A DNA stretch of 64,000 nucleotides from Cyanodermella asteris (lineage: Eukaryota > Ascomycota > Lecanoromycetes > Ostropales > Stictidaceae): NCBI GenBank assembly GCA_900618795.1, contig UYJD01000001.1, forward strand, positions 3,009,654-3,073,653, written 5' to 3'. The notes under the pieces were generated by a model, which worked only from the letters and a program-made list of their open reading frames with translations, was not told the origin of the DNA and made no database searches. Of this stretch, positions 1 to 64,000 are shown one piece after another (the stretch's first letter is position 1; each line of letters opens with the position of its first letter). A program made the translations under genes and the position numbers.

Positions 1-1291
1 GGACGACCCGGAGCTGATCCCAGCCCGAATGCCAGGGGCATTCAATCTGATCACCAAGCCTGACTTCACCTTTCAAGAGGCAGCAGAAGGTAAGCAACGG
101 TGCCGAGCTGAAGAAAGTCCGAGAGGCTGATGAAGTACAGAGGAAATGGTCATCGGTTTCGGTTTGCCCTGGCAGGGGGGCAAACTATCGCGGATGTTCG
201 GAAATCATCTCCTTTTCACTCCTCGCCCTTCCGTGAGGTATGAAATAAGGCCTCGGCCAATCTTTGGCATTGCCATTGGTGACCTGGATGTACGAGACCA
301 TTTCGATGCTGCCGTGTATGATGTATGTACGATAGACTTTCAGGCTCTGCAGCGTGATGAGGTGCACCTGATTCACGACGACAGAAATCGCCTTAGCATC
401 GCGAAGCTTTAGGCAATCTCCGAGGTCCCTCCAGTCAAGTCCTAGCTTGCCCTGCCGAATTAACTATTTTCCATTTGCATCCCGGCGTAGGACGATCACG
501 TGACCTGCTCGGATCGGATTCACATTACCACCGTTCTGGATTACCACCGTTCTGGACGTTCCTATGCATCTTTTGAATATGGAAGCGTACCTCGATGACA
601 CCGTACGCCTTTGAATGCCCCCATTAAATCGCTGTGTGGTGAGGCACAGCCGAAACAACTTCAACCACTCTCCTTCGACGTTGCAAGAACTTCCCTTCGT
701 TGGCGATTGTTGGAGCATTACGACTGCATATTCTTCGCCCGTATTGCAAATCAAACCGGGGATATGTGCTCTTGTCTGGATCCCTTCCTCGCATCCGTGA
801 TCGCACTTGCTCCACATGGTACATCTATGTCTATCTTGTCGCATGTGCGCCTCACACAAGGGCAGGTTTTCCGGAGACGTTTTGCTCATATGTCTACCTA
901 TACAACTGATTTTTCTCTCATGCTCATGGTCATATATCTTCTGTACAGACCTGTTTTGTTTCCATGTCGTTTCCAATCTTCTCGTAGCTGGGGCAAAAGG
1001 TTGTAGTAAAGGCCTCAGTAATGAAAGTTCAAGAACATCCGCCATGTCAACAACACAAACCATCCTCCTCGATCTACTCACTGAGTCCGGAGCCGAAACC
1101 TAATCTTCGACATCTCCATATTCGTTTTCCCGATAAACTCAGAATGAAGCCTCTAGCATACCAGAGCTGTTGCCCCGCTAATCCTTCACCAACATCTCAT
1201 CACAAGCAGCCCAAAACCTCTCCTCCCGCCGCAAAGCAACCCTCGTCATCCTTGGATCCAAGCTCCGGCCGTGGGCTGACAGACTCCATAC
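1..1291. other. No supportable gene
   Basis: Open frames here are short, overlap on both strands and resemble nothing I know. The first 90 bases could be the tail of an exon entering from the left, ending before a GTAAGC at about 91, but there is too little sequence to judge. From about 1150 the sequence approaches the efflux-pump relic, but I could not place its N-terminal half here. Confidence 0.5.
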
Positions 1292-2024
1292 GAGATCGGC
1301 ATCCTATTCACCAGCTTCGTGGTCTCGACCGGATTTGCATTCTAGGAAGCATTCGGAGCCGGATCGTGCCTCATCGTGCCGCTGTCCATCTGGCGTGCAC
1401 CCTTATTCCTTCCCTTTATGGCCATGTTGATCATGTGTTGCATGAGCTGCGGCATCACCTTCTGGTACATGGCCGCGTTTCAGCAACTGATCTGGGGATG
1501 CAGCGTCTTACCCTTCTCACTCGGTTGGCTGCCATTCCTGTTCTTTGGAGTGTTCGCGGGGTGGCTGGCCTGGAGATTGATTCTAATCATACCGGCGCAA
1601 TACATCGTTGCGCCCGGTGCTCTCGCCGTCAGGATCACGAAAATCCCGTCGTCACGATGCCGTTGGACGATAGTTCTTTGGCAAAAAGCTGCTGAACACA
1701 CGTCTTTGCCACAACCATTAATGTCCTGCTGCGCATATCTTGTTTACACTGCGGCATCGATCATCGCAAGTAATGCCTTGCCAGGTCGCAGTAAGGGATC
1801 GCGGCCCGGCTTGGTGGGCGTCTTGATTCTGTATGGAAGTGATGTTGGCCTTGGATTTGCAGGCACGATCGAGGTGCAAATCAACAAGGGCCATGGTGAG
1901 TCTCCAGCCGACGCAGTCAAAAGCTACCAGGACTGCATTATGGTTCGGCTTTGCGGTGGCGATAGCTGCACTCATTCTGAACTCGAATTCTGTGCGCACG
2001 GCGAAAGATGACAGGGAGGCGTAG
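1292..2024 (+). pseudogene. Decayed 3' half of an MFS drug-efflux-type transporter
   Basis: Reading from 1292 gives membrane-segment sequence typical of the C-terminal half of 14-TM fungal efflux pumps (aflatoxin-pump-like major facilitator family): EIGILFTSFVVSTGFAF, then a Trp/Phe-rich helix with FWYMAAFQQL, then GLVGVLILYGSDVGLGFAGT and a last helix TALWFGFAVAIAALIL. The frame is broken by a stop codon at 1343-1345 and by what looks like one extra base near 1928, after which the last helix continues in another frame to about 2024. The N-terminal helices are not visible upstream, so the copy is also truncated at its 5' side. Family assignment rests on recognisable helices rather than on an alignment. 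The few disruptions suggest recent decay, or possibly assembly errors for the two small ones. Confidence 0.65.
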
Positions 2025-2614
2025 GCAAACGAGGCTGACGCACTGGCTATGGTGGACGCCGATCGACAGAGCGACGCATTACACGACCGGTGTTTGGTTG
2101 CGACAGCCGACCGCATGAATAGGGTCAACTGGATCGTGATGCTCCTGGTCGTGGGAGAACTTGACATGCATATCGGCTCAGCACGTAGCAAGGGACTGAC
2201 TAGGGGGTTTGGAACTGCACGAGCGGTCGAAGCTCCTGCGTTAGACTGACGTGCGGTACCACACACACACACGGCCTGGTCCGACGGGGTTGCCTTGCAC
2301 TTCGTGTTCCGAAGCATGCCAGCGGCAGGGGACATGACGGAAGGTACGTGACCAGGAGATACCGGGGCATATGCGAGACCTTGTCAAGGTACAAGGGATG
2401 GTGCGCTACTTCCGAGTGGATATGAAAGTCTGGTCTCGTTTCAAGCTACGGAGGCAGGTCTCGGTAAGGATACTTGCATCCGAGTTCTCGTATACTCTAC
2501 AACTGTGTGCTCGCTTGATGCAACAAAGCCCCCAAAGATAAAATACAAATATTCATGCCAGATACAAACTAACTGGATCTCAGGCTACCGACTCAAATCA
2601 TGCGGCCGGTCCAC
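2025..2614. other. Spacer with no gene seen
   Basis: This stretch lies between the transporter relic and the 3' end of the receptor gene. It has a short CA run near 2263 and nothing that looks coding. Confidence 0.5.
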
Positions 2615-4010
2615 TTAAAGAGCCGGCCCAGCCACCCTCTCCGCCCTCCGAATACTGTTACTCCCCTCGCTCGTATCATCAACCGGCTCGTGCTGCACAT
2701 GAATGTCCGTAGTCTTCCAAATCTGCCCTCCCGCCAACTCGTTATGCCCACCCGGTGCCGCCGTAATATCCGTGACCACCGCTCTCAGTGGGTGTCTGAT
2801 ATCGCCATGACTCCTCGTATCTTCAAGTTCGAGATACTCCGAGTTCAGAAAATGCTTGTCGCTGTGACTCTGCTCGTGCAGCAGCGTGCGCCGCCGTTGT
2901 TGCTTATGAAACTGGTAGCTTCGTTCGCCGGAGCGAGAGATGGTCGCCGGGTTCTCTCCTTTGAGCCAGCGGTACAGGCGCGGCATGCAGGGGAGGCAGG
3001 TGCAGATTATGCCGGAGGTAATTTCGGCTTCGGCGAAGAAGAGGAGGCGGGGCTGGTAGTATGTTAGGTCGGTGCTGGCGGAGGTGCGGATGCGGACGAC
3101 GACGCCGATGATGCTGAAGACCGGGGCGCTATAATTATGTCAGCCAAATTGCACACTGGAGCCCTAGAGGCAGCAGCTTACATGATCCCGACGGTGAAGA
3201 TGCCAATGATACCGAATCTCTTCTCCCGACTCAGCTTCAACTTCCAGATGAACAGCAGCGGCAGTATCAGGATCGTGACGTCTGACAGCGTATTCCACAC
3301 GCCACTAGCGTCCAAGATACCGACCAGCGAGGCACAGTGCGCCGTCGTAATGCTCTTATCCCAAATAGCATCCCGCGGCCAACACTGGAAGATCTTGGCA
3401 AACATCAAGCCCCAATAGAAGCCCGTGTTTGCACCCATGACGACTACAATCGCCCACCAATTCTTGCTGTACTTGAGCGGCGCAAAGATGCCCAGATACA
3501 GGTAGAGCAGCGAGACCTTGGTGGTCAGGATGCTCATGGAGTAGACGATCTGGGCGATGTTGTTGTAGTAGAGGAGTTGCATGGCACCTTCTTTTGTGAT
3601 GTTCCATTCGTGAATTCCGCCGCCGTGGTCCATGACATAGGCGACGACGGAGCTGTAGCCCATGAAGAAGGCCCACGAGGCTATACACAACCAGTCTTCG
3701 ACGTTCCATTTTTTGAGGATGCCGAGACGGACAGCGGAGCGGGTGGCCATGAGGACACTTGGGATGATCAGACAGACGCATTGAGTGACTCTGTTGAGTA
3801 AACGTCAGCTTCAGGTATCCCATGTATGCTTACTTCATCATGGATGGTGCAGCTTTCGGACATGTTCGTACAACCATAACGTAAGTCAAATTGTCTCGGA
3901 AGCTGCACTTACATATTCCAATTATAGAGATTGTCTGGGGTGTTGAAGTCTGAGGTCTGCCCTGGAGGCGGCGTCATGGCCGGTTTGGCACTGCTTGTGA
4001 TTGTGGCCAT
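2615..4010 (-). CDS. Fungal rhodopsin-domain (PTH11-like) seven-TM membrane protein
   Basis: Three exons (4010-3913, 3790-3182, 3128-2615) join in frame to 406 residues. The N-terminus MATITSSAKPAMTPPPGQTS followed by an Asn-rich stretch is typical of this family. The body carries hydrophobic segments with motifs such as WNVEDWLCIASW, the Tyr-rich LLYYNNIAQIVYS, TKVSLLYLYLGIF and NTLSDVTILILPLLFIWKL, and an aromatic last membrane segment before a basic, charged tail of about 120 residues. Proteins of this family (Pfam fungal rhodopsin domain) sit in the plasma membrane. Some, such as Magnaporthe PTH11, act in surface sensing, but most have unknown ligands. Both introns (122 and 53 bp) have clean GTAAGT/GTAAGC donors and CAG/TAG acceptors. 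The tail has no CFEM or other added domain. The specific role is unknown. Confidence 0.88.
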
Positions 4011-7000
4011 GGTGAGAGTCTTTCTCACTCAGTGGAGAGTCTTGAGACTACACTTCTGGTGGCCTTGCCCGGCGAAGGCTCGCTTATGGCTTTTCAGAGT
4101 CACAAGTTGCCTGAATGAATTTGTCACAGCCAGACAAGAGCGTAGGTCGTGAAAGCTGCAGGCAACCACGACAGTGAGCAAGGACGAAGAGAACAACTTC
4201 TTAATGTAAGTGGGTAGCTTGCTCGTTCGATCCTGAAATGGATAGGAATTCTATCCTGGGGTTGGAGGGAGTCGTCGGTCGAGTGACAGTGGCGCCGACC
4301 TAACATGCAACGGAGGTGTGGGCTGATTGAACTACGGTGAACGCTTCTGAGTTGCTTCCTCCGGCGTAGCCTCAAACGGTTCGCATCCCGGGGGTCCTTC
4401 TTCCCTTATCTTATGTGCCGTGTTGACTTGGCAGTTCAGTTCACGAACGAAAAGAGGTTATGATCCGATTCGAGTCGCATGATAGACCACGCAAATGCAG
4501 TCGGCAAACATGAAGAACCAGCCTCGAGACTGCATGAAGCACACGTGGGCTGACAAAAGTGGCGCTAGAATATGAGGGTGTGGAGGCAGAAAACGAGGAG
4601 ATGGAAAGGCCCGCAAGGGAAGGAACCAGGCCGCTTGCTGGAACGTTGGTTCTGTCAGGTAGATCAGGCTAGGCAATGTGCAGTAGATTGAAAGATCAGG
4701 GGGAGATCTCAGTAGTTTTCAGGCGCATCGCAAAATGAAGATCAGGCTGTGTTGTCGCAGCGAAGCGATGCTCGTTTACACAAGACCTTGTTCATCAAGC
4801 ACCAATAGCACGGTCCAAAGTCGTAGCCGTACGCTAAGATTGGCAGCACAGGGTACCGAACAACGTGAGATGATCGTCCTGCTCAGACCACGTAGGACCG
4901 GGCTTCGACGTCCTAGCTCTGACAGTTGCTGGAAGCCTTCTCGCACTGCCAAAGGTATCGACTTGGGGTACACCCTCTCCAGATAGATTCCGTGGTTGGA
5001 GGTGAAAGTTCATGCATGCCGCTGATCTGTTTCGCAACCCCAGAACGACAATGCTTCCGCCTCTAGAGCACAATCAACGTATCATGTGGCTATGAGCCAT
5101 GTCGAGAAGTCGGCGCCAAGCATACGCGCAGGATTTGGTAGGGTTGAAGAAGTCGGAGCCTGCACAGAAAAAGACGCAGGACGTAGCAAGACAAGCTCTC
5201 AATGGCCGAATCGCAATAAGTCCTAGGTGATTCTCAGCGTAGTACATCCGACCCTTGTCCGGCAAGAATCAACGGTGTGAGAGGACTAGTGACTGTGGCA
5301 GGAAAGCATCGCCTCCTGTCCATTCTACCTCAGGAATCGCTCCAGATTCAACGATTGGCACTTGATGTGCGAGTCTGTGGTGCTTCCATTGCACGGGTAC
5401 TTGAGCTCGACAGGCGGTACGAGCCAGACGTCTCCACCGATGGCAAAAGCCAAAGATGTGAACCGCTGTGAAACGCTGTGTCGGCGCCCGCTTAACGGGA
5501 GTACGAGCTTGGCCATTGCTGTGCCCCATGTTTGACGGTCGGAGGCTTTCATCCGGACGGGATAATGTCAACGCCAGGTCTGCATATCAAGTCTGCCTCC
5601 AACGTTCGAACCATTATTAACGGTGTGGCAGGCAAAAGGGTTTTCTGGTCCGGGGCGCGGGGAATGTGGTTGGAGAAGCCGGGCGTCCATGCTCCTGAAC
5701 CAGGGTGACCTTCAGCTGCGGTGATGGGCTGCATGCCCAGATCTTTCGACGTTCAGCTAGTTGTCAAGTTGTAGGCAGGAGGTCAGGCTCGGACAGCAGA
5801 TGACGAGGCGAATCCGCTTGCACTGTGGCCGTCCATGGATGAGAGCGCCAACCTATAGAATGGCGGAGACGGAAACGGCAGGCTGGCAACCGAGTCAGAT
5901 GTCCTTAGGGCGCGCTGGGGTCTGATCCTTCGAGGACGCGCATTCCCTATCATCGGACGATTTGCTCGCTTAGAGGCAGACAACGAGTTGATTGGGCCAG
6001 GGACATTTTCAACGGAATGTCAGCAACGTGGTCTGCCATTTGCGCTGTTTCATGGCGACTAAGGGTGGTCAGTCAATGCAACGCACGGCAAATAGGCGCA
6101 CGACTGACAGTTGGACAGAGCTATGAGACTGTTGAGCATGGGAACAGTGCGAGGTGGAGAGTGGGAGTGAGGGAGGATTTCGGGGTGGTGGCGTGTCAGG
6201 CCTTGGTTGAAAACACGACTCTTTCTTGTGACCAATAAGCTGAAGGCGGCTGCAAACTCTCGTTTCTTGCTGCAACCCTACTCTTTTCCCCATACCACTC
6301 ACATGGCATCGAGAAAGTTGCACGATCGCCATTACACCGGACCCTCTTGTCGCGGTGAGATACATCTCTCCGCAATGCACGGAACAATCGCTGAGCAGCC
6401 GCCAAACTCTCGTCCATTGCTGTAACTGTTGTTCTTGTGCAAATCGAAAGCCAGCTTGAATCTGTTTGGCCTCAGTGCCCTGACACGACAAACCGTTAGC
6501 TCTGTGCTCAGTCTGTACTACATTGCACACGCGAGTCGTACAAACACACAAGGCATAATGTTATCCCTGCGTCCGGACAAGCGGCGTGGTGAGTTGTCAC
6601 AATCCCATCACCACGTCGACCCCTGTCCATGAGACCCACACCGTCTTGCTTCTTCATTCAACCCCGGATCCTCGCTCGGTATCTGGCACATGTTGACTGA
6701 AATCGCCGGCCGTTATCCTGGATCCACGCGGGCCGCCTGCGGTTCCAGTGCTCACTACTACCTTCATCCCAGCCTGATCGGACATTCTGTCGTAACGTCC
6801 TGGCCGGGCCTTAGGACACGCCGCCACTCCCTCTCTGGTCGACAGCCTTTACCTCATCCCCACCTTGCCTGTTGGGAAATGCATTACGAGTCTGTGTGGT
6901 TGCGGTGGCGGCACACGGCGCCGTGCTGTTCTCATTATCTCACCCGGCCTGAATTGACTAAATGCCCTTGGCTTGAGTCTGAGGACCGAGCAGTTCTCGT

Positions 7001-7536
7001 GCCGACGCCGTCGTCCGCGCCATCAGCTGGTTCGAGAAGCTGTGGACATCTTCCTTTCGATATGAACACTTCCTAGCGTCTCCGCCGCCTCCGCTTGCCA
7101 TCGCTCATGTGGTTGCCACGCGACGCGGCTGCTTAGGGCTAGGATAAATCCGTTGCTGTCGTCGGCTCAAACTCAGCACCTCCTTGCTGCATCGCTTCGC
7201 GCGCGACGAACCCCTTATCAAACCCTTTTCGGCTTACGAAAAGCAGCGTGGTACCATCGACTGCCAGTCCAGACTCGCTGATATCTCTGACAGCGGCAAG
7301 CGAGTGGGTCAGACACTGCGTTTGACCTGCCGCGCTTGTGAATCGCCCTGTCGCATGGCTCAGTACCCTGGCCGATCCATTAACGTCTTGCCCTATTGTT
7401 GGCCTCCCTTGATAAGCCACAGTGCAGAGCTTCGTCCCTTATAGACTGACCCTGCCGTTCAAACCTTCCCGGAAGTCTGCCTCATCGCCTCTCTACACCT
7501 ATCCTTGTCATTAAACGCATCTCGAGTGCGATCAAC
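4011..7536. other. 3.5 kb gene-free spacer
   Basis: No reading frame on either strand looks coding: frames are short, overlap antisense frames, and show no domain or splice-consistent extension. The last part, upstream of 7537, should hold the MFS transporter promoter. I see no clear TATA box, tRNA or repeat. Confidence 0.5.
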
Positions 7537-9095
7537 ATGGCTTCAGCATCGGCTGAAAAAAGTACGTCTACCGTCCAATGCTTATGAGCTTGTGACTGAC
7601 TCACCCCGAAAGTTCCCGCTACGGTCAACGAAATGCCGAGTGAATCCTCATTGAAGAGTCCACTCGATCATGGCGAGACTATCGCTGAGGTTGAGCCTCA
7701 GTGCCCGTCGCATATCACGGAGAAGAAGCTCGTCGCCAAAATCGATCTCCGCTTGATTCCCATCCTCATGCTGGTGTACATTCTCGCCTTTCTCGACCGT
7801 GTCAACATCTCCAACGCTTTGACCCTGGGCATGCAAAAGGAGCTCAAACTCAACGATGTCACAGACCAGCAATCAAACATTGCGCTCGCCATCTTCTTCG
7901 TTCCATACGTCCTGCTCGAGATTCCATCCAACTGGCTACTCAAGAAATTCCGTCCAAATGTCTGGCTGTCAGGATGTATCACACTTTTCGGCATCTTCAT
8001 GCTTGCGCAAGGCTTCGTCAAGAGCTACGGAGCATTGTTGACCACGCGCTTCTTCCTCGGCCTCGCCGAAGCAGGAATCTTCCCAGGCTGTAAGTCGTCC
8101 CGTGAAGCAAGACAAAGAACCAGCCCACTGACCGATTCACAGGCTTCTACCTCATCAGCTTCTACTACAAGCGCAGCGAATCCCAAACACGCTTCACCTG
8201 GTTCTTCAACTCCGCCACCATCGCCAGCGCGTTCGGGTCCTTGATCGCCTCCGGCATCGCAACCATGGACGGTGCCCAGGGGCTCGCCTCCTGGCGCTGG
8301 ATCTTCATCATCGAGGGAACCCTGACAATCTTCTTCGGCATCCTCTCCTACTTCCTGATCGTCGACTTCCCCTCCACCGCCAAGTGGCTCCGCGAAGACG
8401 AGCGCGCCTACATCATGGCGCGCAACAGCATCGACCGCAACGTCGAAGCCGAGCCGATCACCGTGCGCAGCGTCGGCGCCTTCTTCACGCACGGCAAGAA
8501 GATCATGGGCGGCTTCATGTATTTCGGCACGTTGATCCCGCTGTACAGTTTCACGTACTTTGCCCCCACGATCGTCAAGCAGCTGAACCTGAGCACGGTG
8601 CAGACGCAGCTGCACACCGTCCCGCCGTTCGCCGCCGCAATCGTCTTTTCCATCCTGGTCAGCTGGCTGAGCGACAGGGCCGGCACGCGCTACCCCTTCC
8701 TGCTGTTCTGCACGCTGATGGTGGTCGCCGGCGTGGCGATGCTGCAGGGCATACACACGGGCTTCAGTGCCCGGTACGGCGCGCTGTTCCTCGTCATCAT
8801 GGGCGTCTTCAGTGCGGGTCCGCTGATCGTTTGCTGGTGCACGATGAACATGCGCGGCCACTTGGATCGTGCCGTGGGGACTGCGTGGATCATCGGCTTT
8901 GGCAACATTGGCGGGTTGATTGCGACGTTCACGCTGCCGGCCAGGGATGCGCCGTACTATCATAATGGGTACGCCATCTGCCAGGCGGGCGCTTGCTTTG
9001 GGCTTGCGACCGGTACCATCTACTACGTGTTGTGCCAGTTGGAGAACAGGAAGCTCAGGCAGAGGGGCAAGACGAACCACTTGTACCTGCTATAA
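7537..9095 (+). CDS. MFS transporter, anion:cation symporter (Dal5/allantoate permease-like) family
   Basis: Exons 7537-7561, 7613-8089 and 8143-9095 join in frame to 484 residues. The protein has a short hydrophilic N-terminus, then twelve predicted helices. The first helix ends in LAFLDRVNISNA, the form of the (Y/F)LDRxNI motif typical of the ACS family (Dal5 allantoate, Tna1 nicotinate, Vht1 biotin permeases). Also visible are LLEIPSNWLLKK, RFFLGLAEAGIFPG, FYYKRSESQTRFTWFF and ASWRWIFIIEG, all family landmarks. Such proteins import small organic anions or vitamins with protons across the plasma membrane; the substrate cannot be read from sequence. The start is fixed by a tiny 25 bp first exon whose GTACGT donor gives an in-frame join. 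A Zn2Cys6 regulator lies tail to tail 200 bp downstream, which may point to co-regulation but does not prove it. Confidence 0.92.
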
Positions 9096-9297
9096 GCCAT
9101 AGGTCGGTAATCTGGTTGCAGATCGCGGTCAGGTTCGTGCAGCGTTTGAATGGATAGAATTTGACTCGCGCAGTCATGAAATAGAGAGACCCAAAATGTG
9201 ATGCAGGCTTGCTAAATGAGTCGAGCCCTTGTGCTGCCATCCTTTTCTCGTCCAAAACGCCCGACTCCCTTCGTCAATCTTCAAGCAGATTTGCGCA

Positions 9298-12021
9298 TCA
9301 GAAACCCTCTCCCTGACCAGGCATCTGACCAAGCATCGCACCCGACATCTGATCCGGCATCTGGCCCATCATCTGCGGCGGCGGCATCTGACCCGACATC
9401 GACCCCGGCATCTGTATGGGATTAATCATACTCATATCGATCCCCATGGTCGCCGGATTATCCAAATCCGCAAACAACGAATCCCAACTCGTCGGCTCCA
9501 TCTGCTCGAAATTCGTCCCCTGATTCAGCCAATCCTGCCAAACATCGTCAAGCTGAAACGGCTGCGGCGTCGCTTGAGAAGCAGCATCGTTGATGGTGTC
9601 GTCTGGTACGGAAGCTTGATCCTGCAGCTGCCTGATGCTTCTGTCGTGCATCTGCACGTTGTGGTCGTTGGACGCCTCTGCGCCGGATACCTGTGGTCCG
9701 AGGTAGATCTTGTGCTTGCGCAGGACATCGGTCAGGGAAGCGAGGAATTTGGACGCCAGTGAGGATGTCGTTTTGGTGCTTTCGAGCGTCTTGCATGCGT
9801 AGATGACTTCTTGCCGCCGGACGTCTTCTTGGCCCTCCGCGCGCGTGAGACACAGATCCATGACGAGGACAATCGTAGCGACGAAAAGGTGATGCAGTAC
9901 GAACAGGTTCAGTGGGAGCTGCTTCTCGACAATCTCGTCGTTTTCTTCGTCGAGCTGTTGCTTCGCGTGCACGACCGCGCGTGCGGAGCGGATGCACGCC
10001 TCTCGTGAGTATCGATATCGTTCATCTTGGCCGCCGCGGACTAAGAATGGCTGGTGAAGCTTGCAACGACGCATATGCACGGCGATGCCGATGAGGTACT
10101 TTTGTATGATAAAGTAAGGATACTTGGCGGTGATTGGATGACTGCGTCGTCGGCTTTCGTCGTCGAGTCGGAAGAAGACTGGCATGTCGCGTAGGACCTC
10201 TTCGAATTTGGCGTCGATGGCGACTATCTCGCTGTAGTCGATGCTGTCGACGTTGGAGGACCCGATTGGCCAGGCATCTGAGATCATGCGGGCTAGTTCG
10301 GCGCTGCGGATGCGTAGGAGGAAGTAGGACATTTCGGTGGGGACGTCGAGGGGGTGGTCGAGCCAGGGCCCTTGTGTTTCGAGTTCTTCGTCAGTAACGT
10401 TTCGTGGTCGGTTAACAGCCATGTGCCGGGGTTGGACAAAGTAGGTTCCCTCTTGTGGTCCACCACTCACGCCGAGAAGCCTGTAGAGCTGTTAGTCAAG
10501 CGCCAAAACCTAGTGGTGAACATGTTGTTTCTTACCAGTCTGTAGAAGCGATATGCCACCATAGTCGTCTCTTGACTTCGACCACCACGTGACTTTCTTT
10601 TGCATTCTCCTCCCGACCGTCTGGACTGTCAATGCGATGCAGACACAGATCCCTCGCTATTGTCAGTGCCGATGCGTGCAGTGATCTTGCTCGTATCGAG
10701 AAGCCCTCAATGTTGAAGACTAAGAAGCAAAGCACAATACACATCATGACATCCTGCAGAGTACCGGTCCCAATACGGCGAGATATGCCAAGACAATCGA
10801 TTCCCTGCCGTAGCCAAAACTTGCAAATCTCGAAAGCTTCGTGCCGATGTGCAAAGAGACCATCTTTGTCGTCGTGGCAACTGCGGTGGCCAGCAACGCT
10901 AGCAAACGCCCCGTAGAGCAGACCGAGATAGCTTGCTTCGACCGCATCGCTTCCCGTGGGATTCGAGTACACCTCTTCCAGTACGCGACGTGCGTCCTTC
11001 ATGTACAAAACGTGGTGCGCGAAGTCGACGCTAATCTGAAACTCTTCAAGAAGCTGGATGGCTTGGTCTTTGGGCGGCAGCCAGAATAGTCGTCGAGGCT
11101 CCCAGGATGTGGAGTAACCAACAAATCCATCAATGGGAGCTCTGGCTCTTTCGAGGAGTTGGCTGATTGGACATATTCGTATAGTCATGCCGTAGCCTTC
11201 TGTGAAAAGCTACAACTATTAGCACGGAGCCGGGACAGCGAGATTGCGTTCCATCAGAGCTTATCAAATGCACGACCTACGCAAGATTGGCCTTCTCAAC
11301 CGCGTGGGCATGATAGCTGTTGCTGCAACAAGCTTGCCTCGATGATGTTCGATAGCTAGGTCAAGTGCGAAGTTACGTATATATAGAGGGTCCAGGAAAG
11401 TGGGGTCCACTTACAACTGATCTGTCCCGAGTTGCAAGCCCATACAGACGCAAAGAATCCGTCCTCAACGATTCCTCTTGCTCCGACTTGACCGAATCCA
11501 GCCCATACTCCAATGAAGTGGAGTCTGGAGACTGGCCATTACTGGGCGGCGTCGTCTTCGGTTCACTAGACGCTGCCGTCGATCTCTGAGTCAATAGTAG
11601 ACTCTCTATTCTATCTAGACGTGAGATGATTGAGTTGGAATCGATGGACACGCTCGTCAGTCTCGGTGTGGCGGCCGCGACTGCCGGTAACACTGCGTTG
11701 CCGAGGGTGCATGTCACGCCGCGAGCGAGGCAATTGGAACAGGGATGTTCTCGATTACATTTGAGCTTTTTTGTCCGGCAGAGTTGGCAGGAGACGGGAT
11801 CCTTGGGGCTTGTTAGTCAGGAATGTCCTTGTGGAGCTCATGCTGCTAAATAGCGAAATGATATCGCAATTGGAAACAGAATTCAAGATCGACAGCACAG
11901 ATGTGTGATATTGAAATCAACAGCTAACATGATCGCTTCGATGAGCTTCTCAAAAGGGCAAGTAACGCGAAGAGCTTACCTGACGTGGTCGAGCTGCTTT
12001 GGCTGTAGGAGCGACAGGCAT
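9298..12021 (-). CDS. Zn2Cys6 transcription factor with fungal-specific regulatory domain
   Basis: Proposed exons: 12021-11980, 11801-11415, 11355-11301, 11199-10536 and 10480-9298, total 776 residues. The first exon (MPVAPTAKAARPRQ) splices onto DPVSCQLCRTKKLKC, giving the zinc cluster with Cys at 19, 22, 29, 35, 38 and 45 (spacing 2-6-5-2-6). The middle carries the fungal transcription-factor homology domain: GFSIRARSLHASALTIARDL, VEVKRRLWWHIASTDW and GGPQEGTYFVQPRHM are family landmarks. The C-terminus is Met/Gln/Pro-rich. Four of the five exons are well supported. The 55 bp mini-exon at 11301-11355 uses a GTTGAG donor and is inferred, because joining its neighbours directly breaks the frame. 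The protein would act in the nucleus on CGG-type half sites. Its target is unknown; the adjacent transporter is a candidate. Confidence 0.85.
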
Positions 12022-13036
12022 TGCCGGAAAGAAATCCAGACTGTGTCACGTCGCAATGTTCGGCCGCCGTCGAGGCCGACCGGGGTGGTTGACTCGCCTG
12101 GGTGCACGGTCGCAAATCTTTCCCCAGGTACAACAAGCTCTATTCCACAGTTGGGTCGAAAGCGATTCGTGGGTTTGGATGTGTCGACGATTCAGGGAGC
12201 AGACAAGGTCCGCGGGGCTTCCATGATATCTAAAGGCTGCTGGCCCGATGCAGTTTAGGGCTCCCCGTGTCAGCACTGTAGAGGATGGCCCCAAAGGAAT
12301 TCTTGACAGGTCGGTGGACTGGAGACTGATAAGTGAGTGCAGTAAGCACTATGATGAGTACAATAATAGCAAGATCTCTTTGACAATCTCAAGAGAGCCC
12401 AGCTAGTCACACAGATCATGGTCAGCACCGACGTATGAATGCAAGTTCTTGGGTAGGGAGGTAGGTAGGTGTCAGGCCTTGATGAGGACATTAAGACCAC
12501 CAGTCATGCGCCATCCACCTCGCCTTTCAGCGGCATGATGCTATCAGGTTAACGGACTCGAGATGGGCAAGCCCAGAGGCTGTTCGCAGAGCCTCAAGCA
12601 CACCCTGTACAAGGTGGAAACGGCCTTCAGTGTGAGCTTGAACAACTGCAACCTAAGCAAACTGCCCGAGGCCGATGTCAGACCTGATTGTCGCGCACCT
12701 TCAACATGGAGGGACGCAAAGATGGATCATAATATCATCTCCGAATCGCAGCCAACAGCAACGATACCCCCACCAACCGTGGACAGTTTTCAATTGCTGA
12801 GGCAATTAAAACTTCGCCCAAAGCTTGCCAGACACACGCAGGACATTACCTGCCTCTAGTTAGCTTCAAAAGCTCAAAGTCTTGGCTTACGCTAGCTCGC
12901 CGGGGCTCAACATCGTCAACCCCAAAGCTTCCAAACACCCCTCGACGACCTCTTCTCCTTCTCCACAGTAAAAAACACAACGTTGGATCCTTACAAGGTA
13001 CAAATCAACAATTCCCAGTCACATCCAGCCAACATC
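12022..13036. promoter_or_regulatory. Divergent promoter region between the Zn2Cys6 gene and OPI3
   Basis: About 1 kb separates two divergent start codons. No gene is apparent. The 100 bases before 13037 are pyrimidine-rich, as is common upstream of fungal housekeeping genes. I could not identify a specific operator; one CGG-N-CCG-like search by eye found nothing convincing. Confidence 0.4.
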
Positions 13037-13863
13037 ATGGCGGACACATTGACCAAATGGGTCGACTTCTCCCAGCCCTCAATCCAGCGTAGGTCGACCT
13101 GTAGCTGCTTTATCGCAGTAGTATAGCTCTCCAGTCGGCGACTCTGCTGACGATAGACCACAGTTGCGGCCGCTCAGATCCTTTTCAATCCTCTGTTCTG
13201 GAAGTGAGTGTAATCTGACCGTCCAATCAATCCTCACAAAGACAGAATAGGCCAGGCCACTAACACCCACTCCCCCCCTCCCAGCATCGCAGCCCGCTCG
13301 GAATACAACAGTAAAATCATCACCAATCTCTTCGGCGGCAACCGCCTCTACGGCTGCTACGGCCTCGCCGTGACAATCTTCAGTCTCGGAATCTTCCGAG
13401 ACTTTCTGTACGAGCGCGCGCTGCGGGACCAACCCACCTACGCACCGTTCCTCGAACCGCAGTTCCAGCTGCTCGCCTACGCTCTGCTCGCCGCGGGCAA
13501 CGTGCTCGTGCTGACCAGCATGTGGGCGCTGGGCGTCACGGGCACGTACCTGGGCGACTACTTTGGCATCTTGATGGACAACATGGTGACGGGGTTTCCG
13601 TTCAATGTCTGTGGTGCGCCGATGTATTATGGGAGTACGATGAGTTTTGTGGGGTCCGCGATTTTGTATGGGAAGCCGGCGGGGTTGGTGTTGAGTGTGG
13701 AGGTCTTGACGGTTTACTTGATTGCGTTGGGATTTGAGGAGTGAGTTGACAGTCCTGTGGAGATTTCAGAGCGAAGCCTTACTGACTACTTGATAGCCCG
13801 TTCACGGCGGGGATCTACGCCAAGCGAGAGCAGGAACGAAAGCAGGGCAAGAAGTCGAAATAA
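13037..13863 (+). CDS. OPI3: Phosphatidyl-N-methylethanolamine N-methyltransferase (phospholipid methyltransferase)
   Basis: Exons 13037-13088, 13164-13203, 13285-13740 and 13797-13863 give 204 residues, close to yeast Opi3 (206). The order is MADTLTKWVDFSQPS, AAAQILFNPLFWNIAARSEY, GCYGLAVTIFSLGIFRDFLYE, a helix around LLAAGNVLVLTSMWALG, then GAPMYYGSTMSFVGSAILYGKPAG. The last matches the PxxxGSxxxFxGxAxxxGxPAG block of phospholipid methyltransferases, thought to contact S-adenosylmethionine. The enzyme works in the ER membrane and performs the last two methylations of phosphatidylethanolamine to phosphatidylcholine. The C-terminus is a short Lys-rich tail ending KQGKKSK, which fits a dilysine-type ER retention signal. 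All joins are in frame with standard splice sites. A CHO2 homologue, which makes its substrate, is not in this window. Confidence 0.95.
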
Positions 13864-14160
13864 CGGAGTAGACTTCCCAGTGCCGATTGCCTAGAACGGC
13901 GCCAATGATCAGATCGCAAACGGTGAGCAGAAAACAAAAGTTTGGCGTTTTGTGGTTTTAATCTGGGTCTGCTAAAATTTCAACCGCAACTCCAAAGCTT
14001 CAACGCTGGACAAGCATGCACATATATTTGGATCGCTCAATCTCCAAAACGTTCATCAAATCAAAAGAACAAAATCAAAAGAACAGAGATGAACATCCAA
14101 AAGCTATCCGTCCCTTGATGCAGTCCATTCATTCATATGTCGTTGTCCGGCTCGGGTTGG

Positions 14161-15366
14161 TCAAGTCAGGAAGTAAGAGATTTGCTTCACTGGTGACTTC
14201 TTGCGAGGCTTGTCCTTCTTGGGCATAATCAGACGAGAATGATCTTCTTTCAATGCTTCTTTGGAATAGGTGAGGCGGCGGTGATCGGCCATCTGCTTCG
14301 TGTGGTCGAACAGAATCTGCTGGCTGCGCTCATCGACCCACTGTTTGATAACGATATATCCCGCATCGCGCTGTGGAACGTTAGCGTGCTGACTCCAATA
14401 GATGCAGGCGTCGCAGTGTGTACTTACGTCGTCGAACTTCCAAGGCAACTGGAAGACGTCGAGAGTGTCGGGGCTGATGTACTTGCTGTGCACCTTGATG
14501 TATGTCGGCTTCGGCTTCGGCTTCATGGCCCGCCTGTCGTCGTCGTCCCGGTCGTCGTCGTCGTCGGCGGTGATGCCCTTTTCCTTCCTCTTTTCCATCT
14601 TCTTCAGCTTTCGTCTGGCTTCGGCTTCTGTATAGCCTTCCGTCCTCAGAAGCTCAACAATCTCGTCCTCTTTCTCCTGACGCTCTTTCTCCGCCTTTTC
14701 CTTCTCTTTGCGCGCCTTCTCCTTGTACTCTTCTATAGCCTTCTCCTTCAACTTCTTGTCTGCCTCTTCTCGCTCCTTTCGCTTCTTCTCCTTTTCGAGC
14801 TCTTCCAATACGATCTGTTCTTCGAGCTGCTTCTTGCGCTGCTTTTCCTTTTCCTTCTCGCGAAGCTCTTTGAGTTCCTTTTCCTTGGCTTCTAGTTCTC
14901 TGATCTTATCTTCGTCTTCCTTGCTCCGGTAGTGACGCGGCCGAGGAGACTCGACGCGAATTACTCTTCCCCTGTCGTCGTAATACTCGTCAAATTCGCC
15001 GTCAAAGTCTGGCGTCCGGCTCGGACGGCGGTTACTCGGACGGCGCGCCATCAACGCGCCCTCATAGTTGTGGTAGCCATGGGCGGAGCCCGGTCGCTCG
15101 TGCTCTTCCTTGTTTGCGACTCCGTTCTGAATAATGATATTGGCGGGACGTTGGCCCGAGACCGAAGACGAGCGTTGCGGGCGGCCCCATGGGTCGACAG
15201 GCATCATCAGTTGGCCCCATTGATCTACCATGACTGTTTGACCGTTGGGAGCCAATTGCGGGACGAAAGCATCAGACTGATGACGGGGCCGGTTCGGACG
15301 ATGGTTCCGGGTTGGACGCAGCATGACCATAGGAGGCGTCTCATCGTAGCCTGGCCAGTCAGCCAT
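14161..15366 (-). CDS. DUF8035-type coiled-coil protein
   Basis: Two exons, 15366-14428 and 14370-14161, encode 382 residues. The N-terminal third is Pro/Arg-rich and disordered (WGRPQRSSS, RRPSNRRPSRTP). Residues of roughly 140-270 form a long Lys/Glu/Arg coiled coil (KEKELKELREKEKEKQRKK and similar). Next come an acidic run DDDDDRDDDD and the conserved C-terminal block TYIKVHSKYISPDTLDVFQL then PWKFDD|RDAGYIVIKQWVDE, which I recognise as the fungal domain now catalogued as DUF8035. The 57 bp intron (GTAAGT...CCACAG) is a multiple of three with no stop, so unspliced reading passes through it; the family block is contiguous only after splicing. The tail is basic (KKDKPRKKSPVKQ). Molecular function is unknown. 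Confidence 0.8.
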   Translation of the reverse strand: MADWPGYDETPPMVMLRPTRNHRPNRPRHQSDAFVPQLAPNGQTVMVDQWGQLMMPVDPWGRPQRSSSVSGQRPANIIIQNGVANKEEHERPGSAHGYHNYEGALMARRPSNRRPSRTPDFDGEFDEYYDDRGRVIRVESPRPRHYRSKEDEDKIRELEAKEKELKELREKEKEKQRKKQLEEQIVLEELEKEKKRKEREEADKKLKEKAIEEYKEKARKEKEKAEKERQEKEDEIVELLRTEGYTEAEARRKLKKMEKRKEKGITADDDDDRDDDDRRAMKPKPKPTYIKVHSKYISPDTLDVFQLPWKFDDVSTHCDACIYWSQHANVPQRDAGYIVIKQWVDERSQQILFDHTKQMADHRRLTYSKEALKEDHSRLIMPKKDKPRKKSPVKQISYFLT

Positions 15367-15379
15367 GTCGAAGAAATGA

Positions 15380-15381
<2 letters not shown>

Positions 15382-15412
<31 letters not shown>
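15382..15412. repeat. (TG)n microsatellite
   Basis: About 15 uninterrupted TG units lie 16 bases upstream of the start codon of the DUF8035 gene, so they fall in its 5' leader or core promoter. Confidence 0.95.
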
Positions 15413-15413
<1 letters not shown>

Positions 15414-17242
15414 GTTATCGAACGAGGATAAAATGCTTGTCAAGTCCCGATAAGGCAGACGGGTACAATAGCGTTTGTATAAGGCTGAGGTGGGATGGGT
15501 GAGTTTGGTGGAGACTCTTGGGGCGGCAGGCAAACGGATCGGCAACCGGCCAGCGACGGCCGTTAATAAATGCTTACGGCGGATGGCGATGGGTGCCTGC
15601 AGTATGCCTTAAAGAAGAACACGAGAGAAGTCTTTCAGGCACGAGACCAGACCGGAGAGAAAGCAAACGTGCCGGGCCAGCTGGGGGGCCAGCAGCGGAC
15701 AAGGGCGCAGGATATACTCGCGCCCCGCCAACGACGGCCGATGGACGAAGCTGCAACAGCCGGGCGCAAGCAAGCAGCCCAGAAAGGCAAACGGATCGGT
15801 TCCATGAACACCATCGTCGCACCACCGACGCTGAGCAGTGGACCACCATTACCACCCCTCGACGTGCCAGATCCTCTCTTGGCAATCGACAGTCGTTTGC
15901 CACGCGCTTGTCGATACGCTGAAGCCGCTAGACCGAACTTTTGTCGCCCGTCTATACTTGGAGTCTGGACTGTCTGGGCGCTTGATGGAAGGAGTGTGCA
16001 CGTCTGACTTTAGCAACGGCTGAAACACGTTTTGCCCGGGCTGGCTCGGGCCTTTCTTTTCTGCACTGGGGTGCCCATCGCTCGTCTGCCATGTGTTCGC
16101 TCTGCACACACAGAGACCACCCTGCCGAAGGCTGCCCCCTCCTCGACGCTTCAACGTTCATCCTTGTACGGCTCACCGTTCCGTCGACTTCTGCCCAGCC
16201 GGCTGGTCCTGCAGGAAAGTAACAGAGGCACGCTGGTCGGTAGCCCGTTCTGCATCGGTGAGGCTCTGCCGCTTATCGCTGTCGATCAGTGCTTCTCTGG
16301 GCTGCCGAAAAGTCTTCGCTGCATCCAGCAACGCGCGTGTGAATCGGCAAGAAAATGGCCGTGGGTGTACGTTAATGTCGTGGCGCCACTGGCCAGCCAG
16401 AACTACTGCAGCTTAAAGGCGGACGCCATCGTACGGCCTGGCCAGTTAGCGCGTTCCTAACAGCTTGCTCCCTAGGCAGCATAGGGCATGACAAGCCAGC
16501 ACATGATGGCGGTGTCAGCTTCGGAGAAATTCGTCAACGCTTGCATGCGTCACAGCACAGCATCCTTGCAGGAACGCACATATAAGGTTCTATGCCAAAA
16601 GGCGGGTATATGTGGTTTACGTGAGCGATCCCACAGTCACCTCTTGGACGATCGGTATCGGATATGCTTCGAGGAGGTTGATCATGGTCCACACCTTCTT
16701 AGACACAACCAAACGGTGCACACACCATATTATATGGACCAAGCAAAATCTCAGTGATCCGGTGTACATCCTGTAACAAGAGCAGCCTTTCGTATTAAGA
16801 GATTCTTGCCGAATAGAATGGCCCATCTCAATGCTGTGATTGCGCTGTGTTCGCGCAAAGTGGATCTGGAGAGCGAAGCACAGGAGCGTCCTTGGTCTTC
16901 AAATTATCAACACAGCTGCCTCTCACCGTCGCACAATCTCAAGGCTCAGGAAGCGCCGACAACCCTCTCCTCACGAGCCTACCAACCCCGGGCCGCTGCT
17001 CGTATTTGATGCTATGGTACTCCCGCCAACGAACACATACATCGGTCGTCTCTCATGTGCCGGGTGTAGGCTCATGATGAGCATCGTCGTATTGCTGAAC
17101 ATGCGCAAGGCTGTAAACATCCCGGGTTGACCACATTGCATGCGGCATCGAAATCGATAAATTGTCACGACCCTGCTCGGATTTGACGAGCTGTCAAGGA
17201 GGCCGGGCTCGCGTTGAAGGTTCAGTTCAGCGGAAACGTCGT
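15413..17242. other. 1.8 kb gene-free spacer
   Basis: Frames on both strands are short and mutually overlapping and give no recognisable protein. The left side contains the promoter of the DUF8035 gene; the right side contains the 3' flank of prefoldin subunit 1. Confidence 0.5.
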
Positions 17243-17707
17243 TCATCGGCCACTGGCCTTGCCGAGAATTTGGTCGATTCGCTCTCTCGAATTCTTGTGA
17301 GTCGTTTCCAGGTAGTGCAGTTTCTTGTTCAAGTTCAATATATCAGATTTGAGCTCCGTGGTTTCGGTCGTGAGTCTCTTGCTGACTTCTGTCTTTGGCT
17401 GATGAACGAACCTAGAACATTTAGCACTGTGTATTGCTCAGCCATCAGTGAAGATCTTACATCTTGCCTACACCTTCATAGATATTCGTGTTCTCTGGGA
17501 GAGACTTGAGCTCGTTGGAAGTCAACTCAATCAATCTGATGTCTCTTTGCTTTGAAGCAATGCCGGATTTCACCATGCTGATTTCTCGTTGTGACATGAT
17601 GGCTTGTGTTTCGATCTCTTGCAGCATCTGCCGGATAATCAGCTACTATATCTTTGTAGATGCATTTGGCATCTCACCTTCTGCAGAGCTTCGTTGGGTA
17701 TCGCCAT
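17243..17707 (-). CDS. PFD1: Prefoldin subunit 1
   Basis: Three exons (17707-17678, 17627-17461, 17411-17243) join in frame to 121 residues: MAIPNEALQK | MLQEIETQAIMSQREISMVK ... NIYEGVGKM | FVHQPKTEVSKRL ... KKLHYLETTHKNSRERIDQI. This is the beta-type prefoldin fold: two coiled-coil helices (residues about 5-50 and 75-115) joined by a beta hairpin containing the conserved YEGVGKMF. Prefoldin is a hexameric cytosolic co-chaperone that passes nascent actin and tubulin to the CCT chaperonin; subunit 1 is one of its four beta-type subunits. Introns are 50 and 49 bp with GTGAGA/GTAAGA donors. Because the exons are short the gene shows no long open frame and is easily missed. Confidence 0.93.
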
Positions 17708-19401
17708 CTTCACCGAGTATGATTAAAAAGACGAGAACCAGTTTCGTATCTTTGCGCCCAAACTAGTCTTTACGAGGTTCAACGAAGTTTGTAGTTAGGC
17801 AATACATTCATTCATAAACTCATTCAAAAGCTGCCGGCGAGCATCCAGCGGGCGGCTCGCCGAAGCGGAGGCGTTCGGGCCAGATGCAAAAATCCGCAAG
17901 CTCCGGCGGAGCTTCGCAGACTGTTTTCTTCGCGCACTAAGCTGCAAACATGTTGCTTCTTCTCAACGCGACGCTCTTCTGCGGACAACAGCACAACAAG
18001 CTGCGCCTGAGCGTCGCCAGACAGACAGCTCGGTAAGTTCTCTCTATCTCCTCATCTCACCAACAATCCGGAATGGATGATCATTTTCCACGAACAATCC
18101 AAATCTTATAGCATCATGAATGAGTACTACAAACTCTAGAATTAATCTGATCCCCTCAAGACAAGACATCTGAAGCACGCTTTTGTGTCCGGCGCCTTGC
18201 TAACGCAATCATCAGTGCCTCATGTCCATGACAATGCTCTTGCAACCATCAACTCTACAGATAAGGTAAGACAATCTCGTTTTCTACCACCGCCCATCCG
18301 TGTGATGATACTTGACATCGATTCGAATAGGCATTCCTCGACCTGAATACATTATGTCGAATTTGTCTCTTATAAGTTTCAGCCTTGTCTGACTGGACCT
18401 GCTCGCACATTGTTCTTTGGCTACGTTGATGACCAATTGCTGACCATTTGTCTTATAGGTACGGATACAATCCACACCCTGGCTACTCACAGTTGCAAAG
18501 CATAGCATGAAGAATTTTGAACGAACGGGCGGACAGAACGTGCGCTCCTCTTGCCGCCGTTCGTAAAAGCTAGGGCCTTACAAACTCTGGTGGGCGACGG
18601 CAGGAGAAAGCGATTGTTGAGAACTCGTCAGCTGATCTTGATTGCAACTGTTGGAGAGGATGCCTCGGTCATTGATCAACCGATACTGACCAACGTCCTT
18701 GCAGGTATTTCAACCATCCCGGCATTCCTCGGAAATACGGTCTCGGATCGGATCTAGAAAGATGAACGTTATTCACACTGTTTGAACATGCCCAGCTCCT
18801 AAGTGGGCGGCATTGTCATGAACATATTTATTTAATTACACTGAAAATTCTGATACAAGGTACGCATCCTGTCTGAACTTGCTCGATTTCAACTGACCAT
18901 GCCTAGATCCGATCGAGACCGATTTTCGACGTCACAATGGCCTTGACTGGTTGCTAACAAGTCCAGATGAATGTCCATGAAGATTTCCACAGTATTACTA
19001 CACTTTCGCAAGGTACGCGATGCTCCATTTCTTTTGCCTATATGATGAACAAAACATTCGCTGTGTTCTTTCCTAGCATTGTCATTGAGGAAAACACCAA
19101 ACTTATTCACCTTGGAGAACTGATACTGGCCACCATTTGCTCGTATACTTGAGGCGAACTTTGGGCAAAGGCTAATTCTTGCAGTGGCCCAGCTTCCATG
19201 TTGGCTTAGATAGCTTCAATGCATAGCTTGTCTTTTAGTATCTTACACATCTCACATCATGCTCAGCCTTCAGACCACCCATGACTGCCGCGTCTTTCCT
19301 CAAAAGACAAACTGGGTCTGCCTCCAACTTGACCATGTCCTAAACCTCAGAGGCTACCCATCGTTGTTCGATCGTTCTCGTGCAAAGTCGTGCATCTACG
19401 C
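17708..19401. other. 1.7 kb spacer, no supported gene
   Basis: A 28-codon frame starts at 17950 (MLLLLNATLFCG...) just upstream of a GTAAGT, and several splice-like signals follow to about 19000. I could not chain them into a frame-consistent protein. A partial-gene or long non-coding explanation remains possible. Confidence 0.4.
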
Positions 19402-20254
19402 TCACCGCCATCCGCCCACTCGCCCCTCTTCGAGCCTGGCCCTCTTTTCCTTCCTCAACTCAAGCAGCTTCCTCCCTTCCCTGTACTTTCTCAGCCATTC
19501 CGAGACCTCCCTGTCGCCAGCCTGCCCATCACCCTCGCCCTCCAGGAAACTCTCTTCCATGGCCCTACACCAGGCATCCTGCTCCTGAATCCCCTGACCC
19601 AGCCTCGTATGCACAGCTTTCGGAGCCCACGGCGAAAGCGCATGATCCATCTCTTCCTGCTTCGCCCGGAATTGCCTCTCCAGCGCCGAGGCTCGTAGCG
19701 ACGACGGCGTCAAGCTCGACCTTAATCCTTGTATCTGACCCTCGAGCGTCAGGACGTGCTGCACCAATGCCAGATTGGCTTGTAATTGTGCTTGTAGTGG
19801 TTTCTGCGACGCGGGAAGCGAGAAATGCGCTGTAGATGGGGCATTGAGGAGAGACGCCAGCAGAGCGCTGTCTCGCAGCACAGCTTCCAAATCTGCCTTA
19901 CTGTATCGCCATCAGCACCATTCCCCTCCAATCACGTATATCCCATTCCCCTCGTGACAGTCGAGATCGTATCGCTCACCTTTTATCCCTCAGCACCTCC
20001 GGCACATAAAGCTCCCCGCCCACCAGCTGGCCCGGCGCATTCTGCGCTTGATACCCCCGTCCAGCCTGCGCATTCTGGCCCGGCGCAGGAGACCCCGACA
20101 CCCCAGCCTGCTGCATATCGGCTCTCGGCGGTCCAGGCGGCAGCGGCGGCGGCGGCGGCGACGACGACGGCAGCACCTGTTCGTGCTGGTTCGCGGGCAC
20201 CGCAGCTGGAGAAAAGGCACCGGGTTTGGGCGGCGGAGGCGGCGGACTCGCCAT
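19402..20254 (-). CDS. VPS37: ESCRT-I subunit Vps37 (Mod(r) domain)
   Basis: Exons 20254-19980 and 19900-19402 join in frame to 257 residues. The N-terminus (MASPPPPPPKPGAF, then Pro/Gln-rich sequence) and the block ELYVPEVLRDKS|KADLEAVLRDSALLASLL match fungal Vps37 proteins. The C-terminal 160 residues form the helical Mod(r) domain, ending in a Glu/Arg/Lys-rich helix. Vps37 is part of the ESCRT-I complex (Vps23, Vps28, Mvb12), which sorts ubiquitinated membrane proteins into multivesicular endosomes. The reading frame stays open upstream to 20497, but 20254 gives the family-like proline-rich start. The intron is 79 bp with a GTGAGC donor and ATACAG acceptor. Confidence 0.85.
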
Positions 20255-20625
20255 GGAGAGACCGGCAGCGTGCTGCCCTGAACGGCTGGCTCCCGCAGAG
20301 CTCAAGCAGGTTTTCGGCTCCGAAGGCGAATGAGAGGACGCATAGCCCGACGCGAGATGCTTGAGGTATTTCCGGCTTCTCTTGGCGGATGACGGGGGCG
20401 GGCGTGAGGCAAAACGGAGGGTCGATGCGATGCAGATGGGATGTGCTGCAGCTTCGGTTAGCGGGTGGAGAGTGGTTTTGGAAGGAATGACCCGCAACCG
20501 TTTTTGTGGCCGGTGCTTATCGATAAAATGCCCCTCAGCTCATCAGACAGATGAATATATAAAGCATCGCTCTTTGATGGACGTGTTACGGGGTTAGGTT
20601 TGGAGACTTTTGGATTTTTACGAAA

Positions 20626-22169
20626 ATGGCGCCGACGAAGTTGATCATCGACACGGACCCGGTGAGCTTGATCATCAAAAACGATTGGATTGCTTCTCTG
20701 ACTATATTCGACAGGGCAATGATGATGTACTTGCTATGCTCCTCGCATTGGCTGCGAAGCCAGAGGAACTGGAGGTTTTGCTGATCTCCGTAACATATGG
20801 TAACGTAGACGCGCAAAAGTGAGTTTCGCTTTTCACAGCATGAGCAAGATGAACTTGATCTAACATTGGCTAGCTGCTTGCGAAATGTTGTCACCATGTT
20901 CCACATTATCGAGCAAGAGATGGCGTGGAGGAGAAGTCATGGGTTGCCAGAAGGCTTCGAAACTCTCAAAAGTGTCAAGCCTTTAGTTGCGGTAGGGGCT
21001 AACGCACCTCTCGGCGACCAGCGCATAATGGCAGACTTCTTCCGTAGGTCACTCACCATGTGAACGAACTGGCAGTGGACTTGACTGACGCTCCGAAGAT
21101 GGCAAGGATGGGCTTGCTGATGTTCATGAAACGGTTCGTTCTCGAGATCCTCACACTGGACATAGCAGGCTAACGAACAAAGCATCCGCATTTCACCCCT
21201 TCGGAAGCATGGAAGCACTTGTTCGATAAGAGTACCCCAGGGACAAGCTCAGGCCCAAGAGAGATCAAGCCTTTCACAAACTCGCTGTTCACACCGTCGA
21301 ACAATGTATCGTGGCGTGAAATCTTGCGCATTTTGAAGGAGAATCCCGAAGACACAATATCGATCGCAACAATCGGGCCAATGACTAACCTGGCACTTGC
21401 GGCTGCGGAGGATCCAATCACTCTGATGAGAGCAAAGGAGATTTTGGTCATGGGCGGCGCAGTCGAACAGCCTGGCAACATGACGCCCCTGGCCGAGTTC
21501 AACACCTTCGCAGATGCTCATGCCGCCGCACGGGTATACGCATTATCCTCCCCGAACCCAAAATCGACGATGCCAGTCCACGCTCCCGGGACAGATAAGT
21601 TCAAGAAGGGCGAGAGTCTGGATCCTGAAGCAGCACCTTTGAAAGATTATCCGCACTACAAAACATTAGGCAAGCGTCGACTGAACATAGTTCTGTTCCC
21701 TCTGGATATTACCGAAAGACACCTTCTGCACGGAAAAGATTGGGATCCGGCAGTCGACCCGCTGGTCGAGCGTGGAAGTCCGCTTGCCCAGTGGATGAAG
21801 GCGTGGGTTGGCGGGACGTTTGCTAAGCTGCAAAGTCTGCAAAAAGAGCCCTCAGAGCCGTGCTTTCAGCTGCATGACCCAATGACCATTTGGTATGCCA
21901 TCGACGGCCACCGGAATGCGGCGGAATGGAAAGTGAAGCAAAATGTGGACCTCAGAGTCGAGTCTGCTGGCCAGTGGACAAGAGGGGCGTGCCTCATCGA
22001 CCGACGCACTGGTCGAGGAAAGTATGACGATGACGGTGAGGCCGAGGAGGTTCCTGGGGATGAGGGTGGATGGCTCAGCACCGGTAGAGGTAATAGGCTA
22101 GGTTGGTGTGTTGGGAGTCCAGGCGAATCGATCCTAGGGATGAAGCTTATCGAGGACATTCTCGCGTAG
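20626..22169 (+). CDS. Inosine-uridine preferring nucleoside hydrolase family protein
   Basis: Exons 20626-20661, 20715-20818, 20874-21043, 21099-21133 and 21183-22169 give 443 residues. The N-terminal DTDP|GNDDVLAMLLAL is the calcium-binding DxDxxxDD motif of the family, interrupted by the first intron. ATIGPMTNLALA, KEILVMGGAVEQPGNMTPLAEFN and the aspartate in HDPMT near residue 345 complete the active-site pattern. These enzymes cleave the N-glycosidic bond of ribonucleosides in purine and pyrimidine salvage. The protein is longer than the bacterial type (about 310) through inserts in the C-terminal half, as is usual for fungal members. No signal peptide is seen, so a cytosolic site is likely. 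The fourth intron uses a GTTCGT donor. Substrate preference cannot be inferred. Confidence 0.92.
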
Positions 22170-22192
22170 CGGTATTCTCCGCCATTCTTCTT

Positions 22193-22684
22193 TCACAAAT
22201 ATACACCCTCTTCATCATCTCCAAGCTGTTCCGCTAGCATGCGTCTCAGCTCGTCGTCGTCCAGAGTGCCTCCCGTAGGGCCAGTGTTTGCTGATGGATC
22301 TGGCCGAGAGGTCTCCGCAGCGGTCTGTGTAGATTCGTGCCCTTCTGATGCAGCGAGCGTTTCTTCGCTGGGCGGCGAGAGCTGCCCCGGTTGCGGCTCA
22401 CCAACTTCAGACACGTCCCAAAGGAATCCACGGCCTTCAACTTCTGCCTTGACGAGGTTCAACCTCTCTTCCATTCTCTTGATCACCTGAACGTTTTCCC
22501 AATACGCATCAGCACAGTCCTTGTCTCCTTCGGCTGCAAGAGGCTGCAGTTCATCGTTCGAGCGCTGGAGGTGTGCCACCGAATTACGGATCTCTGCCGC
22601 TTTGGCGTGGAGGGAAGACAGTTGCAGATCGCGAAGTGCTGCAGCAAAACGCTCTGGAGTGATAGGCGCGGTCTGAGCAGACAT
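22193..22684 (-). CDS. Tma17/Adc17-like proteasome-assembly chaperone
   Basis: A single exon encodes about 163 residues beginning MSAQTAPITPERF; one further ATG lies immediately upstream. Residues 10-100 form a helical region with SSLHAKAAEIRNSVAHLQRS, and the (I/V)xHLQRSN motif is shared with yeast Tma17 (Adc17), a stress-induced chaperone for early steps of proteasome base assembly. The C-terminal half is acidic and disordered and ends DDEEGVYL. The assignment rests on that one motif, the size and the helix pattern, so it is moderate. The gene converges with the nucleoside hydrolase gene, with only 23 bases between their stop codons. Confidence 0.6.
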   Translation of the reverse strand: MSAQTAPITPERFAAALRDLQLSSLHAKAAEIRNSVAHLQRSNDELQPLAAEGDKDCADAYWENVQVIKRMEERLNLVKAEVEGRGFLWDVSEVGEPQPGQLSPPSEETLAASEGHESTQTAAETSRPDPSANTGPTGGTLDDDELRRMLAEQLGDDEEGVYL

Positions 22685-22993
22685 CACGATAGTGTTATCG
22701 AAGTATAGTATGCAGTATCCAGGTGAGGCCGAAGATCTCTGGGACGTCAGGTTGGAATGTTGCTGGCGTTGTGGGATGGTGGAAATGCATCATGAAGCCG
22801 GCTCAAGCTCCGCAGGCAACTTTAGCTTCGTTCCGCTGTCCGACCAACACTCCGCCAGCTCTTCGCAACGATGCTCACAACCTCATGTAACACTCTGCGG
22901 CGAGCCCCACTGGCACAATGATTGAAAACCTCGTTCATTACATCCGAAGATGAGCAGTATCCTTTCTCCGGTCCAGGGACTCCGATAGCAGAT

Positions 22994-24679
22994 ATGCTAG
23001 AATCCACCCCCGTCGTTCGATTCGTACTTGGCTTGCGAGCTCAAGCTTTGTCGCTTGGAAGGCCAGATGGACATCGCACTGCATGCTTAGCGTATGGCAG
23101 CTACAGAACGGCCCAGCTTGAGCACTCAAACAAAGGCAGAACCTACCACACGTCTCTGCGTCATGGCCCGCCGGCTTCTAGCCTGCAGAGCTTCGCTCTG
23201 CGGGTAAAGACAAAACCAGGGACTGGAATCGTCGCTAGTACTACAGTATGGCCAACGCATGGCCGGCGATCCCAGTTGAATGTTGCGCAAACAAGATGCT
23301 ACGCGCAATCTTCCGAGACGGACGCACAGTTCGGAGAGATGACAGAGGAGCAATATCGGAAATCAAAAGAGCGGTTCCAGAAACTGAATGCAAAGTCTAT
23401 ACACCAGATATTCGGACCTGGAATGGATGTCAAGCGAGGCAATCAGCTCCTTAATACCGTCCAGAAACAACGGGTGACGGGCACGCTCGACATGAACATA
23501 TCAGGGCCAAGCGTTACCAAAGCTACCATCTCAAAGGCACTCGCATGGCTTCGGGATAAATACCCGCTCGACGAGGACGCCGCCATAATGGCACGGCTAG
23601 AGCGCGAAGAGGGGGCCATCAGCGACTGGATACCTCAGCAGAGCGCGGATCCCAAGAATGTTTGGGGAGAGTCAGAACTGGATCGTGTCAGGGCCAAGAA
23701 CATTGAAGAGCACAAGAAGAGGGAAGAAGCCGAGAAGGCCGAAGCAGAGGCCGAAGCAAAGCGGTTGGAGAAAGAAGGAGGTGGGAAATCTGGAACCCTG
23801 ACGACCAACCGCGTACGCAGCTTCAAAGAGCTGTCTCGCCCCCGAGAAACGAGAGCTTGGGTAGAGAAATACAGGGCGAAGGCGAAGCTTTCGGAGGACG
23901 ATGCGCCCCCTACGCCGCAGCCAGCTCGTCTGTTGCTATTAGGTGGGCTCTTTACAGGAGCCGTGGTAGTTTTGTGCGTTGCGGTCGCTGCCGAATACGA
24001 ACCACCGCCAAGGTCGGCACGAATGTTCCCAGAGATACCTCCAGCTGCAGCCACGATAGGCGGACTGATTGCTGTCAACGCCGTATTTTGGCTCGCGTGG
24101 AAGTTGCCATTCATGTGGAGGATGATGAATCTCGACATGCTGATGATCCCGGCAACTTTCCATCCGATTTCGTTGTTGGGCAACGTGTTCAGCCATCAGC
24201 ACTTCTACCATCTGGCGCTAAACATGACTTGCCTGTGGTTCATTGGCACGAACCTGCATGATGAGATCGGTCGCGGCAGATTCCTGGCCATCTACGTCGC
24301 AAGTGGCGTGCTCGGCTCATACGCCTCGCTCCTGAGATTTGTGCTCATGAAGAACTACACCTTTACGACTCTCGGCGCCAGTGGAGCGCTCTTTGGAGTC
24401 ATTGGAGCGTTCTGCACTTTGTACCCAGACAGGCTCATCAGCATTGCATTCTTTCCCGAGGAGTGGAAGAGGTGGTTCTGCATTCGAGCTGACTGGTGTT
24501 TCTTTTTCCTATTCGCCATGGAGCTCGCAAACATTGTTCGACGATCTTTCAGCGTCGATCATGTCGCACATTTTGGAGGCCTGTTAGGCGGAGCATTTGG
24601 TGCTGAAGCACTCCGTCGTCAGGCTCGCGCAAAGAGGAAACGTTTCATTGAGCCCGGTCCGACGCCGCGCGTGTCATGA
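22994..24679 (+). CDS. Mitochondrial rhomboid serine protease (Pcp1/Rbd1-like)
   Basis: One open exon of 561 residues from the first in-frame ATG. The start is uncertain: the frame is open to 22922 but without an ATG. The N-terminus is Arg/Ser-rich, as expected for a mitochondrial presequence. Residues of about 120-310 contain a Glu/Lys-rich predicted coiled coil. The rhomboid core follows with FSHQHFYHLALNMTCLWFIG, the catalytic serine in TLGASGALFG (about residue 463) and the catalytic histidine in DHVAHFGGLLGG (about residue 525). A Pcp1-type protease cleaves Mgm1/OPA1 and Ccp1 in the mitochondrial inner membrane. It lies 500 bp from the peptide-precursor gene, but a mitochondrial protease is not expected to process that product. 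Confidence 0.88.
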   Translation: MLESTPVVRFVLGLRAQALSLGRPDGHRTACLAYGSYRTAQLEHSNKGRTYHTSLRHGPPASSLQSFALRVKTKPGTGIVASTTVWPTHGRRSQLNVAQTRCYAQSSETDAQFGEMTEEQYRKSKERFQKLNAKSIHQIFGPGMDVKRGNQLLNTVQKQRVTGTLDMNISGPSVTKATISKALAWLRDKYPLDEDAAIMARLEREEGAISDWIPQQSADPKNVWGESELDRVRAKNIEEHKKREEAEKAEAEAEAKRLEKEGGGKSGTLTTNRVRSFKELSRPRETRAWVEKYRAKAKLSEDDAPPTPQPARLLLLGGLFTGAVVVLCVAVAAEYEPPPRSARMFPEIPPAAATIGGLIAVNAVFWLAWKLPFMWRMMNLDMLMIPATFHPISLLGNVFSHQHFYHLALNMTCLWFIGTNLHDEIGRGRFLAIYVASGVLGSYASLLRFVLMKNYTFTTLGASGALFGVIGAFCTLYPDRLISIAFFPEEWKRWFCIRADWCFFFLFAMELANIVRRSFSVDHVAHFGGLLGGAFGAEALRRQARAKRKRFIEPGPTPRVS

Positions 24680-25186
24680 GCGGATCTTGAAGTTGCATTG
24701 TATTCTTGTACGATACAATCTTCGTTCAACAGCATTTATTAAGCATGGAGTTGGTGGATTGGGCGATTGTGAGCACGTACTGGTGACACGAGACGGTATT
24801 GGTGGATAGAGGTAGTCTGTAGGTTACAAGTAAACGGAACCCTAGCTTTTAGCAATACAGCAACACCACTTTACAACACCACCTTCGCGCCTGTCTGTGT
24901 GTATTCGAATCGCACTCGGGCTCCTCGTGCCGCGTACGAGGTCTTGAAGCTGCAAACCAAATTCTGTAGAGCAACCGAGCACACCAGAGTAACAAGCTCA
25001 TTAATTTCACAGCACGGGACAGGAAAATAAGCTCACGACAGAAAATGTCATTTCTTGGAATCTATCTTCAATGGCGCAATCGAGGATCATGCTCAGCCAA
25101 GAGCCGATCATACACGTCTATCGTAGTGAAGCCACGCAGGCGAATGGGTGTCGACGAGGTCACGCCGGAAGTCGTGCTTAGCAGAC
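24680..25186. other. Convergent 3' flanks
   Basis: This holds the 3' ends of the rhomboid gene (+) and of the peptide-precursor gene (-). I see no coding signal. Confidence 0.5.
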
Positions 25187-26038
25187 TTAACCGCCAACGT
25201 TGTAGCAGCCTAGCAAGATACCAGTATTGAATCAGAAACGACTCCGGGCATGTACGGAGACTCACCATAGATGCTGCAGACACAGAAACCGGAACAGCCA
25301 CCGTCAATGAATTGGCGCTTGTGAACGTCGGCCGTGGTAGCATCGACAGTCTTGTTGGGGGCACCGGCAATCTTCTTGGAGCCGACGTTGTAGCAACCTT
25401 GAAAACTGATCAGTTTTTGTTTCGAGACGAAGCAAGGGACGAAGCTGGGATCACCGTAAATGCTGCAAACGCAGAAACCAGAGCAACCGCCGTCGATGAA
25501 CTGACGCTTGGCGACGGCAGTAGGCGCGGCGGTGGTGACATTGGCGGCCTTGTCGTTGATGTTGTAGCAGCCTGTGGACTCGTTAGTCTCTGAGCGGAGA
25601 GTACTGGTTGAGCTTGGAACAGACCATAGATGCTGCAAACACAGAAACCGGAGCAGCCGCCATCACTGAACTGGCGTTTGGCAAGGGCGGACTCATCAGC
25701 TGAGGCCTGAGCGGCAAGCTCGGCGCTCAAAGCGAGGACGTTGTCATCGGAGCGCTTGTCGCTGACGTTGTAACATCCTTTGTTATTGTCAGCATGTTGT
25801 CTAAGGATGCGAGGGCTGAGGTGCAAACCAACCGTAAATGCTGCAAACACAGAAGCCGGAGCAGCCACCATCAATGAACTGGCGGGCCTCAATCTCGGAA
25901 CCGCTGGACTTGGCGACCTCGTAAGGGGCAGCGAAGGTGGCAACGACCAGGCTGAAAGCCGCGAAGAGAGAGGCTTGAAGGGGTCAGTAATCTTTGTCAA
26001 GGAGTCGAGGAGACTATTTGCTCACAGAAAGCAACCAT
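25187..26038 (-). CDS. Secreted Kex2-processed repeat precursor with four Cys-rich peptide units
   Basis: Six exons (26038-26026, 25973-25833, 25777-25625, 25571-25455, 25397-25266, 25209-25187) join in frame to 192 residues. Residues 1-20 (MVAFSSLFAAFSLVVATFAA) are a signal peptide. A short pro-region ends EIEAR at 35. Four units follow: QFIDGGCSGFCVCSIYG|CYNV at 36-56, the same with Ser for Ile at 87-107, and again with Ile at 126-146 and 170-190, the last followed only by GG and the stop. Units 2-4 each follow Lys-Arg, the Kex2 site. Each unit has four cysteines (C-x3-C-x-C-x4-C). Each intron (53-57 bp) interrupts the unit's last Gly codon in phase 1. Linkers are Ala/Asp/Thr-rich, two with N-x-T sequons. 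Predicted product: secreted peptides of about 21-24 residues. Family unknown; function (toxin, antimicrobial, effector, signal or RiPP core) cannot be told from sequence. No UstY-like oxidase is seen nearby. Confidence 0.85.
25195..25881 (-). repeat. Four intron-split repeats encoding the mature peptide cores
   Basis: The first 16 residues of each unit (Q to Tyr) are encoded at 25881-25834, 25673-25626, 25503-25456 and 25314-25267. Each is followed by one base of the Gly codon, an intron, and then the (G)CYN part in the next exon. Units 1 and 4 differ at seven third positions with no amino acid change. Units 1 and 3 also differ only synonymously. Unit 2 has the single replacement Ile to Ser. 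The introns share only splice signals. Confidence 0.9.
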
Positions 26039-26192
26039 GGTGTCGGCTGCAAACTTAGTTGGGAAAAGGAATAATCACTGAAGAGAAGACACAGGCAGGT
26101 CTTTGGAAGTAGTAAAGAGGGTCCTGAAGACTTATGATCGAAGCGGATGGAGAGGAGAAAGAAAGTCCAAGTTCAGGGAGAGAGTGCGAAAC

Positions 26193-26198
26193 TTTATA
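26193..26198 (-). promoter_or_regulatory. TATA box candidate of the peptide-precursor gene
   Basis: TATAAA on the minus strand lies about 155 bases upstream of the precursor's start codon, the only good TATA match in that interval. The distance leaves room for a leader of about 100 bases. Based on position and sequence only. Confidence 0.5.
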
Positions 26199-26762
26199 AC
26201 CGCGTTCGACAACGGGGCGTGCTGTGAATTGAGCATGACTCCTTCCTTGGGTTGACAAATTGCTACTCATATCTGAGGTTTGAGGTGGTCCGTGAGCATG
26301 ATTGCGTGCGCTACCCTCAGCCCCGGCAGTCATATTTGAAATCAAAATGAAATGAGGTTGTCAATTGGAAAGTGGTTGAGCACATTTGGAATGTAAAGTG
26401 CATGATTCTGCACACGCAGGCAGATCAAGCCATGTGCTCGCACTGGTCAGGAAAAGAGAAGCAATGGCAACCAGGATGGGACAGTCATGGTCCGTGAGTA
26501 AGTCCGTTCGAAGCTCATGATATAACTCATGCCCCGCTGCTAACATGTGCTGAAGACGAATTGGGGGCGCTACAGTCCGATCCCTAGAGCACTAGGATGT
26601 TACTGCGGTCAATTCCACGGCCTCTTGCCAGTGCATATCTGTGATGCATCAAGGTGAGAGTCGACTTGGCTCCGAGTGAAGATGCATCGCCACCTAGTTT
26701 GGAATCCCGGAGCAGCTGAGTGCTGTGGTGCTTCCGTACGTTTTCCTTGATTCACGATTCCC
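26199..26762. other. Spacer upstream of the precursor gene
   Basis: No coding signal. It holds the upstream promoter of the peptide precursor and the 3' flank of the C2H2 zinc-finger gene, which is on the same strand. Confidence 0.45.
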
Positions 26763-27497
26763 TTAGACGAAGCCAATCAAGCGTTGTCCCGTGAGGATAC
26801 CACCGACACTTCTCTGAACTGCCCCAAACTTCACGAAGCGGCAGCTTTCGCTCTCCAGATGGTTGAATAGCATGGCCAGTCCGGCAAACTCCTTAGCACA
26901 CTTATGGTTGGGACAATGATACAATTTGCGAGCGTGGACTGGCGACTCGAGGTGTTGACGGAGACTCTGTGAGCTACGGTAGCTGCGGTGGCAGATGAAG
27001 CACTCAAAGCCAGAGCCATTCCAGGCATTCCTCAAATCCCAGCCGACGACAGTCGGAGTCGAATCGTCGTCGTGCCAGCCGATTTGCTTTTGGGTGATGA
27101 AGCCGTTGGGATCGATGCCTCGAACCAGGCGATGCAGAGCTTCTCGGTTCATGTTCGGGGCGCGGGGACAGGATCCGGTCTCCAAATGGTGCGAGACGCC
27201 GCTTGTGGTGGCGAAGCCGCGTTTGCAAAAGGGGCACCCGATGTTGGTACCTTGATGGATGCTAGACTTCAGGTGCTGTCGATTGTGGGCATTCGGTATC
27301 TCGAGTGATGGCCGTGCATAGATCGAATAACTTACCTGATCGAGACTGTTTCCATTCATGAAATTACGATCACATGGCTCGCAATAAGTGCGGAAGTGTT
27401 TGAGAGCTTTCATATGTTGGAAACGAGCATAGTAGCTGTTGAAGACTTTGACACATGTCTCGCACTCGAGGTCATCACCAAAAGCATCGAAGCCCAT
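26763..27497 (-). CDS. C2H2-type multi-zinc-finger protein
   Basis: Exons 27497-27336 and 27275-26763 give 224 residues. Five finger-like units are visible in order: CETCVKVFNSYYARFQHMKA, CEPCDRNFMNGNSLDQ|HLKSSIH (completed by splicing), CPFCKRGFATTSGVSHHLET, CFICHRSYRSSQSLRQHLES and CPNHKCAKEFAGLAMLFNHL. The last and the third end in Cys rather than a second His. The 60 bp intron (GTAAGT...CGACAG) is a multiple of three with no stop, so the unspliced frame is also open, but only splicing restores the second finger. This pattern (QHLxSPxH, HLESxSC) recurs in a fungus-specific group of uncharacterised proteins. DNA or RNA binding is likely; the target is unknown. It is the nearest upstream neighbour of the peptide-precursor gene. 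Confidence 0.85.
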   Translation of the reverse strand: MGFDAFGDDLECETCVKVFNSYYARFQHMKALKHFRTYCEPCDRNFMNGNSLDQVSYSIYARPSLEIPNAHNRQHLKSSIHQGTNIGCPFCKRGFATTSGVSHHLETGSCPRAPNMNREALHRLVRGIDPNGFITQKQIGWHDDDSTPTVVGWDLRNAWNGSGFECFICHRSYRSSQSLRQHLESPVHARKLYHCPNHKCAKEFAGLAMLFNHLESESCRFVKFGAVQRSVGGILTGQRLIGFV

Positions 27498-28219
27498 GTT
27501 GAATGCAGAGGAGAGAATGATCCCGCTGATAGAGAGAGGAAGAAGACGACGAGGCTACTGGCAAAGAGAGGAGTCGTTTACTGGCAGACGAACCGGGGAG
27601 TGGTTTGTTCAGCAAACATTTAGGTGACTGCCGCTCGCACGGACCTCAGGAAAGGGCGAACGACAGGGAGAACCGTTGCCAGATCAGTCAAAGCACGGAA
27701 GCTTAGAGCTGGTGAGCTCCAACAGGCTGGCTCAGGGCCTCATTCGGATCAGGGAGAATTCTAAATGGGTACAGACATGGAAGCCAAGATTCGAGGCTCG
27801 GTCACGTGAATTTCTGACCTCAGTGATAACCTTTAAACTATACAGGTAAACAGCATACGTGAGCACAAGAGCAAATTACACCAGCACTATGGAGAAGTTT
27901 GCTCGCCTCTCATCGTAGTCTTTCCGCGTTGTTGAGTCTGTACGTGCGATTGGCATTTACGGGTGAGCACAGGACTTAGCGCCGCGATTGCGGGCTCCAC
28001 CGGGTTTTCCCAGATAACGTAACGCCGCGTGAGCCATGATAATGTACTTACACGAGTTTGGGCTTCGGAAGCGCATGCGGACTGTACCAGCAGATCTTTG
28101 GCAATCAATCAACACCTGGGGTGGACCTTGTATTGAATTTATGCTAATCAGCATGTACGCAAAGGATATCAGATCAGGAATCCTTCCTGTGGTTTTCCTT
28201 GACGCACGATAACACCGCT
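27498..28219. other. Spacer with no gene seen
   Basis: Upstream of the zinc-finger gene and downstream of the cupin-like gene. Short overlapping frames only. Confidence 0.45.
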
Positions 28220-28864
28220 TTACAATTCCAAGTGCTCTTCCGCCAGGATATTCGCCTTAGCCTCAGAACCTTCGTGCCATGAGCAGGGCCCTGCATGCAA
28301 CACCACATGCTCCGGAATCTCAGAGACCTTGATCGTGACCGCAATAGTCTCAACATCGGTCGGATACGCTATGCCGTGTCCATTGTTGCTGACGTTGGCT
28401 GTGTCTGCAGTGAAAATAATGCTGCTAGTGCCCATGCCTCCCCGAATCCAGGCTGTGTTCAAGTTTGGTTCTCCCGCAGTGCTGATGCGTGCGGTTCCAG
28501 ACAGCCAAACTATGTATCTGATAGCAACGTTAGACGAAGATTGTTTCATTGGTTATAATGGAACTTACTGCAAAGCCGGAGCCCATTCAAAGTACTCATC
28601 GGCGTTTGGCGGAACCGAAACGAGAGATGTGTTGGCGCTTCCGAATTGCAGGACCGAAGCTCCTGCCGCAAGGTCGTTTCGTTGCGCGCGGACAAACGGA
28701 TTTTCGATGCGCCAACACTCCAAGGCAGATTGCTGATTCGCGGCCGAGATTGCAGTGATGGAGAGCTTGCTGGAGACGTCATTGGCCAAACGTTCTGAAG
28801 CGATCTTCCCGATGGTAGACAAGCCGAGCACGTTGACGGCCCACTCTTTGAGATTGGTAAACAT
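28220..28864 (-). CDS. Small cupin-like fungal protein
   Basis: Exons 28864-28569 and 28517-28220 join in frame to 197 residues with a 51 bp intron (GTAAGT...ATCAG). The second half, FEWAPALQ|YIVWLSGTARIS, then WIRGGMGTSSIIFTADTANV, GHGIAYPTDVETIAVTIKV and EIPEHVVLHAGPC, has the beta-strand pattern and wording of a family of small fungal proteins with an RmlC-like cupin fold. Metal-binding His/Glu motifs of enzymatic cupins are not evident. The N-terminus lacks a clear signal peptide, unlike many relatives. Function unknown. The family assignment comes from remembered pattern similarity and is moderate; the gene model itself is solid. Confidence 0.65.
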
Positions 28865-29466
28865 TTTCGATGGAATATGATTTTGGTGATCGAAGTGGAT
28901 AGATTGTCAGGGTGAGAATGGGATTGATTGAGGGACAGTATTTTCATTCTTCTTGTTCCACGCGCGGATTTCGCGACGTGTCAGATTGTGAGCTTGCTAT
29001 CACGTGACATGGTTCCTGTTCGAGAGTCCTCATGCAGGCGCGCTCAGACCTGGTGATTGAGCATGCGGCAAGCTTTCCCTTCGCGTCTGTTCAACGTAGA
29101 GGGCTCCAGTGCGGGTCTGTAGGGATTTTCTCACCCACGTGGCCCTGCCATCGGCGTCTGGGCTGATAGAAATGCGTGTGATGTCCGTTCGAACTTTTCG
29201 GCGTCAGCGACTGCTGTGGCTGCAATCCGCCGTGCTTGTGAAAATTCTGTAGACGGCGTCGCGGCTCTTTGTCCTTGAGCGTCATATCCCGGCGAACTCA
29301 ACTGGCGAGTGTCCACCTCGCGGTATTTGGGAGCAATAGCTGTTCCAGGTCGGAGTTTCCAGCTTGCTTAGGTTGGATCCCACCATAGAGATGGCCGTCT
29401 CGACCAGAGCGTGCGCTCATGAATGACACATCTCACAGCATACTCCAAGTCTCCAACTCTTGTTCC
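28865..29466. other. Spacer with no gene seen
   Basis: Upstream of the cupin-like gene and downstream of LSM8. No coding signal. Confidence 0.45.
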
Positions 29467-29812
29467 TCAGGCATTCTTCGTCCCACGTATCACATCGCCC
29501 CGAACTTTGCTCCAGTCGATGCTCTTATCCAAATCTTCATCCACCAAACCCGCAATGGCCACATTCTCTCCACGGATCAGATACAAGCCATGTTCCGTTT
29601 CCGAGCTCGGTTCAGGGTCGTCTGCAGGTCGTATGATGCGCTCGATCGTATCGGACAGAACCAGGTTTGTGACCTGATCGCAGGACAGGAGTGTTCCAAG
29701 CAGAATGCGACCGTCAGTCGTGACAATTGAAACGCGCTCTAGGAACAAGTCAGTGGGCTGGGCGTATATATGCAAGGGTGGACTGACTGTTCACGTATGC
29801 CTGGAGGGACAT
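29467..29812 (-). CDS. LSM8: U6 snRNA-associated Sm-like protein Lsm8
   Basis: A 25 bp first exon (29812-29788; MSLQAYVN) and a second exon (29738-29467) give 98 residues, the usual Lsm8 size. The Sm1 motif is KRVSIVTTDGRILLGTLLSC ... NLVLSDTIERI, and the Sm2 motif is LYLIRGENVAIAGLVDED. The latter, with the Leu-Val-Asp-Glu ending, separates Lsm8 from Lsm1. Lsm8 nucleates the nuclear Lsm2-8 ring that binds the U-rich 3' end of U6 snRNA and supports splicing. The 49 bp intron uses GTCAGT and CCTAG. The C-terminal tail SIDWSKVRGDVIRGTKN is conserved in fungal Lsm8. Confidence 0.93.
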
Positions 29813-31154
29813 GGCTGGTAGCGAGCGTCGAGGGAATGTTTGCGTGCGGGCAAGTTTGCGACGCGTGGAAAGTTGGTGATGCTAAAGACGCAGCCGGTGC
29901 CGCGGTGCAACTCTTGCCTCCAGGACGTGCAAGACGGAGTTTCTATGCGCGGCACCACTAGACATTCGCGAGGCGGGAGGATATCAAATTCTGCAGGTTT
30001 TGAGACAGCTTCGAGAGCTCAGTGCGTCGAGGGGGGAGACGGCGCCTACACTTTCCATCCGTCGCGGTCGCCTGTCGGCTGGGCGAGTATCTCGGCAAAA
30101 GCCGTACGCGAGGTCTCCAACCAAAGCACATCGATCTGCTGGACCAAATCACACATTTCTATGTACAGAATTGATAGACTTGCATCTCACTGTACCGCCA
30201 TATAGTTTTCAACGATAAAGGCTCGAAGATTGGATGGACCCCCCAGCCTCGCTGCCACGGTCGAAGGCAGCCTGGCATCACTTCGTAGCAGTCAGTTCTG
30301 CAAGGCTTTTTCTCGGGCAGGTCTACAATATTGCCATCGTCCTGTTTGGGAACAATAAGCGGGAGTCAATCCTTTGCATGTCGCTCTGGACCCTTTTCTT
30401 CAAGTTTCTATCTGTCTGGTTTCTCGAACGGCTCTTTTGAGTACCAAGTATAGATCAGACTGTAAAGACCAATCGGAACCCAGCGATCAAAGATGTACGT
30501 ACGCAGCTTTGCACCGATACAGTGTCTTCGGGCGACATCTTCTCCAAAAGGGTCCTGCCCGCCTGGACGATCGTGTTTGAGCTGTCCATCAACCAGGACA
30601 AGCACGAGGCTGAGGGCCCTTGACCATCGCCCATATTTCCACTTCAGGTTTAGCCCCTGTCTGCTGCGCACGCAACGGCCACAGGAAGCTCCCGCCGCGT
30701 GGGGCCAAAAGCTTCTTCACCACGTTGTACGTCACTTGAGCTGATGTGTCAGAAGCTTGGTAGATCTGACACCCTGGTTGCATAGGTCGATTGAGACACA
30801 AGTGTCGGGCGCCTCTTACTCCATTCTGAATAGTCTGCTGTAGCAAGGCTGCCGTTGTGTTCTACAAAGCGTTGTGCCGCAGATGGCATTGCCCTGAACC
30901 GGTGCCTGCTATCCTCTGATGGTGTCTCGCCGCGAACCCGTATACGTATATATCTCTTCAGCGTCCCTCCATTTCGTCTCATCTCAATCACCTTATTTTC
31001 GGAATTTCTTGAACACCGTGCAAATTGCTTTCATTCTGTTTGACACCCTGAAGCTTTGACATCGCAAGTTGGCGAGAAAGCCTTGTTCCACATAGATTTC
31101 TGCTATATTTCTACCTTCACTCCCTTGATAGGTGGCGACCTACCGCTTAGCAAT
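29813..31154. other. 1.3 kb spacer with no gene seen
   Basis: It contains the LSM8 promoter side and the upstream region of the next plus-strand gene. Pyrimidine-rich sequence near 30950-31050 may be the latter's leader. The downstream frame stays open from 31056 but its first family-like ATG is at 31155. Confidence 0.45.
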
Positions 31155-32498
31155 ATGTCTACAAAAGCGATGGAGGCTTCGGCAGTGGCCCTGCCATCGT
31201 ATCAGCAAGCTCATCAGCCCGGACTCGAGGCTGTCAGGGATCCATACCGTCAGTCGACATATCCTCAACAGCCACATCCTCAGCCTGCAGACCCGCAAGC
31301 GGCATCGACGAGTACTCCCGAATCAGAAGACATCTACTCTGGCATCCCCGCACCTCCTCACTTCAGCCAAATGGCCATGCCTGCTGGACCTCCTCCAGAA
31401 TACAGTCCACGCACTGGACTGCTGCCAATTGTCATTCCTCAGATTGCCACAAGTTGGAAGGGTGCATTCATGTGCCCATTCGCCCGAGGCTACCCGCCCC
31501 AACTGCAGCAAGCCGGCATCAGCGAAGAGCAATTCCTCAAATTCGTCGATGGCTTCAATGAAGCATTCGTGGCTTCTCCAGTCTTTCAGGTCACCAATTT
31601 AGCCGGCGTAGCCATGGGACAAGCTTACGGGGTGTCGACCGTCCAGATTGCAGGCACAGCAATCAGTCTCGGATCAACTTTGGCCAGTGGTGCGGTCTCG
31701 TATCTCCGAGCATACGCTTACATGAAGTCGGCAAACAAAGATTTCTTGCATCCTGCTGGCTTGCACGGCCAAGTCCTGACCACGAAGAAGCTGCTTCCTA
31801 AGATCAACTACCCGAGCGAAAAGCTGGAACTCCTACCCCTGGAACACACTGGCCATCCTTCGAGGATTGATAGCTCAAGCTCAAGCTCAAGTTCCGACTG
31901 CGACTCTGACTCCGATTCCGACCAGGAAGGTGAAGCCCCTACCGCCGCTATTCCAGGAATTTCGGCAATCGAACGCCGTCACGAAGCGCTCGACGGCTAC
32001 ATCGAACCCATAAACTTTAATGTCCGGCCCTCACCCGCCTCCAATAACCTCCTCAAACGAATGGGAGAATGGCAAACCAAACGACTCCAGGCAAAACAAG
32101 CCAAGAAACTCGCCAAACAGCGCCGAAAAGGAGAAAAGGAGCACCGCAAGAGGGGCAAAGACACCAGGAAGGAAGAGCGCAAGATTAAGAAGGAGCTGCG
32201 CAAGATCGACCGCGAGCTTCGGAAAGAACGGAGAAGGCGCGATGAAAGGATCGCGGACGGTAAGGTGAAGAAGGCGCACAAGGAGTTTGACAAGGAGGAG
32301 CGCAAGCTCGAGAAGGAGAGGGCTAAAAAGCTAAAGGAGTTTGAGGAGGAGATTGGGAAGCATAGGAGCGAAGGTGGACAGGAGAGGACGAAGGCTGATC
32401 TCAAGGAGGAGAAGATGGCGAATAAGATTCGGTGGATCGTTATTACGAAATGGGAGCCTGAGACGGCTGGCGATGAGATTGAGGATGAGGACGCCTGA
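31155..32498 (+). CDS. Conserved fungal protein with C-terminal Lys/Arg/Glu coiled coil
   Basis: One intron-free frame of 447 residues. The N-terminal 90 residues are Pro/Gln-rich (YPQQPHPQPADPQ). A conserved central region of about 150 residues contains TGLLPIVIPQIATSWKGAF, FARGYPPQLQQAGISEEQFL, FVDGFNEAFVASPVFQV and a Gly/Ala-rich stretch (GVSTVQIAGTAISLGSTLAS) that could be a membrane hairpin. This pattern recurs in a family of uncharacterised filamentous-fungal proteins. A serine tract followed by Asp/Ser repeats (residues about 235-255) and a basic coiled coil (about 310-420) complete it. I do not know its function. An in-frame extension to 31056 exists, but 31155 is the first ATG followed by family-like sequence. 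Confidence 0.75.
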   Translation: MSTKAMEASAVALPSYQQAHQPGLEAVRDPYRQSTYPQQPHPQPADPQAASTSTPESEDIYSGIPAPPHFSQMAMPAGPPPEYSPRTGLLPIVIPQIATSWKGAFMCPFARGYPPQLQQAGISEEQFLKFVDGFNEAFVASPVFQVTNLAGVAMGQAYGVSTVQIAGTAISLGSTLASGAVSYLRAYAYMKSANKDFLHPAGLHGQVLTTKKLLPKINYPSEKLELLPLEHTGHPSRIDSSSSSSSSDCDSDSDSDQEGEAPTAAIPGISAIERRHEALDGYIEPINFNVRPSPASNNLLKRMGEWQTKRLQAKQAKKLAKQRRKGEKEHRKRGKDTRKEERKIKKELRKIDRELRKERRRRDERIADGKVKKAHKEFDKEERKLEKERAKKLKEFEEEIGKHRSEGGQERTKADLKEEKMANKIRWIVITKWEPETAGDEIEDEDA

Positions 32499-33387
32499 TG
32501 TGTCTCATGATCTGACTTGTATTCTCTGTTGATATACCCGTTTTCGTCGAATACACATAAAGATAGTGCTGCCGCATGGTAACTAGAGGAGATGTGACTT
32601 GTAAGTGACCGATCACGTGCTACGCAGGGCCTCAATCCGCCAGCTTTGCAGACTTCCTGCAACCCAACACCCTCTCCACGACTCTTCGCTAGGGTCAACG
32701 AGTTCTCCAACCTGATGCATGCTGCCACACCAAAGATCTGACTCGTTGTCTTCAGGAGTATCCGACAGACACATGGCGGTTGCTGTCTTGCCGTATCTCA
32801 GACCAAGCGTGGCTTTCTACAATTGCATTCGTCATTCGTCGGTCGAACTTCGAACTTCGCAACTGGTCTGGTGTAGTGATTATAATGTTAGACGGCATGC
32901 GCTCTCGCTTCATGGCGCCGACATGTAGCAGCTGTTGGGTCGAAAGCTTCGTCCCGCTCCCGCTCCTCCCCTTCTCTGCCAGCTCACACTTCGAATGTAG
33001 ATAGATCCCCGCGCGGGATCACAGTGCCTGACTAGCCTATTTCTCTTAGGGTACTCCAGCTTCGAAAATGTTTCCACCGCGAGGTCGGTGCCCTGGCAAG
33101 TGACGGCAACCAACGGCTTCTCGTGACCCAGTATGACGGCATCGAGGGGCCCCGGAAACTCAATCTAGCTCTTTCAAATCAACTCCGCGCACGGACGACA
33201 TAAATGCATAGCTCTTTGTAAGCAAGCAGCTGGTAATGCAGATTGATAATATACATCCCTCGCACGTATCCAGCCATGTCTTCACATATGCTCTCGAGCT
33301 TCGTCCCATTTCCTCAATTTAAGTTTTTGAATCTACCTGCATCTACTTCTCCATCTCCGTATCCATTCCGGAGACGCCGAATCCGAT
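32499..33387. other. Spacer with no gene seen
   Basis: Short frames only. The last 100 bases are pyrimidine-rich and precede the SDR start codon. Confidence 0.45.
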
Positions 33388-34652
33388 ATGAGTACCCCAG
33401 ACTACTCATCCAGCCAGCTCTTCAGCTGCAAGGGCATGGTCGCCGTGATCACCGGCGGCGGCTCGGGCCTCGGCGCGATAATGGCCCACGCCCTCGCGCG
33501 CAACGGGGCGGAGAAGGTCTTCATTCTCGGCCGTCGGCTCGAGAAGCTGCGGGAAGTTGCGAGCACGGGCGAGAGCGGAGTCATCGTGCCTGTTGAATGC
33601 GATGCCACCTCCAAGGAGTCGTTGCAAGCGGCGGCAAAGAAGGTTGCGGACGAAGCCGGATTCGTGAATTTGCTTTGCGTGGTGAGTACCGAGTCTCGAG
33701 GAATTAAGCGATGGCGGTTGTCTCATCGGAGTCGTGGCGCGAATGATCGAGAGAATGATTTCACGAGACGTGTTGGGACGGGGATGGCCTTGGTCAGATG
33801 AACGGAACCGGAGGATGCATTGCCTCGTCAGTCTGGGATGGCAAAGGAATCACGAGACCCAACAACACGAATCTCGGATACCAGCCCGGAGTCCCGACAC
33901 GGAGCTTTCGTTATCTACACACCGGTCTCCCCGTCTCAAAACCGCAACTCACACACACTGACCCGACGTCCCAGAACCACGGCATAAGCGGCCCCACCGA
34001 CCACCGCCTCCTCCCCTCAGAGTCCAAGCCCCCGCTCACGATCCAACAAGCCCAATCGACCCTTTGGGAAACCTCCCTCGACGACTTCACAAACACCTAC
34101 CGGGTAAACGTCGCCTCGGTCCACTTCACCGCCGTCGCCTTCCTCGACCTCCTCGACAAGGGCAACAAGCGGGGCAACCTGAGCCGCCAGACCAGCCAGG
34201 TGATCGTCACGAGCTCGATCGGCGGCCTGCACCGCGCGTGGACGTTTGCCGGCATGGCGTACTTGACGAGCAAGGCGGCGGTGACGCACATGGCAAAGTG
34301 TCTGGCGGCGTATCTGATTCAGTTTAAGATTAGGGTCAATGTGGTGGCTCCGGGGAGTAAGTCTTGTTTGCGTTCTGAGCTTGGCGGACGGGTAGCTTTT
34401 CGATGGAGGGATGTGGGCTAATGGCATGCAGTTTTCCCGTCTGAGATGACGCAGAATATGTTTAAGGGGTCGGACATGAGGAAGGAGGGCGCGTTGCCGG
34501 CGTCGATCCAGCCATTGGCGAGGTCGGGGAGGGAGGAGGAGCTGGCTGGAACGATCTTGTACCTGGCGTCGGAGGCCGGGGCTTATGTCTCCGGGTCTGT
34601 TCAGGTAGTGGATGGCGGACGTTTGGGTGTACTTCCAGGAACTACATATTAG
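33388..34652 (+). CDS. Short-chain dehydrogenase/reductase (classical SDR)
   Basis: Best model: exons 33388-33681, 33975-34356 and 34432-34652, 298 residues. The cofactor motif TGGGSGLG is in VAVITGGGSGLGAIMAHALA. A catalytic Ser is in VIVTSSIGGLHRAW, and Tyr/Lys are in MAYLTSKAAV. IRVNVVAPG|IFPSEMT and YVSGSVQVVDGGRLG are the usual SDR C-terminal landmarks. The overall wording resembles the fungal 'rhamnolipid biosynthesis 3-oxoacyl-ACP reductase' group of NAD(P)H-dependent reductases, but the true substrate is unknown. The first intron is long (293 bp) by local standards. It is chosen because LLCV|NHGISGP then lines up with the family NAGxxGP motif. The second half of that intron is open in the same frame, so an alternative extra exon cannot be excluded. 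Confidence 0.82.
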
Positions 34653-34852
34653 TGATAACGGCACAGATCATGAAGCGAGACGCACAACTTATTTGCAAAA
34701 CACGCATGTCATTTCCGCTTTTCCTGGCAGCGTACCGTATCGAGATGTCCAGGATTTGCGGCCAATGCCGTCGGCCTTTGTCCCAATCTAAAACTCAAAC
34801 TGGCTGCCAAATTCTATCAGATGAGCCCATCATTTTGTCCGCTTGGCGAAAC

Positions 34853-36607
34853 TCAGACTCGCCAATAAATGAATGGCCCGGTGTGAAGGCGACTCATTCG
34901 ATCCTCCGCATTCAAGCTGTGTAAGTTGGCCCGACGCTGACTTTTCTGAATTTCGGAGACAGTTGGAGGTACTTCAGGAGCATTCTCGTTCGTCCTTGCA
35001 ACATAGTTGGGGTCGGATGACACCACGTGCGAAGACCACCATCTACCAACCATCATGTTGCCGCCTGGTAGAACGGCACCTTCCCAGGCCCATACGTCTT
35101 CGTATTCGAAGCCGGGCTGATTCACCACCTCTAAAATCTTGCGTTTGGGCATTGACAGATTGAAAGATGGGCCCTGTGCTGTAACGAACGAGATCCGTTT
35201 GAAGTCCGCAATGCGATCGGTCACACGAAGGTCGTGCATGTTGCCAATGATAACCTCTCTCGTGCTACCATTCGAAATGCCGACGAAAGGGGAATTGACT
35301 TCGGTCTTTCTGGTCTTGTAGCAAGACAATTCGTTTCCGTCGGGGTCGTGGTATTTCAGCTTCTCCGCATTGCAAAGAGGCACTTCGTCGTCAAATGCTG
35401 CATGCCAATTGGAAGTTTCTAAGCCTTCCAGAAACTCGAGCCGGAAATCATTAAATTGATGGTCCTCAAGCGTCTGCTCGTCGAAGAAAACGTGGTCAGA
35501 TGGATCTGGATAGTCTTCGAATCCTACCCATCTCCTAAGACGAGCCACATCTTGTGAAGGCATGTACGCATGACAGCCTTTCCATTTCGTAGATCCTGTC
35601 AACGGCGTCGTCGTGCCGATTTGATGGGACCACGACCGAGGACGCAAATGTACGGGAAGTTGCTGATAAGTTTGTGCAATCGGGTCATCCATACCTCCCA
35701 GGAGGAATGCACGGAAAAAGTTGGCGATAAGAAGTAAATTCGTCGAATGAGGCATCATTTCTGAACGACCATAATTCAAATCAAGCTCCTCGTACTCTAA
35801 CATGAACAGTGGATACCAGCTTGGCGTCTGGAACGCAGCCATGGCAAATTCTCCATCCCATGATTGGCGATTGGAACCCAAAAGAGGATTCCATGCATCG
35901 AATCCGATATGCAACATCGTCAACAGAACATGTCCCAAATAGCTGCCTGTTGAGCTGTCTTTGATCTGTCCAACCCTTTGATAAGAACTGTACAGATTTG
36001 AGAACAGCCCAAGATTTTTGACGGCCAATACCAACGTCTTCATATTGGCACTTTCTGCACGGCCGTTCCTGTTCGAATTCGCACGATTGATCAGAAGTCG
36101 TAGAGCGACGACAACCCGACTGTCTGCCCAAGAACGATATGCTGCCGGCTCCTGATAGGTTTTTCCCTTGGTAATGAATTTGTAGATATGGCTCATCCTT
36201 GTGAAAGCAGAAGGGTCGGGGCTTGGACTGGCATCGTCGAGCATTGGCGCCAGAAGTTTGCACCAAAGTTGTTTGTGATCGTCATCCAAGACGGCCTTCA
36301 GAGTTTTACATGTGCTCGACAGCTTGGCGACTTCGCCGAAGGTGCATTCGGAGGCGATCATGTGGAGGATCTCGGTTGGCAATGACTCGATTTGGCTTGT
36401 GCCGGGAGGTTTCTGCGAAAGAGTGACGGCTTGTCTGTTCTCGTTAATGGTAAGTGTCTGCTCAACATCATGTTTGGCTCTCTTGGAACGTCTGCGCAAG
36501 GTTGGATCGGATGGCGTGGGCATGTTGTGTTCGGCCCCATCCATTTTTTCCGTCGAAATCTGTTTCCGGGCGCGTTTTTGCTGTGATCTGGCCTGCTTCG
36601 GGGGCAT
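34853..36607 (-). CDS. F-box protein
   Basis: A single exon encodes 584 residues from MPPKQARSQQKRARKQ. A basic, nuclear-localisation-like N-terminus (RRRSKRAKHD) is followed by an F-box at about residues 75-115 (IESLPTEILHMIASECTFGE ... LSSTCKTLKAVL), which should bind Skp1 in an SCF ubiquitin ligase. The remaining 450 residues have no recognised repeat. They contain PSWYPLFMLEYEELDLNYGR and a C-terminal region with PFVGISNGSTREVIIGNMHD that may form the substrate-binding part. Fungi carry many such F-box proteins with unknown substrates. The gene is tail to tail with the SDR gene, with 200 bases between stop codons. The frame extends upstream without an ATG, so 36607 is used. Confidence 0.8.
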   Translation of the reverse strand: MPPKQARSQQKRARKQISTEKMDGAEHNMPTPSDPTLRRRSKRAKHDVEQTLTINENRQAVTLSQKPPGTSQIESLPTEILHMIASECTFGEVAKLSSTCKTLKAVLDDDHKQLWCKLLAPMLDDASPSPDPSAFTRMSHIYKFITKGKTYQEPAAYRSWADSRVVVALRLLINRANSNRNGRAESANMKTLVLAVKNLGLFSNLYSSYQRVGQIKDSSTGSYLGHVLLTMLHIGFDAWNPLLGSNRQSWDGEFAMAAFQTPSWYPLFMLEYEELDLNYGRSEMMPHSTNLLLIANFFRAFLLGGMDDPIAQTYQQLPVHLRPRSWSHQIGTTTPLTGSTKWKGCHAYMPSQDVARLRRWVGFEDYPDPSDHVFFDEQTLEDHQFNDFRLEFLEGLETSNWHAAFDDEVPLCNAEKLKYHDPDGNELSCYKTRKTEVNSPFVGISNGSTREVIIGNMHDLRVTDRIADFKRISFVTAQGPSFNLSMPKRKILEVVNQPGFEYEDVWAWEGAVLPGGNMMVGRWWSSHVVSSDPNYVARTNENAPEVPPTVSEIQKSQRRANLHSLNAEDRMSRLHTGPFIYWRV

Positions 36608-38156
36608 TGCTGGTCGCGGTGGAGGAAGAAGCTCGCACGCTGTGAGCAGGACAGAGCAAGCTGGTGCCCTCACCTACTGACTGATACCCGATTGCAACTC
36701 GTGACGAGGTTGGGGCATTGCGAGTGAAAACCGCGCGCTTGATCTGGTAACGGTGAAGTAGCGATTACACGATTCACGAATTCCAAATTCACCCGGTGCA
36801 GATTCATTTGAAGGCAGAGTCATTCTGACCTCAGTGACCACCGCAAGGTACATGCCAGTGACACCTACCTCCAAATGAAAGCGAAGTGTACTTCACAATG
36901 ACCACTGCAAGATCCATCTCGTGTGACATTCACCTCAAAGACCAAGTCAGACTCGACTCACTCGACTCACTCGACTCACAACACATCACTCAAACCCCCA
37001 GGCCGAACCCAGACGCAAAACCTCACGACAAGCATATCATAACCAAGTCCCTCTGAACAGCACAGACAGACCCACAAACTCTGCGTTGAGCATCATCTGC
37101 GTCCATGTCCAGTGGGCGATTGAGAGCATAGATAGTCTTCCCCCAGCCGGCCTTGAAAGACAAAAGTCGTGCGAAAGTGGTCCGTGCACGGCCCTCAGCC
37201 GCGCGGTTGGATCGGATCGGATCTGAGCGGGGCGTTTGATCGCCAAGTTTCACATCCCGTTTAGTAGGGGGGGGGGGGAGAGAATGCGATATATGGGCTT
37301 GGCGATTTATCAAGATCGGGGGGTCTGCACCCAAGATTCGATACCCGCACGCGATCTTTGTCCCTGCATCCTTTTTGGCATACCGATTATATACACGGCC
37401 GGAGTGAGGCCGTAGACATACATCTGCTTGGCCGAGGCTGGCTTTGTTTACGTACTGAAGCTACCGAGACAACGGATAAGCTGGTTCCGTGCGAGTAACA
37501 AGCCGTGGATGTGTCCGGTTTTTGGTCGTGTGACCCGCGAGATATGCTCATGTCGAAGCTGTGAAGAGGTCAGATTTGATGCCTACGACGAACGAGAGAA
37601 TCGTAACCAAATAACGTTATAAATTGTAGTGCTCGATGAAATGAGATCCTTGACCCCATGTTCTATGTCTGCGTGCGAAGGTTAAAATCGCTTTTCTGCT
37701 ACATGCTGGCCGTGTATCCTGCCCTTACTTCGTCGTCGTATTCTTCTTCTCCCTGCTTGATACACTTGAGACCACCTCCTCCACTATCATGTTCTCGTGT
37801 CTAATTGTACAAGCTCTTTCATTTGCGGATTTCGTGACAACGTTTAACCAGGCTCTTTTGTCGTGGGTGTTGCCCGCCCAAATACCATAACGCCGTTAAT
37901 CGTTTGTGGAAACAGGAGCTGCGGACAAGTGGGCTGTGACTGGACCACTGCGGCTGCTTCTTCGTAAGAGATAAAATGAAAATGTCGCTGTTACAAAGTT
38001 TCGCTGGGGAAAGCAAGTTTTGTCTGATGTTTTGGTTACGGCTCATACGGTCCCGTCTTTCGACATTTTCCAAGATCTGTCGATCAAGTACCGAGTCATC
38101 CCTTGGCCGGATAATCAGGTGCAGCTTTTTCCAAGCGCCTGACTGTCAACTCACCA
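36608..38156. other. 1.5 kb spacer with short repeats
   Basis: No coding signal. It holds a (GACTCACTC)-type tandem run at about 36951-36978 and a run of twelve G at 37267-37278. Confidence 0.5.
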
Positions 38157-41100
38157 TTACTCAGTCGTGGGGGCCAACTTGTCGTCGTGGTCAATATTCA
38201 AGCCTTCGAAATTCAGATCTTGCTCCAGTCCATCACGCGCGCTTGGTGTGCCAGGGGTAGCCTCCCTCTCTCGCCTGACCATTTGGCTTCTTCGCTGGCT
38301 GGGCGGAGTGCTCAGCGGACCAGGGTGCTGGAAAAGCTGGCTGAGGTACGGGTCACGCTCAACGGCGACAATGCCTAGGCCTGATCCCGAGCGCTTGTGC
38401 GACTGTGGCGTTGCTGGACCAGCAATGCTACTTTCTTCTGCATTCCGCACAATCTCCTGGAGAGCACGGGTGACAACACCAGCACGGATGACCAGGTCTT
38501 TCAATGATTGTGTGTCGAACGGCTGTTTTTGCGGACGGCTCCGCCGGCTGGGACTCGATGAAAGCGTTGTCTGCTTACGGGTGTCATTGGAGACGGCAGG
38601 TTTAGCAAGCTCATTTCGATGCGAGGGCAGGTTCTCAAGAATCGTCTTTGCTTGAACCGTCGAGTCTTGGCGAGGCCGAGAACCAGTCTGAGGTGATTCT
38701 GTACTGTTGCTAACAATGCGTCCGTTTTGTGAAGGAGAGTTGCGGCTGGGTGTGTCATCTCGCACTGCTGAGATACTCTGACGAGCAGACTGGGGTGTAG
38801 AAAGCCTTTCATCGTGCTCAAAGTCGAAGTCTGTTGAGGTTGGAGAGGTTGGACGAGCTATAGCTGGAGGAGCGAGCTCTTGGTCTTCCTCCAGAGTCGC
38901 AAGATCGATAATCCCATCTGCTTCCACCCACAGTGCCGAAGACTGACCTTCTCGTATATCCAGTTCGCCTGCCCTGCGTTTGAGGCGACGGAGACTTTCC
39001 ACCAGCTGTGAGAGTTCCTTCACATGGCTGAACTGGTAGTGAACGCTTGACTGCTTCTCGAGTATCGTGTCAGGAACCACGAAGCCGCTTGACCTGAACT
39101 CCCGGCTCTGGCGTGCGGTGCTGAGGGCACGATCTTCCGACTCTTCTTCAAGATCTTCAACCTCAAAGTCCTCATCCCAGTCCTCCGAAGCTCCTTTGCC
39201 GCCCAGGGTCCAAGCATCCAACTTGGCTGCATCATTGAAACGCGCCTTGCTATTGTCAATCACGTTGGGTACGCTCTGGCTGCGCACGTGGACATTCGGT
39301 CGTCGAGAGCCAGAACGATTACTGCGATCGGTTGGGTTCTTCCCATGCACTGTCTTCGGTCGGTCATCGTCTTGCTGCTTTTCCGACCAATCCCACAGGT
39401 TGACCTTCTTTTGTGCATCACAGGTGACTGAACTCTCACCGCGCGAAGTCCGGACATGTCGCGATCTGTCGCCATTATCGTCGAATCTCAATGAGCTCAC
39501 CTGCGGCTCCGCATCCTCCTCCGGAACATCCCATAATGCATCGAGGTCGTCTTCAAAGTCAGAGTGACCTGCCGGAGCCGTCATCACTTTGTGGGCGAAT
39601 ACTGGCGTTGGGCTTGAGGGTGACGCAGAGGCGTAAGAATATTGCGTTAGTGAATCGGGGCTGAGAAGCTTCGTGCCCTGCGTTACAGAACCATGGTTGA
39701 CTGCATCGCGGCTTGCATGTTGTCCGGTGATGTGGCCGCTTCCGTTCCCCGTTACGTGTCTGGGGGAGCCAGAAGGTGATGTGTCGGACAGCTTCTCTTC
39801 GAGTACTGACAAGCCATCTCCAGCAAACCCATCACGACCCAGATCATCGAAAACGCCTTCTATCTTTGTCGGACGCTGACCGGAATGGCTGCTGTTCGTA
39901 CCGCCAGTCCTGAAGGAATCGTAGTTTGTTTCACTGAAAGCATCATAGTCATCGCCATTGACCGAAAACACTCGACTGTTGTCAGTGTCTGAGCCCTGTA
40001 TCGTCGATCCATGGTCTGACGCTACCCGAGAGCCACGGGATAGCCTTGGGTTGGACTGGGGAGGTGACACCATGGCATATCCGGAGGTCGACTTGTCGGT
40101 GCTCCCGGAAAAGCTATGCCGATGGCCTCTGGAACTGCCGTCGCGCACCTTGGAATTTGCCAAGTGACCAGCAGCCGTTGTGCCATCCGCATGTGGGGAA
40201 GATCGATATAATGCGCCCATATCCGAAACACTGCGCGTGTGGGAGAGCTGAGGGTCCCGGACAATGACTGCATCATGCAATGTCTCGGGCGGCTGACTCC
40301 TCGATGGCAAGCTGACCGACTCCTGCAATGATGGCAAGGCATGGCTGTCCGAGACATGTCGGCCAGATAAAGTTGTCCCAGGTTCATGTTTCCGCGAACT
40401 TCTGCGGCGGAGGATTTTGAAGGGCGCAGGAGATGGTGAAGGAAGCAGAGTACCTAAAGAGAAACTGGGCCCGACGCGAGGTGCTGCGTCACTCATTGTG
40501 AACGGCTTCTCTGGAAAATCTTCACGAAATTGACTCAACCTGCGTTGGATGGGGACGCTAGCGGGGTCGGTGGCATGCTGATACTGCTGAAAATGTGCGC
40601 CCTTGAACTGCGCAGGAGTCGCAAAATCGGGCTCAATGCTAATTTGAGCGGTGATCGAAGCGGCCATGACCAAGGTGGGTAGCTGCCCGTCCGGAGCACG
40701 AACGCAATTGAGCTCGTCCTTTCTGCCTAAAAAGCGCTCGCCCGGGCTCTTCAGAACCGCGTCAGACTGCCCTTTGACGCGAACAATGTGTTTCTTGAAG
40801 AACGGCTCCCAATTCCAGACTGCACGATTTGGTGGTCCCGAGTCACTGCTTCCCCGACCGTGCAGCAACGATGGTGCGGCTGACGAATGACTGCGTTGAT
40901 GTCGAACGAAGTGCCCTCGACTCTCGGCGCTTCTCTGATGGCTGGTCGCAGGTCTACGAAATGTCGGGCGGAACGGGGTCGATTCAATGCCTGGGGTGCC
41001 AGGGAATCTTTGTGAAGTCGAGCGTTTCACCAATCGATTACGAGAATTCACAGACGGAGCTGACGTCGGGAAGAACGGCGCATTGGACGCATTTGTGTAT

Positions 41101-41722
41101 GTTGAGGGTGTAGAAGGGTGATCTGTAGCTTGCGAGCTCTGCCCAGACGAAGGTGTTAGGGTCAAGCGATTCCGAAACCAGGTGGACGGCCTCCGCTGCG
41201 GCAATGCCCCCAATGACTCCGAAGCAGCGTCGCTGGCTTCTTCCGCCTCTTGCAAGCTATCTACCTGCGTGCTCGACCGATACGACGCTCTGTTTTCGAC
41301 GGCAGGACCTGGTGTCAAGGCCCACGGATTGTCACGAGAGCCGGTTGCGATGGCGGATTTTGGTCTTGCGAGGAAGGTTCTCTTCGAGGCCGAACGACGA
41401 ATTGAGGTGATAGGTCGTATATCAGGGCGGTCGATGTATGCAGAGGGGGAGGGTTTCGGATCTCCGGTTGTCGCCCAAGCCAATCCAACGGCTGCCGCAC
41501 TGCAAGATGCTGTAGCTGCACAAAGCTGCAAGACGTCGTCAGTAGGTGCACACGGACAGCAAGGGGAAATGCCCGGGTGTCACAATGCAATTGGCAGCCG
41601 AGTGGACCGAACAACCGGTGTGAGAGGGTGTATATGCGAGGGATGCATCATTTCATGGGTTGGCATAGTCAGTAGACTGGACTCACCGAGGAGACGGCAA
41701 AGCTGGAGGGTGTCGCGTCCAT
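38157..41722 (-). CDS. Large Ser-rich, mostly disordered conserved fungal protein
   Basis: Exon 1 (41722-41687, MDATPSSFAVSS) joins exon 2 (41525-38157) in frame, giving 1134 residues. The protein is rich in Ser, Arg, Pro and Asp, with many SP/TP-like sites. Short ordered-looking blocks stand out: VWNWEPFFKKHIVRVK, SPGERFLGRKDELNCV, DLDALWDVPEED, KVNLWDWSEKQ, EDWDEDFEVEDLEEE (about residue 793), SALWVEADGIIDLAT and SLKDLVIRAGVVTRALQEIV. These look like conserved interaction motifs in a scaffold or regulator. WDEDFE-type motifs also occur in Byr4/Bfa1-like septation regulators, but that is only a short resemblance and I do not assign it. Exon 2 alone is open upstream by two more codons but has no ATG; the 161 bp intron has a GTGAGT donor and a TTGCAG acceptor. 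Confidence 0.7.
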
Positions 41723-42887
41723 TCAGCCTCGCCACAAACAACGGAGACGCCGGGCAGGCGTCAAGCATGCGCGAGCCGAAGAGGAAGAAGAAGAAGAAGA
41801 AGCAAGGGATGTCGAGTTGAGGGGTTCAGAAAGGCTTGGGTGAGGGCCGGGCCATGACCTGAAGACGGCAGAACGAGCGACGAGGAGAACCTTGGGCGAG
41901 ACACGGGCGGAGCGGCGGTGATGGAAGATGGACAAGTCTCTCAAGTAAAGCAGCTCACAGCGATGATAAAGAGAGAGAGAGAGAGAGAAAGAGAGCTAGC
42001 TTTGCAAGAGAAAGACCGTCAGGTTGCTGTGTGCGTCGGATGGAGGGCAAGTCGAGGAATGACGGGCGTCAAAGCCATTCGAGAGTCGTTCGTTTCGTTG
42101 TCGCTTCTTCTCCAGGGATCCTTGCAAGACGCCGATGGCTGCCAAGCCCGGCCTGCAATGCTTCTCCTGCACGCGGGTCGGTGCTCTGCCGGCCTAGTAT
42201 TTATTGTCAGCAGCACGATTCAGCGTGTGCGAGATTATAGAGCGACTACGACGACGACGACGACGAGTGACTATTCGGGCGCTGCTGTGCTGTGCGTGCG
42301 TGCTTATTTTACTGACTGTCATGGCTTCGACTTCCGAGCTGGGACTCGCCCGAGCCGTCGCCGGTGAACAGCGACATCTTCCGCCCTCTTCAGCCGCCAC
42401 ACTCTCTCAGAAAGTATCCAAGTATTGCTGCTCCAAAGTTGCATCATGCTGCCGGGTGCAAGACGAGTCGCGGGCCACGGCAGCAGCTCCATCGTCCTGT
42501 GCTTCCGCCCTCCAGAAAGCCGTGCGCCGTGTAACTCTGAACCTTCCTTTCGCAGACGCAGAACAGACCGCTGGACCGTGGGAAGCGATCTGAGCGAGCT
42601 CGCAAAGTTGCGTGCTAGCACGTCCAGGGCTCTGGGCAGCATGGACCAGAGATAACGACGACGAGGCTGGCCAGCTGCCTCCCGCTGCCCGGGATATCCT
42701 GCTATATCATCATACCAAGTGGATCGCTGTCAGAGGCGGAGACAAGCAATCCCTTGTTTGCCTGCGTCGTGAATTGTCAGATGCAGGCGGTACTGGACTA
42801 GACAGTAGACGGCAGACGGCAAACAGCGGAGCCACAGCGGGCTAAATTCAGCAAGAGAATGCTCCAAGGTTTACCGCTCACGCCCAG
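41723..42887. other. Spacer with short purine repeats
   Basis: Upstream of the Ser-rich gene. It holds a GAA/AAG-rich stretch at about 41780-41800, a GA run at about 41969-41990, and a CGA run at about 42247-42266. No gene supported. Confidence 0.5.
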
Positions 42888-43312
42888 ATGGCGCCGCCTA
42901 TGGCGACTGTCACCCTGCATGGCCCGAGGGACGTTGACCCTGACTCTGACATTGATGGAAACACAATCAGCTTCGGCTTGTACGGTCTCAGAAACTCCCC
43001 GAAGCGGCAGCGCGCCATGCTTGATCGCCGTGAGTGCTGTACCGCATGTAGTGCAAATATGAAATTATGCTCAGACTATGACGCTACACATACGAGTTTG
43101 GCATGTGTTTGAAACTTCAATGGCAAGTTATAGAAAGTCAACAGCAGCAGCGCAACAAGCGAAATGAGCGCAAGACGTGGCTAGACAAAGCGCGTTCAAA
43201 GCGGTACATGGAGCGATGCCAATGGGCGGCCGGGATCATGTCAATCCGTGCTGCCAACGCTGCAGGCGTGCCGATTGAAGCTCGATGGGCTGACGACAGA
43301 GGTGGTGGCTGA
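42888..43312 (+). CDS. Possible small two-exon gene, basic protein
   Basis: Exon 42888-43029 (MAPPMATVTLHGPRDVDPDS...) has a GTGAGT donor that joins in frame to 43134-43312 after TTATAG, giving 106 residues. The second exon is Gln/Arg/Lys-rich (SQQQQRNKRNERKTWLDKAR). The join is frame-consistent with standard sites, but I recognise no family and neighbouring sequence looks non-coding, so this may be chance. Confidence 0.3.
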
Positions 43313-46300
43313 CGAGTCAGAGCAAGGCGCAATCATGTTGAAGGAAGCAGAGGCAGAAAGCTTAGTGAAGGTCGAATCACGCGTCGCTGCCCTGCCGATG
43401 CGACTTGCCAGCCCAGACAAGGTGACTCAAGATGATCAGCCCGACCAAGGCGCTGGTGATCCGTGTTTGATGAGCTTCTGCCCGTAGCAGCAGTGCAGTA
43501 CATACTCTGGTCCGTTCTGTGCGTACTTCTGTAGGACTGACCACCTCCCGCAACAGTCAAGTACGACCAGTGTAATGATAGTACGCCGTACTGGGCCGAA
43601 GGCCGATATTAGCAGCGTGCCACCACGTGCTCGTGATTCACGAAGCGTGGTTGGCACGAAGGCGTACGTAAAGCCGCGATGCAGCGTCGTTTCGTCGGCG
43701 GGCCTTCTACATCGTGGGAAAGACTTGCAGTTGTCGACTGGGGTGTCGACAGGCTCGTGAGAAGTCTCAGCGTATCCCCTGTCCTGTCTTGTCTCTTCGA
43801 TTTGTGGGGCAGCTGGCCTGATGCTGGCAGGACTCGCTTGAGATGCGGCTATCACCTTTTCGTCGTGTCGTCGCAAGGAACAGCCTGGCCAGCAGAGTTT
43901 CAGCCACAACCTAACTACCTGGTTAGTATCATCGCCCGCCAAGCGAATGAGAATCGAGCGCTCTCTCAACTGCTCCTTCGGGTCTTTGCTGGCTCTGCCT
44001 GGCCGTGTCTGACGCAGCAATGCCATGCGACGCTCCATTGCCAATCAGCTGCGGCAGTGAGCTCTTCCCAGCCTGTAGGGCTTCCCACTGCAGCGCGCCC
44101 ACTTCTCCGACCATATCTCAGAGTGTACTTCCACCGGGGGCTGAGGGTTGCGACCATTCGACGGACCGGGATGTTGAGAAGTGGGAATGGCGGCGCGGGA
44201 CATCGGGACGGCGACAAGGGGATGCCTCCCAACGCGGGCGAGCAGCACCATGTCGGCAGAGCATAAAAATATTCGTCCACCGACACTTGACAGCTGAGCT
44301 GAAGATGCTGCACCGCGTCGCATCTCGTCTCGTCATGCTCCTTGTCGCCCTCCTCGGGCCAAGCCAGCCCCGGCCCGACGAGATAGACGTATGTATGTAT
44401 GTATGTATGTACAGAGATGTGTTCACGGCACACCACCTCGCACACGTTCCTCGTGCATCTGGAAATCTGGCCATCATTAGGTAATTAATAAGAAGAAGCT
44501 TCCGTCCTTGATGGTTGCTCAATCGCCGTGCCACGCAACAACATCTACAACCGCCGATATGCTTGTCGTGCTCAATCCACTTTACCCATTCATTCTCGCC
44601 ATATTCTCCGAATCGAGGCACCAAGACTCGCCAACACAACGCGGCAGCCCAGCGTCCTTTGTTCTCAACCTTGTTCCTCGCATGCCGCCACCGAGCGTCC
44701 GTGGTTGCGTTCCGGGTATGGTCAAAGCACTCTTCAATTTTGCCTCGCATGTCCATGATTCTCCTCCAGTCGTTCACCTGTCGAAGAAGCCGAACACGCA
44801 CTCCTCCTCTCACCCAGGCGCTTTTCAGGCCCGTCACGGTGGGCCATCTCTTCCGTTCATCGTGTCCATGCCATGCTGGCCGGCTTCATGCTTGGATTTG
44901 CCTCGCAGCATGTCGTCTATTCCCCGTTCGGCGCTTGTTCCTGTCTCCACTCACTCCTTCCTCAGCCCCGCATCTACCTTTCTCTCTCTCTCACCTTGTG
45001 CTCTGACCCACGGCCAGACCTCCTGTACTGGCCCATTGTGCTGACAAGCTACCAGGAAACCTTTCCGCTCTGCCCTGTTTTCGATCAGCCAGTAGACTTT
45101 TCTGGGCCGTCTTTTGCCCTTGAAACCCTTGCAGTTGAGAATGCAGGAAGTGCCTCCGTCATCACCGAGATCCTCGTAAGGCATGAGTGTTGAACGGACT
45201 GAGCAGAATCCTGTTGCTCGCATGGTACAAGTATACACCTTCACCGCGACTTGCTGCCTCATTTCATCAACTGCCGGAGCATCGTCAGTGCTGGCTGCCG
45301 ACCATCCGTCATGTCGGTAACAAGATGCTCAAATTCATGGTCGGACCCGGGACCTTGTGTCTGACGAACGCCAGTGCGAGCAAGCCGGGCGTCAGCCCCA
45401 CCATGTCTCATGCTCCATGTTTGCTTGCCGCGATTTTGGTTTCCGAGGAAAGTCACAACCAGCTCGGTACATGGTGATGAACCAAGCGGACCTGATCTTC
45501 ATCCGGACTCGATCCCGCTGCCCTCCGCTACGCTCTCCCTGTGCCAAGAAGATCTGATGACAGCACACTGTTCTGGCTCAATCGAAAGTGTGAAAGATGG
45601 TCAGTCTTGGATCAAAGCACGCGTACCGCTGAGCGTCCAGGCTTTAATGTGAGGACCATCTCTCGCTCAATCATGCCATATGACCACCCAGTCAGCATGG
45701 TCGTTGACCATCAATACGACACCGAGTGAGAGAGATATTGCTGAAACAAGTTGACGAAAAGCTGCAAGTTGGTTCGACCTCTGATATTGATCACAGACAT
45801 CATGCAAGGTTCGCTACTGATGTCGTGCCGACAAAATGGGACCCCAAACCGACGGCCACTGCACAAAATTTGTTATAGGTAGATACCAGCACTCCAAGGG
45901 ACGTCTACTATACTTACGCCTGGGGCGAGCGGCCGTGCAGGTGCTTCATGGTGGAACTATGATCTGATCATCGTTGTGTGTCTGATAAAATTTTGTTCGT
46001 TCCTTGTTTCAGCCGTTGTTGCCTCCTGGAATACACTTTTCGCAGCGAGCTCTGCATCAGGATGACGAACAGTTCGCTGCTCACGTCTTCGTCGCTTGAG
46101 CGCTCTGGTCGAAGGCACTCCAGCATTGCCACCTCGGACAACGGTAAGAAATGTACCGACAAACCCTGACGAAGAACGAAATATCATGCGAGCAAGTATC
46201 CTGGACTTCCACACGTTAAATGTCCTTGATTCGCATCGCGTTATTGTCATTATTACAGATGAGGCAAAGGGCTTGCAGATCACTACGCCTGGCAGTTATT

Positions 46301-46646
46301 GCATTACCTACACTCGCGATTTTGTGTTCTGCTTCAGCATTGCCAAGGTTGAACGTACGCGGTTACGCAATCAAGCCTTGATCTTACCGGTCAATCACTC
46401 GGAGCAGGAGCTGTGAAACACCAGGAAGCGGTGTTCAAATGCATAGATCACCGCAGCAATTTGTCCCGAGTACAAGAACCATGTCCATGACCAGCTAAGA
46501 TGCAGTCATCAGATTTATTTTCACGCCCTCCTCAATTGATTCACATACATTTTCTTTGCATGATCCCTGCTTGTCCATCTCATCCCACAAAACCGCTCTC
46601 TCCCTCACTCCCTATGCCGTTCGCCCTGAGATCAATCACCATGAAT
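43313..46646. other. 3.3 kb gene-free region
   Basis: Both strands carry many short overlapping frames without recognisable content. A (GTAT)n tract lies at 44389-44411. A frame at 46096-46416 (+, 106 residues) is open but resembles nothing known. Confidence 0.45.
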
Positions 46647-47135
46647 CTAAGCAGGCGACCTGACCTCCTGGGCCGTAACAACAAATTCCCCTCCATCTTG
46701 TGTGTCCAAGTACTGCACAACCCCGTTCGGTCCCGCCGCCGCCTCGCGACTCTTCACGCTCCCCGCCGGAAACTCTCTCGCACCATAATAGCGGGTGCCG
46801 TCATCGCCCCCCTGTCGGTAGCCGATGCCCACCACGCTGGTTCCCTCGCCGTTGTCGTGCCAGTCGAAGCTCCACGCCGGGTCCGAGCAGGTGGTCGTCG
46901 GGAAGAAAGCCAGGTCGGGCCCCGTGTTGGTGGTGGTCCCGCAGCTTACGGGGTAGGTGGTGCTGTCGGAGGGGAAATAGGGCGAGGCGGAGGTGATGTT
47001 CAAGCTGTAGTACGAGATCACGCTATGAGGGACGCCGGAGAAGGAGAAGGCGGCGATGGAGAGGTCGTAGGTTGGTTGGAGCGGGGCGGCGGAGATGAGG
47101 GGGAGGAGTGTCAGGAGGGAGGTGGTGTATTTCAT
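46647..47135 (-). CDS. Small secreted protein, effector-like
   Basis: A single exon encodes 162 residues. The first 16 (MKYTTSLLTLLPLISA) are a signal peptide, with likely cleavage before APLQPTYDL. The mature part begins with a beta-strand pattern (YDLSIAAFSFSGVPHSVISY YSLN; read as two pieces) and has only two cysteines (VSCGTT and TTCSDP), which could form one disulfide. The strand-rich start FSFSGxPHSxxxxYxLN followed by paired Cys resembles fungal small secreted proteins of the AA1-like/Hrip1 elicitor type, but this is a loose likeness. No transmembrane segment or GPI signal is seen. It is an extracellular protein of unknown role. Confidence 0.65.
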   Translation of the reverse strand: MKYTTSLLTLLPLISAAPLQPTYDLSIAAFSFSGVPHSVISYYSLNITSASPYFPSDSTTYPVSCGTTTNTGPDLAFFPTTTCSDPAWSFDWHDNGEGTSVVGIGYRQGGDDGTRYYGAREFPAGSVKSREAAAGPNGVVQYLDTQDGGEFVVTAQEVRSPA

Positions 47136-48824
47136 GGTTGGAATTTGGGGTTTTAGGATTGGGGTTCGGTGGTGTGAATAGACTCTGGAGTGCTGGAGCG
47201 ATGCGACGGGATGGGGTAAGATTTCGAAAGAGAGCGTGTTCTTCGAGCTATATGTACCGTGTTGATGGACTCGTCTTCAGAGTCTAGCTATTACTATATC
47301 GAGTATCGAGCTCCGAGGGCAGGTGAAGGTTCGACTGAATCACGTTTTTGGACCGATCGACGCCTGGCGGTTCCTCCGCATACACGAAACTCGGCCGCTC
47401 CAGTCTACACATGCTTTTTCGAGCACATCTTTGAGCTCGAGACTTGAGACGGTAGGGCCCTCCTCGTCCAACCTGTCACCCATGTCGTAGGTGATAAAAC
47501 TCGGAATACGAGTCAACAAACGTCTCGGCTCTGAACTGATGACCCGACCAAGTCTTTGTCGGGCCGAGAGTTCACAATGCAGTGCAGCTGACGATCGTCA
47601 GAAGAGATGCTTACGAAGGGGTTTCGACGCCTTGCGTGGGAACTGTTCGGATCTTCACGTCGCACTGTGACATCACAATCACGAGTTTTGTGGAGAGCTT
47701 TTTTTTTTTTTTTATACCTTTCCCTCACGAAAATAGTAACTTGGTCAATTTTCAGCCCCCAAACTTTTACGAGCAGGCCAAGACAACGACAGCACATCAT
47801 CATCACCACAAACGAATCCTCACCGAAATTGGACACAAGCCCTTTTCAGAATGATGACAGACGGTCGATTTTTATTATTCTTTTTCGTGAGACCCTTTCT
47901 ATCCTGACCGTTGACCGTTCGACGTGCGGGCGCAGGTGGGGACAAGAGACGATGCGTGTGATTTGGACATCCCCCATGTTTGACTGACGCTTCCTGCCGA
48001 CCGGCCAGATTGCGTGTAACATATGTACATCGGGCAGGCTTGTGTCACCCTGCTTATCGGATTACGACTTCTCGGGCACGTCTGGATATGCCATGCCATG
48101 CCATGCCATGCGAAGTGACGGTTGCAGGCTTTGCGGTTCGGTGCTCTCGGAGTCGGATGGCTGCTTCCATCCGCTCATCTGCTGTAGCCTTCCTTGAGAC
48201 GCTGTACGAATGTGCGGCGAGCTGGTATTTCGACGGAGATTCAATCTCAGGTATTATAGCTTCGTTCTGATGCAGCTGTGGCGAACCTTACGACGACGGC
48301 ATCTGTACTAAATCGCTGCGTGGACTGCTCTGCGTTCCTGGACAGAAACTGCCGCGACTTCGACTTGGATGTGCCGTCAAACTGTATGCTTCTCCTCTTG
48401 GACACTGGCGAGAGCATCGGCGCTTGATGTGCGTCTCGTCATGTTTCGTCCTGTATTGCTCGTTCCGATCAAAGACAGGATGGGTTGAGTCGCGGTGCAA
48501 ACATCGGACGCGCCTTCCTCCCATATGGTAGTACGGTCAGATGCTCATGCACAAACTGTTCTCCATCCGAAGCTGACACCTTACTTGTTTACCGTCCGTC
48601 TGCTTTTCTTTTTCTGCATCACGTTCAGCAGTTTTCTCAGCCTTCCTTTGCTTCAATTGCTCTCCATCAAGTCCGTCATAGATCATCTTACATCGCAAAT
48701 AATTACAACTACGTCAACCACCTCACGGCCCGCTTTTACCTCGATTCTCTGTATTCTAGCCGTATTCAAGGCATCTGACAAATCGGGACTCATCACTAAT
48801 CACCAGAATTGTCCTCTTCTCGCC
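47136..48824. other. 1.7 kb spacer with short repeats
   Basis: No gene supported. It has a run of about 14 T at 47700-47713 and four CCATG units at 48091-48110. The pyrimidine-rich part near 48560-48700 is probably the leader of the kinase gene. Confidence 0.5.
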
Positions 48825-50852
48825 ATGGGATCCGCACATTTTCGCGCACGCAAAACGAGTGAGGAGGACATGGCCAAAGCTCGGGAACAAAAGGTCAAGG
48901 ATCGGCGTGAGGGCCGGCTGGAAGAATTTATACAGGGGACTATGGTAAGCTATTCCCTCACCAGAGTCTGTCTTGACCACGTTCGAAGATGTCCTTGTGC
49001 CATCTCATCCAGCATGAGCAACAGTTAGACCATCTCTGCTGAATCTGCCAGCCGATCCTAACCTCACAGTCAAGCTATCTCAACGTCTTCACAAGCCATA
49101 GCTAACGAGTTCTAGCCATTCGAGGAACACAGTTTCCCACATTGGAAGCGCGAAGAATGGTGCGATGTTCAAATTGGTCAACTTTTGCTGAATCGATACC
49201 GAGTCATTGGCAAGCTTGGCTACAGGAGTGAAAGCACAACCTGGCTGTGCTCCGACGACGCAAAGAGCCGGTATGTGGCCTGTAAGGTGTTGGTTCGAGG
49301 AAGCGAGTCGGCAAGGAGAGAGACAGACTTTGTCGCACACTTGAAGCATTCGACACTCGAAGATGAAAGTCACGCATACATTCGCAAGTACTACGACGTG
49401 CACTGGATTTGGGGTCACAGTTCGCCAAGGCTGCCAGATGCATCCACAGTTCACAAAGAACAGGCGAAAAGGGCGGCGAAGGACGAGAAGGCAAAACGGA
49501 AGGAAGAGAAGCATGCCGCGAGAAAGCAGTCACGAAACACTCGGCGGTGGTGGCGTTCTTCCAAGAAACCCTCTTCGCGTAGCCATGCACCTAGCAATGC
49601 CACTTCGAATGAGCCGCTACTTGGGCGTTCGGTATCTCGGGACAATGCTGACGACGCTCAGTCGGCAAGAGCGCAACCAGCAGCATCGGACAGCAACGCC
49701 GATGATATCGAGGAGGAGCCAGCAGCATCGCGCATCAACGCCGATGATACCGAGGGAAAGCCAACAGCATCCGAGACTGACGCCAATGACACCGAGGGGG
49801 AGCCAGCAGCATCGGAAACCAACGCCAACGCTACCGAGAGTGATGCCAGCCAGCAAGCGACGAGTGATGAGACGCTCACCGAGCCGGCAGAGCGCATGAC
49901 GGGCCACCACGCTTGCTTGGTTCAGAAGCCGCTGGGATTGAGCCTGAGCGCCGTCATGTACGCATACAAGGATCCATTGCGTCTCGATTCATGCAAGCAG
50001 ATCCTCAAGCAACTGTTGGAAGCCATTCATTTCCTGCATACCAAGGCTGGAGTTGTGCATGCGGATATCCACGCAGACAATATTCTGACTTCTGTTACCA
50101 AAGCACAGGTCGCTGAGTATGTTAGAGAAGCCAAGGATTCCGCCAAATCCCCCATGTCCACACGACAGCGCCTTGGAAAGAATGGTTCGCCCGTCATCAA
50201 GACTCAACGCATGGGTTCTCTCGGGGACGACTTCAAAGCAGTACTCTGTGATTTTAGCGATGCTCGAATCGGATTGAGAAGGCACAAGGGCGAGATCATG
50301 CCGCTCAACATCCGACCACCAGAAAGCTTGCTTGGGATCGAGTGGAATGAAAAGGTTAATATCTGGGCCATCGGACTTTTGGCATGGAATCTTGTGGTCG
50401 GAAAGCCACTCTTTGAGCCCGACCTAGCTTCCATCAATTTGGGTTTCGCAGAAGTATCTCACATGGCCCAAATGTACTCGTTGCTTGGCGACCTGTGGGA
50501 TTACAAAGAGTTCGAAGGCTACGAAAATTATCCTATCCATGGGCACAAGTACGTCGTATGGAAAACATGGATGCCGAACGATGTTGTGAGGTCCATGATC
50601 CGAACAACGAGCTTCCAGGAACAGGCGCTTTGCAAAGACAAACAATGGAAGTTCTGGAAGCGAAAGCCGGCTCAGTGGAAAAGGGATGATATCAGCGACG
50701 TGGACAAGAAGAACTTTTTCGACTTCATCGAGAAGACCATTACGTGGGGCCCTGTCAGGCGATCGACGGCGCAAGAGCTTCTGACCCACCCTTTCCTGCA
50801 GAATACCGAACCAGCTGCCAACGGCGCAGTCGGAGGCGTCGTCACTATTTAA
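48825..50852 (+). CDS. SRPK-like protein kinase with a long repeat-bearing insert
   Basis: Exons 48825-48944 (MGSAHFRARKTSEEDMAKAR...) and 49116-50852 give 618 residues. PFEEHSFPHWKREEWCDVQI then NRYRVIGKLGYRSESTTWLC is the N-lobe opening of fungal SRPK-type kinases. The ATP-site lysine is in YVACKVLV. The catalytic loop reads VVHADIHADNIL (about residue 351). The metal-binding motif reads CDFSDAR (about 417), DFS in place of DFG. Later landmarks are IRPPESLLGIEWNEKVNIWAI and STAQELLTHPFL. Between N-lobe strands sits an insert of about 150 residues (150-298): first Lys/Arg-rich, then a 14-residue tandem repeat. Classical SRPKs phosphorylate SR splicing factors; fungi have expanded SRPK-like sets of unknown substrate. 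The intron of 171 bp is longer than neighbours'. Confidence 0.85.
49677..49844 (+). repeat. 42 bp tandem repeat, about 4 copies, in the kinase insert
   Basis: Units begin at 49677, 49719, 49761 and 49803, each starting CCA(G/A)CAGCATC. They encode the pattern PAASxxNADDxEGE with conservative changes (PAASDSNADDIEEE, PAASRINADDTEGK, PTASETDANDTEGE, PAASETNANATESD). The last copy is the most divergent. Confidence 0.9.
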
Positions 50853-51689
50853 GCTTTTGGAACCTGGACACCGGCTGTGGTCTGCAAGTTCCTCTAACAG
50901 TGGAAATTGACAAGGCCGGGGTCGTCTTATGGGCCACGGCAACCTGGAGGATATCTATGTACTTCTTGCGGCGCCAATGGCATCGCGTAGCGCACTCGAA
51001 CGACGCAGAAAGCGCTTGAACTTTAAAGTATATCTTACGGTAATCCTTGAAAGCACAGGCGGTAATGCTTCGCTCACGTGCACTTCCCTTCTACTCACAG
51101 GCGTGATAACGGACGAACTGTAGCAGCCCCAGAGCTTCCTCTTAAGCGACCCTAGGAAGTATTTCAGTAAGTACCTCCGTAAATACCTCAATAGGCATGT
51201 TATGAATTACTTCAGTACGGCCACAGCAAGTAACTCAGTAGGTGCCTCAGCAACTTACATTCGAGAGCTGCCAAGCCTGGGAGAATAAAAAAAAGCACAT
51301 GTGAGGTTAAGACAATCAGCTATGCTTCTAAGGGTTCCCACATCATACTGTTCTAGATTTGAGTTGGGAAGACTTGTAGCGCCAGCACCAAAGTCGCATG
51401 GTGCAAATGTCACAGGTAGATTGAACGCGCCGAAACACCATTGAAGCTCAGAGCATGAATTACCTCTATCTGGATCTATCGCTTTTTGTTTGCCGGCGTC
51501 GTTGCTTTTGGCAGCTTGCGGCGCCCGAGGTCCTTCTTCCGTAAAAACAAAGACATCATGCGTAACCTGCCCGCCTTCGCAGTATAAACACCGAACCCTG
51601 TAAATGCACAAAGGAAATCATCACGTTTCAGGTATCGTCAATCCGAACTTCCACATCGTCCTTCAACAGAGCTGTCACGTGCAACGCAT
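50853..51689. other. Convergent spacer with a doubtful minus-strand frame
   Basis: It lies between the kinase and eEF3 stop codons. A minus-strand frame at 51255-51611 (118 codons, six Cys) has no ATG and abuts a TTTACAG acceptor-like site, so it could be a terminal exon. I found no upstream exon, and eEF3 occupies the space beyond. Confidence 0.4.
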
Positions 51690-54600
51690 CTAATCATCCT
51701 CGTCGGAGAAGACCTCCTCGCCCCTCTTGCGGCGGGCCATGCGGTCCTTCTTCTTCTTGCGAAGCTCGGAAGATGTCAACTTCTTCTTCTTTTCCTGCTT
51801 CTCGATCTTGTTGCCCATGGCATCGAACTGCTCGCCTTCCTCGCCCTTGGCAGTCAGACGGGGACCCGAGCCCTGGCCCTGAACCCAGTTGTGGCCCGAA
51901 GGGGTCATGCGGCCGTCCATGACGGACCAGACCTCCTCGGTGAGATCACGGGTGAACTCGGAGTTGTGAGTAATGATGATGACACCACCCTCGAACTTCT
52001 TCAGGGCGTTCGACAGAGCACCGAGAGAATCACGGTCGAGGTAGTTGGTAGGCTCGTCGAGGACGATCAAGTGAGGACGCTGCCACGTGCAAGCAGCAAG
52101 GACGACCTTGACACGCTGGCCACCGGAGAGACCACGCATGCGGGAGTGAGAGATCAGCTCGGCGTCGAGACCGAAGTTGGCACCGTGGGCCTCAATCTCC
52201 TTACGGACAAGAGGACGGAACTGACCGGAGGCAAGGGCCTCCTTCTGATCGACTTCGGCGACGAGCTTCATGTGAGACTCCATAATCTCAGAACGAGGAA
52301 TCCAAGCGTTGTCGGCAGTCATCATGGGTGTCCATTTCTCGTTCTTCATGCCGACGTTCTCACCGAGGGCGAACGAACACTCGTACTCGTAGGAGTTCTT
52401 GAACTTTCTTCGCGAGTGGACGCCAATGACACGTCTCTGCGAACCTTCGATTCTGTAGATCTTGTCCATGGCCTTCTCATCAGCTTCGGTGATGATCTTG
52501 TTGGCACGGTCCATGGTCTCACGATCCTCACCGGTCTGGAATCGCCACTGAATGTACTCGGAGGGAGTCTTGTCGAGATGGTGGTCAATGTGAGCGAAAG
52601 CGTGCTGCTTGATGTAGGCGATACGGATGTTCTCGTGGGACCAGACCTCACCAGAGGTGGGAATGAGCTCACCAGTCAGAACGTTGATAAGAGTAGACTT
52701 GCCAGCACCGTTGGGACCAATGACGGCAATACGAGAGCCAAGCGAGACCTGGAAAGAGATGTCTTCGACCTGGGGCTTGGGTGTGCCGGGGTACTGGAAG
52801 GTCATCTTGCTGACACGGACAATGGCCTTGGCCTTGGTCTTGACACCCTCAAGGAAACCGGGCTCGGGGAAAGTAAACTCGAGCTCGGTGGCACCAAGTT
52901 CGTAGTAGGACTTGGCAGAGGGCACACGCCTGACGAACTCCTGCAGGTTACCTCTGTAGCGCTTAAGCTTGAAGCGCTCGTAGTGGATGACGTGCTGGAT
53001 AACGTTGTTGAGGAAACCAGAGTCGTGAGAAATGATGATGGAAGTGCAGGGAGAGCTCTTGAGGTAGTCCTCGAGCCACTTGACATTTTTGACGTCCAAG
53101 TGGTTGGTCGGCTCGTCAAGAAGCAAGATATCGGGCTTCTCGAAGACGGCACGAGCCAGAGCGAGCTTCATGCGCCAACCTCCAGACAGAGAAGTAATAA
53201 GACCCTCCATCTGCTCGGAGGTGAAACCGAACTCGAGCAACTGCTTCTCAACGTCGGGCTGGCCCAGAGTGATACCAACTTGCTTGAGCTTCATCATGGT
53301 CCAACCAATGACAGTCAATTCGGTGTCAGCGGCATCAAGGTCATGCTCGACGAAGACAGTCTTGACTTCGTTCTGCTTGGGGAAACCCTCGACCTGCTCG
53401 TTGTTGATAGCACGCATGAGGGTGGTCTTGCCGGAACCGTTGGGGCCAAGGAGACCGTATCGCTGACCACGCTTGAGGCGCAGGCTAGTCTGGTTGAGCA
53501 GAATCTTCGCACCATAGGCCAAGTTGAATGTACAGTTGCAGAGATCCTCGCCCTCCTCCTCATCAGGCTCGACCTCACCCTCCTCAGCGGCGCTGGGAGA
53601 AGCACGCTTGCGCAGAGTGTCGGCGTAAGCCTTGCCTTCCTGGCCGCCAACGATGGCACCAAGGAACGGCTGGCAGGCCGTGATCCACTCAATGCTCTCG
53701 TCAGCCTTCTCGTCAACGAGCTGACCGGCGATACCGGCAACGTATTCGACGATAGTGGAGAACTTCTTGACTGCATCCTTGTGCTTTTCACTGAGAATGC
53801 CCTCCAAGATAGGGAGGATGGTGGTGATCTCACCAGCGCTAGACTTCTCAGGGATCTTGCCATCCTTGACGTTACCAACGCGAGTCAAAGTCTCAAGAGC
53901 AATCTTGGTCTTGTCACGAGCCTCAGGGTCAGCCAAAGTCTCGTAGTTCTTCTGGAGAGAGGGCATGAGCTTGGGCAAGAAAGCAGCGACAATGTTGGGG
54001 TCCTCGACCAGCTTGCACATGTTGTCGACAATGACAGCCGACTTTCGCTTGATGGCAGTCTCGCGCTCAGCAAGACCACGCTCGAGCAGGGGCACCATGA
54101 TGGCCAGAGTTGGCTCGTGGACGTCAGTGACGAAGGTGGTGGCACCGAGCAAGTGGACGGTCTCGGGGACATTCTCGGGCTTGGCGATACACTTGATGAG
54201 TTCGGGAATGAAACGCTCGATATCCTTGTTCACAATCAAGTTGCAAACTCGCTCCATGGTAGTGTATGCAGCAGCCTTGATCTCTTTCTTGGTATCCCAC
54301 ATGGCAGCGGAGATGACGGGGATGAGGTCAGGGGTACGGTAGGAGAGCTGAGTAGGGGCGCTCTCGACAAGGGACTCGATGGCCTGCAGAGCAGCGGCCT
54401 TGGCCTGCCATTTCTGGGCGTTCTCGATTGAGTCGTTGATGGGCTTCAAAACAGCCTTAACAGCGTAGGGGTTGATGGCCTTGACGATGGCGAGCGATGC
54501 AGCGGTCGCAGCAGTCTGAACGGACTTCATCTTGTCGCCAGAAGCGTCCAAGGTGTTGGCCAAAAGCTGAACGAGGTATGGCTCCATGGCGGGCGAAACA

Positions 54601-54863
54601 GTCGAGTGCTGAGCAATGGCCTGGATGGCGTTGAGAGCACGCTCCCGAATGCCGGCATCTTTCTTGTTGGCCAACTGCTTCTTGAGCTGGGCAACGAATT
54701 CTGTCGGAGCATCGGACTGCTCGATGGGGCCGTTAACAAAGACGGCGATGTCCTGTGCGGTGGATTGCGACTCGTCGGCGGTCTTTGCCACGGTGAGCTT
54801 CTGCATGAGCTCGCTGAGGACCTTCAGCGACTCGGCATTCTCGTGCTTGGCCTGGCTAGCCAT
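51690..54863 (-). CDS. TEF3: Translation elongation factor eEF3
   Basis: A single exon encodes 1057 residues (yeast Yef3 has 1044). HEAT repeats cover about residues 1-320. ABC domain 1 has Walker [10 protein letters not shown] (about 471), signature SLSGGWRMK (about 557) and Walker [13 protein letters not shown] (about 578). ABC domain 2 has GPNGAGKST (about 713), a chromodomain-like insert (about 800-865, around [15 protein letters not shown]), signature LSGGQRVKV (about 912) and [12 protein letters not shown] (about 930). A Lys-rich ribosome-binding tail ends the protein ([20 protein letters not shown]). This fungus-specific ATPase helps release E-site tRNA during each elongation cycle. 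Strong C/G-ending codon bias indicates very high expression and also leaves a long accidental open frame on the other strand. The 5' side is pyrimidine- and A/T-tract-rich. Confidence 0.98.
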
Positions 54864-56147
54864 CTTGAATGCTGGGTGTCTGAGTTTTAGGGATGATGAG
54901 AGTCGAAGAAATGTAGGTGGTGAACGTGGGCTGAGGCCTTTGTTCGGGTATCTTTTTTTCGCGCGGGTCGAAAAAAGGGCGAAACGGATCGAACCCCGCG
55001 GCTGTGATGTGGCCGGGAAAGGGGGGCTCGTCTATCTGCACAAGTCTATGAGAGACCAAACAGACAAAAACAAGACAAAGTCTATGAGGGACACCGCGAT
55101 GGGCGAGAGAAGTGAGAGGTAATAGAGAGGGTGTGGTGGGCGATGAAGGACGGGATGGCGGGCTGATTTTAACAACTGGCGGCGGAATTTTTTCTGCGCC
55201 TCTGAGATGTGCGGGTGGGACCCTTGCTCGCCCTTCCTACTACCAGCCTTCGTCTGCGACTGATTTCGGAACGCTTCACCAGAGCCTCGTCTGATGCGTC
55301 CACCAGCACATCCTCTCTGCTCAATACAACGCCATCATGGTTTACTATGCATGAATTCGTGGCCTTCCAGACTCGAGTCCGAATGGTTTTGCCACTGTGA
55401 ACTATGTCCCCGCAATTTTGGCGACTGCATGTCAGCGTTTTGGCATCCACCGGTCTCTCTTTACGCGCACAGCATCTGATCTGGCGTCGCATACACATGG
55501 CCTTTGCCACTTGATAGCACACAGAATATGCGCTTGCAGACCGCCGAAAGTCGAAAGCGTGTCAGGCGGGCCTCGGTGGAGCCCCACTATTATCCTATCA
55601 GCAGCGGCTGGACGGCACCGGGCGCCTGTTCTCTCCTTGCTGCAAGATGGTAGACCTGACCGATATCCCTGGTAGTCAGCGGGAGGGCTGTATTGGATAG
55701 CCCCCAGTAACATAGATAGCGGCGATGCCAGCATGTCTCTTCTCGCAACACAAAGTTGCCCCTCCAAAATATCATACGTCGGATGCGCTAGTCGCTTGCG
55801 GTTTAGCCTCTGTTCCTACGAATCCCCGGATTCTCTGGCCGCTGGGAAAGTCTTCTCCGAAGTCACCGCTGGATCATCTTTTTCTCTGTCCGGCCCTCAA
55901 AGAAAGAGATTGTACGCCGTGGTCACGATCATGGTCCTGGAGACAGTCTTGTGCAGACTGGCCTCGTACTACCCAATAATGCATATGACCATTATGCAAA
56001 CCAAACAGCTGCTGTGTTCGTCATATCATTTATTCGATAACATTGGCATCGAGCTCATTCAGAGCGGAAAACCAAGTAGTTTCCCAGTCGGCGTGCTCTC
56101 CGTGTAGAACACCACCCTCCAGAATATTTGATAGTGTACAAATTCCT
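54864..56147. other. 1.3 kb spacer, eEF3 promoter and SF3A1 3' flank
   Basis: The first 250 bases should carry the eEF3 promoter and leader. The rest has short overlapping frames on both strands and no recognisable protein. Confidence 0.45.
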
Positions 56148-57734
56148 TTACGACCCGCCGCCAAATCTCTGCTTAATGTTCTGGAGCTGATCCTCGACAT
56201 TCATGCCTGCAGGAGGACCACCCATTCTCCGCCTCTTCTCGTCCGCCTCTGAGGCTCCGTCGTTCTCTCGCTTCGCCGGTGTCATGGCTGCAGCTCGGGC
56301 AATATTCTTGCTTGCGTCCATTACCGGAACGTGCGAACTGGCCAGCCTTGCTTGGCCTCGTTCTCTCTGTTCCTTCCATTGTGGGTTGAGTAGTTCAATT
56401 CGTATATGTTCATCGTATTCGCTGAGCGGAATCTGCTCTTTGCAATTTGGACAAATCGTGGTGAGCGCCTTCTGTCTCCTAGCTTGCGCTTGAGGCACGT
56501 AATCTGAACGGATGCGCATTGGTGCTCCCGTCTGGCCTCGTGCAGCAGCTTGCGCCGCAGCCACCTGCTCGCGTTGCGCTGTTCTTTCTGCGATTGCACG
56601 CGCTTCGTCCTCGTCGGCTGCTTGGGCAAACGCTGGTGGAGGCGGTAAGCCCTGCGGTTGTGGTGATTGGCCGGGAGGAAGACCATAAGGTGATCGCGAT
56701 GGTGGAGGTCCGAAGCCATTCCCATTATAGGGCGACGCTGAGGCTGGAGGATGTGGAGGGAATTGTGGTAGTGGCTGTTGTGTCTGCGGGTTGTAGTATG
56801 CGTTCATGTCTTCCGTGGGGAAGGCTTCCTCGATGCGCATGTTGTGAGGGGCTAGTGACATGGCAGCCTTTTGCTCGAGGGAAGCATTCATCAAGTCGTT
56901 CAACGACGTCGGCGGAGGGAGCTCTGCTTGATCGTCTGCGTCTGTGAATACCACCGTCTCCACCACGACAAAGTCATGCCAGTCGATTTGTGCATACTCG
57001 AGCTTCTCCTTCTCCTCCTCTTCGACCTTCTGTACTTTCTGCAATTCTTGGTGTTTGACCCATTCCGCTCGTTTCTTGGCCTTGTCTAGGACGTGAAACT
57101 TGTTGCGCATGTTCTCCTCAAGCTCCCGCATCCGTTCCTTGTGCGCTCTGCCATTATCGACCGTTTGCGCCTGCAAGAGATCGGTGTATTGGTCGACTAG
57201 CCTGCTGAAGAATTGATGTAAGCTGTGCTGCGGTTGTAGAAAGTCAAACTGATAATTCCTTGCCTCACGCTGTGACAACGTGGTCATGAAGCTTCGTCCA
57301 TTTCTGGCAACGAATAAGGCTGTTAACTTGACAACATCTAAATCTTGAGCGCTGATATTTGGCATCCGAGCACTGAAGTGGAACTCTGGTGGTGGTTCGG
57401 GCCCTTTGGGCTTTTCTGGTGCGGCTGGTGTTGCGCCTGTTGCTCCTCCAGGTCTCCCAGCGGATAAATCTGTCCCTCGACCTTCTTTGATCTCGCCTAG
57501 CCGCCATAGGTAGAAAGGATTGTATGCGTCGTTCTCGTTGAGGAAAGAGAACTTGGGGTTCGCCTGTTCCCGATCACGAATTCGATCCTCAAAAGCGCGT
57601 CCATTGCGATCGACGAAACCGGCAGTCCTCTCGATGATACTTTTGATGTCTTTTGGCGGTTGAACAACGCCTGGAGGTGGCCTGTTGACGGCATCAGGCA
57701 GGTCTGGAGTACCAGGAGCGCCGTTAGCAGCCAT
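56148..57734 (-). CDS. Splicing factor 3a subunit 1 (Prp21/SF3A1)
   Basis: One exon of 528 residues from MAANGAPGTPDLP. Two SWAP (Surp) modules are clear: IIERTAGFVDRNGRAFEDRI ... NDAYNPFYLWRL (about 30-90) and LTALFVARNGRSFMTTLSQR ... QHSLHQFFSRLVDQY (about 135-195). The Prp21-like region follows: a charged helix around ERMRELEENMRNKFHVLDKA, DWHDFVVVETVVFTD, and a Pro/Gln-rich segment. A C-terminal block with PNCKEQIPLSEYDEHIRIEL and RRRMGGPPAG contacts the SF3a partners. SF3a joins U2 snRNP for prespliceosome assembly. The metazoan C-terminal ubiquitin-like domain is absent, as in other fungi. The frame is open upstream to 57785 without an ATG. Confidence 0.93.
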   Translation of the reverse strand: MAANGAPGTPDLPDAVNRPPPGVVQPPKDIKSIIERTAGFVDRNGRAFEDRIRDREQANPKFSFLNENDAYNPFYLWRLGEIKEGRGTDLSAGRPGGATGATPAAPEKPKGPEPPPEFHFSARMPNISAQDLDVVKLTALFVARNGRSFMTTLSQREARNYQFDFLQPQHSLHQFFSRLVDQYTDLLQAQTVDNGRAHKERMRELEENMRNKFHVLDKAKKRAEWVKHQELQKVQKVEEEEKEKLEYAQIDWHDFVVVETVVFTDADDQAELPPPTSLNDLMNASLEQKAAMSLAPHNMRIEEAFPTEDMNAYYNPQTQQPLPQFPPHPPASASPYNGNGFGPPPSRSPYGLPPGQSPQPQGLPPPPAFAQAADEDEARAIAERTAQREQVAAAQAAARGQTGAPMRIRSDYVPQAQARRQKALTTICPNCKEQIPLSEYDEHIRIELLNPQWKEQRERGQARLASSHVPVMDASKNIARAAAMTPAKRENDGASEADEKRRRMGGPPAGMNVEDQLQNIKQRFGGGS

Positions 57735-58250
57735 CGTGGCTGGCAGGGCGCGCAGGGCAGCAAACCTCTTGTCAAGCTTCAGCAATGGGCAGAGCTAGTT
57801 CACGTCGGCGGCAGCGCAGCAATGAGATAATCGCTTTGCGCCAGTTGCAGGCAGTATGCACCTTGCTTGGCTCACCTTATCACAGTCTCGAGACTGGCAG
57901 AGGAGGCAGCTTCGGCGTTAATTTTCACATGCGCTTGGTCCGGGCAGGGGAGGCCAGCCGCCAGCGCTGCCGCGTTTATGGTATTCGTGTCTCCAGAAAG
58001 TCCACCTGGCTCTCCCCTTGAACTGCTTCATTTTGTCGGACCACTTCGCAAGGGGCAGTCTTCTCTGCCATCTTTCATCGACAGCTGCTTTGCTTCCGCC
58101 GCATTGCAGTCTTCTCTTCTCACACTCTTTGCCTCATCTCTTTTCCTTTCTGGCGCGGCTGATTCCTCAAGGCTTGGGCCGTGCCTGAGCTATCTCGAGC
58201 TCCCCGACTTACCTCGACGACGCTGCACCCATCACGACGACAGCCTCAAT
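57735..58250. promoter_or_regulatory. Divergent promoter between SF3A1 and the O-mannosyltransferase
   Basis: About 515 bases separate two divergent start codons. The half near 58251 is pyrimidine-rich (CTTCTCTGCC, CTTTGCCTCATCTCTTTTCC), typical of leaders of strongly expressed fungal genes. The frame before 58251 is open but not family-like. Confidence 0.5.
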
Positions 58251-60933
58251 ATGGCCAAAAACACATCGTCGCACACTGCGACGTTCAACTCAATGGCAAA
58301 GGCCAATGGAAAGACGGTGGTTTCGGACCCAAAAAAGACATATGCATCGGAGGGTGTCAAGAACAATGATATTTTTCTGCTGCCGGGACGGGACTTTGCC
58401 ATCCTTGCTGGCTTGACAGCGCTGGCCCTAGTGGTCAGACTGTTTCGGATATATCAGCCATCGAGCGTCGTGTTCGATGAGGTGCATTTTGGTGGATTCG
58501 CGTCCAAGTATATCAAGGGGCAATTCTTCATGGATGTGCACCCTCCTTTGGCAAAGCTCCTGATCACTCTCGCTGGTTGGCTCGCTGGCTACGATGGCGA
58601 CTTTGACTTCAAGGATATTGGAAAGGACTACCTCGAGCCTGGCGTGCCATACGTGGCTATGCGCATGCTTCCCGCTCTCCTTGGTGTTCTGACTATTCCC
58701 ACCATGTTCCTGACCCTCAAGGCGACAGGCTGCAGCACCGTTGTGGCTTCCATGGGCGCTTTGCTCGTCATCTTCGAGAACGCTCTCGTCACACAGTCTC
58801 GCCTTATCCTCCTCGACTCTCCTCTGCTCATTTGCACCGCCTGGACCGCTCTGGCCTTTACTTGCTTCACAAACGAGCACGAACAAGGCCCGACAAAGGC
58901 TTTCCAGCCAACATGGTGGTTCTGGCTGATCTCTACAGGTCTCGGACTAGGAGCAACTGCAAGCGTCAAATGGGTTGGGCTTTTCACAATCGCGTGGGTT
59001 GGCAGTGTAACAATTGTTCAGCTGTGGGTGCTCTGGGGCGATTACAAGACTGTTACCCCTCGTCTGTTCACGAAGCACTTCCTGGCTCGTGTCTTGTACC
59101 TCATCCTCGTCCCGATTGCGTTCTACATGGCCATGTTTGGTATCCACTTCATCTGCCTGGTCAACCCTGGTGAAGGCGATGGATTCATGTCATCAGAATT
59201 CCAGTCTACTTTGAACTCCAAGGCCATGGCCGCAGTCCCAGCAGACGTCGCGTTTGGCAGCCGAGTCAGCCTTAGACATCTCAACACTCAGGGCGGATAT
59301 CTCCATTCGCACAACCACATGTACCCCACAGGTAGCAAGCAGCAGCAGATCACTCTCTACCCCCACAAAGACGAGAACAATGTATGGCTCCTCGAGAACC
59401 AGACCCAGCCTCTTGACATCAAGGGTGAACCTATCAACGGGACTCTGGCCTGGGATAACCTCGAGCCGAGCGTAATCAAGAACGGCGCCATTCTTCGACT
59501 CTACCACACGATCAGCGGCCGCCGTCTCCATTCTCACGACGTTCGTGCGCCTGTTACTGAAGCTGAGTGGCAGAACGAGGTCTCCGCGTACGGTTACGAG
59601 GGCTTTGAGGGTGACGCCAATGACTTTTTCCGAGTCGAAATCATGCAGGACGAGTCTGACGGTAAACGGGCTAAGGAGTACCTGCGTACCATTGAAACCA
59701 AATTCCGGTTGATTCATATCATGTCCGGCTGTGCCCTGTTCTCGCACAAGGTCAAGCTTCCCGAGTGGGGCTTTGAGCAGCAGGAAGTTACATGTGCTAA
59801 GATGGGAATAATCCCCAACAGTATCTGGTATATTGAGTCAAACGAGCACCCCAAATTCGGCCCCGAGACCGAGATGGTCAACTATAAGGACCCTGGGTTC
59901 TTTGGAAAGTTCTGGGAGTTGCAGAAAGTCATGTGGACCACCAACGCTGGCCTTACCGAGTCGCATGCATGGGACTCGCGCCCGCCGAGCTGGCCATTCC
60001 TGTCCCGCGGTATCAACTTCTGGGGCAAGGACCATCGCCAGATTTATCTGATTGGTAATCCCGTGATTTGGTGGACGTCGACTGCAGCGATCATAGGGTA
60101 TGTTGCGATTCTCGGCTTGGCGGCCTTGAGGTGGCAGCGCGGATACACAGACTACTTGAACGTGAACTTCAAGCGCTTCACCCTGGAGGTCGGCACAAGC
60201 ATGCTCGGCTGGGCGTTCCACTACTTCCCCTTCTATCTGATGGCACGTCAGCTCTTCCTGCACCATTATTTGCCGGCTTTGTACTTTGCCATCATGGCCC
60301 TTTGCCAGGTCTCCGACCACATCTTCAACCGCATCACGGAGCTTCCTTTCGCGAAGAGGCCAACGATCGGCAGGGGACTGATTGCAGGCTTCCTGGCTCT
60401 CAGCATCACGGTGTTCATGGTGTACTCGCCGCTGGCGTATGGTAACGCGTGGACGAAGGATGCCTGCAACAAGGTCAAGCTTTTCGACACATGGGACTGG
60501 GAGTGCAACAACTTCCTAGACAACGTAAGTCATGATAAACCTCTGAAGTAGAGAGCACTGACTCATAATGATGCAGTTGTCGGATTACAAGACCTTGCGA
60601 TACGATACTTCTGCCAGCGACGCTGCATCGGCACCCGAAGTCGACAATGCTGCCGCTGCTGCTGCCGAGGCTGTCACTCCAAAGGCTCCAGTAGCGGACA
60701 AGGCCGACCTTGGAGCATCTGGTGAGCCGCAAGTAGATGCTGCTGGCAACAGCTACATCGCGCCTGAGCACCCCGAAGCCGAGCCCGGCACCAAGAATGC
60801 CAAGGGCGAAAGTGCGGCCGGTCAGGAGCCCGCCAGCGCCAGCCCCGAGGGCGACCTGAGCAAGGAGAAGAAGCTGGAGAAGGAGAAGAACAAGGCCAAG
60901 CCTGCCAGCGAGAAGAAGGCAGCAACGGACTAA
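58251..60933 (+). CDS. PMT2: Dolichyl-phosphate-mannose:protein O-mannosyltransferase, PMT2 subfamily
   Basis: Exons 58251-60524 and 60577-60933 give 876 residues. The first luminal loop carries FDEVHFGGFASKYIKG, with the Asp-Glu pair essential in PMTs, then FFMDVHPPLAKLL. Membrane segments precede a MIR region (about residues 335-525) with SLRHLNTQGGYLHSHNHMYP, ITLYPHKDENNVWLL and RLHSHDVRAPV. FEGDANDFFRVE, WGFEQQEVTCAK and WAFHYFPFYLMARQLFLHHYLP favour the Pmt2 (Aspergillus PmtA) group over Pmt1 or Pmt4. The enzyme adds the first mannose to Ser/Thr of secretory proteins in the ER, usually as a Pmt1-Pmt2 heterodimer. The second exon encodes a cytosolic tail rich in Ala, Glu and Lys (KEKKLEKEKNKAKP), longer than in yeast. 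The intron is 52 bp. Confidence 0.93.
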
Positions 60934-63058
60934 ACGTGAAGCAGAAGAGTAAACGGCTTTTCGGTGTCTTGGATCAAACGTCCTGGCCCGGCGTTGACGT
61001 GGATGTTTCGATGCGCTTGGGAGGCAAGATGGTGGAATGCGAATTTGCTGATGATGGGTTCATGTATAATTACAATTTAGGTTTGGGTCGGGCGCCGCTC
61101 ATAATGGCAAGATGAAAAGATGAAAAGATGAAAAGATAGCGATGTGAAGTCATTGGTCGTGCATTGAACTGAAGAGCAGGGGTCACCTTCCTTACGTGCT
61201 TTGCGTCGGTTCGGACCCGTCTTGCATGGAGACTTGATGAGACGGTCAAGCACGCGTAGGGTGTGAGTAAACGACGGGTACATGCTGGGGCCGGAATGTT
61301 GCATGAACAAGGAATGGCTTGCATGCTGCATTCCGTGCCCATGTCGTGACTCGCAAGGCGGTCAAAGTCCAGAGCAAGAACGGGAACACGGCATCCGAAG
61401 ATTTGACCGTCGTTGAAGGCTACTCAGTCGTTATTGAAAGGACAGGAGGCGATTCTTTTAAGCGAGATGAGACAGGTAGCGGACGACCGCGACACGATTT
61501 TTCCAGAAGGCTTTTTATCGCACAAGGTACCTACCTACCTACCTACCTGCTCTCTTTGGCAGTCGAGGACAGGATTCCAGGATTTGGCTTCCATGAGGAT
61601 TTGGAGCGTGAGCGATTGCAATCATCGTGCTGATGCCGTGCTGTGGCTTGCTCCGTTCCTGGGCCGTTTGGGGAAGGGATTATTGTTTGTTCTCGAGCAT
61701 GATGATCAGCTAGAGGGCTTGCGGCTTTCGGCAACTCGTCCGCTTTAGCTGGGCCTTGGGCGTGATATGGATCAGCACGTTACGCCTTCAATGTTCTCTC
61801 TAATCGAGCTAGTGCTCACCCGCTGAGGCCCAGCTGGAGGCCGCCGAGCGGCGCACGCGGAGTTGGCTGCATCTTAGTCTACTTGGAGTCTCAGACGAGG
61901 AGGATAAGCTGTAAGCATGACTTTGCGCTCTGCAGCCGACGGTGAAAAGTCAGACCAGTGGCGGTGATGAGCGCACGCGCGAAAGAGTCCAGTGGTACGG
62001 CATCGTGGATGGCATTGGCATGGGCATGGACATGGACATGGACATGGGTGGTCCGACTTGTTTGACGCTTGAAGGGCTTGACGGGACCGAAGTTTGAAGA
62101 ACCGGGATGGTCTTTGATTTCTTGCACGGCATCTGGGCGCCATTTTGATTGAAAGGGCGATGGATGAAACCTGGGCACCTCCAAGACGGGCGAAGAGTCG
62201 GGCGGCGATTGGCCGGCCAGCGCTTCCAGTCTGCAATCGAAGCTTTGCCGGCCGCATTGCTCTTGCCCTTTTTGCACTTCTGCGCGCTGACTGGATGCAC
62301 GGCAGTCTCGCCCGTCGCGCCTTCCTCCAACGCTCAGGCCTGACGCGCAAGGAACAGGAAAGAGTCAACTGGGAAGAGACAACGTTTTCTTCGAATCCGC
62401 TTCCTTCTCTCCCACTCCGTACCCACCGCAGTAATATGCTCAACACGTTTCACCACGCCTCCGTGACTTGCAGGGCCGTGAAATCATGAAGCGTTTCCTC
62501 CTCCTCCGTTGATCCTCCCGGCGAGCAACCCAACTCCCCCCCGTTGCATTCACTCAACCCGCCGCTACCACCCAGCTCTCTCTCCTCTTCCTCTGCGCCG
62601 ACCTCAAACATACAGCCAAGTGCTGCTGGACTTTCCTCCTTCTCCTCCTCTTCGCTCTAGCCAACGGAGCTGTTGTAGCCTCCATCCGTGGCCGCCCTCC
62701 TGGAGCTGGTACTCGTTGCCTTTTCTTTCTGTGAATAGCCCCCAAGGCTCCTTGCTTGATTCGTCCTCGACCGGACCCATTCTTTTGCATCTGTCTCAGA
62801 CACATAACCCCACAGTGCCTGCTAGGCGATCAATCTATCAAACGCTCTGAAGCCTCACCGCACTCTTTCTTAACTGCCATTGATCAGGATCAGCTTCCAC
62901 GGCCAGTATTCTTTCCACAATTCGAGGCCCACGGCTCTACATCCTCCAAGGCGCAATCCATTGGCTTCCTGACTCCATCGACCGCAGGCTTCGTCGTCCT
63001 GCCTTCTTCTCCTAGGGGCCATTGTAGCTCTATGCTATAAATCGACCTCTTCGGACAA
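60934..63058. other. 2.1 kb spacer with short tandem repeats
   Basis: No gene supported. It has (GATGAAAA)n at about 61111-61137, (ACCT)n at about 61529-61549 and (GGACAT)n at about 62019-62047. The segment from 62480 to 63058 is strongly pyrimidine-rich and probably is the long leader of the gene starting at 63059. Confidence 0.5.
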
Positions 63059-64000
63059 ATGAGTGAGAGCGGCAGCAGACGCCCTGATTACCGCGAGCGC
63101 ATACGTCTTGCTCGCGAGCGAGTCGAAGCCGCGGAGAGGGAATCTTCACAAGCAAGACACCCCGATGGCGACTCGACAGATCGTCAGTTGCAGGCCTCAT
63201 CTGCTTCAGGTCCTCGTCCGTCGCAGATGCAAGGGAGATCGCAGGCCCCACAGTCCATTTACAGGCCGACGGGTCCATCTCCATGGACCTCAGGCGGGTC
63301 TCAAGAGCAGCTAGAGCACACGCAGACCACCTCTCGTCCACCGCCTCGACCTTACCGGCCGGATCACAATTCATGGTTCGCAACTGGTGGAGCTCCTGCG
63401 CCTAATGACTCGGCTCGGCCCAACCAACCAGCTTCGCAGAGGCAGATGGATACATCGCGCGCTCAGACTGACTCCTCCTACTCACAGTCCGAGGCCACCG
63501 AGAACTCAGACACCGCTGGTCCTCCTCGCGCTTCATATGTCAGCCATCCTAGTCACCACACGAGTCATCAGCCGAGTGTCTCTTCAATAGGCGACATCCC
63601 GGACTTTCCTGTACCACAACACGAACAACTCTACCAATCTCCTCCCACTTCCGCGCCTCAACCCGCACCCGTCCATCCAAGACGCACCTCAAACTACGCG
63701 CCCCCTCCATCGGCGTCGGCACGACGGGCTCCGTCTTCGCTGTACTCGCAACAACATTCTTACGTCTCGCCTATTCTGGAAGAGAGCCCTCAGTCCACCC
63801 CACGTGACGCACGCTTTTCCCTAACGGCCCCGTCCGACCACGCTTTGGACACTGTGGATGAGGACGCTGAGCACATTTTCCTCCAGGACCCCAGTGATGA
63901 CAGCAACCAGAATATGCTGGATTCGGATTCTGACATGGCACTTTATTCTCCAGGACTTGTTCGCCAGGCCAGCTACGGTAGAAAGGCCAAGCCCTCTCTC
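63059..64000 (+). CDS. Conserved fungal protein, N-terminal disordered part (cut by window end)
   Basis: The frame is open from MSESGSRRPDYRERIRLARE to the window edge (314 codons), so the 3' end is missing. The visible part is rich in Ser, Pro, Gln and Arg and appears disordered, with PPPRPYRPDHNSWFATGG, ARRAPSSLYSQQHSYVSPIL and, at the very end, SPGLVRQASYGRKAKPSL. The last motif (LVRQASxGxxxKPxL) recurs in a family of large ascomycete proteins of unknown function whose conserved domain lies further downstream. The long pyrimidine-rich leader and consistent codon use support a real gene. Function unknown. Confidence 0.7.
   Translation, partial: MSESGSRRPDYRERIRLARERVEAAERESSQARHPDGDSTDRQLQASSASGPRPSQMQGRSQAPQSIYRPTGPSPWTSGGSQEQLEHTQTTSRPPPRPYRPDHNSWFATGGAPAPNDSARPNQPASQRQMDTSRAQTDSSYSQSEATENSDTAGPPRASYVSHPSHHTSHQPSVSSIGDIPDFPVPQHEQLYQSPPTSAPQPAPVHPRRTSNYAPPPSASARRAPSSLYSQQHSYVSPILEESPQSTPRDARFSLTAPSDHALDTVDEDAEHIFLQDPSDDSNQNMLDSDSDMALYSPGLVRQASYGRKAKPSL

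What the first reader, a model, noticed from the sequence alone, without database searches (positions are those of the whole stretch)
25187..26038. Secreted precursor with four near-identical four-cysteine peptides released by Kex2-type cleavage
The joined exons give a signal peptide, a pro-region and four copies of QF[I/S]DGGCSGFCVCSIYG+CYN, three of them directly after Lys-Arg. This is the plan of fungal Kex2-processed repeat proteins (KEPs), a group that includes dikaritin RiPP precursors, repellents, Ece1 and alpha-pheromones. The core (C-x3-C-x-C-x4-C, about 21-24 residues, N-terminal Gln able to cyclise) matches none of the named cores I know. It may be a disulfide-rich toxin, antimicrobial, effector or signal, or a modified RiPP.
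Basis: partly seen in the sequence, partly recalled or inferred. Interest (0 to 1): 0.92.

Follow-up and report, generated by a model that had tools for sequence, protein, structure and literature searches.

The report
Fungal precursor of four cysteine peptides
A filamentous fungus carries a gene whose secreted product appears to be cut into four nearly identical small cysteine-rich peptides unlike any we could find, which makes it a good candidate for an unknown fungal signal or secreted weapon, built on an already known precursor plan.

Summary
On the minus strand, 26038-25187, a six-exon gene encodes 192 aa: a signal-like N-terminus and four copies of QF[I/S]DGGCSGFCVCSIYGCYN. All five introns are 52-57 nt, phase 1, with a CTRAY branch motif. 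Each core is split by an intron in the same Gly codon, so the internal exons are symmetric cassettes. The copies differ by at least 16 nucleotide changes, one of which changes an amino acid (simple neutral simulation 0 of 20,000).

A correction: dibasic sites bracket the copies less fully than claimed. Lys-Arg precedes copies 2-4; copy 1 follows Ala-Arg. At residue 24 stand KR, KA, KK and, in copy 4, the stop, which suggests an ancestral 23-residue peptide.

The gene meets the published KEP screening criteria, except that the signal peptide was judged only by hydropathy. A dikaritin RiPP is unlikely: the nearest UstYa match on the contig is about 221 kb away. No relative was found in the collections searched, a weak negative. 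The genome has one Ste2 receptor gene, and three alpha-pheromone patterns plus one widened version gave nothing credible, so a non-canonical mating pheromone remains possible. Most likely it is an orphan KEP giving disulfide-bonded secreted peptides.

The parts
26026..26038 (-). Exon 1 (13 nt): start codon in a CACCATGG context, MVAF
   Evidence: context read
25974..26025 (-). Intron 1, 52 nt, phase 1, GTGAGC...CTGAC...AAG
25833..25973 (-). Exon 2 (141 nt): rest of the signal-like stretch (hydrophobic run aa 1-21), short pro-region APYEVAKSSGSEIEAR, first part of core copy 1 (cysteines 1-3)
25778..25832 (-). Intron 2, 55 nt, phase 1, splits the Gly codon before Cys4 of copy 1
25625..25777 (-). 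Exon 3 (153 nt): end of copy 1 (GCYNVSD-KR), 24-residue acidic Ala-rich spacer followed by KR, first part of copy 2 (the Ser variant)
25572..25624 (-). Intron 3, 53 nt, phase 1, same Gly codon in copy 2
25455..25571 (-). Exon 4 (117 nt): end of copy 2 (GCYNIND-KA), spacer with NVT sequon ending AKR, first part of copy 3
25398..25454 (-). Intron 4, 57 nt, phase 1, same Gly codon in copy 3; in frame, no stop, weak donor GTGATC (if retained it inserts 19 residues into the core)
25266..25397 (-). Exon 5 (132 nt): end of copy 3 (GCYNVGS-KK), spacer with NKT sequon ending HKR, first part of copy 4
25210..25265 (-). Intron 5, 56 nt, phase 1, same Gly codon in copy 4
25187..25209 (-). Exon 6 (23 nt): end of copy 4, CYNVGG and stop, so that copy 4 ends exactly 23 residues from its Gln
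26193..26198 (-). TATAAA motif 160 nt before the ATG, followed by a pyrimidine-rich leader (possible promoter; consensus only)

Best explanation
The gene is a KEX2-processed repeat protein. The signal peptide takes the precursor into the secretory pathway (inferred). Kex2 cuts after Lys-Arg in the Golgi, and a Kex1-type carboxypeptidase removes the basic residues (inferred; a gene with the Kex2-type P domain is in the genome, Kex1 was not looked for). The main products are peptides of about 23 residues beginning Gln-Phe, whose Gln can cyclise to pyroglutamate. Their four cysteines (C-x3-C-x-C-x4-C) most likely form two disulfides, probably 1-3/2-4 or 1-2/3-4 because a C-x-C disulfide is strained (inference). 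Copy 2, and partly copy 3, would come out with C-terminal tails because their downstream dibasic reads KA or KK. Four almost identical copies multiply the dose of one ligand rather than making a mixture. I think a secreted signal or an interaction peptide (to the same species or to a host or competitor) is most likely. Each cassette is a symmetric phase 1-1 exon with the intron inside the core, so duplicating or skipping a cassette keeps the frame and rebuilds a complete core. Shown: the gene model on sequence, the repeat, constraint on the core, KEP criteria apart from SignalP. Inferred: splicing, secretion, cleavage, disulfides, function.
For: Gene model, five phase-1 introns, four symmetric internal exons. 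CTRAY in 5 of 5 introns, shuffle product 2.6e-5. At least sixteen nucleotide changes and one amino-acid change among copies, 0 of 20,000 simulations. In-silico cleavage at KR gives 5 fragments, 4 with the core; the core makes up 42% of the protein; these meet the criteria in PMC6339444 and PMC7329392. Residue 24 onward reads KR, KA, KK, stop in copies 1-4, with all four 23-mers in register. One gene with a P_proprotein domain, 103.5 bits in a 918-residue open frame (its peptidase domain was not checked).
Against: No transcript or peptide. No second species shows the gene, so constraint is measured only between copies, and the simulation is a simple one (even placement of changes). Gene conversion of cores could contribute: introns 2-5 are 57-65% identical in pairs, and shuffles reach the observed alignment score in 0, 4, 7, 8, 31 and 85 of 300 cases for the six pairs, so a trace of common origin remains. 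The 26-residue fragment between copies 1 and 2 has no core. Copy 1 lacks a dibasic before it; copies 2 and 3 lack KR after them. Donors of introns 2-4 are weaker than those of introns 1 and 5, and the introns were placed by hand.
Confidence: 0.8

Rival explanations
1. The peptides are a non-canonical alpha-type mating pheromone, the ligand of this fungus's own Ste2 receptor. (Compatible with the KEP plan; a rival as to function.)
For: The precursor plan is that of MF-alpha. One STE2 match, 272.7 bits, with one stop inside the matched stretch that fits an intron read by eye. Pattern searches of the genome at zero mismatches for three alpha-pheromone core types, one of them also widened, gave no credible precursor: C-x-phi-P-G-Q-G-C 0 hits; W-C-x3-G-Q-x-C 5 hits, reversed control 1, none in a repeated KR context; P-Y-G-phi-P-phi-G 1 hit, control 0, inside a frame that looks by eye like a fungal rhodopsin-type membrane protein; widened form 22 hits, reversed control 19, none near another. 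Length 23 falls in the 9-24 aa class of known alpha-pheromones (PMC6339444 section 6).
Against: No known alpha-pheromone motif in the core, no MF_alpha match in Pfam, no STE13 dipeptide (XA or XP) after KR, four cysteines where PMC6339444 describes alpha-pheromones with two (or the PYG type), an intron inside every core. Patterns at zero mismatches can miss a divergent or intron-split true pheromone.
Confidence: 0.12
2. A dikaritin-type RiPP: UstYa oxidases crosslink the Tyr, Phe or Ile residues of the core.
For: KEP plan; two Tyr and two Phe per core; the genome is rich in UstYa (73 matched stretches at E up to 0.01, 66 of them marked over the cut-off). In PMC7329392 22% of KEPs have a DUF3328 (UstYa) gene nearby (abstract; section 7).
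Against: None of the 73 stretches lies in the window; the nearest on the contig begins at C15:3256362, about 221 kb away. 19 neighbouring ORF stretches scanned with Pfam give ordinary families and no tyrosinase. Cores of ustiloxin and phomopsin are four residues long, YAIG/YVIG/YVIP (PMC7329392 passages).
Confidence: 0.05
3. A repeat protein that acts whole, or as long fragments, for example on the cell wall, with the KR sites only partly used.
For: Copy 1 lacks a dibasic before it, copies 2 and 3 carry 14- and 19-residue tails with N-glycosylation sequons.
Against: KR stands directly before Gln in 3 of 4 copies and the register of KR/KA/KK/stop at residue 24 fits excised 23-mers. Spacers differ from one another whereas cores do not.
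Confidence: 0.1
4. A secreted antimicrobial or host-directed peptide (toxin or effector). (Compatible with the KEP plan; a rival as to function.)
For: Small, cysteine-rich, probably secreted, no relatives found on present searches. A GxC-x3-C motif recalls a defensin gamma-core (recalled).
Against: All 23-mers are anionic, -1 to -2; copies are kept nearly identical rather than diversified; no defensin match; the cysteine pattern is not CS-alpha-beta (pattern recalled). The host and lifestyle of the fungus are unknown.
Confidence: 0.3

Closest known systems
KEX2-processed repeat proteins (KEPs; Le Marquer 2019 PMC6339444, Umemura 2020 PMC7329392)
   Same: Signal-like N-terminus, at least three near-identical motifs set off by KR, core 42% of the protein; orphan status is common there (2560 of 7878 KEPs had no homologue, PMC7329392 section 6).
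   Different: Four cysteines per core, and a phase-1 intron inside every core. In the main texts 'intron' occurs 0 times in PMC7329392 and PMC6339444 and once, about cDNA, in PMC9769878; 'cysteine' occurs 0 times in PMC7329392 and PMC9769878 and, in PMC6339444, only about two-cysteine alpha-pheromones and one two-cysteine basidiomycete KEP (plus the abbreviations). Tables of KEP sequences in the supplements could not be read, so cysteine-rich or intron-bearing KEPs may be listed there.
Ascomycete alpha-pheromone precursors
   Same: Precursor plan, peptide length class, Kex2 sites; Ste2 match in the genome.
   Different: No known core motif, four cysteines, no STE13 dipeptides.
Dikaritins (ustiloxin, phomopsin, asperipin) and epichloecyclins
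   Same: Kex2-processed multi-copy precursor.
   Different: No UstYa match within 220 kb; long four-cysteine core.
U. maydis Rep1 repellents
   Same: Multi-copy Kex2 peptides secreted by a filamentous fungus.
   Different: Rep1 peptides form amyloid-like fibrils on hyphae (PMC8528282 passage); the present cores are short and cysteine-rich. No sequence comparison was made.

Membership tests
KEP | N-terminal secretion signal | tested here: inconclusive
   Hydropathy run aa 1-21, no later 11-residue window above the same threshold, plausible cut near TFA|APY by eye. SignalP not available.
KEP | At least four fragments on cutting at KR/RR, at least three of one pattern | tested here: met
   Five fragments, four contain the core, three of them before the C-terminal one; rule in PMC6339444. 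Similarity judged by eye, not with the authors' script.
KEP | Repeats at least 15% of protein; a repeat of 8 aa or more and no separated stretch over 100 aa | tested here: met
   42% of 192 aa, longest fragment 44 aa; rules.
KEP | Cleavage by Kex2 in the cell | not testable with these tools
   Only one P_proprotein match in a 918-residue frame was shown.
Dikaritin RiPP | UstYa (DUF3328) gene close to the precursor gene | tested here: not met
   73 stretches in the genome, none in the window, nearest on the contig about 221 kb away.
Dikaritin RiPP | Tyrosine-containing core | tested here: met
   Two Tyr in each core. Weak criterion: 38.2% of repeats of KEPs without DUF3328 also hold Tyr (PMC7329392).
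Ascomycete alpha-pheromone | Known core motif (WCxxxGQxC, recalled; CHLPGQGC and PYGxPxG) or MF_alpha domain | tested here: not met
   By inspection of the core; no such Pfam match.
Ascomycete alpha-pheromone | STE13 signature (XA or XP after KR) | tested here: not met
   QF after three KR sites, SD after the fourth. PMC6339444 says the signature is generally only found with alpha-pheromones, not that every one has it.
Ascomycete alpha-pheromone | Activates Ste2 | not testable with these tools
   Receptor match present; binding not testable.
CS-alpha-beta defensin | CxxxC ... GxC ... CxC pattern of at least six cysteines in one domain (recalled) | tested here: not met
   Four cysteines, C-x3-C-x-C-x4-C; no defensin match in Pfam at E up to 1.
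Fungal metallothionein | Many CxC motifs, no aromatic residues, cytosolic (recalled) | tested here: not met
   One CxC and four aromatic residues per 23-mer, signal-like N-terminus.

The most novel reading that the evidence does not exclude
The precursor encodes the mating pheromone of this lineage: a four-cysteine, disulfide-locked alpha-type ligand of Ste2 that has replaced the canonical alpha-pheromone, carried on symmetric exon cassettes whose splicing or duplication can change peptide dose.
Probability: 0.1. Interest if true: 0.8.

Novelty: new member of a known kind. Interest (0 to 1): 0.5.

Why it matters
The functions of KEP-derived peptides are largely unknown (abstract start of PMC9769878). 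This one offers exact targets: four predicted 23-residue peptides with stated masses, a core held almost unchanged between copies, one Kex2-type gene and a Ste2 receptor whose usual ligand was not found. If it is a signal, it would add a disulfide-locked peptide to fungal signalling. If it is a mating ligand, it would show replacement of a pheromone otherwise of recognisable type. The exon cassette design is a simple way to change peptide copy number without breaking the frame.

Tried and rejected
Homologues: precursor (192 aa) against 5.8 billion proteins (candidates of 0.55-1.75 times its length), 1613 candidates, none at E up to 10. A shortened 83-aa two-copy query: no candidate with three shared words. 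Control with the neighbouring rhomboid gene: 56 proteins at E up to 1e-10 among the 8000 candidates scored, best 59% and 56% without names (sources lgn and jgi), best named 42%. So fungi are in the collection but near named relatives of this fungus did not appear, and the missing homologue says little for a gene that may evolve fast. PDB: none at E up to 10. Pfam: only matches under the cut-off (Romo1 E 0.0023, 18.7 bits against 27.6; GP7; HIG_1_N), rejected as compositional. A 67-aa two-copy piece against viral contigs (28 pattern matches) and bacterial/archaeal contigs (284): none confirmed. Paralogues: only the gene itself; two further weak matches at E 0.115 and 0.276 and four 3-mismatch pattern matches elsewhere (reversed control 5 in all) were read by eye and rejected.

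alpha-pheromone gene elsewhere: four patterns, no repeated KR-flanked peptide around any of the 23 distinct hits (contexts judged by eye). 5.8S rRNA search to place the organism: no match, so the species is unknown; an ascomycete is inferred from the names. tRNA scan of the window: none. Papers: no paper of the library holds any of three core strings; searches for cysteine-rich or intron-bearing Kex2 repeat precursors and related terms listed nothing matching in the titles and abstract starts shown, apart from the KEP papers used here.

Full report
What is there. The window is one stretch of a 28.5-Mb genome in 25 contigs, fungal by its genes (fungal rhodopsin, Zn2Cys6, PMT; an EF3-like frame, named from recall). 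The finding lies between a rhomboid gene (+ strand, ending 24679) and a C2H2 zinc-finger frame (- strand, 26763-27554). Reading the minus strand from 26038 to 25187 and joining six exons gives a 192-residue protein with four copies of QF[I/S]DGGCSGFCVCSIYGCYN at residues 36, 87, 126 and 170.

Why the gene model is believed. The pieces that carry the cores lie in three reading frames, so splicing is needed to link them; only copy 3 is also open through its intron. The introns were placed by hand. All five are 52-57 nt, GT...AG, phase 1, with CTRAY starting 14-16 nt (introns 1-4) or 26 nt (intron 5) before the acceptor end. Shuffles of the same introns put CTRAY in that region in 9-15% of cases each, product 2.6e-5. 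Introns 1 and 5 have strong donors (GTGAGC, GTGAGT); those of introns 2-4 are weaker (GTTGGT, GTCTGT, GTGATC). Intron 4 is 57 nt, in frame and free of stops, so a retained form is possible. The ATG has a CACCATGG context and a TATAAA lies 160 nt before it; these are consensus matches only.

Cassette structure. In every copy the intron falls in the same Gly codon, between Cys3 and Cys4. The four internal exons are 141, 153, 117 and 132 nt, all multiples of three and bounded by phase-1 introns. A cassette can therefore be duplicated, lost or skipped without a frame shift, and the remaining exons still rebuild a full core. This is a direct reading of the sequence; that the fungus uses it is not shown.

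Constraint. The four cores differ at 15 nucleotide columns, 14 of them third codon positions, at least 16 changes in all; 14 of 20 codons vary and one changes the amino acid. Even random placement of 16 changes gives on average about 9 changed amino-acid positions; 0 of 20,000 runs gave one or fewer, at each of three transition biases. Introns 2-5 are 57-65% identical in pairs; the alignment score is reached by 0, 4, 7, 8, 31 and 85 of 300 shuffles in the six pairs, so common descent of the introns is faintly visible while the cores stay fixed. Gene conversion limited to cores is not excluded, but would not by itself leave almost only synonymous differences.

Processing. Lys-Arg stands directly before copies 2, 3 and 4; copy 1 follows Ala-Arg. 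Counting from Gln, residues 24-25 are KR in copy 1, KA in copy 2 and KK in copy 3, and copy 4 ends at residue 23. The register suggests an ancestral unit KR-23mer-KR-spacer, with the second site changed in copies 2 and 3 (inference). Cutting at KR alone gives fragments of 41, 26, 39, 44 and 23 residues including the basic residues. The tails of copies 2 and 3 carry N-glycosylation sequons at residues 113 and 156, and copy 1 has one at 55. One gene with the Kex2-type P domain is in the genome.

What it is not. No Pfam family reaches its cut-off. No UstYa match lies in the window although the genome has 73 matched stretches (66 marked over the cut-off); the nearest on the contig is about 221 kb off. 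In PMC7329392, 1758 of 7878 KEPs had such a gene among the 15 closest genes, at 3.09 genes on average (section 7), so most KEPs lack one. The 19 neighbouring ORF stretches scanned (of 131 mechanical ORFs listed) show ordinary families: fungal rhodopsin, MFS, Zn2Cys6, PEMT, nucleoside hydrolase, Mod(r), rhomboid, zinc finger, SDR, F-box, Etd1-like, kinase, PMT, with five stretches giving no family above its cut-off. The dikaritin reading is therefore weak.

Mating pheromone. The genome has one STE2 match, 272.7 bits, with one stop inside the matched stretch; by eye the DNA shows an open frame with one likely intron. Pattern searches for three alpha-pheromone core types (one of them also widened) found nothing credible: the widest gave 22 places against 19 for the reversed pattern, none near another. 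Either the true pheromone is divergent or split by introns, or the present gene is a candidate. It lacks the STE13 dipeptides and any known motif, so I give this about 0.1.

Relatives. None in the protein collection, PDB, viral contigs, bacterial and archaeal contigs, or the same genome. No collection of fungal genome DNA other than the window's own genome was searched. The control with the rhomboid neighbour shows that fungal proteins are held but that the best named match is only 42% identical. The absence is therefore weak evidence of novelty. In PMC7329392, 2560 of 7878 KEPs were orphans (section 6), so an orphan KEP is ordinary in that sense.

Papers. Passages of PMC7329392, PMC6339444, PMC9769878, PMC8329847, PMC6374014 and PMC8528282, sections 5, 6 (part 1 of 2) and 7 of PMC7329392, and the outline and sections 6 and 24 of PMC6339444 were seen; other papers only as search listings. 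No supplement was read.

Verdict. A well-formed gene on sequence evidence and a new orphan member of the KEP kind, with a four-cysteine core. The best reading is a secreted disulfide peptide used as a signal or in interaction with other organisms; which of these cannot be told from sequence.

Noticed in passing
G000, 73 stretches on many contigs: The genome is rich in UstYa (DUF3328) matches, with groups for example on C7, C17, C18 and C19, which suggests several dikaritin-type clusters elsewhere.
   Followed up: no
L047 1468-2586: One STE2-type pheromone receptor gene that looks intact by eye with a single intron (the search counts one stop inside), while no canonical alpha-pheromone was found by pattern.
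   Followed up: partly
window 25398-25454: Intron 4 is in frame, without stops and with a weak donor; its retention would insert 19 residues, including an extra Cys, into copy 3.
   Followed up: no
window 7600-11816: An MFS transporter gene next to, and pointing towards, a gene for a Zn2Cys6 transcription factor; possibly a small transport regulon.
   Followed up: no
L059 around 1501-1527: A short frame starting MVVPTTCCGRSGQSCVCAQKV, a possible small cysteine-rich protein start that came up as a chance match to the widened pheromone pattern.
   Followed up: no
window 22922-24679: The rhomboid neighbour's best named match is only 42% identical (lichen-associated fungi, from recall of the names), so the organism seems to belong to a thinly sampled lineage in that collection.
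   Followed up: partly
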